From Acidaminococcus hominis (GTDB lineage: Bacteria; Bacillota; Negativicutes; Acidaminococcales; Acidaminococcaceae): 64,000 nt of DNA. The translations under genes and the position numbers were made by a program. The notes beneath the pieces are model-generated. The model was not told the DNA's origin and made no database searches. It worked only from the letters and a program-made list of their open reading frames with translations. Every line of letters starts with the position of its first letter. Within the stretch, counting starts at the first letter, position 1. The stretch lies in NCBI RefSeq assembly GCF_900291475.1, contig NZ_OLMM01000002.1, positions 2,899 through 66,898 of the forward strand, written 5' to 3'. This document shows, piece after piece, positions 1 to 64,000 of this stretch.

Positions 1-2
1 AC

Positions 3-1220
3 GGTAAATTGCAAGTTGAATTTGAACAACTATAATCAAGAAACACACTCAATAGCATAAACTTCATCGAGGAATGCATCAAATAGCTCTGACGGCGTAT
101 GGTAGCCCAAAACACGACGTGGGCGCTGGTTCAGCGTATCTGCCATGTTCAGGATATCCTCATCAGAGAACCGCTCTACGGACATGCCCTTTGGGATGAA
201 ATCCCTCAGCAAGCCATTGTGGCGTTCGTTTTGAGCCCGTTCCCACGAGCTGTACGAATGTGTAAAGTACATCTTGGTGCCGAGACTCTCGAACTGTGAC
301 AAGTTCTCAAACTCAGGACCGTTATCGGCCGTCATCGTCTTAAAAATCTGGCTGAAGCGCTCTGCGCCATATAGCTCCTGCAACTGTGCAAGAGCGGATT
401 CAACGCCGGCACAGGTACGTCCAGGAATGCGGATGGCGATGTAGTTGCGCGTAACCTTTTCAACAGCAGTGAAGACTACTGCCTCACGGCCTGCACGCTG
501 ACCAACGACCGTGTCCACTTCCCAGTGGCCAATTTCGGTACCTTCATTGACGACGGCAGGACGTTCCTCAATGGAGCGACCCTTCATACGCTTGTTCTTA
601 CGTACCCATTTCCGACGGTGTTTATGCTTTAAGGCTCGCGGGACTTCGAAGAGCGACAGCGGAAGCTTATTAGCCCAAAGCATGTTGTAAAGCGTCTTGG
701 TACAGGGAATCTGTTCCGGCGTAAATAGCTTGTTCCGCCTAGCATAGCCAACGCAGGCATCCAGTGACCAACGTTCCTGGCGGACTTGTTCTACCATCCA
801 TTGGATGAACGATTCGCAGTCGTCATGATCGATTTTGCAAGTCTTCCTGGAGTTCTTGCGATTCTTTGCGTATGCCTTCTGACCGCGCTTTGCCATATAC
901 TGTGGGGCACGACCGTGCTTGCTTTTTCGTTCCGGCGTTCCACGCCGAAGCTCATAGAAAACAGTCGTATGAGCACATCCTACTGCAGCAGCAATGTTGC
1001 GAAGGGAAAGCCCTTGACGATGCAGAGCTTGAATCATACCACGTTCTTCCAAAGAAAGATGGCGGCCGGGGATACGTACGTCCTCCATTGTGTTAGAATG
1101 GATGTGATCCATCGTGATTGCTCCTTTGTTGATGATTTCTCGCAAAACCATTTTAGCATGAGGCTTCACTATGGATTTTTATTTTTTGATTAACTGTTCA
1201 AGTTCATTTTACAACTGACC
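3..1220 (-). mobile_element. IS30 family insertion sequence
   Basis: A single transposase gene is bounded by imperfect inverted repeats. The left end near position 3 (GGTAAATTGCAAGTTGAAT) resembles the reverse complement of the right end near 1220 (GGTCAGTTGTAAAATGAAC), and both continue into TTGAACA. The window opens almost exactly at the left end, so the target duplication cannot be checked. The right boundary is uncertain by about 25 bases because a second similar motif lies at 1221-1243. Confidence 0.8.
36..1112 (-). CDS. IS30 family transposase
   Basis: A DDE transposase of 358 residues that moves the surrounding IS30 element. The N-terminal part has the IS30 helix-turn-helix signature (LSLEERGMIQALHRQG, then IAAAVGCAHTTVFYELRRG). 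The catalytic core shows the first Asp in HWEVDTVVG, the second in TADNGPEF and the Glu in ERAQNERHNGLLRDFIPKG, so it looks intact. I chose the ATG at 1112 because AAAGGAG lies just upstream; the reading frame stays open 19 codons further to 1169. The length is normal for the family. Confidence 0.92.
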   Translation of the reverse strand: MDHIHSNTMEDVRIPGRHLSLEERGMIQALHRQGLSLRNIAAAVGCAHTTVFYELRRGTPERKSKHGRAPQYMAKRGQKAYAKNRKNSRKTCKIDHDDCESFIQWMVEQVRQERWSLDACVGYARRNKLFTPEQIPCTKTLYNMLWANKLPLSLFEVPRALKHKHRRKWVRKNKRMKGRSIEERPAVVNEGTEIGHWEVDTVVGQRAGREAVVFTAVEKVTRNYIAIRIPGRTCAGVESALAQLQELYGAERFSQIFKTMTADNGPEFENLSQFESLGTKMYFTHSYSSWERAQNERHNGLLRDFIPKGMSVERFSDEDILNMADTLNQRPRRVLGYHTPSELFDAFLDEVYAIECVS

Positions 1221-1969
1221 AATAATTTAACTTCAACTTTGCTGCCGAAATATTCTTAAAATTCATCTGAAAACGGTAGGTAAATCCCCTTCCCCTTAAG
1301 GTGTGCAGGTGATTTACCGGCTGTTAACTCGCAGGAAATTTCTGAACCTTTATGCTGTTGTTTATTCCCGGTTTCCGGGATTCCCTACAGCAATTATTTT
1401 ACATAAACATCTTGTTATCACATTTATTACTTCTCTTTACTTGCATTATAGCACGTTTTGTTAAATGTAGTTGTTATTTTTCAAACAATCCGTTAATAAT
1501 AGCTTATTTTGGAAAGCTATTATTGATAAAATTGCAGGTTAAAGTGGCTTGCTGTCTTAGGTTTTGGGATTTGGATATCGAAACTAGATATGTAAAGACA
1601 GATGTACGAAAGTTGTCTTGAATAATTTGCTATATTTGTAAAATGGATATGGGTTAACTATAGGGCGGGTTGACAGGGTTATTTCGTGCGGTCCGCACAC
1701 TATTGGAGAGGACTTGGCCCGCCGAGTCCACTGGTTTAACCCCCATCAGAGCCAGCGCTTTAAACGTAAACACCTTCCGTTTTGCCCTACGGCGGGACGG
1801 AAAGAGTTTTCAGTTCACTAGGACCGGGATGGGGTTCCGGTCCTAGCTGCCGCGGAGCGGATATATATTCTCAAAAACACCTCTACAGTTTTTGCAAAAA
1901 AACTGTAGCACGTCGTCATTTTTCTTCAGTGCTACCTGTCAGCCCCCACCCAATCCCCCGATTTCACAC
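1221..1969. other. Gene-free region with inverted repeats
   Basis: No credible gene is seen between the IS30 end and the first autotransporter. The stretch 1221-1640 is AT-rich and holds a perfect 11-bp stem, AATAATAGCTT at 1495-1505 pairing with 1514-1524. The stretch from about 1663 to 1855 is abruptly GC-rich and contains short hairpins: GTGCGG/CCGCAC near 1689, GGACT/AGTCC near 1710, and GGACC/GGTCC near 1821-1844. It matches no RNA family I recognise. The open frame at 1352-1621 has no ribosome site or recognisable product. Confidence 0.5.
1855..1920 (+). repeat. Dispersed intergenic repeat, family 2
   Basis: Contains the block ATATATTCTCAAAAACACC followed by a hairpin whose arms are CTACAGTTTTT (1883-1893) and AAAAACTGTAG (1898-1908). 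The same block and hairpin position recur with different but complementary arms at 15395-15445 (minus strand), 30178-30283 and 30402-30508. Confidence 0.65.
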
Positions 1970-2018
1970 AAAAAAGCATTCCTACAGAAAATCTGTATTT
2001 CTGTAGGAATGCTTTTTT
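1970..2018 (-). terminator. Rho-independent terminator of autotransporter 1
   Basis: A long near-perfect hairpin (GCATTCCTACAGAAA against TTTCTGTAGGAATGC) flanked by A and T tracts lies 16 bases past the stop codon of the gene at 2034-6671. It could act in both directions. Confidence 0.85.
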
Positions 2019-2033
2019 TACCTTATTTCACAT

Positions 2034-5000
2034 TTATATTCTCCGTGTAATCGTTACACCATATGTGAAGCCCTGCTTCACACCGTGCCAGCCGGTGACT
2101 CTCACGTCCGCACCCCAAGGGTTCTCTTTCGTACCTTTGCTCTGCCAGCCCAGTTCCAGGAATTCGCTGGAGCCTTTCATGCTGGCGTCAGGGGTGGTGT
2201 AGTCTCTGTAATGTGCTTTGGCTTTGCCGTCAAACTCATAATCCCAGCCCAGACCTGCATAGAAGGTGGTGGTGTCTTCGTCCAGGTGTTTGGTCCACCG
2301 GAAGCCCAACCGGGTCCAGTAGGAATTTACACTGCTCAGGTTGTAGTCAGCGCTGCCCAAACTGCTGCGTAAGGTAACGCTGTCGCCGCCCAGGTGGGAA
2401 TAGAAGAATTTCCCATAGAGATTGTAATCGTTGCTGTCCTGGCGGAAAATCTTGCCCAGGCCGGCATGGGCGGCAATATAACCAGCCCCAGAGTTATAGG
2501 TGGTCCGGTAACCACCAATGCGTCCGGCATAGTCGCCCATGAGGCGGCCAGCCCGTACCAGCCCTTCGTAGTGAATGCCGTTGTCGTGATCTCTGCGCAG
2601 GAGAACGCCTGCGCCTACATAGCGCTGACTGCCGTCACCCCGGCTGCCGTTCTTATAGCTGGTATAGTTGCCGGTGCCGTATTCGATGAAGGGCATAATG
2701 GTATCAGCATAGTCGTTCTTAAAGACCCGCTTTACAAAGCCCAGCTCGCCGTTAAAGCCATTGGTATCTACAGTGGAACTGCTGTTGTAGCGGAGGTTGT
2801 GGCCGCCCAGCATGACATAAGGGGTAAATTTGGCTTCCACGTCTCGGTCTTCCCGGGCTGCCAGGTCTTCTTCCTGGCTCAGGGTAACGTTGGCGTTCTT
2901 GGCGTCTGCTGCATCAAGGGGCGAAGAAGCCGCCATAACAGGGCCCTGTCTCAGGCTCATGCCTGCGGGGCTGGAAATGTAGGGACTGCCGACCATACTC
3001 AGAGCCCCATGGGCATCTTCCCGCAGCGGAGCAGCTTCGTGGCTTTCAGCCCAGGCGGTCAGGGCTGCCTGGAGGCCATCGGTAACAGCTGCATCGGAGC
3101 CGTTGGACACTACAGCGGCAGCATTGGTCTGGCCATCTGCAATGACTTCCGTACCCGGGTTCAAATCGGGTTTGCTCTCTCCCGGCAGGTACAATACGAT
3201 GGTATTGGGATCCTGCTTTTTAATCAGGACAGTCCGCTGTACAAAGCCAGCATCGGTAACCTTGTCCAAACCGTCCATGACGCTATAGGTGGTAGCAGCG
3301 TTGGTAGTAACGCCTTTGGGGGCATAAATCAGGTTGATGACCTGCCCCGCGGAGAGCTTGGTGGTATCCTGTACCCCGGCGTTGATGGCTGCGCCGCTGA
3401 CGTCGGCCTGATCCGTTACGGTCAGCATGGTCTCGCCGGCCCCGGTACCTTCAGGGACGTAGAAATTCAAAGTCTGGAAGTAGCCCAGGTTCTTAACGGT
3501 ATTGTCTTTGGCATAAAGGTTCAGGGTATTGCCCGTGCTTTCGGTGGTACTGCGGCCGCCGTACAGGCTCATCATGGAGCCCAGGTGCCCTGCGTACACG
3601 TTGACGGTGTTATCATTGGCCGCACCGTTATCCGTATAGCCGCCAGCAATCAGGTTGCTGTCTGCGGCACTATTTGCGGTGGTGCCAAGGGTTCCGCCGT
3701 TAATGTCCAGGGTGTTGCCGGAAGCGCTTCCTGCAGCTGCTTTACCAGCTGCCACAGAGGTGGTAATGGTGCCGGCGTTAATGATAAGAATGTTATTATC
3801 CGCAGCTCCTGCTGTGCTGTTGCCGCCGATCAAGGTACCCACTTGGCCCTGGTTCATTTCTACAACATTGCTGGAAGCACTGGTGCTGCCGCTGCCGGCA
3901 ACAGCCGCAGCAACGGTACCGCCAGAAATGGTCAGCTGGTTGCCATCTGCTGCGCCGGCAGGTGCATAGCCAGCGTACAGGGTGTTTGCCGAGCCGCTGG
4001 TAACTTCCACCAGGTTGGTATTGGCCGCGCCAGCTTCTGCATAACCGGCATAGCCGGTTCCGGTCAGCGTCCCGCCGCTTACGTACAGTTTGTTGCCCGA
4101 AGCCCCAGCCTCAGTGGACTGCCCAGCCATAGCCGTTTGCACGGTGCCCTGGGTCAGGGTAATGGTATTTTCGTTGGCAGCGCCATTGGCTGCCCCAGCA
4201 ATCAGGGTTCCCACTGCGGCGGCTGCGCTATTCACGGTAATCTTGTTTCCCGCTGCGGTTCCGTCCGCCGTTTTTCCAGCGTACAGGATATTCTCCTGGG
4301 AAGCTTCCGTCCCCCCGTTCAGGGTAATGGTATTCTCATTGGCATTGCCGCTTTCCGTATACCCGGCAATCACTGTTGCTCCCAGAGTACCTTCCGTTAC
4401 GGTAACCCCGTTGCCGGAAGCTTCACCCTTCTTAGTGTAGCCCGCATAGCCTTGGATGCCGGTACCTTTTGTAATAATCAGCTGGTTGCTGTTAGCCGTG
4501 CCAGTTTCAGAATACCCTGCATACAAAAGTTCCCGGGTATCCGCATTATTCTGCACGGTAATGGTGTTTTCATTGGCATTGCCCGTAGCGGTATAGCCGC
4601 CGTACACCGAAGCAAAAGTAGCCTTATCTTTACCGTCCAGGATAACCTGGTTATTTATTGCATCGCCGCTATTGGTGTAACCGCCTGTGACCTTACTGTA
4701 GCTGCTATTCCCGGCCAACGTTACAACATTGCCTAGGAAACCCCAGGTATTGGTCAAAGCCCCGGCATTGCCCTGATAAGTATAACCGCCAACAATTACA
4801 AGACCGCTCTGCCCTGCCATACTATCCACTGTCACCGTGTTACCGTCTACATTGCCCAGATTTGTATAGCCCCCTACAATATTTCCCAGAGATGCCTTGT
4901 TGGTATTTTCCACCTTGGCTTCCCCCGTTACGGTTACTTTGTTGCCAGAAGCCATTTCTCTAGTAACGTCCGATTCTCTATTCTTTGCGAGACCGCCGTA

Positions 5001-6671
5001 AACAGTCTGTTTTACATCTGTACTACCATCCAGGATAATCTTATTCCCGCTGGTTGAACCATCATTTAGTGTATATCCGCCGTAAACACTATACTTTATA
5101 TCAGCATCCGTAATATGGATGCTGTTCCCACTAGCACTACCAGAATTCATCTGGGTATAGCCGCCATATACTGAGCCATTTACCGCAGTGCGGGTTGTGC
5201 CGTCCCACTTGCTGCTAGTAGCTTCGCCACTAAGAAGTGCGCTACCGCTTTCATCCTTGGCAACACCCGAAGCAATGATAAGGGTGTTATACGAGGCACT
5301 GCCCTGGTAGTTCATGCTGCCGTAAATGCTCTTAGCTGAGCTGCCTTTTTCCAGAATTACTGTATTATATTCCGCATTGGGACTGCGGTTATAGCTGCCG
5401 TAAATTTCACTGCCTGTAACTTGGGAATTACTCAGTGTCACCAGATTGTGGTTGGTAGTTACGCCGGCTCCCGACAGAGCGCCGTACAAATTAGCAGAAG
5501 AAGTAGAATCCACCATGGTTATCGTATTATAGTTGGCATTGGCACTACGGTTCGAAACCCAGCCATTCGCATAACCGCCATACACATTTTCACCGATAGA
5601 GGAACCATTGAGAATCTTTACCGTATTATGATCGGCCCCGCCATTTTCTCCATAACCGCCATACACGAAGGAGCGGAACGGTTCTCCACTGTAGTAATGT
5701 TTCAGCGTACTGGCATCAAAAGTAATGGTATTGTAGCTCGCATTACCCTTAGTGGCGTAACCCCCATAGACCTTGCCGTCTGTAACACTACCAGATTTCA
5801 AGTTGACTACATTGTAAGTGGCGTCACCCTTGGCGTTATAGCCCCCATAGGTATTACCTGCTTTATAGGACGAACTTCCCTCTTTGTTAACGTAATTGTA
5901 TTGGGTAACGCTACTGGCATTTTGCATTGTCACTGTATTCGTTGTTACCGTGCCCCCCGCTGCATAGCCACCATAGTAGCTTCCGCCCTTACTGGTCGTA
6001 CCATCTACAATAATACTGTTACCGCTGACCGTGCCAGTTGTACCGGCAGAATAACCACCATACACATCACTGCGGCTTTCATAAGTACCGTTCACAATGG
6101 CACTGTTTGTTAAATTCACTGTGTTGTTAGTGGCATCCCCAGAACCGGTATAGCCGCTGTAAATGGCAGAATTTATGGTAGTTCCTGTTACTGTTACCTG
6201 GTTATTGCTTGCCACTCCGCTACCCGTATAGCCGCCGTATACGCTAACCGCATCTGATTTAGCTCCCGGTCCGAAGGTCAGACCACTGTCAACTACTTTA
6301 GTGCCTTCTGTACCAATCATCACCGTATTTTTAGAAACATTACCAGATGTTGTATAGCCGCCATAACCGTAAATGGTGCTGCCGCCGGTAATGGACAGGG
6401 TATTGTTTTGGGCGTTGCCGCCCTTCACCGCATAGCCGCCATAGGCATGTTCCAAGGCTGCTGTGCCCGAAATCTGCAAAATTCCGCCTTCTGCAGCAGT
6501 TCCATCTGTAGTCTGTACCGCATAGGCATCACCAGTGCCTTCCGTGATGCTCTTTGCCTGGACAGGTGCTGCGTACAGTCCCATGCCCAAGATGCTGCTA
6601 AGCACCAATACCGTTAAAAGCTGTTTCTGTTGTCCGTTTTTGTTCTGCATCGTATGATTGCGTTTCCCCAT
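2034..6671 (-). CDS. Autotransporter with GGYT-repeat passenger
   Basis: A 1545-residue type V secretion protein. The first ~40 residues form a signal peptide (LLTVLVLSSILGMGLYAAPV, cleavage after VQA). The passenger to about residue 1150 is built of several dozen units of roughly 20-25 residues with the pattern NTVTL..G....VYGGYT..GNA, as expected for a stacked beta-strand fold. The last ~270 residues are an autotransporter beta-barrel starting near FTPYVMLGGHNLRY and ending in the aromatic/Arg C-terminus TITRRI. An adhesin or surface role is inferred, not shown. The start is uncertain: ATG at 6671 or the in-frame ATG seven codons later. A paralogue lies at 8904-13231 with a matching barrel. 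Confidence 0.88.
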   Translation of the reverse strand: MGKRNHTMQNKNGQQKQLLTVLVLSSILGMGLYAAPVQAKSITEGTGDAYAVQTTDGTAAEGGILQISGTAALEHAYGGYAVKGGNAQNNTLSITGGSTIYGYGGYTTSGNVSKNTVMIGTEGTKVVDSGLTFGPGAKSDAVSVYGGYTGSGVASNNQVTVTGTTINSAIYSGYTGSGDATNNTVNLTNSAIVNGTYESRSDVYGGYSAGTTGTVSGNSIIVDGTTSKGGSYYGGYAAGGTVTTNTVTMQNASSVTQYNYVNKEGSSSYKAGNTYGGYNAKGDATYNVVNLKSGSVTDGKVYGGYATKGNASYNTITFDASTLKHYYSGEPFRSFVYGGYGENGGADHNTVKILNGSSIGENVYGGYANGWVSNRSANANYNTITMVDSTSSANLYGALSGAGVTTNHNLVTLSNSQVTGSEIYGSYNRSPNAEYNTVILEKGSSAKSIYGSMNYQGSASYNTLIIASGVAKDESGSALLSGEATSSKWDGTTRTAVNGSVYGGYTQMNSGSASGNSIHITDADIKYSVYGGYTLNDGSTSGNKIILDGSTDVKQTVYGGLAKNRESDVTREMASGNKVTVTGEAKVENTNKASLGNIVGGYTNLGNVDGNTVTVDSMAGQSGLVIVGGYTYQGNAGALTNTWGFLGNVVTLAGNSSYSKVTGGYTNSGDAINNQVILDGKDKATFASVYGGYTATGNANENTITVQNNADTRELLYAGYSETGTANSNQLIITKGTGIQGYAGYTKKGEASGNGVTVTEGTLGATVIAGYTESGNANENTITLNGGTEASQENILYAGKTADGTAAGNKITVNSAAAAVGTLIAGAANGAANENTITLTQGTVQTAMAGQSTEAGASGNKLYVSGGTLTGTGYAGYAEAGAANTNLVEVTSGSANTLYAGYAPAGAADGNQLTISGGTVAAAVAGSGSTSASSNVVEMNQGQVGTLIGGNSTAGAADNNILIINAGTITTSVAAGKAAAGSASGNTLDINGGTLGTTANSAADSNLIAGGYTDNGAANDNTVNVYAGHLGSMMSLYGGRSTTESTGNTLNLYAKDNTVKNLGYFQTLNFYVPEGTGAGETMLTVTDQADVSGAAINAGVQDTTKLSAGQVINLIYAPKGVTTNAATTYSVMDGLDKVTDAGFVQRTVLIKKQDPNTIVLYLPGESKPDLNPGTEVIADGQTNAAAVVSNGSDAAVTDGLQAALTAWAESHEAAPLREDAHGALSMVGSPYISSPAGMSLRQGPVMAASSPLDAADAKNANVTLSQEEDLAAREDRDVEAKFTPYVMLGGHNLRYNSSSTVDTNGFNGELGFVKRVFKNDYADTIMPFIEYGTGNYTSYKNGSRGDGSQRYVGAGVLLRRDHDNGIHYEGLVRAGRLMGDYAGRIGGYRTTYNSGAGYIAAHAGLGKIFRQDSNDYNLYGKFFYSHLGGDSVTLRSSLGSADYNLSSVNSYWTRLGFRWTKHLDEDTTTFYAGLGWDYEFDGKAKAHYRDYTTPDASMKGSSEFLELGWQSKGTKENPWGADVRVTGWHGVKQGFTYGVTITRRI

Positions 6672-6807
6672 AATTTGCGCCAGTGCCCCCTAGGCACCGG
6701 CATTCCCCCTTTCGTAAGGCGGCAGATAGATTCCCCCTGGAATCTTAGCAATGGGATCAATAGAAGTTAGGTTCTTGTAACTGTAATAATTACTTTTTAC
6801 AATTTTC

Positions 6808-6836
6808 ATTATAATATTGTTATTAAAAAAGTCTAA
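6808..6836 (-). promoter_or_regulatory. Predicted promoter of autotransporter 1
   Basis: On the minus strand TTAGAC (6831-6836) and TATAAT (6808-6813) are 17 bases apart, about 137 bases before the start codon. The implied leader ends in a GC-rich hairpin (GCCGGTGCC against GGCACTGGC, about 6678-6700) close to the start codon that could restrict ribosome access. The rest of 6837-7042 is AT-rich with no gene. Confidence 0.5.
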
Positions 6837-7042
6837 GTGTTATTGAGTTCTTTACCTAACGTAAAATTGTTTATGCAGAATACTGTTAAAAACAATACGA
6901 AATATATTTCGCTATCGTTTTTTTAATTTTGTAAATCTAAATTTCTTTCGCTTGGACAGATGTACATTTCCATTGTATAAACGCATTGTACAATGAACAA
7001 GCATGAATGCCCCGCTGCTGGAGACCTGGCGTTGGGCAGACC

Positions 7043-7086
7043 AAAAGGCCGGCGGCAATCTCTGTGAGATTACCACCAGCCTTTTT
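7043..7086 (-). terminator. Terminator of the Sel1-repeat gene
   Basis: On the minus strand AAAGGCTGGTGGTAATCTC pairs, with G-U pairs, with GAGATTGCCGCCGGCCTTT and runs into a T-rich tail. It lies about 40 bases past the stop at 7124. Confidence 0.75.
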
Positions 7087-7123
7087 GCTCTTTCTTCAAT
7101 TTTTCCCTAAGTGAAAAGTGGTT

Positions 7124-8743
7124 TTAGGCTTTGCCGCCTTTTTGATACCACTTTTCGGCTTCTTCCAGTTGGCCCATTTTCCAATACCAATTGCCGATGA
7201 GTTCGGCAGCCTGGGCTTGGGTTTCACCCCCTTGGGCGTAAATTTCCTGGCATATGGCTAGGGCTTTTTTTGGGTCTTTCGTGATGCCGCAGCCTTCTTG
7301 GAGGTTTCTCGCCAGGGCCAGGGCTGCCCAGGGGCTTCCGGCCTCCTGGCCTTTTTGGAACCACCCATTGGCCTGGGACAGGCGGTCTTCCTGGGCATAG
7401 CAGAGACCCAGAAAATATGCGGCATCGGCAGCTGCTTCGCCGCCTTGGTTGTAAAGGTCTTTATAAATCCGGCAGGCTTCCTGAGGATTGGCCTTACAGC
7501 CTTTGCCGTCCTGAAGGTTGACGGCCAGGTTGAACCAGCCCCAGTCGTACCCGGCTTTGCCGGAGCGTTTCAGCCAAAGGTTGGCCATTTTATATTCTTC
7601 CTGGAGGTTATAGATAAGGCCAAGCTGATTGGCAGAGGGGCCTGCGGCCTCTCCGTTCAAGTTATAGGCTTTGACGAAATACGTCAAGGCGTTGTTCAGA
7701 TTGGGGACCGTGTGTTCTTCCAGCCAATAGGTTTGGCCCAGGTTGTGCCAACCCCAGTCAAAGCCAGCTTCTCCGGACTTTTGGTACCAGCTGCGGGCTT
7801 CTTTTACAGCTCCCTGCCGGGCATACAGGAGCCCCAATTGGTTGGCAGCTTCTCCTGCTGCATAATCCTGGAGGGCAAAGGCTTTCAGGTAGCATTTCTT
7901 GGCCTTCTTCAGGTCCACGGGAACGCCTTCTCCCAGGCGATAGGCATCGCCCAGATTGTGCCAGCCCCAATCACAGCCGGCTTCGCCGGCCAGACGGCTC
8001 CATTTGACGGCCTCCTGGTAATTGCCGCGTTTGGCCTGAATCCGGCCGATGGCATTGGCAGACCCACCGGCGGCGGGACCGGCCAGGGCGTAGGATTTGG
8101 TGTAGCACTCCAGGGCTTTGTCAATATCCACCGGGGTTCCCCGTCCGTTTTCCAGGTCATCTCCCAGGTTGTCCCAGCCCCAATCACAGCCGGCTTCGCC
8201 GGCCTTTTGGTACCAGCGATTGGCCAAGGGATACCTTTTCTCCCGGTAATAAAGATTTCCCTGGGCATTCAGGGCCTGGGCAAAGTCCGGGGTCAGGGCT
8301 TTGCTGAGCCAGTATTCCGCTGCCTGGTGGTCCTAGTTTTCTTCCCAGTTGTACAGAAAGAGGCAGCCCAGTTCGTAGGCAGCAAAAATATCTCCCTTTT
8401 GGGCCAATTTAGCCATGCCTGGAAACAGACTCCGCAGCTTTTTTTGCAGGGTCTTGGGCGGCAGGTCCTGGATTTGGACCAGATTAAATTGGCAAAGCAG
8501 GTCGCCGGCTTGGGCACCTTTTTCGTACCAAGCGGCACCTTTTGTTTTGTCGGGCCACTGGGGCTTGGTCCCCTGGGAATAGATTTCTCCCAGAAAGTAC
8601 ATAGCCCGGGGGTTGACAGCAGCAGCGGAAAGGAACAGAGGTTCGGCTTTGGCATATTGGCAGTGTTTGAAATAGGTCACCGCTTCAGAAAAAACGGCAG
8701 TCTGGGTGTCTGCGGCTTTAGGAGTAGGTTTTGCTTTGGGCAT
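7124..8743 (-). pseudogene. Sel1/TPR-like repeat protein with internal amber stop
   Basis: One reading frame of 540 codons is interrupted only by TAG at 8333-8335, between NWEEN and DHQAAEYWLSKAL. The first part gives 136 residues. The second resumes at once and could start at a TTG at 8227, giving 367 residues. The second part holds tandem repeats of about 70 residues with the core GEAGCDWGWHNLG followed by a helical pair ending in AANQLGLLYARQG, typical of Sel1-like scaffold proteins. No signal peptide is seen. The unbroken repeat homology across the TAG indicates a recent nonsense mutation, a sequencing error, or readthrough. Partner and function are unknown. Confidence 0.75.
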
Positions 8744-8829
8744 CTGTATCGTTCCTCCACATAGGGAATTGTTGCGTGTGCAGCTAGGTTATAGTATAGC
8801 ATTCAACTGGAAAAACTAAAACCACACAC

Positions 8830-8874
8830 AAAACAGCCCTCCAGAGGTTCCAGGCTCCTGGAGGACTGCTTTTG
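8830..8874 (-). terminator. Terminator of autotransporter 2
   Basis: On the minus strand AGCAGTCCTCCAG pairs with CTGGAGGGCTGTT and is followed by TTTTGTG. It lies about 30 bases past the stop at 8904. Between the two is a 9-bp unit (GCTGTATTT) repeated three times at about 8873-8900. Confidence 0.75.
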
Positions 8875-8903
8875 CTGTATTTGCTGTATTTGCTGTATTT
8901 TCT

Positions 8904-11900
8904 TTACAGTCTTCTGGTAACAGTAGCGTTAAATACCACGCCTCTCTGCTTGCCGGCCCAACCGGTGAGCCGCAGGTCTGCGCCCCAGGGATTATCCTTA
9001 GTGGAGTCGCTCTTCCAGCCCAGTTCCAGCAGGGCACTGGAGCCTTTGCTCTCAGGCGACGGGGTGCTGAAGGTCAGGTAGGTGGCCCTGGCGGTGCTGT
9101 CGAACTCGTAATCCCAGCCCAGGCCTGCGTAGTAGGACTGGTTCTCCTGGTAATTATGGGTCCAGCGGGCACCCAATCTGGTGCGGTAGGAATCGGCGGC
9201 GTCCAGATTAAAGACGGCATCGCCGATGGTGTTGTGCAGGGTAACGGTATCGCTGGCTAAATGGGTATAGTTGAAGCGGCCGTACACGTCCAGGCTGTCT
9301 TTATCGGTTTGCTGGTAGATCCGGCCCAGCCACAGGCTGGCCCCGGCGTACCGGGCGTTGGTATCGTAGGTAGAGCGATAGCCTTCCAATACACCCCGGA
9401 AGTCTCCGTCCAGGACACCCACTCTGGCGCTGGCCTGGTAGTACACGCCGTTGTTCAGGTCTCTGCGCAGCAGCAGGCCCACGCCGCCATAGTGCTGGGT
9501 GCCGTCGCCTCTGGCGCCGTTCTCCAGATGGCTGGTGTAGTTGCCTTTGCCATATTCTGCAAAAGGGAATGATGGTGTCAATGGAATTGGCGTTGGGGAT
9601 TCTCCGTACTAAGCCCAGGTTCCCTGCCCAGCCATTGCTGTCTACGTAGGAACCTGTGTCAAAGCGCAAATTCTGCCCGCCAACGGTCACGTAGGGAGTA
9701 AAGCTCTTTTTGCTTTCGCTGTCTGCAGCAGCCTGGGTGGCAGCCCTAAAGCCGGCGTCCAGGGTGGTGTCGGCCCCTGCGGCAATAAAGTTCAGGGCTG
9801 CAGCACGGGCTTCGGGAATGAGTTTGGTATCCTGGGAAATGGTACCGATTTTGGCGTCCACAGGGGTCACCACCAAAGAAGTGGTGCCTTGCTGCTTCAC
9901 TTCCGCTGGCCGGGTAACCAAGCCAGCATCAATGGTCTGGGCAGTGTCAGCCGCCATACCATAGGTGGTGCCACTCAGCTGAAGGCCGTTGGGATTGGTA
10001 ACCAGGGTGATGAATTCTCCTGGATTCAAAGGGGGTACGGGCCAGGAGTTTGGCGGTGACGGGAACGTTGGTCAGGTTGGCCGTGCCGGTGACCGTCAGC
10101 AGAGTATCCCCTTTCACGCTGCCCTCTGGCACGTTGTAGTTCATGACCTGGAAGTAGTCCAGATTTCCTACGCGGTTGTCCAGGCTGGAAACGTTCAGGG
10201 TATTTCCGGTGCTGGTCTGCCCCAGACCGCCGAACAGGCTGTAGGTAGTTTGCAGGGGGCTGCCTTCCAGGTTCACCGTATTATTGGAAGCCTCGCCCGT
10301 TACCGCAGAACCGCCGGCAAGGTAATTGGACAGGGTGGTTAAATCCGTGGCCGTACCTTGGCTCAGGGCACTTGCTGCAGCAGAGGCCGCGCCAAATTTG
10401 CCGCCGGAAAGAATCAAGGTGTTGCCGTTGGCATTGCCGGCCGCAGAATACCCGCTGGCTACATAGGCGGTAGTGCCGCTGACGGCGGCGATTTCACCCC
10501 CGGAGATGGTCAGGGTATTCTCATTGGCATCGCCGCCCTTGGCGGTATAGCCGCCAGCCACGTAGGTCGTGCCGCCGGTTAGGCTGCCCAGGCTGCCGCC
10601 GGAAATGGCGGCGCGGTTGCCTGAGGCATTGCCGCTTTCCGTATGTCCGCCAGTTATATAGGCAATGCCGCTGGGCTCTTCTTCATCTTCTTCATCACCG
10701 GGAGCTGTGGCAATACTGCCTCCGGCAAGATTCAACGTATTGCCAGTGGCATCGCCTTTTTTGGTATAGCCGCCGGCCACATAGGGCTGGCTGTCAGCAA
10801 CCATGCCGACAGTGCCGCTGAGGAAATTCAGCGTGTTGCCGCTGGCAGTTCCGCTCTTATCTGCCCAGCCGCCCGCTATGTAAGCTTTGGCGCCGCTGGC
10901 TCCAGCCATAGTGTTGGCGGAGAACGTTAACGTATTGTCCGTAACATTACCCTGACTGGCGAATCCGCCGGCCACATAGGCCTTGTTACCGGTGCCAAAT
11001 TTCGTACCGGAGAGTGTCAGGGTATTGCCCTCAGCATTGCCTTTTTTATCCGAGTACCCGCCGGCTACGTAGACTTTGGCGCCCTCATCCGTGCCAAGGG
11101 TGGCCCCGGTAATGGTGGCGGTATTTTGCGATGCATTGCCTGTTACAGCATAACCACCAGCAACGTAAGTTTTGCTGCCGCCTAAGGTGCCAATGGTGAC
11201 AGCTGAAATGGTCAGGGTATTGGAATCGGCATTGCCTTTTTCTATAGACATGCCGCCAGTTACGTAGGATTTGTTGCCCTCGATGGTACCGCCGGTTATG
11301 GTCAGGGTATTGGACTCCGCATCGCCGTCCACGGTAACCATACCGCCGGCGACATAGTTATTGTCAGCTTTGTTGGTGCCAATGGTGTTATTGGTAAGGG
11401 TGGCTGTATTGCCGGTAGCTTTGACGGGGACGAGGGTCTTATCATTGTCATCAGCCTGACCTACAGCAATGCCACCGGCGATGTAGTTTTTGGAGCCTGT
11501 TTCATCGTCTGCATCTGCCACTGTGCCCACTGTATTTCCAGTCATCGTCAAGGTGTTGCTGTCTGCGTTTTTCGTCCCATACCAGGCCTTACCGTATGAC
11601 GCATTGATGCCGCCTGCCAGGATGATTTGCCCGCCATAGTTCGTCACAATCTTGTTATTCTGCAGATTCGCCGTATTACCAGAGACAATTCCTGAAAGTG
11701 ATTCATCTACGTAATCATATAGGGCATTGGCCCCAGCCATCGCAATGGTAGAGACGGACCCGTCTGTTGGGATTTCGCTATTCGATACGGTTAAGGTATT
11801 ATTTTGCAGGGCATAATAATCGGAACGGCCCCCTAGCAGTTCCACATAATCCACGATGGAACTGCCTAATGTACTATCGTCAATCGTAACGGTATTATTT

Positions 11901-13231
11901 TTTACGGTAACGTTGTTGCCTTCTCCCCCGTTCGCATAGCCACCATAGACATGGACCGCATCAGCATAGGTGCTTCCACTCAAGGTACCCTTCGTCAGGG
12001 TAACGCTGTTGTTGGCTACAGTGCCTGTGCCGGTGTACGTACCTGATGAGACACTCAAGTACGCGCCATATACAGAATCCCCTATAGTCCCACCATCTAC
12101 GGTGACGCTGTTATTTTCCAGGTCCGCGACAGTGGTGCCGTTTATGGCATAGTACCCGCCGGCGACAACCTCACCATAGCCGCCATCTAAAATATCCACA
12201 TGGTTATAGGTTACCGAACCCATTTGGAGCGCATCACCGTTTTCGCTGCTGGACGTTATAAACGCGCCGCCATAGACCTTGTTAGCCATGCCTGTGCCGG
12301 AGATGGTTACGGTGTTATCATACACGTTGCCAAACTTTGTAGTATTTCCAGCAGTGGGGAGATTTGCCTCAATGAGGCCGCCATAAACCGTGCCGTTGTT
12401 GCCAAATTGTGACTGATTGCCGCCAGCCGTGATAAAGACTTTATTATTCTTTACATCGCCGGTGGATGTAAACGAAAGGCCTTCTGCATACTGTGAGAAA
12501 TAATCGTTCATAGATTGCGGTAAGTTATATTGATTATTCAACACCCCTTGGGCTCCGCCATAAATGGTACCGCCAAACTTGCCTCCATTTATATTTACCG
12601 TATTGTCAGAGACAGTACCCGTATAGGAATAACCGCCGTAAAAATTTTGTGCGACATGGTCATCATTGTCTCCCCCAAGGCTCGAAACTCCCGTAAGGGT
12701 AGCAATATTGTTCGTGGCATCCCCTGTAACGGTAAAGCCGCCAAAAACATCGTTTGTAATTCCTACCGGATAGGAAACCCTCTGAGCATTGGGCAGGTTA
12801 ACATTCACCTGGTTTTGGTTCACTGTTTTGGTCATGGCTAACCCGCCTGCAAGCCAATTTGAAACAAGCGGACTGCTTCCTTCCTTTGTATTATTCAAGG
12901 TCAGAGTATTGCCTGTCACGGTTCCTGTCGTACCCGTTTCGATGGTTTCAGCATCTGAACTGGTAATGGCTGTACCCGCACTGAGCATTTCCTCAGGAAT
13001 GGTAGAGCCTGCTACGGCGCCGCCTGCGACACTGTTATTGATAGTCAGGGTATTGCCGCTGGCAGTTTTCGTTTTATTCCCTACATAGATAGCGGTGGTA
13101 TTCGTCTTATCGCTTACCACTTCTTCTGCCCTGGCCGGCTGGGCCGGCAGACACAGAGCCAGCAGGGCGGACAGGCCCCACAGGGTGACGCAGCCATAGC
13201 GCAGTTTTTTGCCGACGTTTCTCCTTTTCAT
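8904..13231 (-). pseudogene. Second autotransporter, two frameshifts in C-terminal part
   Basis: Paralogue of the protein at 2034-6671. It starts at ATG 13231 after AGGAGG, with a signal peptide ending in PARA-EE. The passenger repeats the pattern ASGNTLTISGG..GY(V)AGGYT. Near 10025 the frame shifts (after TAKLLAR to LNPGEFITLV), within a CCCCC/TTT run. Near 9570 it shifts again (DTIIPF to AEYGKGNYTS), within a CCCTTTT run. Each looks like one extra base; removing both restores about 1441 codons. The barrel then ends in NATVTRRL. As read, the protein loses its barrel and could not reach the surface. Real decay, switching at short homopolymers, or sequence error are all possible. Confidence 0.82.
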
Positions 13232-13458
13232 TATTGCAGCCTCCTCTGTATGATCCCACTTCCGCTGCCCCTTGCAGTAAGTGAACTCCCCGTTGAAGCC
13301 CGGTGAAAAGGGCAGAAAACAACATATATATTGTATTATATCATGTTAGGATTGTTTAATTAGAACAGTTTATATACACTATTTAATGATACAGTTAAAT
13401 GGTGCAGTGCCTGTTTTGCCGCCGCTTCCCTGGCAAGGCCTTTCCTCCATACAAAAAG

Positions 13459-13491
13459 ACCCTGGACCGAGGTTTTTCCTTGGTTCAGGGT
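13459..13491 (-). terminator. Terminator of flavodoxin operon
   Basis: On the minus strand CACCCTGAACCAAGG pairs with CCTCGGTCCAGGGTC and is followed by TTTTTG. It lies about 20 bases past the stop at 13510. Confidence 0.75.
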
Positions 13492-13509
13492 GTTTCGTTT
13501 CTATTTGCC

Positions 13510-13956
13510 TTAGGCCAGGTCGGTAACTTTGCCGTTGAGCATTTTGCCGCCCACAATGTTTAGGTTTTTGTACTGGGCCTTCAAATCTTTAATGGATTTG
13601 TCGATGCCGCTGCCGCCGGAGGTGGCAAACAGGTAGATTTTCTTGCCGGTCAGGTTGGCTGCCTCGATAAAGGTGTTGATGATTTTCGGGGCGGTGTACC
13701 ACCAGATGGGGAAGCCGATATAGACAGTATCGTATTTGTCCAGGTTGGGTTTCTTGTCGGCCAGTGCAGGACGGGAGCTGGGGTCCTGGGATTCCAGGGT
13801 GCTTCTGCTCTTTTTGTCCATCCAGTTCAGGTCGGCACTGGTGTAGGCCACGGCGGGCTTGATTTCATACAGGTCGGCTTTGGCCACTTTGGCCAGTTGC
13901 TGAGCCTTATTGCGGGTAACACCGCTGGCAGAAAAATAGGTTACTACAGTACTCAT
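13510..13956 (-). CDS. Flavodoxin-like protein
   Basis: A 148-residue cytoplasmic FMN protein expected to carry electrons or reduce a substrate. The start (MSTVVTYFSASGVTRNKAQQ) carries the phosphate-binding loop of the flavodoxin_4 group, and a later segment, DTVYIGFPIWWYTAPKIINT, is the typical WW(Y) strand-loop near the flavin. I chose the ATG at 13956 because GGAAGGAG precedes it; the frame opens six codons earlier. It is the last gene of a TetR / flavin reductase / flavodoxin operon, which suggests a redox stress or electron-shuttle role under TetR control. Confidence 0.88.
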   Translation of the reverse strand: MSTVVTYFSASGVTRNKAQQLAKVAKADLYEIKPAVAYTSADLNWMDKKSRSTLESQDPSSRPALADKKPNLDKYDTVYIGFPIWWYTAPKIINTFIEAANLTGKKIYLFATSGGSGIDKSIKDLKAQYKNLNIVGGKMLNGKVTDLA

Positions 13957-14053
13957 GCTAAAATCTCCTTCCAATGACTAAGAATGTAGGACACAAATTG
14001 AGAAATAGATTCAAGGGAAGCCGGCGCTGGCTGGCTCCCCCGCTCCAGGCGGT

Positions 14054-14596
14054 CTACTGATTCATTTTGCGGCAGTGGCCCACCACTTTGCCGGTGGACA
14101 AGTACTGGTAGTTGGGGAACTCAAAGAGTACGGGGCTGATTTTGGCGTAATCAGGCTTGCCGTTTTCGTTCAGCATATCTTCTTCCACGTAGGTGTGGAG
14201 GATTTTCAGGATAAAGGTTTCAAAATTGGGGGTGTTGTACACGTCGTCCACCTGACATTCCAGCACCAGGGGGGAAGCGTCAATGACGGGGGCACCGGCC
14301 TGGCCCTTGCTCCAGGCAAAGACCTGGGATTTATCCGTATCTTTGCCGCTGACGGTGCCTACGTAGTCAGCTTTTTGCAGCAGGTCCTGGTTTACCAGGT
14401 TCAGGGTGCAAAGGCCAGCTGCATGGATACCCTTGTTGGTATAGTGGCTGGTGACGCAGGAAATGGTTACCCGGTCGTGGCCGATGATGCCCACGTGGGC
14501 CACTTCCATCCAGTTGGGTTTGCCGTCCACCAGGGCGCCGACAATGGTCACGGGAGTGGGATACAGGGCCAAGAGATTGCCTAAATCTTTTTTCAT
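14054..14596 (-). CDS. Flavin reductase family protein (flavoredoxin-like)
   Basis: A 180-residue protein of the FMN-binding split-barrel flavin reductase family. It begins with the usual LYPTPVTIVGALVDGKPNWM segment, followed by GIIGHDRVTISC and the conserved KGIHAAGLCTLNLV region. Such proteins bind FMN and pass electrons to or from a partner. The adjacent flavodoxin (97 bases downstream) is the obvious candidate. AGGAGGAA precedes the ATG. The gene lies 13 bases after the TetR gene, so the three are probably one transcript. Confidence 0.85.
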   Translation of the reverse strand: MKKDLGNLLALYPTPVTIVGALVDGKPNWMEVAHVGIIGHDRVTISCVTSHYTNKGIHAAGLCTLNLVNQDLLQKADYVGTVSGKDTDKSQVFAWSKGQAGAPVIDASPLVLECQVDDVYNTPNFETFILKILHTYVEEDMLNENGKPDYAKISPVLFEFPNYQYLSTGKVVGHCRKMNQ

Positions 14597-14609
14597 GGAA
14601 AGTTCCTCC

Positions 14610-15233
14610 TTAATTGGGAAGCAGTTTCAGCAGGCACAGCGCAGCCAAATCCGATACTTTCTGGGGAGAGAGCTGGATGTGGGCGCGTTCCATGGCTTCT
14701 TGCTGCTGGGTTGTAGGATACACATAGGGATACAGGCCGTATAAGAACGGAAAGAACAGATACAGGAAGTTCTCCCGGTCCTGAGGAGTCATGGCAGGAA
14801 AGAATTTTTCCAGGCTCTTCTCTACCGTGCTCAGGGTATGCTGATAGGATTTTTTGAATTCCACCAGGCATTCCAACCGGCTGTGCTCCTCGATTTCGTA
14901 CAGATTCATGCACTGGATTTTAAGCAGGGTAATGCGCTTTTCCAGGGATTGGCCTACCAGTGCGGCGTATTCCTGGGCTGTCAAAGCAGGGTGCTTGGCA
15001 AAGCTTTGGGTAAGATCTGCGGTCCACAATTCATATTCTTCCTGGAGCAGGGCCAGGAAAATTTCTTCTTTGGAATGGAAATAGTTGTAGATAGAAGGCC
15101 GGGAGATGCTGGTCTCCTTGCTGATTTCTCCCAGGGTGATTTCTTGGAAGCTCAGCCGCTGGTATAGTTTCCGGCAGGCTGCTACGATTTCCTGGGGCCG
15201 CTGTTCACAGATGCTGCGGGGCATCCTGGCCAT
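14610..15233 (-). CDS. TetR family transcriptional regulator
   Basis: A 207-residue repressor with an N-terminal helix-turn-helix (ITLGEISKETSISRPSIYNY followed by FHSKEEIFLALL) and a helical ligand domain I cannot assign. The start at 15233 follows AAGGAGG; the longer frame to 15305 would run through the promoter. The gene heads the flavin reductase / flavodoxin operon. A palindrome over its -35 element (15288-15308) indicates autorepression. The ligand is unknown. Confidence 0.88.
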   Translation of the reverse strand: MARMPRSICEQRPQEIVAACRKLYQRLSFQEITLGEISKETSISRPSIYNYFHSKEEIFLALLQEEYELWTADLTQSFAKHPALTAQEYAALVGQSLEKRITLLKIQCMNLYEIEEHSRLECLVEFKKSYQHTLSTVEKSLEKFFPAMTPQDRENFLYLFFPFLYGLYPYVYPTTQQQEAMERAHIQLSPQKVSDLAALCLLKLLPN

Positions 15234-15276
15234 GGTACTCGCCTCCTTGAAGTTTATTTGACGTTTTGTCAGTATG

Positions 15277-15308
15277 AGTATAATACCATATTGACATCTT
15301 GTCAATAT
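15277..15308 (-). promoter_or_regulatory. TetR promoter with overlapping operator
   Basis: On the minus strand TTGACA (15300-15305) and TATACT (15277-15282) are spaced by 17 bases, a near-consensus promoter. The palindrome ATATTGACA-TCT-TGTCAATAT (15288-15308), with perfect 9-base arms, covers the -35. A weaker related dyad (TTGAC-N5-GTCA) lies at 15258-15271, downstream of the -10. This fits direct autorepression by the TetR protein. Confidence 0.75.
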
Positions 15309-15370
15309 AAGAATAAGTGAAAACTTTAAACTAGATCAGGTAATGAAGGCTTGCTAAAAAAGTAAGGGAG

Positions 15371-15645
15371 AATTTGCTGAATAAGGAAGAATTACCACAC
15401 TTTTCGTTGAAAAGTGTGGAGGTGTTTTTGGTAATATATGCCCCTGCGGGGAAACCGGTGAAGTGCTTTTGGGAATATCCAGGCTCCCTTCGAATAAATT
15501 GTAGTGGTGTTTTGGGGAATATATGCCCCTTCGGGGGAAACCATGGAGATGCTTTTGGAATATCCGGGCCCTCTTCGAATAAATTGTAGTGGTGTCTTGG
15601 GGAGGAATATCTGAGCCCTTCGGGGAAACTTGGGAAGGCCTGCTG
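15371..15645 (-). repeat. Family 2 repeat and 85-88-bp tandem units
   Basis: The hairpin CCACACTTTT (15395-15404) / AAAAGTGTGG (15410-15419) is followed by the family 2 block, reading GGGGCATATATTACC on the minus strand. Units beginning at about 15416, 15504 and 15589 repeat in tandem. Each has GTGG(A/T)GGTGT, ATATATGCCCC, a G-rich loop, then CTTTTGG(G)AATATCC and CTTCGAATAAATTGTA; the third copy is partial. Open frames across this region follow the repeats and have no ribosome site. Confidence 0.7.
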
Positions 15646-15704
15646 CCAGGCTTTTCGACAGCGTTCAGCAGGGCCTGGGGGCCAGAGAATTCTTTTCTCC
15701 CAAC

Positions 15705-15748
15705 AAAAAACGGCTTGTTCAGCCTGGCTGGGTGAACAAGTCGTTTTT
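15705..15748 (-). terminator. Bidirectional-type terminator hairpin
   Basis: ACGGCTTGTTCAGCC pairs with GGTGAACAAGTCGT, with six A's before and six T's after. It is about 130 bases past the stop of the ammonia-lyase gene at 15882 and probably ends that operon. Confidence 0.75.
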
Positions 15749-15881
15749 TGGACTTTATAGCCTTTTGTATGAGGGTGTATTTGGGGGAAAGTCACGAGAA
15801 GCTGCTGCGGGCAGGGTTCCGGCTGGCTTTCCCCCGGTTTGGCTAATAAAATTTGCGTCTGGGGCAACACAAGAATTGCTT

Positions 15882-17084
15882 TTAGAAGCTGGGGTGTGTG
15901 CCGTCCCAGACAATGCGGCGATAGTTTTCTTTGTCGGTATCCCCTTCTGTGGAGAAGCACAGGATGCGGGAGTCTTTGGTGATGCCCAATTTGTCCCGAA
16001 GTTCATTAAGAGACGCGTTATCCAAAAGTTCAAAAACGAAGCCGCTGGTGGCAGCGCCGCTTTCGCCGGAGATGACTTTTTCGTCCCCGGGCAGAGGATT
16101 CCCCAGGATACGCATGCCTTTGGCAGCCACGTAGTCGGGCATGGAGATAAAGTGTTCGGCGTGGGCTTCCAGTTCGGCCCAGCCAATGCCGCAGGGTTCT
16201 CCGCAGGCCAGGCCAGCCATAATGGTGCTGAGACTGCCGGTCACGTTATGGAGCTTGCCGTCGTGGGCCAAAGCGGTGCGATAGATGCAGTCGGCTTTAT
16301 TGGGCTCCACGATGGTGATGATGGGTTTCTGGCCCTTGTAGTAGTCGGCAAAGAAGCCGGTCAGGGCGCCGGACATGGCCCCTACCCCTGCTTGCAGGAA
16401 GATATGGGTAGGTGCCTGGGGCAGGGCTTCGGCAGCTTCCAAAGCCATGGTCAGGTATCCCTGCATGATCCAGGTGGGAATGGTTTCGTAGCCGGGCCAG
16501 GAGGTGTCCTGGACCAGGGGCCAGCCATGTTCTTCCGCCACTTTGGAAGCGTGGCGCACTGTATCGTCGTAATTCATATCGGTAATGGAAGCATCGCTGC
16601 CCAGGGCCTGGATATTATGGAGGCGTTCGGGAGCGCTGCCCTTGGGCATAAAGACTAGGCTTTTGACGCCCAGGGCGTGGGCGGTCCAAGCGATACCCCG
16701 GCCGTGGTTGCCGTCGGTAGCGGTCACAAAGGTTAAGTCCTTGATTTTGTCATGAATAGCAGGCTGCTGCAGGGTCTCGAAGGTAAGTTCTTCAATATTC
16801 AGGCCCAGTTTGTCCGCCAGGTAGCTGGCAATGCAGAAGCTGCCGCCCAGGCCCTTAAAGGCGTTGAGGCCAAAGCGTTTGCTTTCGTCCTTGACATAAA
16901 GGGCGGCGATGCCAAAATGCTGGGCTGCGGCCTTGAGCTCCACCAGGGGCGTGGGGGCGTAGCCGGGAATGCTTTGGTGAAAGTGCCGGGAGATTCTGGC
17001 CTTGTCAGCTGCGAAGGCGGCGTCATAGGCACCGGTTTCCTTGCCAGTATGGAGCAGGGTTGTTTCTTTGATGGTTTCTTGCAT
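15882..17084 (-). CDS. dpaL: Diaminopropionate ammonia-lyase
   Basis: A 400-residue PLP enzyme that converts 2,3-diaminopropionate to pyruvate and two ammonia. Lys77 in FGLNAFKGLGGSF is the expected Schiff-base lysine. TDGNHGRGIAW and LQAGVGAMSGALTGFF are the PLP-phosphate and glycine-rich loops of the YgeX type, and SGESGAATSGFV is the C-terminal signature. The length matches the family. It follows an M20 amidohydrolase with a 12-base gap, with an AGCS symporter upstream, so import, deacylation and deamination of an amino acid derivative is a reasonable inference. Confidence 0.92.
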   Translation of the reverse strand: MQETIKETTLLHTGKETGAYDAAFAADKARISRHFHQSIPGYAPTPLVELKAAAQHFGIAALYVKDESKRFGLNAFKGLGGSFCIASYLADKLGLNIEELTFETLQQPAIHDKIKDLTFVTATDGNHGRGIAWTAHALGVKSLVFMPKGSAPERLHNIQALGSDASITDMNYDDTVRHASKVAEEHGWPLVQDTSWPGYETIPTWIMQGYLTMALEAAEALPQAPTHIFLQAGVGAMSGALTGFFADYYKGQKPIITIVEPNKADCIYRTALAHDGKLHNVTGSLSTIMAGLACGEPCGIGWAELEAHAEHFISMPDYVAAKGMRILGNPLPGDEKVISGESGAATSGFVFELLDNASLNELRDKLGITKDSRILCFSTEGDTDKENYRRIVWDGTHPSF

Positions 17085-17096
17085 GGGTGGTCCTCC

Positions 17097-18260
17097 TTAT
17101 TTAGCCAGGCGTTCCTTGACCAGTTCAGCCCAAAATTCGGCGCCGGTGGTCAGGATATCGTCGTTATAATCGAAGATGTTTTGGTGCAGGGATACATTGC
17201 CCGCGGCATTTTTACCGCTGCCCAGAAGCAGGAAGCAGCCGGGAACCTTCTTCAAAAAAGCGGCAAAGTCTTCACTGGCCATCCAGGGGTCGCAATTGCC
17301 GTTGACCTTGTCCTCCCCTACAGCAGCTTGAGCAGCCTTTACGGCGGCAGCTACGCAGGCCGGGTCATTGACCACAGGGTAGAATTCGTGGGTATAGAGA
17401 AATTCGCAGCCGGCGTGGTTCATGGCGCAGACGCCTTCCACGATTTCCCGCATCCGGCGTTCCACCAGGGCCTGGTCCTCGGGCGTGGTGGTCCGGGCAT
17501 CACCGCGGACTTCAACGTGGGTGGGAATGGCGTTGTGGGCACCGTCGGTTTCGATTTCCGTGCAGGAAACCACCACGGGCCGCACAGGTGTGGCATTCCG
17601 GGACACGATGGTCTGAAGCGCCAGGTAAATTTCTGCAAAGGAGGCCAGGGGGTCATTGCCCTCGTGGGGGCTGGAAGCGTGTCCGCCCTTGCCGGTAATC
17701 TTGAAGGTGAAATCATCTTCGCTGGCGGCCATACCCCCTACCCGGGTATGCAGGGTACCGGCAGGCAGGAACGGAGCGTTGTGGAGACCGTAGATTTCTT
17801 GGATGGGAAAACGCTCGAACAGCCCGTCGTCAAGCATGGCCTGGGCGCCGTGCCCCGGTTCTTCAGCAGGCTGGAAAATGAAACGGACGGTGCCGTTGAA
17901 ATTTTTCCGTTCACTGAGGAGCTTGGCGGCTCCCAGGAGAGTGACGGTGTGGCCATCGTGGCCGCAGCCGTGCATTTTGCCAGGATTCTGGGACACGTGG
18001 TCGTGCTGGCTGCACTCCTGGATGTTCAGGGCGTCCATATCGGCCCGGATGCCGATGCAGCCGGTGCCGTCCCCTACTTTCAGGGTACCTACCACGCCGG
18101 TGCCGCCAATGCCCTCTGCTACGTCAATGCCCATTCCCCGCATTTCCTCGGCCACCAGTTTGGAGGCGGTCTTTTCCTCAAAGGCGGTTTCCGGATGCTG
18201 ATGGAGGTAATGCCGCCAGGCAATCAGTTGATCACGAAAAGAAAGCTTGTTGTTTGGCAT
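17097..18260 (-). CDS. M20 family amidohydrolase
   Basis: A 387-residue zinc amidohydrolase of the HipO/AbgB/N-acyl-amino-acid type, predicted cytoplasmic. Visible motifs are HQHPETAFEE, IGIRADMDAL, MHGCGHDGHT and FQPAEEPGHG, which supply metal ligands and the catalytic Glu, followed by the dimerisation domain (KGGHASSPHEGNDPL). I chose the ATG at 18260, with AAAGGA upstream. It sits between the symporter and dpaL on the same strand and may release the dpaL substrate from an N-acylated precursor. The exact substrate cannot be read from the sequence. Confidence 0.88.
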   Translation of the reverse strand: MPNNKLSFRDQLIAWRHYLHQHPETAFEEKTASKLVAEEMRGMGIDVAEGIGGTGVVGTLKVGDGTGCIGIRADMDALNIQECSQHDHVSQNPGKMHGCGHDGHTVTLLGAAKLLSERKNFNGTVRFIFQPAEEPGHGAQAMLDDGLFERFPIQEIYGLHNAPFLPAGTLHTRVGGMAASEDDFTFKITGKGGHASSPHEGNDPLASFAEIYLALQTIVSRNATPVRPVVVSCTEIETDGAHNAIPTHVEVRGDARTTTPEDQALVERRMREIVEGVCAMNHAGCEFLYTHEFYPVVNDPACVAAAVKAAQAAVGEDKVNGNCDPWMASEDFAAFLKKVPGCFLLLGSGKNAAGNVSLHQNIFDYNDDILTTGAEFWAELVKERLAK

Positions 18261-18402
18261 AGAATCAAGTCCTTTCATTCACGTTATAAGACACAATTTT
18301 CCTCATTTTTTCTGCGAGGCTCAGCGGTGTTTAGCTAGTTGATCCACTGGGATAACCAGTGTATTCTCCTCCACTCTTCGGCTAAAATGCTTTTTATTCC
18401 TG

Positions 18403-19809
18403 CTATTGCTCGTCAGAACTTCTGGTCAGGTCCATTTGGGAGATGTCCCGGTCTGGCTGCCAGTAGGGTTTCTTGCCCTTGGCCCACTGGGCAGCGTAGT
18501 CCTTCAGGATATAAACCACGTACTTGGACAAGCCAATCAGAGCGATGACGTTAAAGAAAACCAGGAAGGCGCTGACAAAGTCCACCAGTTCCCAAACTAC
18601 AGGCACGGGAGCTACGGCGCCTACGATAATCAGAACGCAGCACAGGAGGCGGTAGGCTTGGATGGCTTTGGGAGATTTGATCAGGTGCATCAGGTTCACT
18701 TCACCGTAGTAGATGTCGGCCAAAAGGGTGGTAAAGCCAAACAGGAACATGGCCAGGAACACAATCCAGCGGCCCACGGTGCCCAGATTGCTTTCAAAGG
18801 CTACCTGGGTCAGGGCGATACCGGTTTCGCCGGTGCCCAATTGCCCGGACAGGAGAATGCAGAAAGCAGTGCAGCTGCAAATGATGATGGTGGTGATAAA
18901 GGTGCCCAGCATGGCGGCAAAGCCCTGGTTCACAGGATGGGGCACCACGGCGGTGGCGTGCATACTGGGAGCGGTGCCGTTGCCGGCGTCATTGGAGAAC
19001 AGTCCCCGGGCTACGCCATAGCGGAAGGCTTCTTTCATGGTATAGCCGGCCACGCCGCCTGCTGCAGAGTGCAGGCTGAAGGCGGATTTAAATATAGTTT
19101 CAAGCATGCCGGGCAGCATGGAAAAGTGGGTCAATACTACGTACAGGGCCATGGCCAAATAGCCCAGGGCCATAAAAGGTACAATCAGGGAAGCCACTTC
19201 GGCCAGGCGTTTGATGCCGCCAAAGATAACCAAGGCTACCAGAATCAGGAGGCAGACGCCGGCAAAAAACGGGGATACGTCCACCACGCCGGTAAGGGCT
19301 GCGGAGATGGAGTTGCTCTGGATCATGCAGTAGAAAATGCCGATGCCTATCAGGATGCTGATGGAAAACAGCACGGACAGCAGGTGATTGTGCAAACCCT
19401 TTTCCATATAATAGGCGGGACCGCCCCGGTAGGTGCCGTCGGGATTCTTTTCCCGGAACAGCTGAGCCAGTACCGCTTCGGTAAAGCTGATGGGCATACC
19501 CAGGACGGCGGTCATCCACATCCAGAAAATGGCGCCGGGACCGCCGGAAGCCAGGGCTGTGGCTACGCCTACCAGGGAACCGGTGCCCACCTGGCCGCCT
19601 ACCGCTGCGCACAGGGCGCTGAAGCCGGTGACGCTGCCAGGTTCTTTGGACCCACTGGTCATGCTTTCCTTCAGATTTCCGAACAATCTAGTAAAATAAC
19701 GAACTTGTGGAAAGTGAAGCTTCAAGGTGAAAAATACTCCGGTGCAAAGCAGGATGCCGGCCACCAGCCAGCCCCAGAAAATGCTGTTCAAGAAACGAAT
19801 AAATTCCAT
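18403..19809 (-). CDS. Alanine/glycine:cation symporter (AGCS) family
   Basis: A 468-residue membrane protein with about ten hydrophobic helices. It carries the AGCS signatures GTGSLVGVATALASGGPGA and FSNDAGNGTAPSMHATA. Family members import small neutral amino acids with sodium. GGGGAGAGAG precedes the ATG. It heads the operon that includes the M20 amidohydrolase and dpaL and is divergent from an AraC regulator at 20072. It probably imports the substrate or an N-substituted amino acid; this is inference from context. Confidence 0.9.
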   Translation of the reverse strand: MEFIRFLNSIFWGWLVAGILLCTGVFFTLKLHFPQVRYFTRLFGNLKESMTSGSKEPGSVTGFSALCAAVGGQVGTGSLVGVATALASGGPGAIFWMWMTAVLGMPISFTEAVLAQLFREKNPDGTYRGGPAYYMEKGLHNHLLSVLFSISILIGIGIFYCMIQSNSISAALTGVVDVSPFFAGVCLLILVALVIFGGIKRLAEVASLIVPFMALGYLAMALYVVLTHFSMLPGMLETIFKSAFSLHSAAGGVAGYTMKEAFRYGVARGLFSNDAGNGTAPSMHATAVVPHPVNQGFAAMLGTFITTIIICSCTAFCILLSGQLGTGETGIALTQVAFESNLGTVGRWIVFLAMFLFGFTTLLADIYYGEVNLMHLIKSPKAIQAYRLLCCVLIIVGAVAPVPVVWELVDFVSAFLVFFNVIALIGLSKYVVYILKDYAAQWAKGKKPYWQPDRDISQMDLTRSSDEQ

Positions 19810-20001
19810 AATGCTCTCTCCCCTTGCTTTTAAATAGGTTTAGCTTGGTACAAAGCGATTCTTGACTAATGCCGTATTTCACAAAACTCTTCCGGAAGTT
19901 TTCTTACAGCTTGATTATAGCCAATTATCAGAAAAAGATATACCAATCCATTGTGGCAAAATATCATTGTATTGTGCTCAAGCAGATATCATTTCCGCTA
20001 T

Positions 20002-20030
20002 TCAATTTTAGAACATTATGTAGTATAATC
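20002..20030 (+). promoter_or_regulatory. Predicted promoter of the first AraC gene
   Basis: TTCAAT (20002-20007) and TATAAT (20025-20030) are 17 bases apart, 41 bases before the ATG. A minus-strand TATAAT (19914-19919) lies about 100 bases before the symporter gene, so the 260-base gap probably holds divergent promoters. Confidence 0.5.
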
Positions 20031-20071
20031 ATTTAAACGTTCGTTAATATAACTTGCAGGAGGTCATCTCT

Positions 20072-21037
20072 ATGGAAGAAGATTGGTTGGTTCAGCAGCA
20101 GATTGTGGATGTGGCAGTGGATCACTCCCAACGGGAGCTGACGTCCCACGGCAGTTTTTCGTTTCCTTTTGCAGCCTACTATGACATCCTGCACAAAAAG
20201 ACCCTGGGCTTTGTGAACTGGCATTGGCACAACGAATTGCAGTACTGCCTGGTGCTGGAGGGGCCAGTGACCTTTTCAGTGGATCACAGTGAGTACACTC
20301 TGGCAGCGGGCAGCGGCATTCTTATCAACGCCCGTCGTCTGCATATGGCAAGATCCCGCCGCCCGGGAAAAGGGGTTTATCTTTGTTTTGACTTCTCTCC
20401 CCGGCTGTTGAGCCTATTTAGGGGTTCGCAGCTGGAGAAAAAATACGTAAAGCCGCTGCTAGAGAATCCGGATTTTACAGCTCTGCCCCTGGAGCCAGAA
20501 ATACCCTGGCAGAAGGCTATCTTGGACAAACTGCGGGTGCTGTATGCTGCCTACCGGGACCAACGCTCGGGCTATGAGCTGTCAGTGGTAAGCCTGCTGC
20601 TCCAGTGCTGGTCGCAGCTGGTAGAAAATACCCAAACTCCGGCAGTGCAAAAAACGTCCGTGCAGCGGCACCAGCTGGTAGTACGGGAAATCCTGGATTA
20701 TATTGCGAAGCATTATAGCGAAAACTTCACCATGGACGATATTGGGGCAGCAGTAAACTACAGCGGGGCGGAATGCTGCCGGATGTTTAAAAGTGCCCTG
20801 AACGAAACCATTTACCAGTATTTGAATGTGTACCGGCTGGAACGAGCAGCAGAACTGCTGCGCCAAGGGAACCACAGCATCAGCCAGGTGGCCTATGAAA
20901 CCGGGTTCTGCTCGGCCAGCTATTTTATCAAGTGCTTCAAAAGTCTGCTGGGGCAGACGCCTTTGCAGTACCGAAAAAACTGGGAACTGGGCGCCAGCAA
21001 GGACGGCTGCCCTCAAGAATTGGAAAAAGCGGTATAG
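20072..21037 (+). CDS. AraC family regulator with cupin sensor domain
   Basis: A 321-residue protein. The N-terminal half is an AraC-type cupin (WHWHNELQYCLVLEGPVTFS, then LAAGSGILINARRLHMAR). The C-terminal half has two helix-turn-helix motifs (MDDIGAAVNYSGAECCRMFK and ISQVAYETGFCSASYFIKCF) with the family ending GQTPLQYRKN. The ATG at 20072 follows AGGAGG. It is divergent from the symporter / M20 / dpaL genes and is likely their regulator. A paralogue with the same layout is at 26761-27759. Confidence 0.9.
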   Translation: MEEDWLVQQQIVDVAVDHSQRELTSHGSFSFPFAAYYDILHKKTLGFVNWHWHNELQYCLVLEGPVTFSVDHSEYTLAAGSGILINARRLHMARSRRPGKGVYLCFDFSPRLLSLFRGSQLEKKYVKPLLENPDFTALPLEPEIPWQKAILDKLRVLYAAYRDQRSGYELSVVSLLLQCWSQLVENTQTPAVQKTSVQRHQLVVREILDYIAKHYSENFTMDDIGAAVNYSGAECCRMFKSALNETIYQYLNVYRLERAAELLRQGNHSISQVAYETGFCSASYFIKCFKSLLGQTPLQYRKNWELGASKDGCPQELEKAV

Positions 21038-21048
21038 GAAGAACAAAA

Positions 21049-21092
21049 AGAAGACTTACGGGCTCCTAAAGGTGAGTTCGCAAGTCTTCTTT
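21049..21092. terminator. Terminator-like hairpin related to the shared family
   Basis: AAGAAGACTTACGGGCTC pairs with GAGTTCGCAAGTCTTCTT between convergent genes. The inner part, CTC...GAGTTCGCAAG, matches hairpins at 25218, 29691 and 34471. Confidence 0.8.
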
Positions 21093-21117
21093 ATTTTATG
21101 ACCTATTTTCCTGAATT

Positions 21118-21405
21118 TTATTTTTGCAGAAGTTTCTTCACTTCATCAGTGGTAAGAACCCGGCCGCTGCTGACGACTTTTTCATCCACCACCAGGGCGG
21201 GGGTGCTCATTACCCCGTAGCTGGCAATCTTGGCAAAATCGGTCACGTGCTCTACCCCATCTTGGATATGCAGGGCGTTCAGGGCTTCTTGGGTATGGTC
21301 TGCCAGTTCATGGCATTTGGCGCAGCCGCTGCCCAGAACCTTGATGCGCCCTGATGCGGGGCTAGCTGCCTTAGTTTCAGTCTTTTTTCTGGAAAATAAT
21401 CCCAT
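21118..21405 (-). CDS. Small thioredoxin-like redox-active disulfide protein
   Basis: A 95-residue protein with one glutaredoxin/thioredoxin-like domain. The redox motif is Cys28-Ala-Lys-Cys31 (GSGCAKCHEL), and the cis-Pro segment is GVMSTPALVVDEKVV. AGGAGG precedes the ATG. Such proteins usually sit beside DUF318 permeases, as here (26 bases downstream of the permease gene), with an ArsR regulator at the head of the operon. A role in thiol chemistry linked to metalloid export is inferred. Confidence 0.88.
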   Translation of the reverse strand: MGLFSRKKTETKAASPASGRIKVLGSGCAKCHELADHTQEALNALHIQDGVEHVTDFAKIASYGVMSTPALVVDEKVVSSGRVLTTDEVKKLLQK

Positions 21406-21431
21406 GGTATTGCCTCCTCCAATTTCTTTAT

Positions 21432-22430
21432 TTATAAAATCCAGCCGTGCAGGAAGTTGAAGATGTACCCTACGGCGATGATGCCAGTGGTGCAGATGGC
21501 GGTAAAGACGCCCAGGAGCTTGGGCTTTACGGCTTTGCGCAAGAGAATCAGGGACGGCACGGACAAGGTGGTAACGCCCATCATGAAACTCAGGACGGCC
21601 CCCAGTCTGGCGCCTTTGGACAGCAGGGCTTCAGCGATGGGTATGGTGCCAAAGATGTCCGCATACATGGGGACGCCCACCAGGGTGGACAGGACCACGC
21701 CAAAGGGGTTGTCGCTGCCCAGGACGCCGGCCACCAGGTGGGCAGGAATCCAGTTGTGGATCACTGCACCGATGCCCACGCCCACTAGAATATAGGGAAA
21801 GACTTTGCGAAAGGTGCCGCTGACCTGTTCCTGTGCGTACTGGAGACGGTCCCGGGTGGTCAAGGCGGGTGCGTCTGCACCGACGCCCAGTTGGGCCTGA
21901 CGGATAAAGTCTTCCACCTGGTCCTCCAGGTGCAGCCGTTCTATCAGGCTGCCGCCCAGTACGGCCACCACCAATCCCAGACCCACGTAGATTACGGCTA
22001 CTTTAGGACCAAAGATGCTCATCAGAAGCACCAGACTGCCCAGATCCACCATGGGAGAGGAAATCAGGAAGGAAAAGGTCACGCCCAGAGGCAAGCCTGC
22101 GCTGGTAAAGCCCATGAACAATGGAATGGACGAGCAGGAACAAAAGGGTGTGACGGTACCCAAAAGAGCGGCGGCGCAGTTGGCCCAGACACCGTGGAAC
22201 CGGGTCATGATGTTCCGGCTGCGTTCAGGGGGAAAGAAGCTCTGAATGTAGGAAATACTGAAAATCAGTACGCACAGCAGAAGGGTGATTTTGGTTACAT
22301 CAAACAGAAAGAACAATAGGCTGCCGCCCAGTCGACTGTCCACCGGAACGCCGGCCTGCACCAAAAGGAGTTTGTACAGCTCCTGGAGCCAAGCCATGCC
22401 CAGGACTTGATTTTGCAGAAAAGCCCACAT
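21432..22430 (-). CDS. Permease of the DUF318 / ArsP-like family
   Basis: A 332-residue membrane protein with about eight predicted helices in two halves. A conserved motif, TPFCSCSSIPLFMGF, contains the Cys pair (CSCS) typical of this family; some relatives export trivalent organoarsenicals. A cytoplasmic loop of about 50 residues (RLHLEDQVEDFIRQAQL) separates the halves. GGAGGGG precedes the ATG, three bases after the ArsR stop. Context (ArsR, thiol-redox protein) favours metal or metalloid transport. The substrate is not determined. Confidence 0.85.
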   Translation of the reverse strand: MWAFLQNQVLGMAWLQELYKLLLVQAGVPVDSRLGGSLLFFLFDVTKITLLLCVLIFSISYIQSFFPPERSRNIMTRFHGVWANCAAALLGTVTPFCSCSSIPLFMGFTSAGLPLGVTFSFLISSPMVDLGSLVLLMSIFGPKVAVIYVGLGLVVAVLGGSLIERLHLEDQVEDFIRQAQLGVGADAPALTTRDRLQYAQEQVSGTFRKVFPYILVGVGIGAVIHNWIPAHLVAGVLGSDNPFGVVLSTLVGVPMYADIFGTIPIAEALLSKGARLGAVLSFMMGVTTLSVPSLILLRKAVKPKLLGVFTAICTTGIIAVGYIFNFLHGWIL

Positions 22431-22433
22431 GGT

Positions 22434-22733
22434 CTACCCCTCCGTGGGTTCAGTGCCGCAAGTACAGCAGGATAACTGGGCAATGAAGGCCTGGAAATTG
22501 CGCAGGGTGGCGCAGTTCAGGGAATAGTGCTGCCACTTCCCTTCTTTCCTGGCCTGGACCAAGCCGCATTCGCACAAGATGCGCATATGGTGGGACAGGG
22601 TGGGCTGGGTAATGGAAAAGGCTTCCAGCAGCTTGCAGCCGCATTTTTCGCCGTCGGCCAGCATTTGGACAATTTGGAGCCGGTTGCTGTCGGACAGGGC
22701 TTTGCAGATTAGTGCTACGTCTATGGAATTCAT
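22434..22733 (-). CDS. ArsR family metalloregulator
   Basis: A 99-residue winged-helix repressor. The recognition helix region is SITQPTLSHHMRILCECGLV and the wing is RKEGKWQHYSLN. Candidate metal ligands are Cys residues in KCGCKLL, just before the recognition helix as in ArsR proteins, and a C-terminal CCTCG cluster. It is the first gene of the permease / thioredoxin operon and probably represses it until a thiophilic metal(loid) binds. The dyad at 22762-22787 may be its operator. Confidence 0.88.
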   Translation of the reverse strand: MNSIDVALICKALSDSNRLQIVQMLADGEKCGCKLLEAFSITQPTLSHHMRILCECGLVQARKEGKWQHYSLNCATLRNFQAFIAQLSCCTCGTEPTEG

Positions 22734-22761
22734 AATAGTCTCCTTATACAGATTGATGATT

Positions 22762-22787
22762 ATCTATGTGTAGGATACAGCATAGAT
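22762..22787 (-). promoter_or_regulatory. Candidate ArsR operator
   Basis: Inverted repeat ATCTATG (22762-22768) / CATAGAT (22781-22787) with a 12-base spacer, about 30 bases before the arsR start. On the minus strand the motif TCATCAATCT also occurs twice as a direct repeat around it. Confidence 0.45.
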
Positions 22788-22917
22788 TGATGAATGTCAA
22801 TGTGTAATTAGGGCAGCGTAAGGAGCATATACGGACCCGTGTTGGAATTCGTGACCAATTTTAGGCGGAGTTTTTCGGAAGACTTGGTGCATATAAAAAA
22901 CGAGGTTGTGAAAAAAT

Positions 22918-23121
22918 AAAACTTCTATCGTCGCCTTTGGCGACACTTCCTGAGCGGTTCGCTGTTAGCCAGTCATTTTCGCCTTGCAGGCTCAATTCCT
23001 GGGCAGCTATCGCATGGGCCTTATTGACCAAACAGCCACTTGCAGAATTTGTCGGGCTGTTTGGATGCGGCCGCAAAGCGTTGAAGGAGCTGTCAGTCCG
23101 CAGGCCTGACTGAGGAAGTTT
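22918..23121 (+). repeat. Structured intergenic element, copy A
   Basis: A 204-bp element with ends AAACTTC (22918-22924) and GAAGTTT (23115-23121). In order it has end hairpin GTCGCC-TTT-GGCGAC (22930-22944), a core with GCGGTTCGC and CAGCTATCGCATG, a perfect 10-bp stem CCAAACAGCC (23028-23037) / GGCTGTTTGG (23055-23064), then GCGGCCGCAAAGCGTTG, and end hairpin GTCAG...CTGAC (23092-23110). The same core order occurs in copies B, C and D. The outer helix seen in those copies is degenerate here. Confidence 0.75.
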
Positions 23122-23262
23122 GTTAAAATGTAGCCGTAAATGTGGGGTTTAAACCTCATCCGTCGCCTTCCGGCGACACCTTCTCCACGCTGGTATGCTA
23201 TGAATAAAGTAGACTGGCATATAGTTAAACCTCCTGGATTCGTTGAAAGGAGAGTATGTAAA

Positions 23263-23961
23263 ATGTCTATATCGAAAGTCAGTGCAGAGGATAAATTAAA
23301 GGCTGTCAAAGCTGTTCTTGCTCATGAAGAATCACCAATGGTTTCTGCAAAAAGGTTAGGGGTTCACTGGAAAGCAGTACAGTATTGGGTAGATGAATAT
23401 ATAGGAAATGGTCCTGAGGTATTTAACAAAAGACAGGTTAAAAGTTATTCTGCTGATCTTAAGATCCAATGCGTAGAGGAATATCTTAAGGGCGAAACGA
23501 CTATGTCCCAGCTGGTACAAAAATACGGATTAAAAAGTTCTCGTCAAATCAGAGACTGGTTAAAGAAGTATAATAGTCATGAGGAACTAAAAAGTTCGGG
23601 TACTGGAGGTGCCAAGATCATGACTAAAGCTAGACAAACGACCTTTGACGAGCGCGTTGAAATCGTAAAATACTGCATTGAAAACGGGAATGCTTACCAT
23701 GAAACCGCTGAAAAGTTTAAGGTTTCCTACCAGCAAGTCAGAAATTACGTCTTAAAATATAATAAGTACAATACCGAAGGACTCATAGATGGGCGCGGAC
23801 ACAGGAAGCCAGTAGAAGTCCCTGAAGAAGCCCCTACAGAATATGAGTGTATGAAAGCTGAACTCAAACTGGCTAATGCAAAACTCAAAGCCAAGGATAT
23901 GGAGATTGATTTCCTAAAAAAACTCGATATTGTGGAAAGGAGGCGGGATTCACACAAATAA
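23263..23961 (+). CDS. IS3 transposase OrfA
   Basis: A 232-residue DNA-binding subunit. It has two helix-turn-helix units, one in DKLKAVKAVLAHEESPMVSA and a second in FDERVEIVKYCIENGNAYHE, then a C-terminal leucine-rich coiled coil (ELKLANAKLKAKDMEIDFLKK). The ATG at 23263 follows GAAAGGAG. A slippery A7 run at 23916-23922, read as A-AAA-AAA in this frame, leads into orfB, as is usual for IS3 elements. Confidence 0.88.
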   Translation: MSISKVSAEDKLKAVKAVLAHEESPMVSAKRLGVHWKAVQYWVDEYIGNGPEVFNKRQVKSYSADLKIQCVEEYLKGETTMSQLVQKYGLKSSRQIRDWLKKYNSHEELKSSGTGGAKIMTKARQTTFDERVEIVKYCIENGNAYHETAEKFKVSYQQVRNYVLKYNKYNTEGLIDGRGHRKPVEVPEEAPTEYECMKAELKLANAKLKAKDMEIDFLKKLDIVERRRDSHK

Positions 23962-24875
23962 GATATGGAGCCATTTATGAAGCCATTAAAGAACTGCACG
24001 CTGAAAAGAATTACCCTATTCTTGGCCTGTGCAAATTGGGAAAAGTGTCCCGGGCCGGCTACTACAAATGGCTTCATAGAGAGCCTTCAGCACGCGAAAT
24101 TGACGACAAGGAAATTGCTAAAAGAATAGAAGAGATATACAAGGCTGACCCAGCTAAAGGGTACAGACGAATAGCTGATGACTTACGAGCCCCAAATAAG
24201 AAGATCTATCCTGACACGAAACCAATAGCAATTGGTGACGGTCGCGTTCTTCATCTTTGTCGAGTGATAAATATAAAGTCTACGATTAAATATGCCCCTA
24301 AGGGCTGCACCCAGCGTGCAATAGATCCTGCATACATTGCAGAAAATATCTTGAATAGGGAATTTAAAGCCGATGCCCCTAACCAGAAATGGTGTACTGA
24401 CGTCTCAGAATTTCACTACTATGAGGGGGTAGTTGTGCATAAGGTATATCTGAGCGCGATTATTGACCTGTATGACAGACGAATTGTTTCCTATGTGATA
24501 AGCAACCGGAACGATAAAAATTTGGTATTCAATACCTTCAATAAGGCATTGTTGAAAAACCCTGGCGCGCATCCCCTGTTTCACTCTGACCGGGGATTCC
24601 AATACACCTGCAGGGATTTCCGCAAGATGATTCTAGATGCTGGTATGACGCAGAGTATGTCACGGATAGGAAAATGCATTGATAATGGCCCGATGGAAGG
24701 CTTCTGGGGCATGCTGAAAAGAGAACGGTACTATACTCGTGACTTCGACAGCCGTAAAGCTTTGGTAACGATGATTAATAACTACATGGAGTATTACAAC
24801 AGTGGCCGTTTGCAGCGGAATTTGGGCCGTTTGACCCCTATGCAAAAACATAATAGCTACCAAATGGCGGCGTAG
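23922..24875 (+). CDS. IS3 transposase OrfB (reached by -1 frameshift)
   Basis: Catalytic part of the IS3 transposase. After slipping at 23916-23922, the -1 frame runs without a stop to 24875. It carries DDE residues in KWCTDVSEFHY, FHSDRGFQYT and NGPMEGFWGMLKRE. There is no good ATG with a ribosome site early in this frame; the first candidate is a TTG at 24036, which supports translation as an OrfAB fusion. The segment around YPDTKPIAIGDGRVLHLCRV looks somewhat diverged from the usual IS150-type sequence, but no stop interrupts it. Confidence 0.85.
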   Translation, partial: TRYCGKEAGFTQIRYGAIYEAIKELHAEKNYPILGLCKLGKVSRAGYYKWLHREPSAREIDDKEIAKRIEEIYKADPAKGYRRIADDLRAPNKKIYPDTKPIAIGDGRVLHLCRVINIKSTIKYAPKGCTQRAIDPAYIAENILNREFKADAPNQKWCTDVSEFHYYEGVVVHKVYLSAIIDLYDRRIVSYVISNRNDKNLVFNTFNKALLKNPGAHPLFHSDRGFQYTCRDFRKMILDAGMTQSMSRIGKCIDNGPMEGFWGMLKRERYYTRDFDSRKALVTMINNYMEYYNSGRLQRNLGRLTPMQKHNSYQMAA

Positions 24876-25021
24876 AGGTTTATATTATTAGGAACTGTCT
24901 ACTTGACGGGGAGCACACCACGCTTGCAGAAGGCTTTCGAACCGCTACTGGTCAGCTACTAACTAATCTGTAGCATTAGTATTGGGGAGAAGTGAAACCG
25001 CTTGGACATGACCGACCCCTT

Positions 25022-25187
25022 CAAAGCGTTGCGCTCACATCCAAGAGCATGTCCGTGGTTCAAAATGCTCTTGGTTCATGTGAGCCATGTGATAGCATTC
25101 CAAGAAGCGAGCTCAAGGAGCGAAGCTGATTGGCACAATGCGAACCACTAAGGGGCTGTCAGCACGTAGGGCTGACTGAGGAAGTTT
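25022..25187 (-). repeat. Structured intergenic element, copy B
   Basis: Same element as copy A on the opposite strand. Helix 1 is GCTCACAT (25033-25040) / ATGTGAGC (25078-25085). Helix 2, stacked inside it, is CCAAGAGCAT (25041-25050) / ATGCTCTTGG (25065-25074). The 3-nt bulge at 25075-25077 lies between them. The core continues with GCTATCACATGG and GTGGTTCGC (minus strand). The end module has stem GTCAGC/GCTGAC (25158-25175) and runs to GAAGTTT at 25187. Confidence 0.75.
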
Positions 25188-25217
25188 TGAGACATAGATA
25201 CAGCTATACCGAACAAT

Positions 25218-25260
25218 AAAAATGGCTTACGAACTAGTTTGAATTCGCAAGCCATTTTTT
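25218..25260. terminator. Terminator-like hairpin, shared family
   Basis: AAAAATGGCTTACGAA pairs with TTCGCAAGCCATTTTT, 46 bases past the stop of the hydrolase at 25306. It probably ends that transcript. It lies 30 bases from the end module of copy B. Confidence 0.85.
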
Positions 25261-25305
25261 CACAGCCGTTTTTGCTGCTGGTTTTCCAGCGTTTGGGAGG
25301 ACAGG

Positions 25306-26523
25306 TTATTTGGTATACTGTTCGATGACGTCCAGGAAGACGTTGGCACCGTTTTCCACGTCCTGGTCCGGCGTATATTCTTTGGGGTTATGACTAATAC
25401 CATTGATGCTGGGGACGAAAATCATGGCGGTAGGACAGATTCTGGCCATCATTTGGGCGTCTTGGCCAGCGCCGGAGGTCATGCGTTTAACGGTAAGGCC
25501 GCGTTTTTTGGCTGCGGCTTCGATGGTATTGCAGATTTCTTTATCGAAGGGCACCGGGTCAAAGCAGGTCATGCGGCGGGTGGTAATTTTCACGCCGTCA
25601 GTTTGTTCCAGTTCTTTCAGATAGTTAGCCAGGGTGATTTCATCCTGATCCAGTTTGGCTTTATCGGGGTTGCGCAGGTCAACGGTGAAAACAGCCTTGG
25701 AGGGAATGACGTTTACGGCGTTGGGGCTGAAGGCAATGGTGCCTACAGTGCACACACCACCGGATTTCTCTACCAGCTGCCGGGCAAAGACGTTGACTTT
25801 GGCGGCTGCCAGGCCTGCATCCTTCCGCAGTTTGGTAGGTGTAGTACCGGCATGGTTGGCAGCACCTTCAATGGTGACCTGCTGCCAATGGATACCCTGA
25901 AGGTTTTCTACGGCGCCAATGTTGATGCCTTCTACGTCCAGAATGGGTCCTTGTTCAATGTGGAGTTCCACAAAAGCACAGGGGGTAACGAAACCGGGTT
26001 CAACGGTGCCGGCATAGCCAATGCGTTTCAGTTCGTCCCCCAGGATGGTGCCGTCAGTGCCTACGGCAGCCAGGGCTTCTTTGGCGCTCATGCCACCGGC
26101 GTACACCAAAGATCCCATCATATCCGGGGTATAGCGGACACCTTCTTCGTTGGTGAAGACGCCTACAATCAGGGGGCGTTTGGTCTTTACATTATTTTCT
26201 TTCAGGGTACGGATGGCTTCCAGGCCGGAGAGTACGCCCAGGCAGCCGTCATATTGGCCGGCGTTGATGACGGTATCAATATGGGAGCCTACCATAAAGG
26301 GCTGCTCTGTTTTGTTTTCGGGGGTTTCCCAAATACCAAAGATGTTCCCGATGTGGTCCACCACTACTTTCAGGTCCAGTTCCTTCATCAGGGAAACCAC
26401 ATAGTCCCTGCCTGCTTTGTTGGTGTCCGAGGCTGCCAGGCGGGTACGCTTGCCTTCCGCATCGATGCCGATCTTGCCCAGGGTGAAAATTGTGTCTAAA
26501 AGCCGTTTGCCATTGATATTCAT
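25306..26523 (-). CDS. M20-type Zn hydrolase (allantoate/N-carbamoyl amino acid type)
   Basis: A 405-residue dinuclear-zinc amidase of the AmaB/HyuC/AllC group. Motifs are PFMVGSHIDTVINAGQYDG, GVLSGLEAIR, VGVFTNEEGVRY and CAFVELHIEQGPILD, then the dimerisation domain and MTSGAGQDAQMMARICPTAM near the end. These enzymes hydrolyse N-carbamoyl amino acids or ureidoglycolate-type substrates. The ATG at 26523 follows AAGGAGG. It is divergent from an AraC regulator (26761) and stands alone on its strand, so the substrate is not fixed by context. Confidence 0.88.
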   Translation of the reverse strand: MNINGKRLLDTIFTLGKIGIDAEGKRTRLAASDTNKAGRDYVVSLMKELDLKVVVDHIGNIFGIWETPENKTEQPFMVGSHIDTVINAGQYDGCLGVLSGLEAIRTLKENNVKTKRPLIVGVFTNEEGVRYTPDMMGSLVYAGGMSAKEALAAVGTDGTILGDELKRIGYAGTVEPGFVTPCAFVELHIEQGPILDVEGINIGAVENLQGIHWQQVTIEGAANHAGTTPTKLRKDAGLAAAKVNVFARQLVEKSGGVCTVGTIAFSPNAVNVIPSKAVFTVDLRNPDKAKLDQDEITLANYLKELEQTDGVKITTRRMTCFDPVPFDKEICNTIEAAAKKRGLTVKRMTSGAGQDAQMMARICPTAMIFVPSINGISHNPKEYTPDQDVENGANVFLDVIEQYTK

Positions 26524-26760
26524 AGTATTTTCCTCCTTGTACTGCAAGCTTGTTTGTTGCCTTTATTATAGGTTTTCGGCGGGGTTAGAGATACCCGGAT
26601 TTCAGCGAAAAATATCGCTATTTTGCGTTATGCCCTGTACAGGCAGGCGATGGTTTGTTATACTGAAAGCAAGCAGACAGCGAATTAATGCTGTAAAGTA
26701 CTGCGCAATGGTTCATAAATTATCAAAATATACAGTCTGCAATGCCTTGGAGGTGATCCC

Positions 26761-27759
26761 ATGCAGATTTATGATATCCCTTTGGATGCCGGGCAGCGGG
26801 AGATAACGCGGCCGGGTACTCCGGATTTTCCCCTGGCCATCTACTATTCGGTGCTGAGCCAGAATGTGCTTGGCTACACGCCTCTCCACTGGAACGAGGA
26901 ACTTCAGTTCTGTCTGGTGGTACGGGGTCAGGTATTGTTTTTTGTCAATGAAGAACGGTTTGTACTGAGCAAGGGGGAAGGCCTTTTCATCAACTCGGGC
27001 TATCTGCACATGGCCCGGCCGGTGAAGGACCCGGACAGTTCCTACATTTGCCTGGATATTGCGCCCCAGCTGCTCAGCGGTTTTGCCGGCTCGGTGATGG
27101 AGCAGAAATACCTGCTGCCTGCGCTGGCCGACCCCACACTGGTTTACCAGGTGCTGCAGCGGCAGGTGCCCTGGGAACGGGAACTGCTGGACCAGATTGA
27201 GCAGGTGTATCAGCTCAGCGAGGAAAAGCCCGAAGCCTATGAGCTGCTGATTTTGTCCCGGCTGTACGTTCTGGTGGCGGGGATTTTGGCACACCGGACG
27301 GCACGACAGAATGGGCTGCGCCGCACCCACGCCAATGGGGCCATCCAGAAGATGCTCAGCTACATGGCAGCCCACTACGGGGAAAAGGTGACACTGGCGG
27401 AGCTGTCGGATTATGCATCCTATACGGAAAGTGAGTGCTGCCGGATTTTCAAGCGCTTCACCGGAGAATCGATTTTCTCCTACCTGCGCAATTTCCGGCT
27501 GGAACAAAGCATTCCCCGACTGCTGAATACGGATGAACCCATCAGCGATATTGCCTATGGCTGCGGTTTCAGTTCCACCAGCTACTATATTGATATATTC
27601 AAGAAGCAGTTTGGCATCACGCCCCTGCAATACCGGAAAAATCCTCCGGAGGCGCAGCTGGTAACAGTGTCCGGTCACAAGGAAAATCCGGGCAAAGGAC
27701 CTGGAACCGGCGAGAAAGCCCCCTCCCCTGCCGCAGCTGCCCCTAAGGAGGAGGTATGA
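26761..27759 (+). CDS. AraC family regulator with cupin domain (paralogue)
   Basis: A 332-residue protein with the same layout as the protein at 20072-21037. The cupin segment is LHWNEELQFCLVVRGQVLFF with INSGYLHMARP. The two helix-turn-helix motifs are LAELSDYASYTESECCRIFK and ISDIAYGCGFSSTSYYIDIF, followed by GITPLQYRKN. A low-complexity Pro/Ala/Lys tail follows. GGAGGTG precedes the ATG. It is divergent from the M20-type hydrolase, its likely target, and its stop overlaps the next start (ATGA). Confidence 0.9.
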   Translation: MQIYDIPLDAGQREITRPGTPDFPLAIYYSVLSQNVLGYTPLHWNEELQFCLVVRGQVLFFVNEERFVLSKGEGLFINSGYLHMARPVKDPDSSYICLDIAPQLLSGFAGSVMEQKYLLPALADPTLVYQVLQRQVPWERELLDQIEQVYQLSEEKPEAYELLILSRLYVLVAGILAHRTARQNGLRRTHANGAIQKMLSYMAAHYGEKVTLAELSDYASYTESECCRIFKRFTGESIFSYLRNFRLEQSIPRLLNTDEPISDIAYGCGFSSTSYYIDIFKKQFGITPLQYRKNPPEAQLVTVSGHKENPGKGPGTGEKAPSPAAAAPKEEV

Positions 27760-28682
27760 TTCTCAATACGGGCAGCCGGACTGATATTCCAGCATTCTAC
27801 AGCAATTGGTTCTACAACCGGCTGGAAGCAGGCTATGTGCTGGCCCGAAATCCCTACAATCCCAGCCAGATTACCCGGTACGAACTGCGGCCGGAGCTGA
27901 TTGACTGTATTGTGTTCTGCACCAAGAATCCTCGGCCCATGTTTGAGCGCTGGAAGGAGCTAGAAGCGTACAAGACCTTTTGGCACGTGACGCTGACTCC
28001 CTATGGCCGGGAAATAGAGCCTCGGCTGCCGGACAAGAAGCAGATTATGCTGAGCTTCCGGGAATTGTCCAAGCGGGTAGGACCGGACTGCATTGGCTGG
28101 CGGTATGATCCGATTTTCCTTTTGGGGCGTTACACCCCAGAGTTCCATCTGAAGGCGTTCAAGTTTATGGCAGAGCGTTTCAAGGGGTATACCCACCAGG
28201 TGGTAATCAGTTTTATCGACCTATATGAAAAGACCAAGCGGAACTTTCCCCAGGTCCAGGCAGTGCCTGCGGCCCAGCAGCAAGAGCTGACCCGGGCCCT
28301 GGCGGCCATTGCCAAGGATAATGGAATGAAGCTGTACCTGTGTCTGGAGTCCCCTGCCCTGGCTGGAGACAATGTGGACACCACTGGCTGTTTGTCCCAG
28401 GCAGTGCTGGAGCGAGCCCTGGGCTGCCGGTTAAATGTACCCAAGGGCAAGCCGGCCCGGGAAGGGTGCAATTGTCTTTTGGGTGCCGATATTGGGGCGT
28501 ACAACACCTGCCCCCATTGCTGCATCTATTGTTATGCCAATTACGACCGGGAAGGCGTGCTGCGAAATTGGAAGCGGCACGACCCCTACTCTGCCCTGCT
28601 GATTGGTCACAAGGAGGAAGGGGACCGGGTGCACCAGGCGGAACAGAAAAGCTGGCTGGATACAGAAATCAGTTTGTTTTAA
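27756..28682 (+). CDS. DUF1848 family protein
   Basis: A 308-residue protein of unknown biochemical role. It begins with the family signature NTGSRTDIPAFYSNWFYNRL and FCTKNPRPM, followed by WHVTLTPYGREIEP and YDPIFL. The C-terminal part has a dense Cys cluster (GCNCLLGADIGAYNTCPHC, then CIYCYANY) that could bind an iron-sulfur cluster. The family is considered related to radical-SAM-type barrels, but the usual CxxxCxxC is not at the N-terminus. Its ATG overlaps the AraC stop, so the two are translationally coupled. Confidence 0.85.
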   Translation: MILNTGSRTDIPAFYSNWFYNRLEAGYVLARNPYNPSQITRYELRPELIDCIVFCTKNPRPMFERWKELEAYKTFWHVTLTPYGREIEPRLPDKKQIMLSFRELSKRVGPDCIGWRYDPIFLLGRYTPEFHLKAFKFMAERFKGYTHQVVISFIDLYEKTKRNFPQVQAVPAAQQQELTRALAAIAKDNGMKLYLCLESPALAGDNVDTTGCLSQAVLERALGCRLNVPKGKPAREGCNCLLGADIGAYNTCPHCCIYCYANYDREGVLRNWKRHDPYSALLIGHKEEGDRVHQAEQKSWLDTEISLF

Positions 28683-28695
28683 GCAAAGAAATTGG

Positions 28696-28744
28696 AAAAG
28701 GCAGTCCCCCAGTGGAGAATTTGCACTGGGGGGCTGCCTTTTTG
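28696..28744 (+). terminator. Terminator after the DUF1848 gene
   Basis: AAGGCAGTCCCCCAGTG pairs with CACTGGGGGGCTGCCTT and is followed by TTT, 14 bases past the stop codon. Confidence 0.88.
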
Positions 28745-28920
28745 CCAGAAAGCTTTCTGAAAATATCTAAACTGCTGTATTTGTATGCTAATTTGTATTC
28801 ATAAATAAACTTAAATATGGTAAAATTAAGTATTGTCTGTTTTCAAGTCGGTATCCGTAAAAAAGCGGCAGGAACAGGCATTGATTTATCTATATTTTAC
28901 GGTAGAGGGGAAATGTTGTT

Positions 28921-29664
28921 ATGCCAATTGGAGTTATTATCAATGCGCTGGCGGTGGTCATCGGGGGCCTTTTGGGCAATGTGGCGGGCCAGCGGCTCAG
29001 CGACACGTTCAAGGAAAAGCTGACCACGATTTTTGGTGCCTGTGCCATGACCATGGGCATCGGTTCCATGATGAAGATGCAGAATATGCCGGTGGTAATC
29101 CTGGCGGTAATTGCCGGAACCATTATTGGCCTGAATATCCGGCTGGACGGAAAAATTACGGCAGGAGCCCGGCAGCTGGAGAAGATGATTACGAAAATTA
29201 CGGGACCTCGGACCCAGGACAGCGACAGTGACCTGAGCCGCAGCGATTATGAAAGTATGCTGATTACCATGATTGTACTGTTTTGTGCCAGCGGAACGGG
29301 CATCTACGGCAGCATGGTATCCGGGATGACCGGGGACCACAGCATTCTCATTGCCAAATCCATTATGGACCTGCCCACGTCCATGCTGTTTGCCTGTGAA
29401 CTGGGAATTATCGTCAGCTTTATCGCCATTCCCCAGTGCTTGATTTTTCTTTGCCTGTTCTTTATGGCCAACGCCATTTTCCCCTACTGTACACCTACCA
29501 TGATTGGGGATTTTACCGCCTGCGGCGGAGTGCTGCTACTGGCAACAGGCTTTAGAATGATCAACGTAAAACAGTTCCCCATTGCGGATATGATTCCGGC
29601 AATGGTAGTGGTAATGCCCATTTCGGCCTTTTGGACCAGTGTGGTGCTGCAATACGTGAAATAA
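28921..29664 (+). CDS. DUF554 family membrane protein
   Basis: A 247-residue membrane protein with about six or seven hydrophobic segments. It starts with MPIGVIINALAVVIGGLLGN and has the family pattern FGACAMTMGIGSMM and FCASGTGIYGSM. Family members are described as putative transport proteins without a known substrate. GAGGGGAAA precedes the ATG. It stands alone and is followed by a strong terminator. I cannot suggest a function. Confidence 0.85.
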   Translation: MPIGVIINALAVVIGGLLGNVAGQRLSDTFKEKLTTIFGACAMTMGIGSMMKMQNMPVVILAVIAGTIIGLNIRLDGKITAGARQLEKMITKITGPRTQDSDSDLSRSDYESMLITMIVLFCASGTGIYGSMVSGMTGDHSILIAKSIMDLPTSMLFACELGIIVSFIAIPQCLIFLCLFFMANAIFPYCTPTMIGDFTACGGVLLLATGFRMINVKQFPIADMIPAMVVVMPISAFWTSVVLQYVK

Positions 29665-29690
29665 AAACGAATTAAAAAACGGAACTGTAA

Positions 29691-29732
29691 AAAAACGGCT
29701 TGCGAGCTCAAAAGAGTTCGCAAGCCGTTTTT
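29691..29732. terminator. Terminator hairpin, shared family
   Basis: AAAAACGGCTTGCGAGCTC pairs with GAGTTCGCAAGCCGTTTTT around an AAAA loop, 26 bases past the DUF554 stop. It is nearly identical to 34471-34509 and lies 27 bases before the end module of copy C. Confidence 0.88.
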
Positions 29733-29759
29733 GATTGTTATGGCCGTATCCAAGGCTCA

Positions 29760-30092
29760 AAACTTCCTCAGTCAGTCCTGCGGACTGACAGCCCCTCCAC
29801 GCTTGGATGGGCCGGTCTTAGGCCTATACTGGTCATGTGCAAAACGGGTTTTGAGATGAAATCACGGTATGTAAAGACTAGCATTACCCTTCTCTGTCAC
29901 TTTGACCAGTAGAGGCATAGAATGCTTCCTGAGTGGTTCGCCGTACCCCGTTCCCCTTCACCCTGCGGGTTCGGCTCACGGACGGCTATCACATAGGTCG
30001 CATATACCAAATGTCCTCGGGGAACTGCATTGACATTTGGATGCGACCGTAAAGCGTGTAGGAAGTGTCGCCGCAGGCGACGATAGAAGTTT
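29760..30092 (+). repeat. Structured intergenic element, copy C
   Basis: Ends are AAACTTC (29760-29766) and GAAGTTT (30086-30092). The left end hairpin is GTCAGTCC-TGC-GGACTGAC and the right one is GTCGCC-GCA-GGCGAC (30067-30081), the reverse arrangement of copy A. Helix 1 is GGTCGCAT (29996-30003) / ATGCGACC (30041-30048). Helix 2 is CCAAATGTC (30007-30015) / GACATTTGG (30032-30040), with a 3-nt bulge at 30004-30006. An extra segment of about 115 bases (29800-29915) separates the left hairpin from the core. Confidence 0.75.
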
Positions 30093-30177
30093 CATTTTTT
30101 TCATACCCCCGCAAACAAACTTTCCCAGCACAATCGCCAAGTCACGCTGCACCTGCCAAGTCGCCCAAAGGGTTCGT

Positions 30178-30508
30178 ATATTCTAAAAAAGCACCGCACA
30201 TTTTCGCAGAAAGTGTAGGACGTCCTCAAATTTCATTAGCACCTACAGTTTCTGCCCCGCCTACAGCAGCTTTTCATTTCTAGAGAAATTCTCCCAGCCC
30301 AATTATTCGCTGTCTTTCGCAGAAAGTGTAGGGTGCACTTGTGCCTTTCGCAGTACTAACTCCAGTTTGCAGAGTGACTCTTTTGGCGGCTTGGCCGCCC
30401 ATATATTCTTAAAAACACCTCTACACTTTCGTAGAAAGTGTAGGAAGTCATCAATTCCCATTAACAACTACAGTTTCTGCCTTGCCTACAGCAGCTTTTC
30501 ATTTCTAT
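30178..30508 (+). repeat. Family 2 repeats in a 224-bp direct repeat
   Basis: Two units (30178-30283 and 30402-30508) share TATATTCT(T)AAAAA, GCAGAAAGTGTAGG or GTAGAAAGTGTAGG, and the tail CTACAGTTTCTGCC...GCCTACAGCAGCTTTTC. The second has the perfect hairpin CTACACTTTC-GTA-GAAAGTGTAG (30421-30443). A third CGCAGAAAGTGTAGG lies midway at about 30318-30332, giving a 112-113-base spacing. No gene is visible between 30093 and 30527. Confidence 0.7.
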
Positions 30509-30527
30509 GGAAAAGTCTACTCTACAG

Positions 30528-31382
30528 TTATTCACTGAAGTGTGCTACCCAGGTCTTACAGGAATGCAGGACTTTATTGGGGTCATCGGGGGTGCCGATC
30601 ATGGGATGGTTTTTGTCCAGAGCTCTCAGGCTTTCCATTTCTTCCGGGGTAAGGGCAAAGTCAAAGAGGGCAAAGTTCTCCCGGATGCGCTCTGCGTGGG
30701 TGGATTTGGGGATAACAATGACGTCATTTTGGATCAGGTACCGGAGGGCAATCTGGGCGGGGCTTTTATGGTATTTGGCGGCCAGGGCTGCAACAGCAGG
30801 CTCGGTGAACATTTCCTTGGCCCGCTGCTGGCCCAGGGGTGCGTAGGCCATATGGGCTACACCGTACTGGTCTTCCCATTTATGGTGCTCCTGGCGCTGG
30901 CAGTACAGGTGGGTTTCAATCTGGTTCACGGCGGGGACTACCTTGTTGTAGGAAATCAGGTCCACCAGTCGGTCAGGGTTAAAATTGGAAACGCCAATGG
31001 CCCGGATTACGCCAACCTGATACAGTTTTTCCAGATCCTGCCAGGCTTTGTAGTAGTTGGCAAAGGGCCAGTGCAGCAGCACCAGGTCCAGGTAATCGGT
31101 GCCCAATTTCTTCAGGGAAGCAGCTACGGAGTCCACGGTGTGTTCGTAGTCTTTGAAACTGATTTTGGTCACCAGGAAAATCTCCTGCCGATTCACCCCG
31201 CTTTTGCGGATGGCCTCTCCCACCTGGTCTTCATTTTCGTAAAGGGTAGCGGTATCGATGAGCCGATAGCCGCACTGGAGAGCAGTTTCTACGGAACGGG
31301 CACATTCGTCCCCAGCGGTTTGATAAGTGCCAAAGCCCAACAGAGGCATTTCAACGCCATTATTTAATGTACATGTTTTCAT
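30528..31382 (-). CDS. Aldo/keto reductase
   Basis: A 284-residue NADPH-dependent oxidoreductase of the AKR5 type (2,5-diketogluconate reductase-like). It has GVEMPLLGFGTYQT, the catalytic Asp and Tyr in GYRLIDTATLYENE, the Lys in LVTKISF and the His in VLLHWP, then GVSNFNPDRL and IPKSTHAERIREN for cofactor binding. I chose ATG 31382 after AGGTGAT. It is monocistronic, with family 2 repeats just downstream. The substrate is unknown. A second, distant member is at 57822-58691. Confidence 0.9.
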   Translation of the reverse strand: MKTCTLNNGVEMPLLGFGTYQTAGDECARSVETALQCGYRLIDTATLYENEDQVGEAIRKSGVNRQEIFLVTKISFKDYEHTVDSVAASLKKLGTDYLDLVLLHWPFANYYKAWQDLEKLYQVGVIRAIGVSNFNPDRLVDLISYNKVVPAVNQIETHLYCQRQEHHKWEDQYGVAHMAYAPLGQQRAKEMFTEPAVAALAAKYHKSPAQIALRYLIQNDVIVIPKSTHAERIRENFALFDFALTPEEMESLRALDKNHPMIGTPDDPNKVLHSCKTWVAHFSE

Positions 31383-31450
31383 TATAATCACCTGTCTTGA
31401 CATAACACTGAAACTTTTGTAATATAATTTAATCTATATATACTTTATTT

Positions 31451-32008
31451 TCATACCCGCCCATTCATGCGCTTGGCCAAGGGGACCAAGCTGGGAGATA
31501 CGGTGGTCCGGAGGTACTTGACATCCAAGCCGTGGGGAGCCAGCCGGTACCGATCCAAGCCATCGGCATCTTTGAAAATTTGGTACAGCAGCACGGCATT
31601 TTTCAGGCCGCTTTTTTTCGCCTGGGCAATGCCTTCTGCATCGGGATGGTCATGATAGGCCATTACGAGAGCTGTCCTAGGGTCGTAGTCCAGGTGATGT
31701 TCCTGGCAGAATTCTTTATAATGAACTGCTGCCCGTCCACCGTGGCCTACGTCGTAGGAATCATCGTGACGCCGGGTATCATGAAAAATAGCAGCATGGC
31801 ACAGGGCTTCCCGGTCCTTTTTATCCAGGCCCAGTTTGTGGGCCATAAGCAGGGCAAAGAGAAGCACCCTTTCGGCATGCTCTTTGGTATGTATAACGCT
31901 GGTGGTCAGGGCAAAGTCTACATGATCCCACATATATTTTTCCCAAACCGTAAATTCTGGCTCAATGGCGGGCCAGTCTTTCAGATTTCTTACCCATTTT
32001 CTATCCAT
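31451..32008 (-). CDS. HD domain phosphohydrolase
   Basis: A 185-residue predicted metal-dependent phosphohydrolase. The HD pattern is visible: His in HTKEHAERVLLFALL, HAAIFHDTRRHDD as the central His-Asp, and VMAYHDHPD as a later ligand. I chose ATG 32008 with AAGGTGG upstream. Nucleotide or phosphate-ester hydrolysis is likely; the substrate is not defined. Confidence 0.85.
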   Translation of the reverse strand: MDRKWVRNLKDWPAIEPEFTVWEKYMWDHVDFALTTSVIHTKEHAERVLLFALLMAHKLGLDKKDREALCHAAIFHDTRRHDDSYDVGHGGRAAVHYKEFCQEHHLDYDPRTALVMAYHDHPDAEGIAQAKKSGLKNAVLLYQIFKDADGLDRYRLAPHGLDVKYLRTTVSPSLVPLAKRMNGRV

Positions 32009-32177
32009 GCAAAATCCACCTTCATTCAAATTCTATTGAATCAACGGTCTTTCCGGTAAAATTTTACCATAGCCGCTGCGTGCTATGCACTTTTTTATTG
32101 TACCGCAGGGAATATTCTAGTGCAAGCTTAGGGGGCAGTACCACTAGATATTCTGTATTTCACCATTTTATGTTAAC

Positions 32178-32354
32178 TTAGCACTAACATTTAGGTGTGT
32201 CTAATCTTTTAGCACCTTTCAAGTTTTGCATACAAATTAATATATGTTTAATGACTGAATCCCCTTCTCCGGGCTTGTATCAGCGATTTTACTATGCCAA
32301 ACTTGTTATTATCTCAGATAAAATTTACACAAAAGGTTAAATTGGTGCTAAGAT
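32178..32354 (+). promoter_or_regulatory. Possible promoter/operator region of the Rrf2 gene
   Basis: TTAGCAC occurs at 32178-32184 and 32209-32215, and its inverse GTGCTAA at 32345-32351. TTACAC (32325-32330) and TAAGAT (32349-32354) form a possible promoter with an 18-base spacer, so the third motif overlaps the -10. The remaining 32009-32406 is AT-rich and shows no gene. Confidence 0.35.
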
Positions 32355-32406
32355 ACACATAAGGAATTGGAATCAATACAAGTTCTAAGAAAGAAGGGTT
32401 CTTACC

Positions 32407-32877
32407 ATGAAATACTCTACTCGTCTAAGTGATGCAATCCACATTTTAGCCTTTATCGTAATCCACAGAGAACAATTACCTGGCAACATGGGTATGCGCC
32501 TTGCCAGCAGCGACATTGCGGCAAGCATTCACACTAACCCATCCTTCGTACGGCAATTGATGATGAAATTGAAACACGGCGGCCTGCTGCTGGGTGAACA
32601 AGGGGTTGCCAACCCCAGATTGACCCGTGCTCCCCAAGACATTACCCTGCATGACATTTACAAAGCAGTGGAAGGCGAAAAGCCCCTGCTCCACCTGAAC
32701 AAGGACATCAATGCAGAATGCCAAGTGGGTACCAAGATTCAGATGGCTCTCCAAGATGCTTACGATGAAGTGCAAAACGCAGCTGAAGCCAAGATGAAAA
32801 ACATTTCCTTGCAGGATATTTTGGACAGCTACAGTATGTATGCTACCAATTCTGAATCCAAGGAAATGATTTCCTGA
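32407..32877 (+). CDS. Rrf2 family transcriptional regulator
   Basis: A 156-residue winged-helix regulator. It shows the Rrf2 start MKYSTRLSDAIHILAFI, the helix-turn-helix SSDIAASIHTNPSFVRQLMM and the wing KLKHGGLL...GVANPRLTRA. It has one Cys (NAECQVG), not the three of iron-sulfur Rrf2 proteins such as IscR, so it probably does not carry that cluster. It stands alone; repeated TTAGCAC motifs upstream suggest autoregulation. Confidence 0.88.
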   Translation: MKYSTRLSDAIHILAFIVIHREQLPGNMGMRLASSDIAASIHTNPSFVRQLMMKLKHGGLLLGEQGVANPRLTRAPQDITLHDIYKAVEGEKPLLHLNKDINAECQVGTKIQMALQDAYDEVQNAAEAKMKNISLQDILDSYSMYATNSESKEMIS

Positions 32878-32940
32878 GACTGACCCCACCGTAACCAAAT
32901 AAACTGTACCAATCAGGGAGAAGTTCTTCCCCACCTGCAA

Positions 32941-33774
32941 TTATAGGGCGAAACAGAGCTGGGACAAAATGTCACCCAGCGCGCCATCCAGACCGATAGA
33001 CTTATCGGCCAAGGCAGGGGGCAGGAAGATTTCTCCCTGATTTATTGCTATGTAAACGGCTTTGTCCTCGTTTTGGGCCAGCTGCATCAGGGGACCTTTC
33101 AGCAGCTGATCCTGCCAGCCGATACCCAGCTCTAAGATGACCAGCCGGGTGCCGCTGAAATTGTGGATAAAGCGGCTGAGGCCCAGGGACCCGCTGGTGT
33201 TGGGAATAAAGTATTCGTCCCTATTCATATGTACCTGCATAGGAGCGCCGCACCGGGGACACCGAGGCAGCAGTTCCTGGGGCAGGGTACCATCCGGAGA
33301 ACTGGCGGCCAGCAGCTTGTCCACCAGGGGCGGCGTGGGGTATAATTCCTCATGACAGGCCCGGGAGCACTGCATGGTCAGCCAGTTCCCTTCTATTTCG
33401 TCAAGATTCTTGGGGAAAAAGCCGGCTTTTTCCAGGTGTCCGTCCCCATTGGTGGTCATAATAAAGTGGTCTTGGTAGCCCACCAGGTCTTTCAGATCCT
33501 TCATCAGGGTACTGGGGCTGTACTGGTTGTAGTACAGGTCAATCAAACGGCACCAGAACTGCCACTTGGCCTGCTCATTGGGCCAGGGATAGTTCATACC
33601 CTGGGAAAGGTTCCCAATGCCATACTTCTTCTGGAAATCGCCAAAATGGTGCTGAAATTCTTTGTCCGCAGCGTACAGGTGCAGACCTTCTGCTTCGGCA
33701 AAGCCGCTGGAGATGCCCACCAATACGCCGTCGGCGTTTTTGATGGCCTGGGCGGCCCTTTGCAGTTTATCCAT
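32941..33774 (-). CDS. Sir2-family protein with atypical active site
   Basis: A 277-residue protein with the sirtuin layout, nearest in pattern to class M (SirTM) sirtuins. The zinc ribbon is complete (Cys136, Cys140, Cys172, Cys175), and the C-terminal FSGTRLVILELGIG matches the family. The NAD loop reads GISSGF (20-25) rather than GAGxS. The TTN-DH motif reads TTNGDG (107-112), and the usual catalytic His-Gly position reads EGNW (128-131). It may not be a deacetylase. I chose ATG 33774 with GAGGGTG upstream. No partner gene lies next to it. Confidence 0.78.
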   Translation of the reverse strand: MDKLQRAAQAIKNADGVLVGISSGFAEAEGLHLYAADKEFQHHFGDFQKKYGIGNLSQGMNYPWPNEQAKWQFWCRLIDLYYNQYSPSTLMKDLKDLVGYQDHFIMTTNGDGHLEKAGFFPKNLDEIEGNWLTMQCSRACHEELYPTPPLVDKLLAASSPDGTLPQELLPRCPRCGAPMQVHMNRDEYFIPNTSGSLGLSRFIHNFSGTRLVILELGIGWQDQLLKGPLMQLAQNEDKAVYIAINQGEIFLPPALADKSIGLDGALGDILSQLCFAL

Positions 33775-33900
33775 AGGTTCACCCTCTTTCCAAATTGGGA
33801 AAAACATAAAAAAATTTTAACCTGTTACTTCTATTTGGACCTTTCAAAGGTTCGTAATCTGTATGGTCTATTTTATCATCTAAAGGGAGGGAAGGATACC

Positions 33901-34209
33901 ATGTCCCGGGTTTTGGACGAAGCTTTGATCTATGAAATCCTGTCGGTGGTGTCAGAAATTCCGGAGGGACGGGTGGCTACCTATGGACAGATAGCGGCCC
34001 TGATTGGCCGGGAGAAAAATGCCCGGCTGGTAGGCAAAGTGCTATCCCGGGCAGAGTACTACGGCCATTATCCCTGCCACCGGGTGGTCAATGCAGCAGG
34101 ACGCACGGCTCCCCATTTTACCGAGCAGCGCTCGCGGCTGGAAGCAGAAGGCGTGGAGTTCAAAAGCAACGGCTGCGTGGATATGAAGCGTTTTCGTTGG
34201 GACGAATAG
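33901..34209 (+). CDS. MGMT-domain alkyltransferase-like protein
   Basis: A 102-residue protein consisting only of the DNA-binding/active-site domain of O6-alkylguanine transferases. It has PEGRVATYGQIAALIGREKN, the Arg finger region ARLVGKVL and the acceptor motif YPCHRVVNAAGR with Cys59 present. ATL proteins usually have Trp at this position, so this short protein could still accept alkyl groups. GGAGGGAAGG precedes the ATG. The open frame extends far upstream only by chance. Confidence 0.88.
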   Translation: MSRVLDEALIYEILSVVSEIPEGRVATYGQIAALIGREKNARLVGKVLSRAEYYGHYPCHRVVNAAGRTAPHFTEQRSRLEAEGVEFKSNGCVDMKRFRWDE

Positions 34210-34397
34210 GAATTTACATAACTCTGTGAAACAACGCTCTAAACGCAAATTTGGGGCTGTGGAAAGGTGTTTTTGTGTACCGCTCAGAGTTCCATGGGTT
34301 TTTATGTTTGTTATGCGCTGAATGGATAGCAAAATTGGCAGCTGAGAAATGTACTCTCCCCTGCTCTATCTGGAAGTACACAGGAAGAAAGTGAAAC

Positions 34398-34509
34398 AAG
34401 GAGCTGTCAGCCTATAGTGCTGACTGAGGAAGTTCCGAGGTTCGAATATTACTACACAAACAACGTTAAGAACGGCTTGCGAACTCAAACAAGTTCGCAA
34501 GCCGTTTTT
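34398..34509 (+). repeat. Solo end module plus shared hairpin (locus E)
   Basis: The end module seen in copies A-C occurs without a core: GAGCTGTCAGC, seven bases, GCTGACTGAGGAAGTT (34401-34434). The hairpin ACGGCTTGCGAACTC / AGTTCGCAAGCCGT (34471-34509) lies 37 bases further, the same pairing as at copies B and C. No gene ends next to it: the MGMT-like gene stops 260 bases upstream. Confidence 0.7.
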
Positions 34510-34695
34510 CACACTCCCTTGTTTTATTATCGTCAGCTTGAGAGTCTTGACTGTGGTGCCAAAAGCTTCTCAGAAGGCGTAAGGGGAACAGAAGAATGCA
34601 AAATTTGTTGTAAAGTTATGTATACATTTTCCGTATACGGGTTAACAAATGGTGTGTTTTTAGGGCTCTCGAAGTGAAAAAGCAAAGGATTTAAT

Positions 34696-34856
34696 ATGTG
34701 TCAAATATGTGAATTAACTGGTTTTGAGAAAAACTTAGGCAGGTCATTGCAAATCGATATGTAGATGAAAATGGACAAATTGGGGAACAAACCAGCAATT
34801 TAAGTTATCGAATTTTTGTAATTACAAGATTATTTACTGGAAATTTTGTAAATTAA
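34696..34856 (+). pseudogene. Possible remnant of a small gene
   Basis: AAAGGA, six bases, then ATG opens MCQICELTGFEKNLG; after a probable one-base deletion near 34741, the next frame reads VIANRYVDENGQIGEQTSNL and ends at TAA 34854-34856. Composition is AT-rich compared with neighbours. No family is recognised and chance cannot be excluded. The rest of 34510-35109 shows no gene. Confidence 0.25.
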
Positions 34857-34925
34857 TATAAAACTTCTATAGAATGGATATTTTATACGTTGTATATGGC
34901 TGAAGGTTAATTTTTGCTTTTTGTC

Positions 34926-34955
34926 GTGAATTTAACAAGCATTTGTTAAATTCAC
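34926..34955. other. Perfect 13-bp inverted repeat with 4-nt loop
   Basis: GTGAATTTAACAA (34926-34938) and TTGTTAAATTCAC (34943-34955) are exact inverted repeats around GCAT. No T-run follows, so it does not look like a terminator. An operator or a mobile-element end is possible. Confidence 0.6.
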
Positions 34956-35109
34956 ATTTAGGTATAGTACGTGAATGGAAGCGGTCAAAATAGTTTACCG
35001 TATAATGCCGGACCAAGCTGCAAACGCTGGCCGGGTGCCAGGCTTCGCCCCTGCTGCGTTCTTTGGCCCCACAGGCAGAGATGCAGCAGCCGCTTTTTTG
35101 CATAAATTT

Positions 35110-35138
35110 AACGGGAAGTGCACCAGGCACTTCCCGTT
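35110..35138. terminator. Terminator of tyrS region
   Basis: AACGGGAAGTGC pairs with GCACTTCCCGTT. It lies about 20 bases past the tyrS stop; T-rich sequence occurs on both sides. Confidence 0.65.
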
Positions 35139-35159
35139 TCGCTTTTTATATACTGGCTC

Positions 35160-36386
35160 CTACTCTCTTTGGAGTCTGTAGTATTTTTTCTTGCCTTTGC
35201 GCAGGAGGACGCTGTCTTTGCCGGCAAAGAGCTCAGGGGTAACCTGGGTTTCTACGTCGGTAATTTTCACGTCGTCAATGCTCAGACCGTTTTGCTGCAT
35301 CAGCCGGCGGCCTTCACTCTTGGTGGCGATGACTTTGCGTTCTGCCAAAAGGTCCAGGAGTTTGGTGCCCAGGAGGTCATCGGTAACGGTGATGGTGGGT
35401 ACGTTGTCCATATTGCCGCCGTTGCTGAACAGGGCTTCTGCAGCACTCTTGGCTTTCTTGGCTTCTTCTTCACCGTGGACCAGTTTGGTCACTTCGTAGG
35501 CCAGGACCACTTTGGCTTCGTTAATGGCGGAGCCTTCCAGGTGGCTCAGGCGGCGTACTTCGTCCATGGGCAGGAAGGTAAGCAGGCTCAGGCACTTCTC
35601 TACATCGGCGTCGTCGATGTTTCTCCAGTATTGGTAGAAATCGTAGGGGGAGAATTTCTCCGGATCCAACCATACGGCGCCGCCTACGGTCTTACCCATT
35701 TTCTGGCCCTGGCTGTTGGTCAGCAGGGTGTTGGTCATGCAGTAGGCCGGCTGACGGTCCTTCCGGCGGATCAGTTCCACGCCGGCAATCATGTTGGACC
35801 ATTGGTCGTCGCCGCCCAGTTCCATGACACAGTTATATTTCTTGTGCAGGGTATAGAAGTCATAGGCCTGCATAATCATGTAGTTCATTTCAAAGAAGGA
35901 CAGTCCGGTGTCGCTGGCCAGTCTGTTCTTGTAGCAGTCAGCTGCCAGCATACGGTTTACGGAGAAATGGACGCCCACGGAACGCAGCATATCCACGTAG
36001 TTTAACTTCAGCAGCCAGTCGGCATTATTGGCCACAATGGCTTTACCGTCGGACAGGTCAATAAACCGGGCAATTTGCTTTTTGAAACATTCAATGTTGT
36101 GCTGAATGAATTCGGGGGTCAGCATCTTACGCATTTCGTTCTTGCCGCTGGGGTCCCCTACCATTCCGGTACCGCCGCCCAACAGGACGATGGGACGATG
36201 GCCAGCCCGCTGCATATGTGCCATTACCATCAAGGCAATAAAATGACCTACGTGCAGGCTATCTGCGGTGGGGTCAAAACCAATATAGAATGTGATTTTT
36301 TCCTTTTCCAGCAGTTCCCGGATTTCATCTTCATGGGACATCTGTTTCAGATATCCCCGTTCCTTCAATACGTCTAAAACGCTCAC
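35160..36386 (-). CDS. tyrS: Tyrosyl-tRNA synthetase
   Basis: About 408 residues; charges tRNA-Tyr. The class I HIGH motif appears as LHVGHF in [20 protein letters not shown], the KMSKS motif as [11 protein letters not shown], and the C-terminal S4 RNA-binding domain as [20 protein letters not shown]. Start is GTG at 36386, seven bases after AGGAGG; a TTG one codon upstream is also possible. The gap to mscL upstream is about 40 bases, so they may be co-transcribed. No T-box is seen in that short gap. Confidence 0.95.
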
Positions 36387-36428
36387 CAAACTTCCTCCTT
36401 ATTGTTTCGCGCCAATTGCGCTTGGTAA

Positions 36429-36875
36429 TTATTTTCCCTGAGGAGGGATTTCAGAGGTGCAGTGCGGGCAGCGGGTTGCTGCGGGATCCACTGGCATCTT
36501 GCAGAAAGGACACAGGGTTTCGGGTGCCTTGGGTGTTTCTTTCTTGAATTTGTTCAGTACAGAGATCAGGCAGAAAATAACGAAAGCCATAATGACAAAG
36601 TCGATGACGTTGGTCAGGAATTTGCCATAGGCGATAACCGGCAGTTTGGCTGCAGTTGCTTCGGCCAAGGTGTCCACTTTCTTGCTGGACAGATTAATAA
36701 AAAGATTGCTGAAATCCACCCCGCCAATCAACATACCCAAAGGAGGCATAATGATATCAGAAACGGCAGAAGCCACAATCTTACCGAAAGCGCCGCCGAT
36801 GATAACGCCGACTGCCATGTCAACTACGTTGCCTCTTAATGCAAATGCTTTAAACTCTTTTAAAAATTCTCCCAT
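36429..36875 (-). CDS. mscL: Large-conductance mechanosensitive channel
   Basis: A 148-residue inner-membrane channel that opens under osmotic downshock. It has MscL hallmarks: [20 protein letters not shown] with [20 protein letters not shown] as the first helix, the second helix around [20 protein letters not shown], and a C-terminal tail with a zinc-ribbon-like [18 protein letters not shown], seen in some Firmicute members. GAAGGGA precedes the ATG. It is upstream of tyrS on the same strand. Confidence 0.93.
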
Positions 36876-37031
36876 TGTATCCCTTCTTTCTCAATTTTCC
36901 ATGGCAATTCACGGAGTTATAACAAATTAATATCTGTTATTTACCTGTTATTATACTATACATTTTTTCCGTTCTCAAGCCTGGAAAACCAAAAAGTGTA
37001 AAAGGGCTATGTATAAATTCCTCAGGTTAGT

Positions 37032-37070
37032 AAAAGGCCTCCCCGCCGGACAAATCCGGCTGGGGAGGTC
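37032..37070 (-). terminator. Terminator of the VOC/EamA operon
   Basis: On the minus strand GACCTCCCCAGCCGGA pairs with TCCGGCGGGGAGGCC and ends in TTTTACT. It lies about 15 bases past the stop at 37085. Confidence 0.88.
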
Positions 37071-37084
37071 AGGTTTGCCTATGG

Positions 37085-37450
37085 TTATTTCTTAGGCGGC
37101 AGGATTTCCAGCCAGTAATTGTCCGGGTCCGTAATAAAATAAATTCCCATAGCCGGGTTTTCGAAGCAGATGCACCCCATTTTCTCATGCTTGGCATGGG
37201 CAGCGGCAAAATCATCGGTTTCAAAAGCCAGGTGGAATTCGTTATCTCCCAGATTATAGGGCTCTTTCCGGTCTTTGAGCCAGGTGAGTTCCAGCAGGTG
37301 GCTGGTAGTATGGTCACCCAGATAAACGATGGTGAAATCCGGGGCTTCAATCCGCCGGGCTTCTTCCAGGCCCAGGGCTTCCTTATAGAAGGCCAGGCTC
37401 TTTTGCAAATCCAGCACATTCAGATTGTTATGCACAAATTTAAAGTTCAT
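37085..37450 (-). CDS. VOC family protein (glyoxalase I-like)
   Basis: A 121-residue metal-binding protein of the vicinal oxygen chelate fold. The first beta-alpha unit starts MNFKFVHNNLNVLDLQKSLA, with candidate ligands His7 and the Glu of LLELTW; the second half has NEFHLAFETDD and DNYWLEILPP. The pattern matches lactoylglutathione lyase-like proteins, but the true substrate is uncertain. AGGTGT precedes ATG 37450. The EamA stop overlaps the region directly upstream, so they form one operon. Confidence 0.85.
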   Translation of the reverse strand: MNFKFVHNNLNVLDLQKSLAFYKEALGLEEARRIEAPDFTIVYLGDHTTSHLLELTWLKDRKEPYNLGDNEFHLAFETDDFAAAHAKHEKMGCICFENPAMGIYFITDPDNYWLEILPPKK

Positions 37451-37451
37451 G

Positions 37452-38420
37452 TTACACCTCATTTTCCGTATTCATCGCTGCCTTTTTAGCGGCCAGGCTT
37501 TGTTTCCGCTTGGAAGCCAGGGAGAAGCAGGAGCCCAACAGAATCAGACCGATGCCCACCTGCATATTCAGGGTGATGGGTTCACCGATGAACAGCCAGG
37601 CCATAAAAGAGGTCAGAATGGGTTTAATGTAGAAGGCCAGGGAGGCCGTAGCCGGGTTGGTATATTCCATGGCCAGGAAATAGCTGGCGTAGCCTACACC
37701 GGTTACCATCACGGCAATATAGGCCAGGGGCGGAATATGGGCCCAGGTCAGGCCTGCAATAATGGGAATGTGGGTAAAGACCTTCAGGCCGGTATCCAGC
37801 AGCAAATCCCGCACTGCGGGCAATTCCGTCAGGTAAATCAGCACAAACATTTCCAGGCTGCCGCACAGGAAACTGAAGCTGGTCATGGCAATGCCGCCAA
37901 ACCGCTGGCTCTTTTTCCGGCCGGCAATACCATACAAAGCAAAAAATACGGCAGAAAGCAGAATCAGGATAATGCTCAGTTCGTTGCCTGCCAGGTTGGT
38001 AGGATCAGCAATGCAGACAATCCCGGCAAAACTGGCAATCAGGGACAACACGGTAAGCTTGTCAATGGGCTCTCCCAGCAGAAAGTAGGCAAACAGCACC
38101 ACAAATACCGGGTTGCAGCTGAAAATAACGCCGGCAACGGAAGCTTTGCCATAGACCACGGCCAATTGGTAGAGGATCATGCTGACCACAACACCCAAGA
38201 AGCCGGTAAAGCAGAAAAAGCCCATATCCTGCTTATTCAGGGTCACATTGCGTTTTTTCAGGGCCTTCAGGGCCATGGGCAAAAGCACCAAGCCGCCAAT
38301 CAGGAAGCGTAAGAAGGTGATCTGCACAGGATGGAATACTCCGGCATAGAATTTCAGAACCGTTTCCATGGTTCCAAACAATACGGCCGTTACCAATACG
38401 AAAAAATATCCCTTATTCAC
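37452..38420 (-). CDS. EamA/DMT family transporter
   Basis: A 322-residue inner-membrane protein with about ten helices in two EamA repeats. The first is LVTAVLFGTMETVLKFYAGV and RFLIGGLVLLPMALK; the second contains ILILLSAVFFALYGIAGRK and YIKPILTSFMAWLFIGEPIT. Family members export metabolites or amino acids. Start is GTG 38420, with GAGGGG about 12 bases upstream. It is followed directly by the VOC protein gene. Confidence 0.87.
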   Translation of the reverse strand: MNKGYFFVLVTAVLFGTMETVLKFYAGVFHPVQITFLRFLIGGLVLLPMALKALKKRNVTLNKQDMGFFCFTGFLGVVVSMILYQLAVVYGKASVAGVIFSCNPVFVVLFAYFLLGEPIDKLTVLSLIASFAGIVCIADPTNLAGNELSIILILLSAVFFALYGIAGRKKSQRFGGIAMTSFSFLCGSLEMFVLIYLTELPAVRDLLLDTGLKVFTHIPIIAGLTWAHIPPLAYIAVMVTGVGYASYFLAMEYTNPATASLAFYIKPILTSFMAWLFIGEPITLNMQVGIGLILLGSCFSLASKRKQSLAAKKAAMNTENEV

Positions 38421-38454
38421 TTGTTAGATTCCCCTCTATTTGTATTGGCTGGGA

Positions 38455-39372
38455 TTATTCTTCTCCAAGAATGCGGACTTCGGGCTCCAGCCATACGCCG
38501 CTGACCGCAAACACTTTCTCCCGGATCTGGGCCATCAGCTCCAAAATTTCGGAAGCGGTAGCGTGACCACAGTTGATCACAAATCCAGTATGTTTTTCAG
38601 ACACTTGTGCGTCCCCTACCCGGTAGCCCCGGAGACCGGCCTGATCAATCAGGGCGGCGGCAAAGTGGCCCGGAGGACGCTTGAAGGTGCTTCCCGCACT
38701 GGGGAAGTTCAGAGGCTGCTTGGTCAGGCGCTTCTGGGTAAAAGTATCCATGGCGGCGCAGATTTCCGGGGTATTGCCCGGCTTCAGCGCCAATTCGGCT
38801 TCCAACAGCATATCGCCGCTGTCCTGGAGGGCCGTATGACGATAGCTGAAGGCCAATTCTTCGTGGGACAGGGTCTTCAGATTACCAGCCGCATCAATAA
38901 CGGTGGCAGAATTCACCAGCTCCCCGATTTCTCCGCCGTAGGCACCTGCGTTCATCACCACAGCACCGCCCAGAGAGCCGGGAATGCCAATGGCAAATTC
39001 CAAACCGCTGAGACCATATTCTGCAGCTCGGGCAGCCAGGGTGCTTAAAGAAACCCCTGCCTGGCAGCGGATGGTGTTGGAAGAATCCACCCGGGACAGT
39101 TCCCGAAGGCTATTGCCCAATTTAATGACCACGCCGCGAATGCCTTTATCCCGCACCAGCAGGTTGGACCCGTTGCCCATCACTACCAGGGGCAGGGCTT
39201 CGGCCTGGATGGCCTTCAGCAGCTCCGGCAGGCCATCAATGGTATCGGGGGTAATGAGTACGTCCGCCGGTCCGCCCACCCGAAAGGAGGTGTGCCGGGC
39301 CATAGGAGCATTCAATTGATACTTCCCCGGAAAATTTCTTTCCAAGTAGGAAAGGAAAGGCTGCATTCCCAT
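38455..39372 (-). CDS. murB: UDP-N-acetylenolpyruvoylglucosamine reductase
   Basis: A 305-residue FAD enzyme that makes UDP-MurNAc for peptidoglycan. It shows the MurB signature ARHTSFRVGGPADVL, FAD-binding VVMGNGSNLLVRDKG and GIPGSLGGAVVMNAGAYGGE, the catalytic Ser in FPSAGSTFKRPPG, and a C-terminal Glu. Its ATG overlaps the end of the ylbF gene, so the two are coupled. Confidence 0.95.
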   Translation of the reverse strand: MGMQPFLSYLERNFPGKYQLNAPMARHTSFRVGGPADVLITPDTIDGLPELLKAIQAEALPLVVMGNGSNLLVRDKGIRGVVIKLGNSLRELSRVDSSNTIRCQAGVSLSTLAARAAEYGLSGLEFAIGIPGSLGGAVVMNAGAYGGEIGELVNSATVIDAAGNLKTLSHEELAFSYRHTALQDSGDMLLEAELALKPGNTPEICAAMDTFTQKRLTKQPLNFPSAGSTFKRPPGHFAAALIDQAGLRGYRVGDAQVSEKHTGFVINCGHATASEILELMAQIREKVFAVSGVWLEPEVRILGEE

Positions 39373-39707
39373 TATTCAACAGCTTCCTTAATGGTGTCGC
39401 CCAGAGTTTTGGACAAATCGCCAATCATCATTTGAAAACGGATGTAGTTTTGGATGTATTCGCTGGCTACAGGATTGAGCTGCAACACGCCGTACAGCTT
39501 CTGCATCTTTTCGATTTGTTCTTTTGGGGGTTCTTTGCCTTGGTATTGGAGCAGTTCAATTTCAGATTTTTGTTTCAGAAAGTCTTTTACCAAGGGTTCG
39601 GCACTGCTGTCACCCTTCAGTTTGGCTTTCACGTCCTGCATCATTTTGTACTCGTGGGATTCTTTGATGGCTTTGCAAAGGTTATTCATTTCATCATATA
39701 CGTTCAT
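39372..39707 (-). CDS. ylbF: YlbF/YmcA family protein
   Basis: A 111-residue, mostly helical protein matching the YlbF family (NNLCKAIKESHEYKMMQDVK with a following coiled-coil-like helix and QLNPVASEYIQNYIRFQMMI). In Bacillus these proteins act with RNase Y and in developmental control. Whether that role holds here is unknown, and YmcA and YaaT are not in the window. AGGAGGA precedes the ATG. It overlaps murB downstream. Confidence 0.85.
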   Translation of the reverse strand: MNVYDEMNNLCKAIKESHEYKMMQDVKAKLKGDSSAEPLVKDFLKQKSEIELLQYQGKEPPKEQIEKMQKLYGVLQLNPVASEYIQNYIRFQMMIGDLSKTLGDTIKEAVE

Positions 39708-39798
39708 AGGGTCTTCCTCCTAATATATAGTAGATATTCTGTTTGTATTGTACCATACACCGCACAAACAGCCAAATTATTATAGCACGTCTGTATTT

Positions 39799-40839
39799 TT
39801 ATTGCACCTGTACATTGAGAATTTGATAGCGGCTGCCGGCATCGTAGTCAAAATGCCACCATTCCATATCGCTGCCGGTAAAGCCGGCCAGGGTCATCTG
39901 CTGCCGCAAAAGATCCCGGAGCCAGCGCTGCTTTTGGGTGCCGCCGGGGAACTGGGCGTATTGGGCCGGGGAGAGCTCGTCAAAGTCGGAAATCATCGGT
40001 ACTTCCGCGCCAGAGCTCAGGTCGTACAGGCTCACGTCCACCGAACGGCCGGAATTGTGGGAATAGCCTTCTTCGGCCTTGGGCAGCATGGCGGCATTTT
40101 TGGTGCCAAGAGCAAGGGTGGCGGTCTTAAAGTCGCTCCAGGAGCGGTAGGCTTCCCAGATAACCAAGCCATAGCCGTAGGGTTTCAGGGCCGTCTGCAC
40201 CCGTCCCAGGGCCTGGGCTGCATTCCGGTCCAAATAGGCATGGGTGCTGGTGACCAGCGGCGTACCAAACAGGTTGTTGTCCGTGGTATAGCGCAGGTCG
40301 TACTGCAGACCGGGAACTACGGAGCTCAGCTCCACCAGGTCAGCGGTCTTGTCGTAGGGCAGGTTGGGCGGCGCAGCCTTTTGGGCTTCCTGCCGCAGCT
40401 GGTCCATAGGGGCCGCTGGGGTAATCCGGATGGGCTTGCCGTTTTCACCGCCGGCAAAGTACCGGGTGTAGCTTCTTTGGCCAATGACCAGGCTGATGCC
40501 CTGCCCCCGGGAGTCCCGGTCAAAGCGTATGTCGTTTTCCGCATCGGTATTGGGCCCCACTTCCCGCAGGGCATAGGAATCGTAATGGTTCTTGGTCAGG
40601 GCAAATTCGTTGCTTTGGGTGAAGTCCTTATCTCCCTGCTGGAACCGATACAGGATTTCCAGGTGGCCGTCCCGCTCCCGTACCGCCAGAGATTCCCCGC
40701 CTGAACGGTAGAAGCCAATCAGGGCGGCTTCATCCTGGGGCAGTTCTTCCGGCTGCCAGACGGCAGCCAGGGCGGTGCAGGAAAGGCTCAGGCTAAGGCA
40801 CAGGGCCCCAGCCAGGGCAGTGAGTTTCGTATGCTTCAT
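39799..40839 (-). CDS. Secreted D-Ala-D-Ala dipeptidase (VanX-like, M15D)
   Basis: A 346-residue protein with a signal peptide (LTALAGALCLSLSLSCTALA). About 120 residues of an unassigned N-terminal domain are followed by an M15D peptidase domain. Zinc ligands are His and Asp in GYSHNSGRSVDVSLYDLSSG and His in MEWWHFDYD. Substrate-binding region: LQYDLRYTTDNNLFGTP. Such enzymes cleave D-Ala-D-Ala. Start ATG 40839 follows AAAGGAGG; the frame is open upstream only as a shadow of the kinase gene. It sits 13 bases after the histidine kinase, resembling vanRSX order without vanH or vanA. Confidence 0.88.
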   Translation of the reverse strand: MKHTKLTALAGALCLSLSLSCTALAAVWQPEELPQDEAALIGFYRSGGESLAVRERDGHLEILYRFQQGDKDFTQSNEFALTKNHYDSYALREVGPNTDAENDIRFDRDSRGQGISLVIGQRSYTRYFAGGENGKPIRITPAAPMDQLRQEAQKAAPPNLPYDKTADLVELSSVVPGLQYDLRYTTDNNLFGTPLVTSTHAYLDRNAAQALGRVQTALKPYGYGLVIWEAYRSWSDFKTATLALGTKNAAMLPKAEEGYSHNSGRSVDVSLYDLSSGAEVPMISDFDELSPAQYAQFPGGTQKQRWLRDLLRQQMTLAGFTGSDMEWWHFDYDAGSRYQILNVQVQ

Positions 40840-40852
40840 GGAGATTCCTCCT

Positions 40853-42472
40853 TTACTTCTCGATGGTATCGTCGTCCGGCAGAGGGTGAACATTTTCCAC
40901 CACTTCTGCCTCCCGGGTGGTGCCGGGCTGGGGCGCATGCTGGTCACAGGGCGGGAAAGTAATGACAAAGCTGGTTCCCTTCCCCACCTGGCTTTGGACT
41001 TGGACCTTGGCCTTGTGGATCCGGATGATTTCCCGGCCGATGGCAAGGCCCAGGCCGGTACCCGGAATATGCCGGGAATGGGATTTGTCCGCCTTGTAGA
41101 ACCGTTCCCAAATGTAGGGAATGTCCTCCTCGGGGATGCCATAGCCCTGATCGCTGACAGTGAGCTCGGTGCTTTGGTCCGGATTTTGGGTGACCTTGAA
41201 GGTAATCACCGAGCTGTCCGGAGAGTACTTCATGGCGTTGTCCCCCAGGATCATCACCAGCTGGTACAGCCGGTCTCCGTTGCCATAGACGTACAGGCTG
41301 TCGTCCAGGTACCGGTCCAGGCGGATGTCCCGCTGATGGGCTCGGCCTTCCAGCATATTTACCACGGCTTCCACTACCTGGGCCAAGGGAATGGGTTCCA
41401 TTTCTTCCCCTTCTCCCTTCTGCAGCCGGCTGATATCCAGCAGTTCGTTAATCAGCCGCTCCAGGCGCAGGGTTTCATCGTTGATCAGCTTGCGGTATTT
41501 TTTGATGTCTTCGGGATCCGTAATGGTTCCGTCAGAAATGGCTTCATTATAGCCTTGGATAATGGTAATGGGAGTCCGAAGCTCGTGGGATACGTTAGCC
41601 ACAAAGTCCCGGCGCATCTTTTCCATTTTTTTCGTTTTCAGTACGAACTGTTCCAGGTCCCGGCTCAGAGAGTTCAGGGAGCGGCCCAGGTCAGCAATTT
41701 CGTCGTCCCCGTCTACAATGACCTTCAGGGAATAATCCCCAGAAGCTATGGCCTTGGCGCTGTTTTTCATGGAAATCAGGGGCTGGACCATGCGTTTGGT
41801 CAGGCTGCGGACGATAACCATGCTGATAATCAGGGCGATAATCCCCACGCCAATGGTGTACAGGTAAATATCCTTTAGAACCTTATTCAGGCCCCCAATG
41901 GAAGAGGCCAAGAGAATGGCGCCGGTCTGAAGGCCGTGGGAATCGGTAAGGGGCAAACCCACCATCAGCACCTGTTCCTTATAATAGGGGTGGAAAATCC
42001 GGGCGTTCACCCGGTCACCATGGTATACCTGGGTGATGATGTCCTTCACCTGGTCGCTTAGAGGCCCGCCGTCCCGGAGCTGCTGGTCGATGGCGGTAAT
42101 GGACTTCTGCCATTTTTCCCGGCGCTTGGCTTCCCGCTCCAGGTTGGAGGGAGAGGCTGCTTCGCCATCTTCGGACGAAGATTCGGAGGCACCAATGAGC
42201 TCGTACTGGGTATTGAACAACCAGATCCGGGCACCAATCAGCTGGTCCATAGAGGTCAGGTACTGGCGCAGGTTGGTCTTGTCCATGTCCATGGCATTGA
42301 AATACCGGACCATCATGGCCACCTGGCTGCCCTTGTCGTTCAGTTCGGCTTCCTTGGCCCTGAAGAAATAGTCGGTAATCAGATAAGACAGGCCAATGGA
42401 AATGCCCACGATAATAACCACAATAAGGCCCATGTAACTGTACATGAGCCTGGTTGATAATGACTTTTTCAC
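40853..42472 (-). CDS. Sensor histidine kinase
   Basis: A 539-residue membrane kinase. Helix 1 is near residues 8-35 (YSYMGLIVVIIVGISIGLSY). A periplasmic domain of about 150 residues ends at helix 2 (YTIGVGIIALIISMVIV), then come HAMP, HisKA with the phospho-His in FVANVSHELRTPITIIQGY, and an ATPase domain (GDNAMKYSPDSS, DQGYGIPEEDIPYIWERFYK, GTGLGLAIGREI). Start is GTG 42472, overlapping the response-regulator TGA. It presumably phosphorylates that partner and controls the VanX-like dipeptidase. The signal is unknown. Confidence 0.92.
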   Translation of the reverse strand: MKKSLSTRLMYSYMGLIVVIIVGISIGLSYLITDYFFRAKEAELNDKGSQVAMMVRYFNAMDMDKTNLRQYLTSMDQLIGARIWLFNTQYELIGASESSSEDGEAASPSNLEREAKRREKWQKSITAIDQQLRDGGPLSDQVKDIITQVYHGDRVNARIFHPYYKEQVLMVGLPLTDSHGLQTGAILLASSIGGLNKVLKDIYLYTIGVGIIALIISMVIVRSLTKRMVQPLISMKNSAKAIASGDYSLKVIVDGDDEIADLGRSLNSLSRDLEQFVLKTKKMEKMRRDFVANVSHELRTPITIIQGYNEAISDGTITDPEDIKKYRKLINDETLRLERLINELLDISRLQKGEGEEMEPIPLAQVVEAVVNMLEGRAHQRDIRLDRYLDDSLYVYGNGDRLYQLVMILGDNAMKYSPDSSVITFKVTQNPDQSTELTVSDQGYGIPEEDIPYIWERFYKADKSHSRHIPGTGLGLAIGREIIRIHKAKVQVQSQVGKGTSFVITFPPCDQHAPQPGTTREAEVVENVHPLPDDDTIEK

Positions 42473-43167
42473 TTTTTGACCTCGAACTTGTAGCCAACGC
42501 CCCAAACGGTCATGATATCCCAGCTAGAATCCGGGGGAATATCCAGTTTGTGACGCACCCGTTTGATATGGGTGTCTACGGTACGGGTATCGCCATAGTA
42601 GGTGTAGCCCCAAATCTTTTCCAGGAGCTGGTTCCGGGAGAACACGATGCCGGGGTTGGAGGCCAGGCACCACAGCAGTTCCATTTCCTTGGCGGTGAAG
42701 GTAATTTCCCGACCGAAAGCAACGACTCTGTATTCACTCAAGTTGATCATCAGGTTGGGATACTCCAGGACCTGCTTGTTGGAGCTGGAGATGGACTGGC
42801 TGGTACGCCGCAGCACAGCCTTGACCCGAGCCACCACCTCACGGGTATTGAAGGGTTTGGAGATGTAATCGTCCGCACCAATTTCCAGACCCAGGATGCG
42901 GTCATCGTCGGAATCTTTGGCGGTGAGCATGATAATAGGCACATCAGAAATCTTCCGGACCTGTTTGCATACTTCCAGGCCGTCCAGCACGGGCATCATA
43001 ATATCCAGCAGGATAATGTCGGGTTTACCGGCCTGTACCTGCACCAGAGCTTCTGCTCCATCTGCTGCTTCAATGACTTTAAAGCCTTCTTTTTTGAAAT
43101 ACAGGCTCAAAATCTCACGAATCTGAGCCTCATCATCGGCAATCAATACGGTTTGTTGTCTTTCCAT
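42469..43167 (-). CDS. OmpR/PhoB family response regulator
   Basis: A 232-residue protein with a receiver domain and a winged-helix DNA-binding domain. The acidic pocket is in LIADDEAQIREIL, the phospho-Asp in IILLDIMMPVLDG, the conserved Thr in IIMLTAKDSDDD and Lys in ISKPFNTRE. The output domain contains TAKEMELLWCLASNPGIVFS, VDTHIKRVRHKL and VWGVGYKFEV. I chose ATG 43167 after GAGGGG; the frame opens 22 codons earlier. It is first in an operon with the histidine kinase (4-base overlap) and the dipeptidase. Confidence 0.93.
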   Translation of the reverse strand: MERQQTVLIADDEAQIREILSLYFKKEGFKVIEAADGAEALVQVQAGKPDIILLDIMMPVLDGLEVCKQVRKISDVPIIMLTAKDSDDDRILGLEIGADDYISKPFNTREVVARVKAVLRRTSQSISSSNKQVLEYPNLMINLSEYRVVAFGREITFTAKEMELLWCLASNPGIVFSRNQLLEKIWGYTYYGDTRTVDTHIKRVRHKLDIPPDSSWDIMTVWGVGYKFEVKK

Positions 43168-43320
43168 AGTTAATACCCCTCTGTTCTGGCAGAAAACTGC
43201 CGGATTGATGGGCCGCCTTTTACGGCTGTCCAAGGGCCCTAAAGGAAAACCTCAGGGCGGAACATTCCCCTTATTATACCTGTTTTTAGCAAAAAGGGAC
43301 GTGTTTTTTAGAAAAATACT

Positions 43321-43737
43321 TTAGATTTTTTTGCGCATCCACTGATGAGGTACGCCTTCCTCGTCTTCAACGGGCCCGTACTCCTGGTAACCCAGGGTAT
43401 GGTAAAAATGCTGGGCCCGGCATTGGGCGTGGAGAATCACGGACTGACCGCCCAGGGCAGCAACGGCCTTTTCGCTTTCTTCCACTACGACAGAGCCTAA
43501 TCCGGTTCCCCGGCGGCTTTTGTCCACACAGATGCGGCCCAGAATATACTTCTGAGGTGCGTCTCCAGGAAAGAAGCGGCTGCAGGCCACAGGCTGGTCT
43601 CCGTCAAAAAGCACTCCATGGGTGCAGGTCTTGTCTACATCATCGAATTCCACCTGAAAGCCCTGTTCTTTGACGAAAACGGCTTCCCGCAGGGCCTTGG
43701 CCTCTGGAGGAAGGAAAGCATAGGTTTTAAATTCCAT
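43321..43737 (-). CDS. GNAT family N-acetyltransferase (ElaA-like)
   Basis: A 138-residue acetyltransferase. The region REAVFVKEQGFQVEFDDVDK is typical of ElaA-like members, and the acetyl-CoA loop is ICVDKSRRGTGLGSVVVEES. The end has AQHFYHTLGYQEYGPVEDEE followed by HQWMRKK. AAAGGAGAG precedes the ATG. It stands alone between the two-component operon and copy D of the structured element. The substrate is unknown. Confidence 0.88.
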   Translation of the reverse strand: MEFKTYAFLPPEAKALREAVFVKEQGFQVEFDDVDKTCTHGVLFDGDQPVACSRFFPGDAPQKYILGRICVDKSRRGTGLGSVVVEESEKAVAALGGQSVILHAQCRAQHFYHTLGYQEYGPVEDEEGVPHQWMRKKI

Positions 43738-43973
43738 ATGGGTAAGTCTCTCCTTTGCGAATGGGCAGCGTGCTAAACAGCACTCCCGTAGTAATTATTC
43801 GAGCTAATAGATGGGATTCCTTTTCCTGCTGGAGCAGGATTTTTTATACAAAATACATTTTGCATAGGATACTGCAAAAAGATGAAAATTGTGTGAAGAT
43901 ATGGGAAAAAGTTTTCAGCTTTGGAAACTGCTTGTGAAACTCCGTCAGTCAACAGCTGGAAAAAAGTTGGTTG

Positions 43974-44127
43974 AACCTCCTCAGTCAGCCCCGCAACGCT
44001 TTGCGGTCGCATCCAAATATCCTTACAAGTTGACCAGGGATATTTGGAACATGCGACCCATGTGATAGCAGCCCAAGAAGCAAGCCCGTAGGGCGCAGCT
44101 GATTGGAGAGCGGCGAACCACTAAGGA
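43974..44127 (-). repeat. Structured intergenic element, copy D
   Basis: Minus-strand copy. Helix 1 is GGTCGCAT (44005-44012) / ATGCGACC (44051-44058). Helix 2 is CCAAATATCC (44013-44022) / GGATATTTGG (44038-44047), with the 3-nt bulge at 44048-44050. The core continues with GCTATCACATGG and GTGGTTCGCCG on the minus strand. The end motif is AACCTCCTCAGTCAG (43974-43988), and a weaker second copy (AAACTCCGTCAGTCA) lies at about 43937-43951. The whole 43738-44145 gap shows no gene. Confidence 0.75.
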
Positions 44128-44145
44128 GACCAATAAGCAAAAAGT

Positions 44146-44195
44146 AAAAAGGCATCAGATCAGCAGAGCTGCTTTACCTCTGCCAATCTGATGCC
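44146..44195 (-). terminator. Terminator of the DtxR gene
   Basis: On the minus strand GGCATCAGATTGGCAGAGG pairs imperfectly with CTCTGCTGATCTGATGCC and ends in TTTTTAC. It lies about 15 bases past the stop at 44210. Confidence 0.85.
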
Positions 44196-44209
44196 CGCAT
44201 TCCTTGTGC

Positions 44210-44587
44210 CTATTTTTTCTGCCTCAGCCGTAAATATTCCTTCTTCAGGGCTGCAAAGGTTTCATCGCTGATATCATGTTCGATTTTACAGGCATCTTCT
44301 TCTGCGTGGTCCTGGGATACCCCCAGGGACACCAGAATGTGGGTCAGGACCTGATGCCTTTCGTAAATTCTCTCGGCAATATCACGTCCAGCTTCCGTCA
44401 AATTGATAAAGCCGGATTCATCCACCGTAACCAGACCTTCTTGACGAAATTTTTTCATAGCAATGCTGATGGTAGGTTTGGAATAGCCCATTTCGTTGGC
44501 CACGTCAATGGAGCGCACCAATCCCAGGCGATTCTTCAGTACAAGGATGGTTTCCAGATACATTTCTGCTGCTTCATGTACTTCCAT
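44210..44587 (-). CDS. DtxR/MntR family metalloregulator
   Basis: A 125-residue metal-dependent repressor. The winged helix is VRSIDVANEMGYSKPTISIA, with the wing around VTVDESGFINLTEAGRDIAE. The dimerisation/metal domain has Glu and His candidates in YERHQVLTHILVSLGV and HAEEDACKIEHDISDE. It ends without the SH3-like domain of full DtxR, like MntR. No transporter lies beside it in this window. A dyad near its start (44619-44636) may be its operator. Confidence 0.88.
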   Translation of the reverse strand: MEVHEAAEMYLETILVLKNRLGLVRSIDVANEMGYSKPTISIAMKKFRQEGLVTVDESGFINLTEAGRDIAERIYERHQVLTHILVSLGVSQDHAEEDACKIEHDISDETFAALKKEYLRLRQKK

Positions 44588-44618
44588 GGTTTCACCTAAT
44601 TTCTTGTCAAGAATTGCA

Positions 44619-44652
44619 CATAGATAATCTTCTATGCATTACCAATATTATA
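44619..44652 (-). promoter_or_regulatory. DtxR promoter and candidate operator
   Basis: A minus-strand TATAAT lies at 44647-44652. Just downstream is the dyad CATAGA (44619-44624) / TCTATG (44631-44636) with a 6-base spacer, 30-50 bases before the start codon. This position suits autorepression. No strong -35 was found. Confidence 0.45.
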
Positions 44653-44717
44653 GCCTATTTATCCACGGGACGCAAACCTGCGTTCATAAACATTCTATAA
44701 ACAATGGAAAATAAAGG

Positions 44718-44773
44718 AAAAAGCAGTGTTTGTTCAGGGATTTATGATCAATCTCATGAATAAACACTGCTTT
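44718..44773 (-). terminator. Terminator of the NlpC/P60 gene
   Basis: On the minus strand AAAGCAGTGTTTATTCA pairs imperfectly with TGAACAAACACTGCTTT, followed by TTCCTTT. It lies about 10 bases past the stop at 44782. Confidence 0.75.
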
Positions 44774-44781
44774 GTGTTCTT

Positions 44782-45504
44782 TTAGAGGACTCGGCAGGCT
44801 CCGATATAGCGGGCACCGAAATACCCGGAAAATACATTGGACACTGTCACGCCCGTACTGCTTCCGGCTTGGAGCATTTGTCCGTTGCCAATATAAATGC
44901 CGCAGTGGGAAGGCCCCGGTTCGTAGGTCTCAAAGAAGACCAGGTCGCCCGGCTGCAGGTTGCTGGCAGAAACTTTCGGATAGCTGTAGTACTGTGCATC
45001 AGCCGTTCTGGGGATATCCACCCCGATTTGGCGGAACACGTACTGGGTGTACCCGGAGCAGTCAAACCCCCAAGGGGTCGTACCACCGAATACATAGGGT
45101 ACGCCAACGTAATCATAGGCGGTGGAAATCAAAGACCGCACCATGCCCGTATTGGCACCATACCCATAACCATAGCCCCGGCTGACACCGTAGTCAGACC
45201 GTCTGGAGGGCATCCGTTTTCCCATCAGCTTGGAGTAGGTGTAATCGCCTACCACCCCGTCAGCTTCCAAACCCATGCTGGCCTGGTATTTTTTAACGGC
45301 GGCTGCCGTATCGGCCCCATACACCCCGTCGGGAATACCATTATAATAGCCCAGGTCGGAAAGCTCGTTCTGAATCTCGGCTACATCAGGTCCTGATGTA
45401 CCCACATTGTAACTGGCAAAAACGCTTTGCGCCGGTAATGCCACGGCCATTGTTGTGGCTGCGAGCATCACTCCCAGCATCATCCTCCTAAAAATGATAA
45501 ACAC
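44782..45504 (-). CDS. NlpC/P60 peptidoglycan endopeptidase with PG-binding domain
   Basis: A 240-residue secreted cell-wall hydrolase. The signal peptide ends at about residue 30 (VFA-SY). It is followed by a PG_binding_1 domain (SGPDVAEIQNELSDLGYYNG, GADTAAAVKKYQ), a Gly/Tyr-rich linker (GYGYGYG), then the NlpC/P60 domain with Cys149 in GFDCSGYTQYVF and His200 in PGPSHCGIYIG. It cleaves peptide stems of peptidoglycan. The start is uncertain: GTG 45504, or ATGs at codons 8-9 right after AGGAGG. A c-di-AMP riboswitch lies immediately upstream. Confidence 0.92.
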   Translation of the reverse strand: MFIIFRRMMLGVMLAATTMAVALPAQSVFASYNVGTSGPDVAEIQNELSDLGYYNGIPDGVYGADTAAAVKKYQASMGLEADGVVGDYTYSKLMGKRMPSRRSDYGVSRGYGYGYGANTGMVRSLISTAYDYVGVPYVFGGTTPWGFDCSGYTQYVFRQIGVDIPRTADAQYYSYPKVSASNLQPGDLVFFETYEPGPSHCGIYIGNGQMLQAGSSTGVTVSNVFSGYFGARYIGACRVL

Positions 45505-45506
45505 AT

Positions 45507-45618
45507 CCTCTCGATTCGCCTACGAGGTTAGCTGCCGGGTGCGGGTCGAGATACCCTATTCCGAAGAAATTAACCCCACTTTGGTTCCCCCGCTCGTATC
45601 ACTACGATTCGGCGTTTT
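45507..45618 (-). promoter_or_regulatory. c-di-AMP riboswitch (ydaO/yuaA class)
   Basis: The minus strand shows the conserved blocks of this class in order: CGCCGAATCG, CGGGGGAACCAAAGTGGGGT, TTTCTTCGGAATAGGGT, CTCGACCCGCACCCGGCAG, then CTAACCTCGTAGGCG and GAGAGGA. The last conserved block runs into the start region of the NlpC/P60 gene, so control could act on translation as well as transcription. This class usually lowers expression of cell-wall hydrolases when c-di-AMP is high. Confidence 0.92.
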
Positions 45619-45672
45619 GTATATTCTGTTGTTTTCACCGAACTCCATTATAGCAATTCTGCCGTGGACTGT

Positions 45673-46614
45673 CTATTCTTTGTCCTTATTTTTCACTAGA
45701 TGTTCACGAACTATATATAGAGGTCTTTGTTTAACTTCATCAAAAATGCGTCCCACGTATTCCCCTACAATGCCGATGCCCAGGAGCTCTGTACCACCTA
45801 AAAAGAACTCTGCAGCGGCCAGTGTGGTCCATCCAGGGACAGCGTCTTGAATAATGTATTTTACGTACAATACGTGTAACAAAAGTAACAGCGAACCCAG
45901 GCCAAAAATCAGTCCCGCATATAGTGCCCACCGTAGAGGGACACGGGAGAAACCAGTGATACCATCTAGGGCAAAGCGGAGCATTTTTCGCAGATTAAAT
46001 TTGGAATGTCCTGCAAACCGGGGCGGTGCCACAAAATCAATGGTGGTGACCTTAAAGCCCAGGTTATTGACCATGCCCCGAATAAAACGGGCCCTCTCCC
46101 GGTAGAGCCGGAAGGCCTGTACGGCCTTTTTGTCCATCAGGCGGAAGTCGGAGCCGCCGGGGGTAATACGGACTTCGGACATGGTATTGATGAGTTTGTA
46201 GTACATCTTAGAGGTAAACCGCTTAAAAAAGCTGGCGTCTTCGGTGGTGAGGCGTACGGTCTGGACAATTTCCCAGCCTTCTTCCCATAGCTTCAGAAGC
46301 TGGGGAATCATTTCCGGCGGGTGCTGCAGATCTCCGTCCATAGAAATCACCGCATCTCCGGAGGCATGGTCCAGGCCGCAGGTAAGAGCCAGCTGGTGGC
46401 CAAAGTTCCGGGCAAACAGGTAGGCTTGGACATGGGAGTCCTTGTCCACCAGTTCCTGGAGCAAAATGGGGCTCCGGTCTGAGGAACCATCGTCAATGAA
46501 CAAAAGCTCGTAGTCATAAGGAAAAGGCGCCATTACTTTCGTAATGCGCCTGTAGAATTCCCCGATATTCTCTTGTTCGTTAAAGACCGGAACTACAAAG
46601 GAAACCTTCTTCAT
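45673..46614 (-). CDS. Family 2 glycosyltransferase (GtrB/DPM1-like)
   Basis: A 313-residue membrane-anchored glycosyltransferase. The GT-A domain has VVPVFNEQENIGEFYRRI, IDDGSSDRS and ISMDGDLQHPPEMIPQLL (the DxD-type motif). Two C-terminal hydrophobic segments follow (RWALYAGLIFGLGSLLLLLH and TLAAAEFFLGGTELLGIGIV). Relatives transfer sugars from nucleotide donors to undecaprenyl phosphate. AAAGGAG precedes the ATG. It stands between the riboswitch gene and trxA; the acceptor is unknown. Confidence 0.9.
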   Translation of the reverse strand: MKKVSFVVPVFNEQENIGEFYRRITKVMAPFPYDYELLFIDDGSSDRSPILLQELVDKDSHVQAYLFARNFGHQLALTCGLDHASGDAVISMDGDLQHPPEMIPQLLKLWEEGWEIVQTVRLTTEDASFFKRFTSKMYYKLINTMSEVRITPGGSDFRLMDKKAVQAFRLYRERARFIRGMVNNLGFKVTTIDFVAPPRFAGHSKFNLRKMLRFALDGITGFSRVPLRWALYAGLIFGLGSLLLLLHVLYVKYIIQDAVPGWTTLAAAEFFLGGTELLGIGIVGEYVGRIFDEVKQRPLYIVREHLVKNKDKE

Positions 46615-46675
46615 TCTTGTCTTTCTCCTTTAGAATACCTTGTGCAGCTGCCGTTGGCAGCCGCGTTATTGCAAA

Positions 46676-46993
46676 TTATAAAGTTCTCAGGGTCTGTTCA
46701 AAGACTTCCTTGGGCTGTACGCCAACAAAGCGCTGCACCGTTTGGCCGCCTTTAAAGACGATGACGGTAGGAATGGCGGAAACGCCAAATTTCTGGGCCA
46801 CTTCCGGCACCTGATCCACGTCCAGTTTGGCAACCTGGACCTCAGGATAGTCGTTGGCCAATTCTTCGATTACAGGAGCCAGCATCCGGCAAGGACCGCA
46901 CCAGGTAGCCCAAAAGTCCACCATCACGGGTTTCTCGCTTTTTTGGATCAGCACATCAAAACCAGCTTTATCACCAATATGCAGTAATTCCAT
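46676..46993 (-). CDS. trxA: Thioredoxin
   Basis: A 105-residue protein-disulfide reductase of standard length. The active site is Cys32-Gly-Pro-Cys35 in VDFWATWCGPCRMLAPVIEE, and the cis-Pro loop is FGVSAIPTVIVFKGG. AAGGAGG precedes the ATG. It starts 23 bases past the 3' end of the RNase P RNA gene on the same strand. Confidence 0.95.
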   Translation of the reverse strand: MELLHIGDKAGFDVLIQKSEKPVMVDFWATWCGPCRMLAPVIEELANDYPEVQVAKLDVDQVPEVAQKFGVSAIPTVIVFKGGQTVQRFVGVQPKEVFEQTLRTL

Positions 46994-47016
46994 GGTTATA
47001 ACCTCCTTAAAATAGG

Positions 47017-47357
47017 ATGTGAGTGCTCACTAAGCCGAGTTCTGTATGTGATAATCATTTATCTAGTCCTGCAGTTGCCTGCAGGCTCAAGCGACACACC
47101 CGGAAGGATCAGCGGGCCGCTTCATCCCTTCCCTATTTGGTCTTGCTCCGAATGGGGTTTACCAAGCCAGCCAATCACTTGACTGCTGGTGCGCTCTTAC
47201 CGCACCGTTTCATCCTTACCGGCAAGCCGGCGGTTTGTTTTCTGTGGCACTTTCCTTAGGGTCGCCCCCACTGGACGTTATCCAGCATTCTGCCCTGCGG
47301 AGCTCGGACTTTCCTCATCAGCTGTTACGCTGCCGCGATTATCTTTCACACTCACAT
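47017..47357 (-). ncRNA. rnpB: RNase P RNA (class A)
   Basis: The catalytic RNA that matures tRNA 5' ends. The minus strand shows conserved blocks: CTGATGAGGAAAGTCCGAGC near the 5' end, GTGCCACAGAAA, GGTGCGGTAAGAGCGCACC, and near the 3' end ACAGAACTCGGCTTA. Helix P1 is formed exactly by ATGTGAGTG and CACTCACAT, which sets the ends at 47357 and 47017. The length of about 341 is normal for bacterial type A. Confidence 0.94.
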
Positions 47358-47388
47358 TAGAACACTGTACCATAGGTACCGATTTCCG

Positions 47389-48312
47389 TCAAGCTTTGTA
47401 CAGATACCGCTGTAACATTTTGTCGAACTCCCAGCTGTCCGGGCGTTCTTTTTGGTGAAATTGATTCATTACAGAATCCACTTCGTCTGCGTAGTGAACA
47501 ATGAAGGCTTCCTTGGTGGCGCAGGGCACCGGGGAACCTTTTTCCTGATCTCCATGGTGGGAAAGCAGAATGTGGAGCAGCTTCTGGCGCAGCTCCGGGC
47601 TGATTTCCGGAATCTTCCGGGCGGCCCGGTCCACGGCCATGGCGCCAATGGAGATGTGCCCCATCAGGCGGCCTTCGGTGGTGTACGGGAAGCCAATTTC
47701 CCCAGAGATTTCCCGGATTTTGCCCACGTCGTGGAGCAGGGCTCCGGCAATAATCAGGTCCATATCCACGTCCCCAATGGTGCTGCCCATGGCGGCAGCC
47801 AGTTTGGTCATGGAAACCGTGTGGTGCAGCAGACCGCCCACATAGGCGTGGTGCAGCCGGGTACCGGCTGGGTTGCGCAGGAAACGGGTCAGGGTATCCC
47901 CGGAAAGAATGGTGTGCACCAGTTTTTCCAGGCCCGGGTGCTGAATCCGTCGCATCCAGGTCTTTAGCTCCAGGGTGAGCTGGTCCAGGTCGATATTCCC
48001 GCTGGGCAGCAGCACGGACAGGTCCATATCGGGGCTCACGGAGGCTGCCTCGTGGACGATGACCTGAAGACCCATCTGGTTGGAATATTTGTTGATATCC
48101 ACCTTCCCTGAGATTTGGCAGGGGGACGGAGCGGTCAGACTCCGCAGCCGGCTGATGGGACCGGCTTCAAAACAGATAAAGGGAACAGAGCCGCTGTTGT
48201 CTTCCAGCACGCCCTTGGCATAGGCCTTGCCATTGGAGGAAGTGCCAATCTTTTGCAGGCGGACCAGACAAGGCTGTTCCATGGCATTTCCCAATTGCAG
48301 ATCCTTAATCAT
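47389..48312 (-). CDS. YhaM-like 3'-5' exoribonuclease (OB-fold plus HD domain)
   Basis: A 307-residue protein. The N-terminal OB-fold (CLVRLQKIGTSSNGKAYAKG, FICFEAGPIS) is joined to an HD domain with HHAYVGGLLHHTVSMTKLAA, AGALLHDVGKIREISG and LLSHHGDQEKG. This arrangement matches YhaM, a metal-dependent 3'-5' exonuclease in Firmicutes. GGGGTG precedes the ATG. It follows the nif3-like gene by 11 bases at the end of a long minus-strand gene run. Confidence 0.88.
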   Translation of the reverse strand: MIKDLQLGNAMEQPCLVRLQKIGTSSNGKAYAKGVLEDNSGSVPFICFEAGPISRLRSLTAPSPCQISGKVDINKYSNQMGLQVIVHEAASVSPDMDLSVLLPSGNIDLDQLTLELKTWMRRIQHPGLEKLVHTILSGDTLTRFLRNPAGTRLHHAYVGGLLHHTVSMTKLAAAMGSTIGDVDMDLIIAGALLHDVGKIREISGEIGFPYTTEGRLMGHISIGAMAVDRAARKIPEISPELRQKLLHILLSHHGDQEKGSPVPCATKEAFIVHYADEVDSVMNQFHQKERPDSWEFDKMLQRYLYKA

Positions 48313-48323
48313 GGGCGCACCCC

Positions 48324-49118
48324 TTACACGTTCTGAAGCAGCCGGTCTTCGTGAGCCCGGATGACTTCAAAATGGCGGTCGTTTTCAGCGCCCCAGGCTT
48401 TCAGCCGTTCTTCCAGGGCATCGATTACGGGCATTTCCGTCAGCTGGTGGGTGCCGTCGACAATGTTCAGGCCCAGGTTTACAGCCTTTTGGGCCACGTG
48501 GTACTTCACATCGCCGGTAACCAGGGTATCAGCGCCGGCTGCCAGGGCATCTTCCATGAAGTCACTGCCGCTGCCGCCTACTACGGCTACCTTGAAGACG
48601 GGTTCGTCCCCACCGGCAAAGGTCAGGTGCTCGGCACCCAGGTTGTCCCGCACCAGGGCGACAAAGTCAGCCAGTTCCATAGGCTGGGGCAGCACGCCGA
48701 TCCGGGCCAGGCCCTGTTCGGGGCAGTCCTTGCGGGGAATTTCCTGGACATCTTCCAGGCCCAGCTTGGCAGCCAGCACGTCGTTAACCCCGCCTTTGGC
48801 TGCATCCAGGTTGGTATGGGCAGCGTATACAGCGATATCGTGTTTAATCAGTTCGTACAGTACTTCCATTTTGGTGTCCGTAACCGCCAAGGTTTTGGGC
48901 AGATGGAAGTAGAAGGGATGGTGGGTGATAATCAGGTCCACTTCTTCTTCAATGGCTTGTTCGGCCACTTCGGGCATCAGGTCCAGGGCAACCAGAATCT
49001 TGTGCACAGGGGCAGGCAGGTGACCCAAGAGCAGGCCAGGGTTATCCCAGCTTTCGGCATAATGGACCGGTGCCAATTCGTTCATGAGAATACAAATGTC
49101 AGTTACCGTTGTTTCCAC
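48324..49118 (-). CDS. Nif3-like dinuclear metal center protein
   Basis: A 264-residue protein of the NIF3/YqfO family. Metal-binding signatures are VDLIITHHPFYFH, AVYAAHTNLDAAKGGVND and, near the end, VDGTHQLTEMPVIDALEERL. GGSGSDFMEDALAAGADTLV is also typical. The biochemical role of the family is debated (GTP cyclohydrolase I type 2-like). Start is GTG 49118 after GGAGGAG; it overlaps the end of trmK by 20 bases, a pairing common in Firmicutes. An open frame continues to 49208 as an artefact. Confidence 0.9.
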   Translation of the reverse strand: METTVTDICILMNELAPVHYAESWDNPGLLLGHLPAPVHKILVALDLMPEVAEQAIEEEVDLIITHHPFYFHLPKTLAVTDTKMEVLYELIKHDIAVYAAHTNLDAAKGGVNDVLAAKLGLEDVQEIPRKDCPEQGLARIGVLPQPMELADFVALVRDNLGAEHLTFAGGDEPVFKVAVVGGSGSDFMEDALAAGADTLVTGDVKYHVAQKAVNLGLNIVDGTHQLTEMPVIDALEERLKAWGAENDRHFEVIRAHEDRLLQNV

Positions 49119-49803
49119 GTAAAATCTCCTCCAATTGTTTTGCTGTTTCTTGATATTCCCGGTATTGGGGCGTATGGATGGCCCGAGGGCTTTTTTCCAT
49201 GCTGGCAAGCAGCTTGAGATACTTGTCCTGCAGCTGGGTCACAAAGGGCTCCAGCAGGGGATGGTGCTGGTCAACCAGGTCCTGACCCACCAGATAGCAG
49301 GTGCCGGGATACTTCCAGCCGGGCTGGGGTTTCAGTACCAGAATCTCGTACAGACGCTCCCCTTCCTGGGCCAGGTCTTCGTGCGCTATGGCCCAGCCAT
49401 GCTGCTCGCACCAGTGCCGCAAAAGGGCGCTGTCGCTCATGGGCTGGAGTACCAGAGCCTGGCAGCTGGGATGCTGCCACACCTGGGGGGACTCGTCCAA
49501 AATCTGGACCATGGTCCCCGCCCCCATGCCGCAGATGGCAAACACCTGGCACTCCCCAGGCTGCACCACAGTGAGGCCGGAGCCCAGGCGAACGTCAAGC
49601 TTGCCAGTGAAGCCAAAGCTATGGACGGTTTTCCGGGCAGCCTCGCAGGGCCCGGGCACCACGTCCCCGGCCACGGCTTTTTCAATTTTGCACTGCTGGA
49701 GCAGAAGCACCGGCAGGTAGGCATGATCCGTACCAATGTCGGCAAAGCTGCTGCAGGGCGGGATATTGCGGGCGACTGTTTCCAGCCGTGCACCAAAATG
49801 CAT
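49099..49803 (-). CDS. trmK: tRNA (adenine22-N1)-methyltransferase
   Basis: A 234-residue SAM-dependent methyltransferase modifying A22 of tRNAs. The SAM site is SSFADIGTDHAYLPVLLLQQ, and the catalytic region is VFAICGMGAGTMVQILDES, then LVLQPMSDSALLRHW. The C-terminal helices contain the basic segment HTPQYREYQETAKQLEEILR. AAAAGGAG precedes the ATG. It is coupled to the nif3-like gene downstream by overlap. Confidence 0.92.
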   Translation of the reverse strand: MHFGARLETVARNIPPCSSFADIGTDHAYLPVLLLQQCKIEKAVAGDVVPGPCEAARKTVHSFGFTGKLDVRLGSGLTVVQPGECQVFAICGMGAGTMVQILDESPQVWQHPSCQALVLQPMSDSALLRHWCEQHGWAIAHEDLAQEGERLYEILVLKPQPGWKYPGTCYLVGQDLVDQHHPLLEPFVTQLQDKYLKLLASMEKSPRAIHTPQYREYQETAKQLEEILRGNNGN

Positions 49804-49822
49804 AGGGTTCTCCTTTTCCTGG

Positions 49823-50551
49823 CTAGGCCAGGGGTATCTCTTCCAGGTATTTCCGGGTATCGTCCAGGCTGGTTACGTCCCGCCAGCCAAAGACCCGGAG
49901 TTTCTTGCACAGGGAAAAAGCTTTGGGGTGGCTTTTAATCAGGGCTTTGGCACCCCGCACCATTTCCCGGCCGGTAGGACTGGCCGTATAGCCCTTGAGG
50001 GCTTCATCTAGCAAATGGTTGTCCGGCCAATGTTCTCTCAGGCAGCTGTGGACGAACAGAATCAGGTCCAGCACCCGGGGGTCTGCTTCGATGAAGCGCT
50101 TTTCATTTTCCCAATCCAGAAAGGTAATGGTATCCGTTTCTTTATTGTAGGCAATGTCCCGGAGTGCCGGCCGGCCGTGGTGCAGCCCCACTTCGTGGAG
50201 TTTTGCCAGGGAAATGCCGGCCAGTTTGTAGGCCCGGTCCCGGCAGTCCTGCCAGGGGGCTTCCTTGGCCACGCCCTGCATGGTCTTGCCCACTGCCTTC
50301 ATGACGAAATAGTCGTCCTGCAGCAGGGCAATTTCCGGTGCCAGGGGAAAATACTGGTTCACCGTCATAATTTTATAAACCTCGCACCAGAAGGCGCCTT
50401 CCACACTTTGTTTGGCAAAGGCATTCCGGTGGTTGGAAATTTTTTGTTTGATAAAGTAGTCCTGTCCTTCATAAGAAAAGGACAGCACCCGTTTATCCTT
50501 GTGGGCGGCAATGGCCTGGTCCACGGCTTTCTTGAAATCCAGATTGATCAT
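49823..50551 (-). CDS. Kinase-fold protein (LPS core kinase-like)
   Basis: A 242-residue protein with a protein-kinase-like fold resembling lipopolysaccharide kinases (RfaP/InaA type). A candidate ATP-Lys lies in GQDYFIKQKIS, the catalytic loop is LHEVGLHHGRPALRDIAYN, and the metal-binding Asp is in TFLDWENEKRF. I chose ATG 50551, 12 bases after the ptsI stop. A membrane sugar phosphate substrate would suit a diderm cell, but the location between ptsI and trmK gives no direct clue. Confidence 0.72.
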   Translation of the reverse strand: MINLDFKKAVDQAIAAHKDKRVLSFSYEGQDYFIKQKISNHRNAFAKQSVEGAFWCEVYKIMTVNQYFPLAPEIALLQDDYFVMKAVGKTMQGVAKEAPWQDCRDRAYKLAGISLAKLHEVGLHHGRPALRDIAYNKETDTITFLDWENEKRFIEADPRVLDLILFVHSCLREHWPDNHLLDEALKGYTASPTGREMVRGAKALIKSHPKAFSLCKKLRVFGWRDVTSLDDTRKYLEEIPLA

Positions 50552-50562
50552 GCCGCGCCTCA

Positions 50563-52146
50563 CTACTCAACGGTCAGGGAGCAGATCAGTTTCCGGGCAG
50601 GAAGAATCCGGCCAGGAGCCATGCTCAGCTCGTCCACACCCATGGTGATAAACAGCGGAATCAGGTCGGGGTTGGCTGCGGCTTCCCCGCAGATGCCCAC
50701 CCAGATGCCGGCTTTGTGACCGTTGTAGATGGTGGCCTGGATCAGCTTTAAAACGGCTTTATGGGCCGGATTGGCCAAGTCTTCCAGGGCCGCGTTCTGC
50801 CGGTCCACCGCCAGGGTGTACTGCACCAGGTCGTTGGTGCCAATGCTGAAGAAATCCACCAGGGGCGCCAGGTCTTCACTGATCAGGGCTGCAGCAGGGG
50901 GCCCAATCATGACGCCCACTTCCAGGTCAGGGTTAAAAGGAATCCCTTCCTGGGCCAGTTTGATTTTCGTTGCTTCCAGCAGTTCCTTAGAGGCCTGGAC
51001 TTCGTCCACGGAGGTAATCATGGGGAACATGACAGCTACCTGGCCGTAGGCAGACGCCCGGAGAATGGCCCGCAGCTGGGTGTAGAAAATATCCGGCCGT
51101 TTCAGGCAAATCCGGATGGCCCGGAAGCCCAGGGCAGGGTTGGCTTCTTCCGGCAGGTCAAAATAGCCCGCCTTCTTGTCAGCGCCGATATCCAGGGTAC
51201 GGATAATCAGCCGGCGGCCTTCCATGGCCACCGCCGCATCCCGGTAGGCAGTGAACAGTTCTTCCTCCGTGGGGAAGGTATCCCGGCCCAGGTACAGGAA
51301 TTCGCTGCGGAACAGGCCAACGCCTTCGGCATCGTTTTCCCGGACCAGGGGCATATCTTCCGGTCCCCCTACGTTGGCGTACAGGGCGATGCCCTTGCCG
51401 CTGGCGGTCATGGTGGGCCGGCCCCGGAACTGATCCAGCTCGTGGGCCTTGCCGGAAAGGATTTCCGCCTTTTCCTTAAAGGTTTTCAGAATGCCTTCGT
51501 CAGGCTCCAGGAACAGGGCGCCACTGCCCCCGTCCATGGCGGCCAAAATTCCATTCTGCTCCTCCGTCAGGTTCTGCCCGGTGTGGGCAATGGCCGGAAT
51601 CTTCATAGTCCGAGCCAAAATGGAGGTATGGGAATTGCTGCTGCCTTCGCTGGGGGTCAGGTCATCGGCGTAGATGATGGACGGCCGGGTCAGCAGGCTG
51701 GTCCAATCCTTGCCACTGGTCAGCAGTTCGTCCAGTTGGCCGCCGATATCCCGCACGTCCGCAGCCCGTCCCTGCATATATTCGTCGTCCATGGATTCCA
51801 GCATGGCCGCAAATTGGGCCGTGGCTTCCCGGGCGGCTGCTTCGGCAGTCAGATGGTCCTGGACCATCAGGGCTTCGCAGGCATCGTTCAGGTCCGGATC
51901 CTGGAGCATCAGTTGGTGCACTTCAAAAATGGCGGCTTCTTCTTCCCCGGCTTCCGCCTGGGCTTTCACCCGCAGCTTTTCCAGATTGGTCAGAACCTGC
52001 TGCCGGGCGGCCTGAAACCGGGCCACTTCCTGCTCCGGCGCCAGGGTGCTGATAGGAGAAGCGGAGCTTTGGGCCTTGGCGGGTTTTACCAGCAGAGGAC
52101 CTACGGCAATACCTTCCGAAGCGCCTTTTCCCTCGATTAAGAACAT
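50563..52146 (-). CDS. ptsI: PTS Enzyme I
   Basis: A 527-residue PEP-protein phosphotransferase that starts the sugar PTS by phosphorylating HPr. The active-site His is His173 in GSSNSHTSILARTMKIPA. The PEP-binding domain has DIGADKKAGYF, NPALGFRAIRICL and SIGTNDLVQYTLAVDR, with Cys in GICGEAA. About 17 residues normally found between DDLTPS and GGRTSH are absent, and GGRT reads GSSN. The protein is about 40 residues shorter than usual. Start is ATG 52146 after GGGGG. It follows ptsH with a small overlap. Confidence 0.92.
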   Translation of the reverse strand: MFLIEGKGASEGIAVGPLLVKPAKAQSSASPISTLAPEQEVARFQAARQQVLTNLEKLRVKAQAEAGEEEAAIFEVHQLMLQDPDLNDACEALMVQDHLTAEAAAREATAQFAAMLESMDDEYMQGRAADVRDIGGQLDELLTSGKDWTSLLTRPSIIYADDLTPSEGSSNSHTSILARTMKIPAIAHTGQNLTEEQNGILAAMDGGSGALFLEPDEGILKTFKEKAEILSGKAHELDQFRGRPTMTASGKGIALYANVGGPEDMPLVRENDAEGVGLFRSEFLYLGRDTFPTEEELFTAYRDAAVAMEGRRLIIRTLDIGADKKAGYFDLPEEANPALGFRAIRICLKRPDIFYTQLRAILRASAYGQVAVMFPMITSVDEVQASKELLEATKIKLAQEGIPFNPDLEVGVMIGPPAAALISEDLAPLVDFFSIGTNDLVQYTLAVDRQNAALEDLANPAHKAVLKLIQATIYNGHKAGIWVGICGEAAANPDLIPLFITMGVDELSMAPGRILPARKLICSLTVE

Positions 52147-52159
52147 GGGCTGCACCCCC

Positions 52160-52417
52160 TTAGAGATTGGCACGAATGCAGGTTTCCAGTGCGTGGGCGG
52201 CTTCCTTTTCGTCCGGACCTTCCACAGCGATGGTCACTTCCATGCCGGCTTTGATGCCAAGGCCCATAACGGCGAAAATCCGTTTCAGGTCACCGGTTTT
52301 GCCGTTGCCGGTCATGGTGCTCTTAGACTGGAATTTAGCAGCTTCCTTCACAAGAAGACCTGCCGGTCTTGCATGAATCCCCTGAGGATCTTGAATCGTA
52401 TACGTAAATTGAACCAT
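52160..52417 (-). CDS. ptsH: HPr phosphocarrier lacking regulatory Ser46
   Basis: An 85-residue PTS carrier. His15 in GIHARPAG receives phosphate from Enzyme I. In Firmicute HPr, residue 46 is a Ser phosphorylated by HPr kinase; here the segment reads DLKRIFAVMGLGI, with Arg46. The CcpA/HPr-Ser-P route therefore cannot act through this protein. AAGGAGTGGAG precedes ATG 52417. It lies between fruA and ptsI and presumably serves the fructose system. Confidence 0.93.
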   Translation of the reverse strand: MVQFTYTIQDPQGIHARPAGLLVKEAAKFQSKSTMTGNGKTGDLKRIFAVMGLGIKAGMEVTIAVEGPDEKEAAHALETCIRANL

Positions 52418-52495
52418 AATCTCCACTCCTTGCTCCGGCTGGGCCGGAAATAATTATTAGCTTTTGCGTTCTCTGTTATTGCTATTATACCATTA

Positions 52496-54427
52496 CTAGA
52501 CGTTTTTCTTCAGGAAACCTAACAGAACGGCGCCCGCTGCCGTACCAGCAGCCAGGGAAACCAGGTACATGGGCCAGTTCTGTACAACCCCCAGAACGAA
52601 AATGCCGCCGTGGGGTGCAGGCAGGGTGCAGCCAAAGAACATGGACAGGGCACCTGCCAGGGCTGCTCCGATGGCGCAGGCAGGAATTACCCGCACCGGG
52701 TCTTCGGCAGCAAAGGGAATGGCCCCTTCGGTAATGAAGGAAAGTCCCATGATAAAGTTCGACACAGCACCGCTCCGTTCCTTCTCTGTAAATTTCTTAG
52801 GGAACAGCAGGCAGGCCACGGCAATGGCCAAAGGAGGCACCATGCCCCCTACCATGACGGAAGCCATAAAGGGAGAAGACACAGCCGCGCCGTTGGCACC
52901 CGCCAGGGAAGCCGTACCAAAAACGTAGGCCGCCTTGTTCAGGGGACCGCCAAAGTCGATGGACATCATGCCGCCCAGAATCAGCCCCATAAGAATCTTG
53001 CTGGAGCCGCTCATGGCGCTTAGGGTACCGTTGACCCAGGTGTTTACCAGACCCATGACAGGATTGATGGCCAGCACCATAAGACCGCCCATGATAATCA
53101 GGCCCAGCACCGGGTACAGCAGAATGGGTTTGATATTTTCCAGGGATTCCGGCAGGAAACCCTGGCATTTTTTCAGGGCCAGAATCAGATAGCCGGCCAC
53201 GAAACCGCCAGCCAGGGCGCCAAAGAAGCCGCTGCCCCCGGTAGAAGCCATGGCGCCAGCCACAAAGCCTACCAAAAGGCCGGGACGGTCAGCAATACTG
53301 GCGGCAATGAAACCGGCCAGCATGGGCATCATAAAGCTGAAGGCCAGGCCGCCCACTTGCTTGAAGAAGGCTGCCAGGGGCGTGCTGCTGCCGAATTGGG
53401 CCGTACCTGCGGCGCCCATATCAAACAAGAAAGCCAGGGCAATCAAGATGCCGCCGCCAATGACGAAGGGCAGCATATGGGAAACACCGTTCATCAGGTG
53501 CTTGTACACCCGTCTGGCGCCGCTTTCTTCCTGGGTGCCTTCGGCCTCGGGACCGCCGGTCTCCCCTTCAAAAACAGGGGCAGTGCCGGACAGGGCCCGG
53601 TCCAACAGCTCGTCAGCCTTGTTGATGCCGTCGGCTACTTTCACGATGACCACCCGTTTGCCCTTGAAGCGGTTCATGGGCACGTATTTGTCCGCTGCTA
53701 CGATGATGCCCTGGGCAGCGGCAATTTCCTCGGCGGTCAGGGCGTGCTTGACGCCGCTTTGGCCGTTGGTTTCTACTTTAATGGAAATGCCCCGTTTTTT
53801 GGCGTGCTGTTCCAGGCTTTCGGCAGCCATGTAGGTATGGGCAATGCCGGTGGGACAGGCAGTCACTGCCAGAATCTGGAGTGCCGGGGTTTCTGGGGCT
53901 GGGCTTTCGTCTGGAGCAGCTTCAGGACTGGCAGCAGGGGCTTCCGGCTCTGCCTTTTCTTCCGGGAATTTCTCAGCTTCTGCCTTGGCAATCAGGGCGT
54001 AGAGCGCGTCCACATCCTGCACTGCCAGCAGGGCGTCAATAAAATCCGGGTCCATTAAAAGGGTGGACAGCCGGCTCAGCACTTCCAGATGCACATTGTC
54101 TTCGGTATCCGGAGCAGCAATCAGGAAAAACAGTTTGGCCGGCTGGCCGTCCAGAGAGTCAAATTCCACTCCGTCCAGACAGCGCAGGAAGGCCAGGCCG
54201 GGCCGGGTCACTGCCGGGGTCTTGGCATGGGGAATGGCTACCCCTTCCCCTACGCCGGTGCTTCCTTCTTCTTCCCGGGCGAACACCTTGCGGGTGTATT
54301 CGGCAGGGTCGGCAATATTTCCCTGTTTCACCATTAGGGCGATCACTTGTTCCAATACGTCTTTTTTGGAAGCGGCGCTTCCGTTTAATTCTACACTTTC
54401 CCGTTTCAGTAAATCAGTAATTTGCAT
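52496..54427 (-). CDS. fruA: PTS fructose transporter subunit IIABC
   Basis: A 643-residue membrane transporter that imports and phosphorylates fructose at C1. IIA occupies about residues 1-150, with His67 in GEGVAIPHAKTP. A Pro/Ala/Glu-rich linker follows, then IIB with Cys191 in AVTACPTGIAHTYMAAESLE, and IIC from about residue 300 (HLMNGVSHMLPFVIGGGILI) with about ten helices. GAAAGGAAA precedes the ATG. Its neighbours fruK, ptsH and ptsI complete the pathway. Confidence 0.94.
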   Translation of the reverse strand: MQITDLLKRESVELNGSAASKKDVLEQVIALMVKQGNIADPAEYTRKVFAREEEGSTGVGEGVAIPHAKTPAVTRPGLAFLRCLDGVEFDSLDGQPAKLFFLIAAPDTEDNVHLEVLSRLSTLLMDPDFIDALLAVQDVDALYALIAKAEAEKFPEEKAEPEAPAASPEAAPDESPAPETPALQILAVTACPTGIAHTYMAAESLEQHAKKRGISIKVETNGQSGVKHALTAEEIAAAQGIIVAADKYVPMNRFKGKRVVIVKVADGINKADELLDRALSGTAPVFEGETGGPEAEGTQEESGARRVYKHLMNGVSHMLPFVIGGGILIALAFLFDMGAAGTAQFGSSTPLAAFFKQVGGLAFSFMMPMLAGFIAASIADRPGLLVGFVAGAMASTGGSGFFGALAGGFVAGYLILALKKCQGFLPESLENIKPILLYPVLGLIIMGGLMVLAINPVMGLVNTWVNGTLSAMSGSSKILMGLILGGMMSIDFGGPLNKAAYVFGTASLAGANGAAVSSPFMASVMVGGMVPPLAIAVACLLFPKKFTEKERSGAVSNFIMGLSFITEGAIPFAAEDPVRVIPACAIGAALAGALSMFFGCTLPAPHGGIFVLGVVQNWPMYLVSLAAGTAAGAVLLGFLKKNV

Positions 54428-54442
54428 GCTGGTTTCCTTTCG

Positions 54443-55348
54443 TTACTGCAATTCCTGCATCAGTTGTTCAATGGCGTCGCCTGTGGCAAGGCCCATGGCA
54501 AAAGCCGTAGCCGAGCCTGCACAAATCCCCAGGCGCAGGGCATAGGTGTAATCTTGGGTCTTCTGGTAGCCAGCCAAAAAACCAGCTACCATGCTGTCCC
54601 CGGCCCCCACGGTGTTTACGGGAGTGCCGGCGGGAGCGGCGCTGGTATGCACCACGCCCTGTGCATCCACCAGGAGGGCACCGCCAGCTCCCAGGGAAAT
54701 CAAAACGTTTCTGGCTCCCAGCCGCTGGAGTTCCAGGGCCGCGTCAACCAAGTCCTGCCGGGTTGGCAGGGGCCGCTGGAGCAGTTCTTCCAGTTCTTCC
54801 CGGTTGGGCTTAATCAGGAAGGGACCGGCGGGCAGGGCTGCTTTCAGCAGCTCACCTGTGGCGTCCACTACGCAGGGGACCTGCTTTGCCGCCATTTTGG
54901 CAGTCAGGTCCCAGTACAGGGTATCGGCCCCGCCGCTGGGCTTGGCCCCGGAAAGCACCAGCATATCCTCTGGGGTCAGTTGGTCCAGCTGGGCTTCCAA
55001 CCGGGACAGATCCTCTGGGGACACCTGGGGCCCCTGGCCGTTGATGGCCGTTTCCTTGCTGCCCCGCACCTTGACGTTTATCCGGGAAAAGCCGCTGCTT
55101 ACCGGCAGCAGCTCTGCGGGAATGCCGTACTGTGCCAAAAGGCGTTCAATCTCGTCCCCGGTAAAGCCGGCCTTAAAGCCCAGGGCTTTGGTAGAAACTC
55201 CCAGGTGGGTAAGAATAATGGACACGTTGATGCCCTTGCCCCCGGGGAAAATTTCCTCGGCCTGGGTCCGGTTGATGTTCCCCACCTGAAACTGGGGCAC
55301 GGTCACCACATAATCCAGGCTGGGATTAAAGGTTACGGTATAAATCAT
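54443..55348 (-). CDS. fruK: 1-phosphofructokinase
   Basis: A 301-residue PfkB-family kinase converting fructose 1-phosphate to fructose 1,6-bisphosphate. PfkB signatures are GGKGINVSIILTHLG near the start and VNTVGAGDSMVAGFLAGY with the catalytic Asp near the end, plus KPNREELEELL. GAGGAAC precedes the ATG. It is directly upstream of fruA (15-base gap) and downstream of the ChbG-like gene. Confidence 0.94.
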   Translation of the reverse strand: MIYTVTFNPSLDYVVTVPQFQVGNINRTQAEEIFPGGKGINVSIILTHLGVSTKALGFKAGFTGDEIERLLAQYGIPAELLPVSSGFSRINVKVRGSKETAINGQGPQVSPEDLSRLEAQLDQLTPEDMLVLSGAKPSGGADTLYWDLTAKMAAKQVPCVVDATGELLKAALPAGPFLIKPNREELEELLQRPLPTRQDLVDAALELQRLGARNVLISLGAGGALLVDAQGVVHTSAAPAGTPVNTVGAGDSMVAGFLAGYQKTQDYTYALRLGICAGSATAFAMGLATGDAIEQLMQELQ

Positions 55349-55365
55349 AAAAGTTCCTCGCGTTC

Positions 55366-56217
55366 TTATAAATCGGTGAAATTAATTACGGAAATCCCCT
55401 GGCTTTTCACCAGGTCCAGGTTTTGGGGCGCTGTTACTGCGGTCAGTTCGGCTTCAAAATCGTGGTCCCACTGGATAGCTGGCTGGAGCACTGCGTTGTC
55501 CGTGCCCGGGTGCAGCATCACTTCCGTGGTGCCTTCCTGAAGCTGCAGCAGAATGGTCCGGAAATTGCTCAGGTCCACCGCCTCCCCGGCCACAATGCCG
55601 CCAAAGTAATCGGGGGTAAGAAAGCCCCTGGCCTTGGCCTTGGACCGGGCCCGCTCTGCCAGCAGATGAAGGCCCATACGGCCCACCTGCTCACCCAGGT
55701 TGCTTTTCCGGGTGGCCAGCAGGGACACAGGAATGGCGGGAATCCGCACCCGTTTTACCCCGCAGCCTTCGCAGAGGCTCAGGATAATGTCGATGATTCC
55801 CGGCAGCACGTGCATATGCTGGTGGCTGTCAGCGTGGGTGGGACGCAGGCCGGTGGCCAAAAAAGCTTCCAGCTGGGCCTTGCATTCTTTTTTCACGTCA
55901 CTTCTGCGGACCTTGCCGCTGAGATACTGCTTCACAAACTCCTTGTGGCTGGGGAAGAATTCACCGGTCTTGGGGTCAATCAGGGACGGAATCTCCCTAA
56001 TTGGCAGCACCGGTTTGCCGTTTACCAGGGTGAAATGGATGCCCAGTCCCAGTTCCGGGTGGGTTTTGGCAATATCCACCGCTTCCTGGAAGGCTTCCCC
56101 GGTAACCATTACCGTGGCAGAACGGATAAGCCCCTGCTCCACCCCTTGGCGCACCGCCGCATTAATATAGGAATGCCGGCCAAAATCGTCGGCATTAACA
56201 ATCAACTTTTTGGTCAT
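55366..56217 (-). CDS. ChbG/YdjC family carbohydrate deacetylase
   Basis: A 283-residue metal-dependent deacetylase. Metal and catalytic residues are visible in LIVNADDFGRHSYINAAV (Asp pair), LGLGIHFTLVNGKPVL (His) and PTHADSHQHMHVLPGI (His cluster). Members remove acetyl from N-acetylated di- or oligosaccharides. It heads the fru gene run, 17 bases before fruK, so the operon may process an acetylated sugar as well as fructose. Confidence 0.88.
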   Translation of the reverse strand: MTKKLIVNADDFGRHSYINAAVRQGVEQGLIRSATVMVTGEAFQEAVDIAKTHPELGLGIHFTLVNGKPVLPIREIPSLIDPKTGEFFPSHKEFVKQYLSGKVRRSDVKKECKAQLEAFLATGLRPTHADSHQHMHVLPGIIDIILSLCEGCGVKRVRIPAIPVSLLATRKSNLGEQVGRMGLHLLAERARSKAKARGFLTPDYFGGIVAGEAVDLSNFRTILLQLQEGTTEVMLHPGTDNAVLQPAIQWDHDFEAELTAVTAPQNLDLVKSQGISVINFTDL

Positions 56218-56712
56218 AATCTAAGCCTGCCCTTATTTGAATACTTGATATTCTATTGTATCGTAAAATGAGGAGCTTGTCACTTATGAAACGAAAAGCC
56301 GATGCAGGCTTTCCAGCAAATTGGTCAATTTTGTTAGTAGCTTGACAGGAACGTGCTTGTTTTGTAATATTTCTATTAATAGAAGAAGACTGGACCCTGA
56401 TGAGGACCTGTTGACCAGCAGCTTGTTGGGGAGTACTCTCTTCTTCATGGCCAGAAGGGCGCAGGGCTTGCTGCGTTCTTTTTTTGTGGGAAAATAGGCA
56501 CCTGGCTGGGACGGTACCGAAAGGCTGGTCAGGCAAAAGTGTTGCAGCTGGCCATTCGTTTCTTAGTAAAAGCTCCCCTAACAGCAGTTTTTCTCCGTTG
56601 TTCCTGGTTTCCCTACAACCGCAGCCAATTTAGCAGAAATCTGTGCTATAATGATTCCATATCAGTACTCTGGGATAGGAGCACTGAGAAAACGCACCAA
56701 GGAGCGCTACGC
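56218..56712. other. Divergent intergenic region
   Basis: The gap between chbG (minus) and the ECF component gene (plus) shows no credible gene. A plus-strand TATAAT lies at 56647-56652, 60 bases before the ECF gene, without a clear -35. No FMN riboswitch blocks were seen despite the RibU-like product. Open frames here have no ribosome sites. Confidence 0.4.
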
Positions 56713-57324
56713 ATGATCAACGAATACAAAACCCGTTCCCGGGTCTTTATAGGGGTGCTGGGGGCTTTGTCCTCCCTGCTTATGGCTTTCGAGTTTCCGC
56801 TGCCCTTTGCCCCGGCGTATATGAAATTTGAGATTTCCGATGTGGCGGCGATTATGGCGGGCTTTTTTCTGCGGCCCGGTGCAGCTGCTCTGACAGCCCT
56901 GATCAAGATTCTCATCAAGGTGTTTCTCACCGGCAGCAGTACGGCTTTTGTGGGAGAATGGATGGCCCTGTTCTGCAGCCTGGCCTATGTGCTGCCGGCG
57001 TCCTATTTCTACCACCAGTTCCGCACCACCCAAAGTGCCATTCCTGCGCTGCTGTTGGGTACGGGCTTTGCCAGCTTGTTTGCGGTGCTGGCCAACCGGT
57101 ACGTGGCCCTGCCCCTGTACGTCAAGATGTTTGGGATTTCCCTAGATACCATTGTGAAAATGGGCTCCGCCACCAACCCTTTCGTGCACTCTCTCAATGG
57201 GTTTCTGCTGCTGACGGTATTTCCCTTTAACCTGATTAAATACGGAATTGTATCCCTGGTGAGCTTCCTGCTGTTCAAAAAATCCAGCAAAGCCCTGGCG
57301 GACCTGATCAACAAAAATCGCTAA
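56713..57324 (+). CDS. ECF transporter S component (RibU-like)
   Basis: A 203-residue membrane protein with about six helices. It is the substrate-binding part of an energy-coupling-factor importer; the ATPases and T component are not in this window. The segments AYMKFEISDVAAIMAGFFLR and PGAAALTALIKILIKVFLTG resemble RibU-type riboflavin carriers. I chose ATG 56713 after AAGGAG. The ACT-domain gene follows by about 30 bases. Riboflavin is the likely substrate but other vitamins are possible. Confidence 0.82.
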   Translation: MINEYKTRSRVFIGVLGALSSLLMAFEFPLPFAPAYMKFEISDVAAIMAGFFLRPGAAALTALIKILIKVFLTGSSTAFVGEWMALFCSLAYVLPASYFYHQFRTTQSAIPALLLGTGFASLFAVLANRYVALPLYVKMFGISLDTIVKMGSATNPFVHSLNGFLLLTVFPFNLIKYGIVSLVSFLLFKKSSKALADLINKNR

Positions 57325-57356
57325 CGATAAACCTGAATGAAGAAAGGATGCTGAGT

Positions 57357-57734
57357 ATGACTGTGGCTTTGGAACTAAAACCCCTGCCCTACGACCTGAC
57401 GGTCTGCAAGGTGGCTTCTCCCAAGGAGCTGCCTTTGTCCAGTGATTTTTATTTTGTGGGGAAAACGGACGAGGAACTGTCCCTGGTCTGTCTGACTAAA
57501 GATGTACCGGCAGCAGCGGAACCCCGGGATGATGGCTGGAAGGCTTTCCGCATCCAGGGAGTCCTGGATTTTTCCCTGATGGGCATTTTGTCCAAACTGT
57601 CCGGAATTCTGGCCGAAAATCACATTGGCATTTTCGCCGTATCCACCTACAATACGGATTATATCCTGGTTAAGAAGGAAAACTTTACGAAGGCCCTGGA
57701 CGTTTTGGCGGGGGCAGGCTACCTGATTCTGTAG
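57357..57734 (+). CDS. ACT domain-containing protein
   Basis: A 125-residue protein. The C-terminal half is an ACT-type fold of the CASTOR-like group (VLDFSLMGILSKLSGILAEN, GIFAVSTYNTDYILVKKENF), and the N-terminal half is a related fold (YDLTVCKVASPKELPLSSDF). Such proteins often bind amino acids. I chose ATG 57357 with AAAGGA upstream. It is probably co-transcribed with the ECF component gene, which gives no clear functional link. Confidence 0.85.
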   Translation: MTVALELKPLPYDLTVCKVASPKELPLSSDFYFVGKTDEELSLVCLTKDVPAAAEPRDDGWKAFRIQGVLDFSLMGILSKLSGILAENHIGIFAVSTYNTDYILVKKENFTKALDVLAGAGYLIL

Positions 57735-57754
57735 CCAGCCGCCTATGGTCAACA

Positions 57755-57803
57755 AAAAAGGAAGAACAGCTTGAGGAGTACCTGAAGCCGTTCTTCCTTT
57801 TTA
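57755..57803. terminator. Terminator between convergent genes
   Basis: GGAAGAACAGCTT pairs with AAGCCGTTCTTCC with one mismatch. A and T tracts on either side suit both the ACT gene and the aldo/keto reductase gene. Confidence 0.85.
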
Positions 57804-57821
57804 TTTTTTCAAGGCCAATTC

Positions 57822-58691
57822 TTAGCCTTTATATTTCCCGCCAAAAACGGGGAATTTGCCGGCAGCGCCGTAATCGTCATAATGGACGTTTTTCAAGGTT
57901 TCCATATCGGCGTCACTGATGGTAAAGTCCACCGCGGCATTGCTCTTCATATGGTCGGGGTTTGCCGTCTTGGGCAACACCACCGTACCCAGCTGCAGGT
58001 CATAGCGCAGGTAGAGCTGGGGCACGGTTACGTTGTACTTGTGGGAAATTTCCTGCACGGCGCCAATGTTCATGGCTGCTCCGTGGGCAATGGGGGCGTA
58101 GGCTTCCACCTGGATGCCCTGGGTCTTGCAGTAGTCCAGGAGGGCTGCCGGGGTATGGCCCACATGGCACAGGACCTGGTCCACCATAGGTTTGGTGCCG
58201 CAATGCTTGATAATATTGTCCAGGTCTTCCTGAAGGAAGTTGGACACGCCAATGGCCCGGAGTTTCCCTGCCAGATAAGCATCTTCCAGGGCTTTCCAGA
58301 CTTCTACGTTTTCTGCAAAATAACGGTTTTCCGACTGGTTTACCACTTTCCAGGGCTGGGGGCTGTGGATAATCATCAAATCCAGGTAGTCCAGACCCAT
58401 TTTTTCCAGGGTGGCGTCAATGGACGCTTTGGCGCTTTGGTAATCCTTGTGTTCTGCGGCCACCTTGCTGGTCACAAACAGCTTATCCCGGCTAATGCCG
58501 CAGGTGCGGATGCCTTCCCCTACCCCGGCTTCATTGCCGTAGGCCTGGGCCGTATCAAACAGGCGGTAGCCGATTTGCGCAGCGGCCCGGACGGCGTCTG
58601 CTGCGTCTTTGTCTTCAATAAACCAGGTACCCAAACCAAATACGGGAATGTGTACCCCATTGGCTAGCTGTAAGGTTTCGTCAAAAATCAT
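57822..58691 (-). CDS. Aldo/keto reductase
   Basis: A 289-residue NADPH oxidoreductase. It has VHIPVFGLGTWFIE, the catalytic Asp/Tyr in GYRLFDTAQAYGNEAGVGEG, Lys in FVTSKVAAEHKD, His in LMIIHSPQPW, then GVSNFLQEDLDNII and VLPKTANPDHMKSN. AGAAGGAA precedes the ATG. It is last in a five-gene minus-strand operon with an FMN reductase, a carboxymuconolactone decarboxylase-like protein, a cupin and a cyclophilin-like protein. The substrate is unknown. Confidence 0.9.
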   Translation of the reverse strand: MIFDETLQLANGVHIPVFGLGTWFIEDKDAADAVRAAAQIGYRLFDTAQAYGNEAGVGEGIRTCGISRDKLFVTSKVAAEHKDYQSAKASIDATLEKMGLDYLDLMIIHSPQPWKVVNQSENRYFAENVEVWKALEDAYLAGKLRAIGVSNFLQEDLDNIIKHCGTKPMVDQVLCHVGHTPAALLDYCKTQGIQVEAYAPIAHGAAMNIGAVQEISHKYNVTVPQLYLRYDLQLGTVVLPKTANPDHMKSNAAVDFTISDADMETLKNVHYDDYGAAGKFPVFGGKYKG

Positions 58692-58706
58692 CGTAATTCC
58701 TTCTTT

Positions 58707-59225
58707 CTATAAGTTCCGGCCGAAGTCATACAGCTTCTGCCGCATTTTCTCAGTTTTGTTCTGGCTGCCGGCGGCGGTAAAAATGCCCCGGTTCCGACAC
58801 CCCAGATAGTCGATAAATACGTTTTTGTACCAGGTTTCTACCGCAGCGTACACCCCGGGAGAACCGGAGCTAAGAAGCAGTGCGCTGTCCCGGATGGTAC
58901 GGGGCATACCGGTGGCGTGCATCCGCTGGATGGCTGCCAGCAGCTGGGCCGAAGCCTCAAAAAAATAGATGGGACTGGCCAGCACCAGCAGCTCCGCCTG
59001 CCCTAGGGCTGCGATAACCTGGGGGTGGTCGTCCTTTTGGATGCACTTGCCCTGGCCCCTGCCGTGGCAGTACTCACAGCCCAAGCACCCGGCAATTTTC
59101 ATAGAGGCCACCGGCAGCACGGTCACGGTATGACCGGCTTCTTGGGCTCCTTCTCTAAAGGCGTCCACCAGGAAGGCGGTATTGCCGTGGGGCCGGGGAC
59201 TGCCGTTAAGCACCACGATATTCAC
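58707..59225 (-). CDS. NADPH-dependent FMN reductase / flavodoxin family protein
   Basis: A 172-residue flavoprotein. The FMN phosphate loop is VVLNGSPRPHGNTAFLVDAF. A Cys pair lies in GCLGCEYCHGRGQGKC, which in this family may sit near the flavin or bind metal, and ELLVLASPIYFFEASAQLLA is the typical PIY segment. Start is GTG 59225, overlapping the stop of the upstream gene (GTGA), so translation is coupled. The longer open frame to 59453 is not used. Confidence 0.88.
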   Translation of the reverse strand: MNIVVLNGSPRPHGNTAFLVDAFREGAQEAGHTVTVLPVASMKIAGCLGCEYCHGRGQGKCIQKDDHPQVIAALGQAELLVLASPIYFFEASAQLLAAIQRMHATGMPRTIRDSALLLSSGSPGVYAAVETWYKNVFIDYLGCRNRGIFTAAGSQNKTEKMRQKLYDFGRNL

Positions 59226-59542
59226 TTGGCATAGACCTCCTTGGCATAGCGGAAGGCGGCCCAGGCTTTGGGCCACCCAGCGTAGAAAGCAGCCTGGGTG
59301 AGGATTTCCGCCATTTCTTCTTTGGTTACGCCGTTTTCCCTGGCTTTGGCAATATGGAATTTCAGGGAGCTGTCCAGCACACCGCTGGCCATAAGCGCCG
59401 TTACCGTAACAATGCTCCGGGTCTTCAGGGGCAGTTCTTTTTCCCGGGCCCAAACTTCCCCAAACAGAACGTCATCATTCAAATGGGCGAACTCCGGTGC
59501 AAAGTCTCCCAATTGATCTTTGCCTGCAGTGACTTTTGCCAT
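59222..59542 (-). CDS. Carboxymuconolactone decarboxylase family protein
   Basis: A 106-residue helical protein of the CMD/AhpD-like family (FAHLNDDVLFGEVWAREKEL, LKTRSIVTVTALMASGVLDS, LKFHIAKARENGVTKEEMAE). The CxxC of AhpD is absent, so a peroxidase role is unlikely; the pattern matches the CMD branch. AGGAGGAA precedes the ATG. It overlaps the FMN reductase gene downstream. Confidence 0.9.
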   Translation of the reverse strand: MAKVTAGKDQLGDFAPEFAHLNDDVLFGEVWAREKELPLKTRSIVTVTALMASGVLDSSLKFHIAKARENGVTKEEMAEILTQAAFYAGWPKAWAAFRYAKEVYAK

Positions 59543-59554
59543 GATTGCTTCCTC

Positions 59555-59959
59555 CTATTTCAACTTGTTATAGTCTTCAGCGGCTACGGGTTCCAGCCAC
59601 TCGGTGGAACTGTTTTCGCCGGGAACGCCAATGGACAGGTGCTGGAACCATTCATTTTGGGCAGCGCCGTGCCAGTGTTTCACTCCTTCGGGGATATTCA
59701 CCACATCGCCGGGCTTCAGTTCCCGGGCAGGTTTGCCCCATTCCTGGTACCAGCCCCGGCCGGCGGTGACAATGAGAATCTGGCCGCCGCCCTTGGACGC
59801 ATGGTGAATATGCCAGTTGTTCCGGCAGCCCGGTTCAAAGGTTACGTTGGAAATATGCACCTGCTCCTTGGAAATGGGATACAGGTAGCTTTGTCCTACA
59901 AAATATTTGGCATAGGCATCATTGGTCTTGCCAATAGGAAATACGCTGAGTTCTTTCAT
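59555..59959 (-). CDS. Cupin domain protein
   Basis: A 134-residue single-domain cupin. Motif 1 is CRNNWHIHHASKGGGQILIV, giving His ligands and a later Gln in place of the usual Glu region. Motif 2 is GDVVNIPEGVKHWHGAAQNE with the second His. It probably binds a metal. GTGGAGGAA precedes the ATG. The next gene starts 12 bases downstream. The family often accompanies CMD-like proteins, as it does here. Confidence 0.88.
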   Translation of the reverse strand: MKELSVFPIGKTNDAYAKYFVGQSYLYPISKEQVHISNVTFEPGCRNNWHIHHASKGGGQILIVTAGRGWYQEWGKPARELKPGDVVNIPEGVKHWHGAAQNEWFQHLSIGVPGENSSTEWLEPVAAEDYNKLK

Positions 59960-59961
59960 GA

Positions 59962-60330
59962 TTATTCCTCCACCCTTTCAAATTTGATTTTGGTATCGCC
60001 CAGGTTTTTGAAAAACGTTACGTCATCAGCAATGTGCCCGATGGGCTGCTGTTCAAAGATTTCCCCATTCTGGGCATAGAGAATCACCAGGCTGCCCCGG
60101 GGCGGCCAATAGGAAATATCGCCAATTTTGTAGCCGGTATACTTGGCTTCTTTGGCAGGCAGGCTGCCCTTGCCCATCCGGAAGCACATTTCCCGTTCAT
60201 ATAAATTCTGCATGGAATAGGTCTGGGGCAATTTGTTCCACAGCGCCCGGACAGCTTCGTTTTCCTGCAATTTGGCAACGAGAACGTGTTTCCCTGCCGT
60301 TATTTTGATTTTGCGTTCTTTTTCGGTCAT
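59962..60330 (-). CDS. Cyclophilin-like fold protein
   Basis: A 122-residue protein of the cyclophilin_like family (ITAGKHVLVAKLQENEAVRA, YKIGDISYWPPRGSLVILYA). These share the cyclophilin barrel but usually lack proline isomerase residues; the function is unknown. It is first in the five-gene redox operon, two bases before the cupin gene. An upstream promoter could not be assigned. Confidence 0.83.
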   Translation of the reverse strand: MTEKERKIKITAGKHVLVAKLQENEAVRALWNKLPQTYSMQNLYEREMCFRMGKGSLPAKEAKYTGYKIGDISYWPPRGSLVILYAQNGEIFEQQPIGHIADDVTFFKNLGDTKIKFERVEE

Positions 60331-60514
60331 GCTGCATCCCGCTTTCTTGAGGATTTGCCAGAAAGAAAGGAGCCTGACAGGCTTCCTTTTCCTTACAAGT
60401 ACACTATAATCCTTTTGCAGGCGTATGTAAAAGGCCTATATTTTATAAAGCGTTATACAATTTATGCATGGAAGTTTCAGCGGACTCCCTGCCAAAAACG
60501 CCATTTTTCAGCGC

Positions 60515-60553
60515 AAAAAAGCCAGGCAAAAGGAGGCTTCCTTCTGTCTGGCT
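60515..60553 (-). terminator. Terminator of the PPOX gene
   Basis: On the minus strand AGCCAGACAGAAGGA pairs with TCCTTTTGCCTGGCT, followed by TTTTT. It lies about 35 bases past the restored stop at 60588. Confidence 0.8.
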
Positions 60554-60587
60554 CTGCTGCGGTTCCAGCCGTATTTTTTCTGCTGTC

Positions 60588-61054
60588 TTAGCGTCTGGCC
60601 TTACCGGTAAGCTGCTCTACCTGCATCTCATAGACCCGGGTTCTGTCTTTAGCGGCCTGGGTATATTTTTGGCGCCCTTTTCCAGAAATTGGGGTGCGTA
60701 CTTGGTGCCAAACTTCAAAAGGCCCTGAACCTTTTCTTCCCCGGTGAGTTCCCGCAGGGTACCAAAACAAATGGCGGAAATATACCGGGTGCTGAATTGC
60801 TCCGGCAGAGGCTCGGTAGGGCCTACGACCGTAAAGCAGGCCTTGGAGCAATAGGCCAGGTTGTCGATTTTATGCCCTTCCACAGCACAATGGAAGGTGA
60901 TCAGGCCGGGATCCTCGTACACAAAGGAAATGGGCACGCCGTAGGGATACCCGTCCCTGCCCATGGTGGACAGGACGCCATACTGCTGTTGTTTCAACAA
61001 AGCAATGGCTTCCTCGTTGGGAATCTGCCGATCTTTCCGTCGCATTTCGTACAT
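60588..61054 (-). pseudogene. NimA-like pyridoxamine 5'-phosphate oxidase family gene, frameshifted
   Basis: A flavin-binding split-barrel protein. The frame from 61054 reads MRRKDRQIPNEEAIALLKQQ, GVLSTMGRDGYPYGVPISFV and FHCAVEGHKIDNLAYCSKAC, typical of NimA-like proteins. After EKGAKNIP the frame changes: the expected ending AKDRTRVYEMQVEQLTGKAR lies in the next frame, down to 60588. One missing base in ATACCCAGG (about 60660) explains it. As read, the protein ends at 60617 with a wrong tail of about 13 residues. Function may be partly kept, or the base may be a sequence error. Confidence 0.8.
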
Positions 61055-61151
61055 AAGTTTTACTCTCCTTAAACTTTCTTTCTAATATATAGTAATCCTA
61101 CTGTCTTAGTATTATACTCCTTGCGAATTTCCTGACAAGGGGTCCTGGGAA

Positions 61152-61634
61152 TTATTTCAGGGCTCCTTCCAGCTTCAGCAAAGCCGTTTTCCGTTCAAGG
61201 CCCCCGGCGTAGCCGGTCAGGCTTCCGTCCGTGCCAATAACCCGGTGGCAGGGCACTACCAGGGAAATGGGATTGCTGCCCACGGCACCCCCGATGGCCC
61301 GGGCGGCTTTGGGTTTCCCCAAGGCTTTGGCCAGTTGACCATAGGTAACGGTGCTGCCGTAAGGAATTTGCAGAAGCTGCTCCCAGACTTTTTTCTGAAA
61401 CGCCGTGCCTATAAATTCCAGAGCCGGTGTTGTTTTTGGCTGCTTGCCGGCAAAATACGTATTCAGCCAGGTACAGGTTTCCTGCAGCACGGGCACCAGT
61501 TTTTCCTCCCGGTTTTCTGCCAAAGTACTGCCAAAAGCCTTTTGGCCGCTGAACCACAGGCCCACCAGTTTGTCCCCATTGGCGGCCAGCACCACTTCCC
61601 CCAGGGGAGAGGAATAGTTCCAGGTATATTGCAT
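61152..61634 (-). CDS. ogt: Methylated-DNA--protein-cysteine methyltransferase
   Basis: A 160-residue suicide repair enzyme that removes alkyl groups from O6-alkylguanine. The acceptor is Cys129 in NPISLVVPCHRVIGTDGS. The recognition helix region is IPYGSTVTYGQLAKALGKPK with ARAIGGAVGSNP, and the N-terminal barrel is short, as in Ogt. The ATG at 61634 overlaps the stop of the DNA glycosylase (TAATG) with GAGGCG upstream, so the two repair genes are translationally coupled. Confidence 0.93.
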   Translation of the reverse strand: MQYTWNYSSPLGEVVLAANGDKLVGLWFSGQKAFGSTLAENREEKLVPVLQETCTWLNTYFAGKQPKTTPALEFIGTAFQKKVWEQLLQIPYGSTVTYGQLAKALGKPKAARAIGGAVGSNPISLVVPCHRVIGTDGSLTGYAGGLERKTALLKLEGALK

Positions 61635-62287
61635 TATTTCTTCGCCTCTTTCTTTTTCTTGGGTGCCGGATCGGTCAGCCCCGGAATGGCGCCCCCGGCC
61701 ACTTCCCAAAAGTACAGGCTGGCTACGGAGCCGTAGGGGGACAAACGCCTTTGAATCCGGGCAAACTGCTTCTTATCGATGCGGCGGTGGCGGTAGACCA
61801 TGCGCAGCCCCCGCTGGATGCCCAGGTCGTCAAAGCTCAGCACATTGGGCCGCAGCAGGGTAAAAAGCAGCAGCATTTCCGCGGTCCACCGGCCAATACC
61901 CTTCAGGGAGCTAAGCCGTGCAATGACTTCTTCGTCGGGAAGCTCCGTCAAGGCTTCCAGGTCAAATTCTCCGCTGAGCACCTTTTGAGTAAATTCCAAA
62001 ATGTAGGTGGCTTTCCGGGAGGAGACCCCCTGGGCCTGGAGGTTCTCCTGCCCCAGGGCCGCCACGTTTTCCGGGGTGACAGTACCAGCGGCTGCCGAGA
62101 GCCGGCCCCAAATGGCAGCCTGGGCCTTGCCGGAAATCTGCTGCCCCACAATGTGATGGACCACAGCGCTGTACAAGCCGGGCATCACTTCCCATTCCAA
62201 ATGGCCCAGCTGGTCGATGACCGCCCCCAGTTTCTTGTCCTTGCTTTTCAGATAGCTGATTTCTTTTTCGCCGTAAGGATATAACAT
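61634..62287 (-). CDS. DNA-3-methyladenine glycosylase (HhH-GPD, AlkA-like)
   Basis: A 217-residue base-excision glycosylase that should remove alkylated purines. The helix-hairpin-helix is SSLKGIGRWTAEMLLLF, with the catalytic Asp in FDDLGIQRGLRMVY. HHIVGQQISGKAQAAIWGRL opens the domain. A Lys-rich tail (KKKKEAKK) ends it. I chose the ATG at 62287, seven bases after GGGAGG, rather than the ATG two codons earlier. It is coupled to ogt by overlap, a two-gene alkylation-repair operon. Confidence 0.9.
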   Translation of the reverse strand: MLYPYGEKEISYLKSKDKKLGAVIDQLGHLEWEVMPGLYSAVVHHIVGQQISGKAQAAIWGRLSAAAGTVTPENVAALGQENLQAQGVSSRKATYILEFTQKVLSGEFDLEALTELPDEEVIARLSSLKGIGRWTAEMLLLFTLLRPNVLSFDDLGIQRGLRMVYRHRRIDKKQFARIQRRLSPYGSVASLYFWEVAGGAIPGLTDPAPKKKKEAKK

Positions 62288-62376
62288 GGCCATCCCTCCC
62301 GTTTCTCTATGCTTTTATTCTAGCATAAAGCCCTGAAAAACATAGCTTGGAATCAGGGAAAAATAAGAGGAAATTG

Positions 62377-62424
62377 CCAAAAAATATCCCCACTGCCAGG
62401 CCGAAGCCTTACAATGGGGATATT
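62377..62424 (-). terminator. Terminator of the M18 aminopeptidase gene
   Basis: On the minus strand AATATCCCCA pairs with TGGGGATATT around an inner AAGGC-TTCG-GCCT hairpin, followed by TTTT. It lies about 90 bases past the stop at 62517. Confidence 0.85.
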
Positions 62425-62516
62425 GTCATTTTTCCCAGTGTTCAGGTGGGTATTCTTTTGCACAGTTGGTAAAAATTTACCCAGCTGCTATGGAGTCCCT
62501 CTCCGCTTTGCCGTTC

Positions 62517-63797
62517 TCAGCCGTTATAGAAAGCGGTAAGCAATGCGTTGATGGCATCCTGGTCATCAGCGCCCATGGTTTCTCTGGCAGAATGCATAGC
62601 CAACAGAGCCACGCCGATATCCATGGTGCGGATGGGGGTCAGGGCAGAGGCCATGGAGCCCAAGGTGGAGCCGCCCTTCACATCACTGCGGTTCACAAAC
62701 AGCTGGCAGGGAATGTGGTTGGCTTCGCACAGGCCCTTTACAATAGCAACAGCTTCAGCGTCACCGGCGTAGGACTGGGAGCAGGCTTGTTTCAGTACCA
62801 GACCGCCGTTCAGCACAGGTTTGTTAGTGATGTCGCATTTGTCCACATGGTTGGGATGCAGGGCATGGGCCACGTCCACGGACAGCATAAAGCCGGAAGC
62901 CAGGTCCTCGAACAGGTCTTCCTCATTAAAGCCCAAAGCCTTGTACACCCGGCGCAGCAGGTGGTCCAGTACCAGGGAATCGGCACCCTGTTTGGTCTTG
63001 GAACCAACTTCTTCGTTGTCAAACAGGGCAGCCACCCGGATGCCGCTGCCTTCGTTGTTGATGATGCCGGTCAGGCAGGCGAAGCAGGAGGTCAGGTTGT
63101 CCAGGCGGGCGGAAGAGATGAACTCGTCCTTCAAGCCGAAGGTGCAGCCTTGTTCAAAGGGATAGGTGGACAGTTCGAAGCTCAGAATGTCTTCGGCTTT
63201 GCAGCCCAGTTCCCCGGCCAGGAAGTTCACGAAGAAATGGGGATCCTTTTCGTCCTGACCCAGCATGGTAGCCAGGGGCAGCACGTCCTTTTGCTTATTC
63301 CATTTGTAGCCGTCGTTGACTTCCCGGTTCATATGGATGGCCAGGTTGGCCATGGTGAGCAGCGGCCGTTTGAAGTCCACCAGGTGTACCTTGGGAGCAA
63401 AGGGTTTGTCCGTACGGGTCACAATCTTGCCGGCCAAGCCCAGAGGACGATCCAGCCAGGTGCTGACAATCATGCCGCCGTAGCCTTCTACGTTCAGGGT
63501 CCCGTAGCCGTTGGTGTTGATTTCCGCAGCCGGTTTCAGCCGGAAGCAGGGGAAGTCCGTATGGGCAGCCGCCATCTTCAGGCCCCGTTCCCCGGCTTTG
63601 CCGGTACGAAAGGCAATGAGGGCGGAATCAAAAATCTTTACGTAATACTTGCCGTCATCGGCCAGTTTCCAGTCTTCAGTCAGGGACAGGCCTTCAAAGC
63701 CGTTGTCCTGCAGCAGCTTTTCGCTGGTTTGTACCGTATGATAAGGGGACGTGCTGGTTTGGATGAAGTCAAGCAGAGCTTTTGTACTTTGTTTCAT
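62517..63797 (-). CDS. M18 family aminopeptidase
   Basis: A 426-residue dinuclear-zinc aminopeptidase (ApeB-like) with broad activity on N-terminal residues. Zinc ligands are seen in KMAAAHTDFPCFRLKP, the VALFDNEEVGSKT motif with catalytic Glu, and LSVDVAHALHPNH. Near the C-terminus lies LAMHSARETMGADDQ with the last His ligand. AAGGAGG precedes the ATG. It stands alone with its own promoter and terminator. Peptide turnover suits the amino-acid-fermenting lifestyle suggested elsewhere in the window. Confidence 0.94.
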   Translation of the reverse strand: MKQSTKALLDFIQTSTSPYHTVQTSEKLLQDNGFEGLSLTEDWKLADDGKYYVKIFDSALIAFRTGKAGERGLKMAAAHTDFPCFRLKPAAEINTNGYGTLNVEGYGGMIVSTWLDRPLGLAGKIVTRTDKPFAPKVHLVDFKRPLLTMANLAIHMNREVNDGYKWNKQKDVLPLATMLGQDEKDPHFFVNFLAGELGCKAEDILSFELSTYPFEQGCTFGLKDEFISSARLDNLTSCFACLTGIINNEGSGIRVAALFDNEEVGSKTKQGADSLVLDHLLRRVYKALGFNEEDLFEDLASGFMLSVDVAHALHPNHVDKCDITNKPVLNGGLVLKQACSQSYAGDAEAVAIVKGLCEANHIPCQLFVNRSDVKGGSTLGSMASALTPIRTMDIGVALLAMHSARETMGADDQDAINALLTAFYNG

Positions 63798-63865
63798 GGG
63801 AATTCCTCCTTGAATTGGCTCGAAATAATAACTATTCCGAAATGTTGTACAAACTGAACAAATAT

Positions 63866-63894
63866 ATTATAAAATAGTTCGGCAAAGTATTCAA
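63866..63894 (-). promoter_or_regulatory. Predicted promoter of the M18 aminopeptidase
   Basis: On the minus strand TTGAAT (63889-63894) and TATAAT (63866-63871) are spaced by 17 bases, about 70 bases before the ATG at 63797. Confidence 0.65.
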
Positions 63895-63958
63895 GAAGAT
63901 TGAAAAATATGATAAGATATTATCAACCGTATTATATTTTACAAAGGAGGCAATTCAA

Positions 63959-64000
63959 TTGGACAACAAAAATGAATCCAGCAACACATCGAACAAGTAC
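63959..64000 (+). CDS. Start of an unidentified gene (cut by window end)
   Basis: AAAGGAGG (63943-63950) is followed eight bases later by TTG, opening MDNKNESSNTSNKY to the window edge. Fourteen codons are too few for assignment. An in-frame ATG is not available in this stretch. It is divergent from the aminopeptidase gene. Confidence 0.5.
   Translation, partial: MDNKNESSNTSNKY

Follow-up and report, generated by a model that had tools for sequence, protein, structure and literature searches.

In the Gram-positive relatives of the bacterium considered here, sugar control hinges on Ser46 of HPr. In the window, which is the whole 64,000-nucleotide stretch of DNA that was analysed, the gene for HPr specifies arginine at that position, and the question that it raises is what such a protein can still do, where its arginine comes from, and whether the transport system that it belongs to works. 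Our preferred reading, to which we assign a probability of roughly 0.6, is that this is the true HPr of a fruK-fruA-ptsH-ptsI cassette and a member of a lineage of HPr and Enzyme I with lysine or arginine at HPr residue 46 (K/R46), that it would be un-switchable at that residue and joined there to its Enzyme I by a salt bridge, and that this Enzyme I is probably impaired in the window's genome.

The identity of the protein is clear. Its translation (MVQFTYTIQDPQGIHARPAG...GKTGDLKRIFAVMGLGI...) scores 94.2 bits against Pfam PF00381 (cut-off 23) and 92.7 bits against NCBIfam TIGR01003 (cut-off 47.9), and the phosphorylatable His15 is present, together with Arg17 and Pro18, in the motif GIHARPA. 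Arg46 stands opposite the Ser of NLKSIMGVMSLGI in solved HPrs, without gaps and in three alignments; the serine that marks an HprK/CcpA-regulated HPr is replaced by the arginine of a CGG codon. A preliminary description of this DNA had drawn attention to both features, the exchanged residue 46 and the retained His15, and both stand. It had also named what would undo or confine its observation, a sequence error at codon 46 or a second, canonical HPr elsewhere. Neither applies: the nine genomes of the genus, among them the window's, all have Arg46, and the search for another ptsH returned only this one PF00381 match in a genome rated 99.84% complete. The HPr is real, its fold is ordinary and its Arg46 is lineage-wide. 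The features of the locus are collected in Table 1.

Table 1. Features of the HPr/Enzyme I locus, in coordinates of the window
Feature	Position	Strand	Basis or remark
ptsH, HPr of 85 amino acids	52160..52417	minus	translation, PF00381 and TIGR01003; sole PF00381 match in genome
codon 46 = CGG (Arg), usual residue Ser	52280..52282	minus	read from sequence, aligned to other HPrs
codon 15 = CAT (His), phosphorylation site retained	52373..52375	minus	read from sequence
ptsI, Enzyme I (from its ATG)	50563..52146	minus	only PF05524 match in genome
junction of in-frame 48-base (16-residue) deletion	51645..51646	minus	aligns to E. coli Enzyme I 168-183
GGG (Gly) at the E. coli Glu431 position	50902..50904	minus	Glu in 146 other aligned Enzyme I rows
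fruA, fructose EIIABC	52496..54427	minus	only PF02378 EIIC in genome
fruK, 1-phosphofructokinase	54443..55348	minus	TIGR03828, 311.5 bits (cut-off 292)

Three known proteins serve for comparison. Bacillota HPr (ptsH; PDB 1rzr, 1kkl and 2fep) shares with the window's HPr the fold family, the His15 motif, the length and an ungapped alignment, and differs from it in having Ser46; with Arg in place of that Ser, the window's protein lacks a site for HprK. E. coli-type HPr (PDB 1ggr and 1poh) also differs in having Ser. The likeness of E. coli HPr, which retains Ser46, is that of a phosphocarrier working without HprK. Crh of B. subtilis (PDB 1mo1) is an HPr relative without one of the two sites, and the window's HPr is the reverse case: Crh has kept Ser46 and is missing His15.

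The Ser46 branch was said to be closed to this HPr, and the searches for hprK and ccpA that had been proposed as checks agree, since residue 46 is Arg and neither HprK nor CcpA was found in the genome. No PF07475 match was obtained there (all eight candidates scored) in a search of imperfect recall that missed the B. subtilis control, and no match to a profile built from ten HprKs of the class (five of the ten candidates scored, five being the most scored for any genome). Full-length HprK was identified in 18 of 380 class genomes, which belong to families f7, f16, f18, f22, f25, f26, f28 and f31 (the f numbers are our labels), and with the ten-HprK profile in none of f1 (the window's family), f20, f33 or f35; weak profile matches in f20 and other families fall below full length. 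For CcpA, the window's genome has no TIGR01481 match at E 0.001, and the TIGR01481 cut-off is reached in 0 of the 380 class genomes, the HprK-bearing ones included.

Has residue 46, then, only drifted after the loss of HprK, so that its Lys or Arg is functionless? The comparison of position 46 across Negativicutes, another of the proposed checks, addresses this. Stand-alone HPrs with His15 were tallied per genome, after matches in frames longer than 200 amino acids or without His15 had been dropped. In f1 the residue is Arg in 15 genomes, Lys in 12 and Gly in one, hence Lys/Arg in 27 of 28; a 29th f1 genome with an HPr match (G033) has a fused Lys46 HPr and is left out of the tally, and in 30 of the 59 f1 genomes an HPr match is absent. 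All 15 f33 genomes with an HPr match are Lys/Arg (12 Lys, one Arg, one Lys and Arg, one Lys and Asn). The other families sampled have Ser: 21 of 21 genomes in f35, ten of ten in f7, 51 in f20 (one of which has a further HPr copy, with Asp; the sample is 51 of the 179 f20 genomes with an HPr match and is skewed to the best-scoring), and all ten genomes from f10, f12, f16, f22, f25, f26, f27 and f28. Of the 18 HprK-bearing genomes, the 11 with an HPr in hand all have Ser46.

Drift after HprK loss would fit the failure to find HprK in f1 and f33, and also the occurrence of one Gly46 and one Asn46 HPr in these families. Against it, the families f20 and f35, in which HprK was likewise not found, have Ser46 in every one of the 72 genomes examined, so that absence of the kinase does not entail absence of the serine; moreover, the replacement is basic in 42 of the 43 f1 and f33 genomes taken together, which is no random mix. 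Drift is accordingly a rather doubtful explanation. The earlier suggestion that Arg46 reflects loss of the classic system fits what was found in the genome, yet Arg46 does not follow from the loss of HprK by itself, given the serine of f20 and f35. A basic-46 lineage beside kinase-less Ser46 lineages offers a natural experiment on what conserves Ser46 in genomes where HprK is not found.

Several further observations on residue 46 may be recorded here. Locus L089 (genome G029) has a single HPr with Gly46 and L226 (G331) a single HPr with Asn46, in families otherwise Lys/Arg; L192 (G165) has three HPr genes in tandem at 1366-2359, the third with Asp46, a residue resembling phosphorylated serine. 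Outside the sample, eight of 113 plasmid records, chosen from the top rows, have seven Ser and one Lys, and the viral_contigs collection yielded no relative. A literature search of titles and abstract openings, with few subscription papers among them, came upon no report of Lys/Arg at HPr-46 and no work on HPr in Negativicutes.

What might a basic residue 46 do? The HPr of the K/R46 lineage would pass phosphate via His15 and be unable to be switched off at residue 46. An excerpt of PMC3724859 describes an Enzyme I-HPr complex in which Glu83 (E. coli Glu84) is hydrogen-bonded to Ser46, and gives the E. coli pair as Ser46 with Glu84. The matching residue of the window's Enzyme I, mapped by alignment, is Asp83 (counted from LIEGKG). 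Among 77 HPr-Enzyme I pairs (six f35 rows lacking the N-terminal part of Enzyme I are left out), all 41 whose K/R46 HPr stands alone have an acidic residue 84, against three of 34 Ser46 pairs, these three with Glu84; the Gly46 HPr is paired with Asp and the fused Lys46 HPr with Ser. A plasmid of Lachnospira eligens adds a pair of HPr Lys46 with Enzyme I Asp at 84. The acidic 84 in all of the stand-alone K/R46 pairs and in the L. eligens pair makes it plausible that a salt bridge between HPr-46 and Enzyme I-84 replaces the hydrogen bond. The basic side chain would pair with the acidic residue at the E. coli 84 position, and the contact that phosphorylation of Ser46 would weaken would be held by this bridge instead. 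An acidic 84 is not specific to a basic 46, however, because the E. coli pair joins Ser46 with Glu84. An independent-pairs test of 46/84 coupling gave no support, each trait changing only about twice on the tree; with so few independent events phylogeny prevents statistical proof, and the salt bridge stays a lead.

The distribution of K/R46 is best read as that of an inherited, probably transferred variant, since the Enzyme I genes of the lineage group in a single clade whose members come from more than one family and more than one class. With identical sequences removed from the trees, the HPr tree (137 rows, 80 columns; weakly resolved) needs two changes of the K/R46 label. The Enzyme I tree (83 rows, with f20 represented by 14 and f35 by nine) nests f33 within f1, despite the assignment of f33 to the same order as the Ser46 family f35. 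When the L. eligens plasmid Enzyme I is added, it falls inside the f1/f33 set (44 of 84 rows, SH-aLRT 95). That plasmid (NC_012780) carries a fruK-fruA-ptsH-ptsI operon with the gene order of the window, Lys46 in its HPr and Asp84 in its Enzyme I; it differs in belonging to the class Clostridia and in having an Enzyme I with Glu431 and no deletion. Identity with the window is 55% for HPr and 47% for Enzyme I. Horizontal transfer is the simplest reading of these trees, which are quick ones and in which the L. eligens branch is long. K/R46 would have come to the window's genome by descent in its genus, the lineage having also moved between families.

The company of fructose genes invites a different account, in which a dedicated fructose PTS had its HPr selected for immunity to HprK in HprK-bearing hosts and was later transferred to HprK-less Negativicutes. 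The whole cassette with Lys46 on the L. eligens plasmid speaks for it, as does the position of FruA directly upstream of ptsH in 26 of 41 f1/f33 loci with at least 900 bases upstream (the Gly46 locus is one of the 41). In the other 15 FruA is not directly upstream, which rules out a strict tie of this HPr lineage to fructose genes, and a Monoglobus plasmid HPr that adjoins FruA and ptsP has Ser46; we consider this account unlikely. The same figures bear on the earlier proposal of a dedicated fructose HPr: the gene does lie in a minus-strand run of fruK, fruA, ptsH and ptsI, but it encodes the sole HPr of the genome, and the fructose association holds in just those 26 of 41 loci. Bolder than the preferred reading, and in our estimation improbable, is a mobile, self-contained fructose PTS cassette with a fixed 46/84 salt bridge, which would make its sugar phosphotransfer structurally immune to control by HprK at Ser46, would have spread between Clostridia and Negativicutes, and would be decaying here through its Enzyme I.

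Two arrangements near ptsH and fruK are mentioned for their own sake. In genome G001 (L238, 4853-5722) ptsH-ptsI has no fru genes in the 5 kb preceding it, and a gene for an ArsR/SmtB-type regulator precedes ptsH. In the window a YdjC-like gene (55366-56217; PF04794, 228 bits), on the minus strand like fruK, lies immediately upstream of fruK; it was not seen there in the fetched relatives, few of whose loci extend that far.

The Enzyme I of the window is more surprising than Arg46, and its lesions had gone unnoticed: the preliminary description expected transport to work, which is now doubtful, since the sole Enzyme I has a 16-residue deletion beside its active-site His and has lost Glu431. 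The 48 bases are missing in frame relative to genus members, just before that His, and the deleted stretch is present in every genus member aligned. Among 150 aligned rows that continue on either side of this stretch (each row is a distinct sequence, and some share a genome), only the window and L228 have at least ten gaps in this region, and L228, despite its gaps, retains the strand that adjoins the active His. At the position of E. coli Glu431, which we take to be a Mg ligand, 151 rows divide into the Gly of the window, 146 Glu and four gaps, the loss in the window amounting to three base changes across two adjacent codons. The combination of a complete phosphohistidine domain with Glu431, by which a functional Enzyme I was to be recognised, is not found in this protein.

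Outside the lesions, Enzyme I looks as if it were still under constraint, and the damage is therefore either recent or misjudged. Near-invariant positions are kept in 71 of 73 cases. The dN/dS of the window against genus members is 0.21-0.29, as compared with 0.14-0.19 among those members, and the dN excess on the window side, ~1.8 to 2 times, falls within the 1.6 to 3.2 times obtained for ptsH, fruA, fruK and three genes nearby; dN gives no support for selection having been relaxed along the entire Enzyme I. Harmless lesions or errors of assembly, with a normally working PTS in this genome, would accord with these values and with the open ptsI frame, but there is little likelihood of this when 48 bases that every aligned genus member has are gone beside the active His, and when the Glu431 loss is so unlike a single miscall. 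The damage probably represents a recent loss or impairment. Under the preferred reading of a K/R46 cassette, the partner Enzyme I being probably impaired, PEP may no longer drive the cassette in this genome. The damaged Enzyme I warns that the presence of pts genes is not the same as a working PTS.

Directly after ptsI, on the minus strand at 49823-50551, lies a gene for a kinase-like protein with a weak match to TIGR03724 (Bud32; E 5e-6, far below cut-off) and no Pfam match; an alignment-free structure model of it (mean pLDDT 46.5) is too poor for comparison. The seven other members of the genus with fetched loci of sufficient reach share this arrangement with the window.
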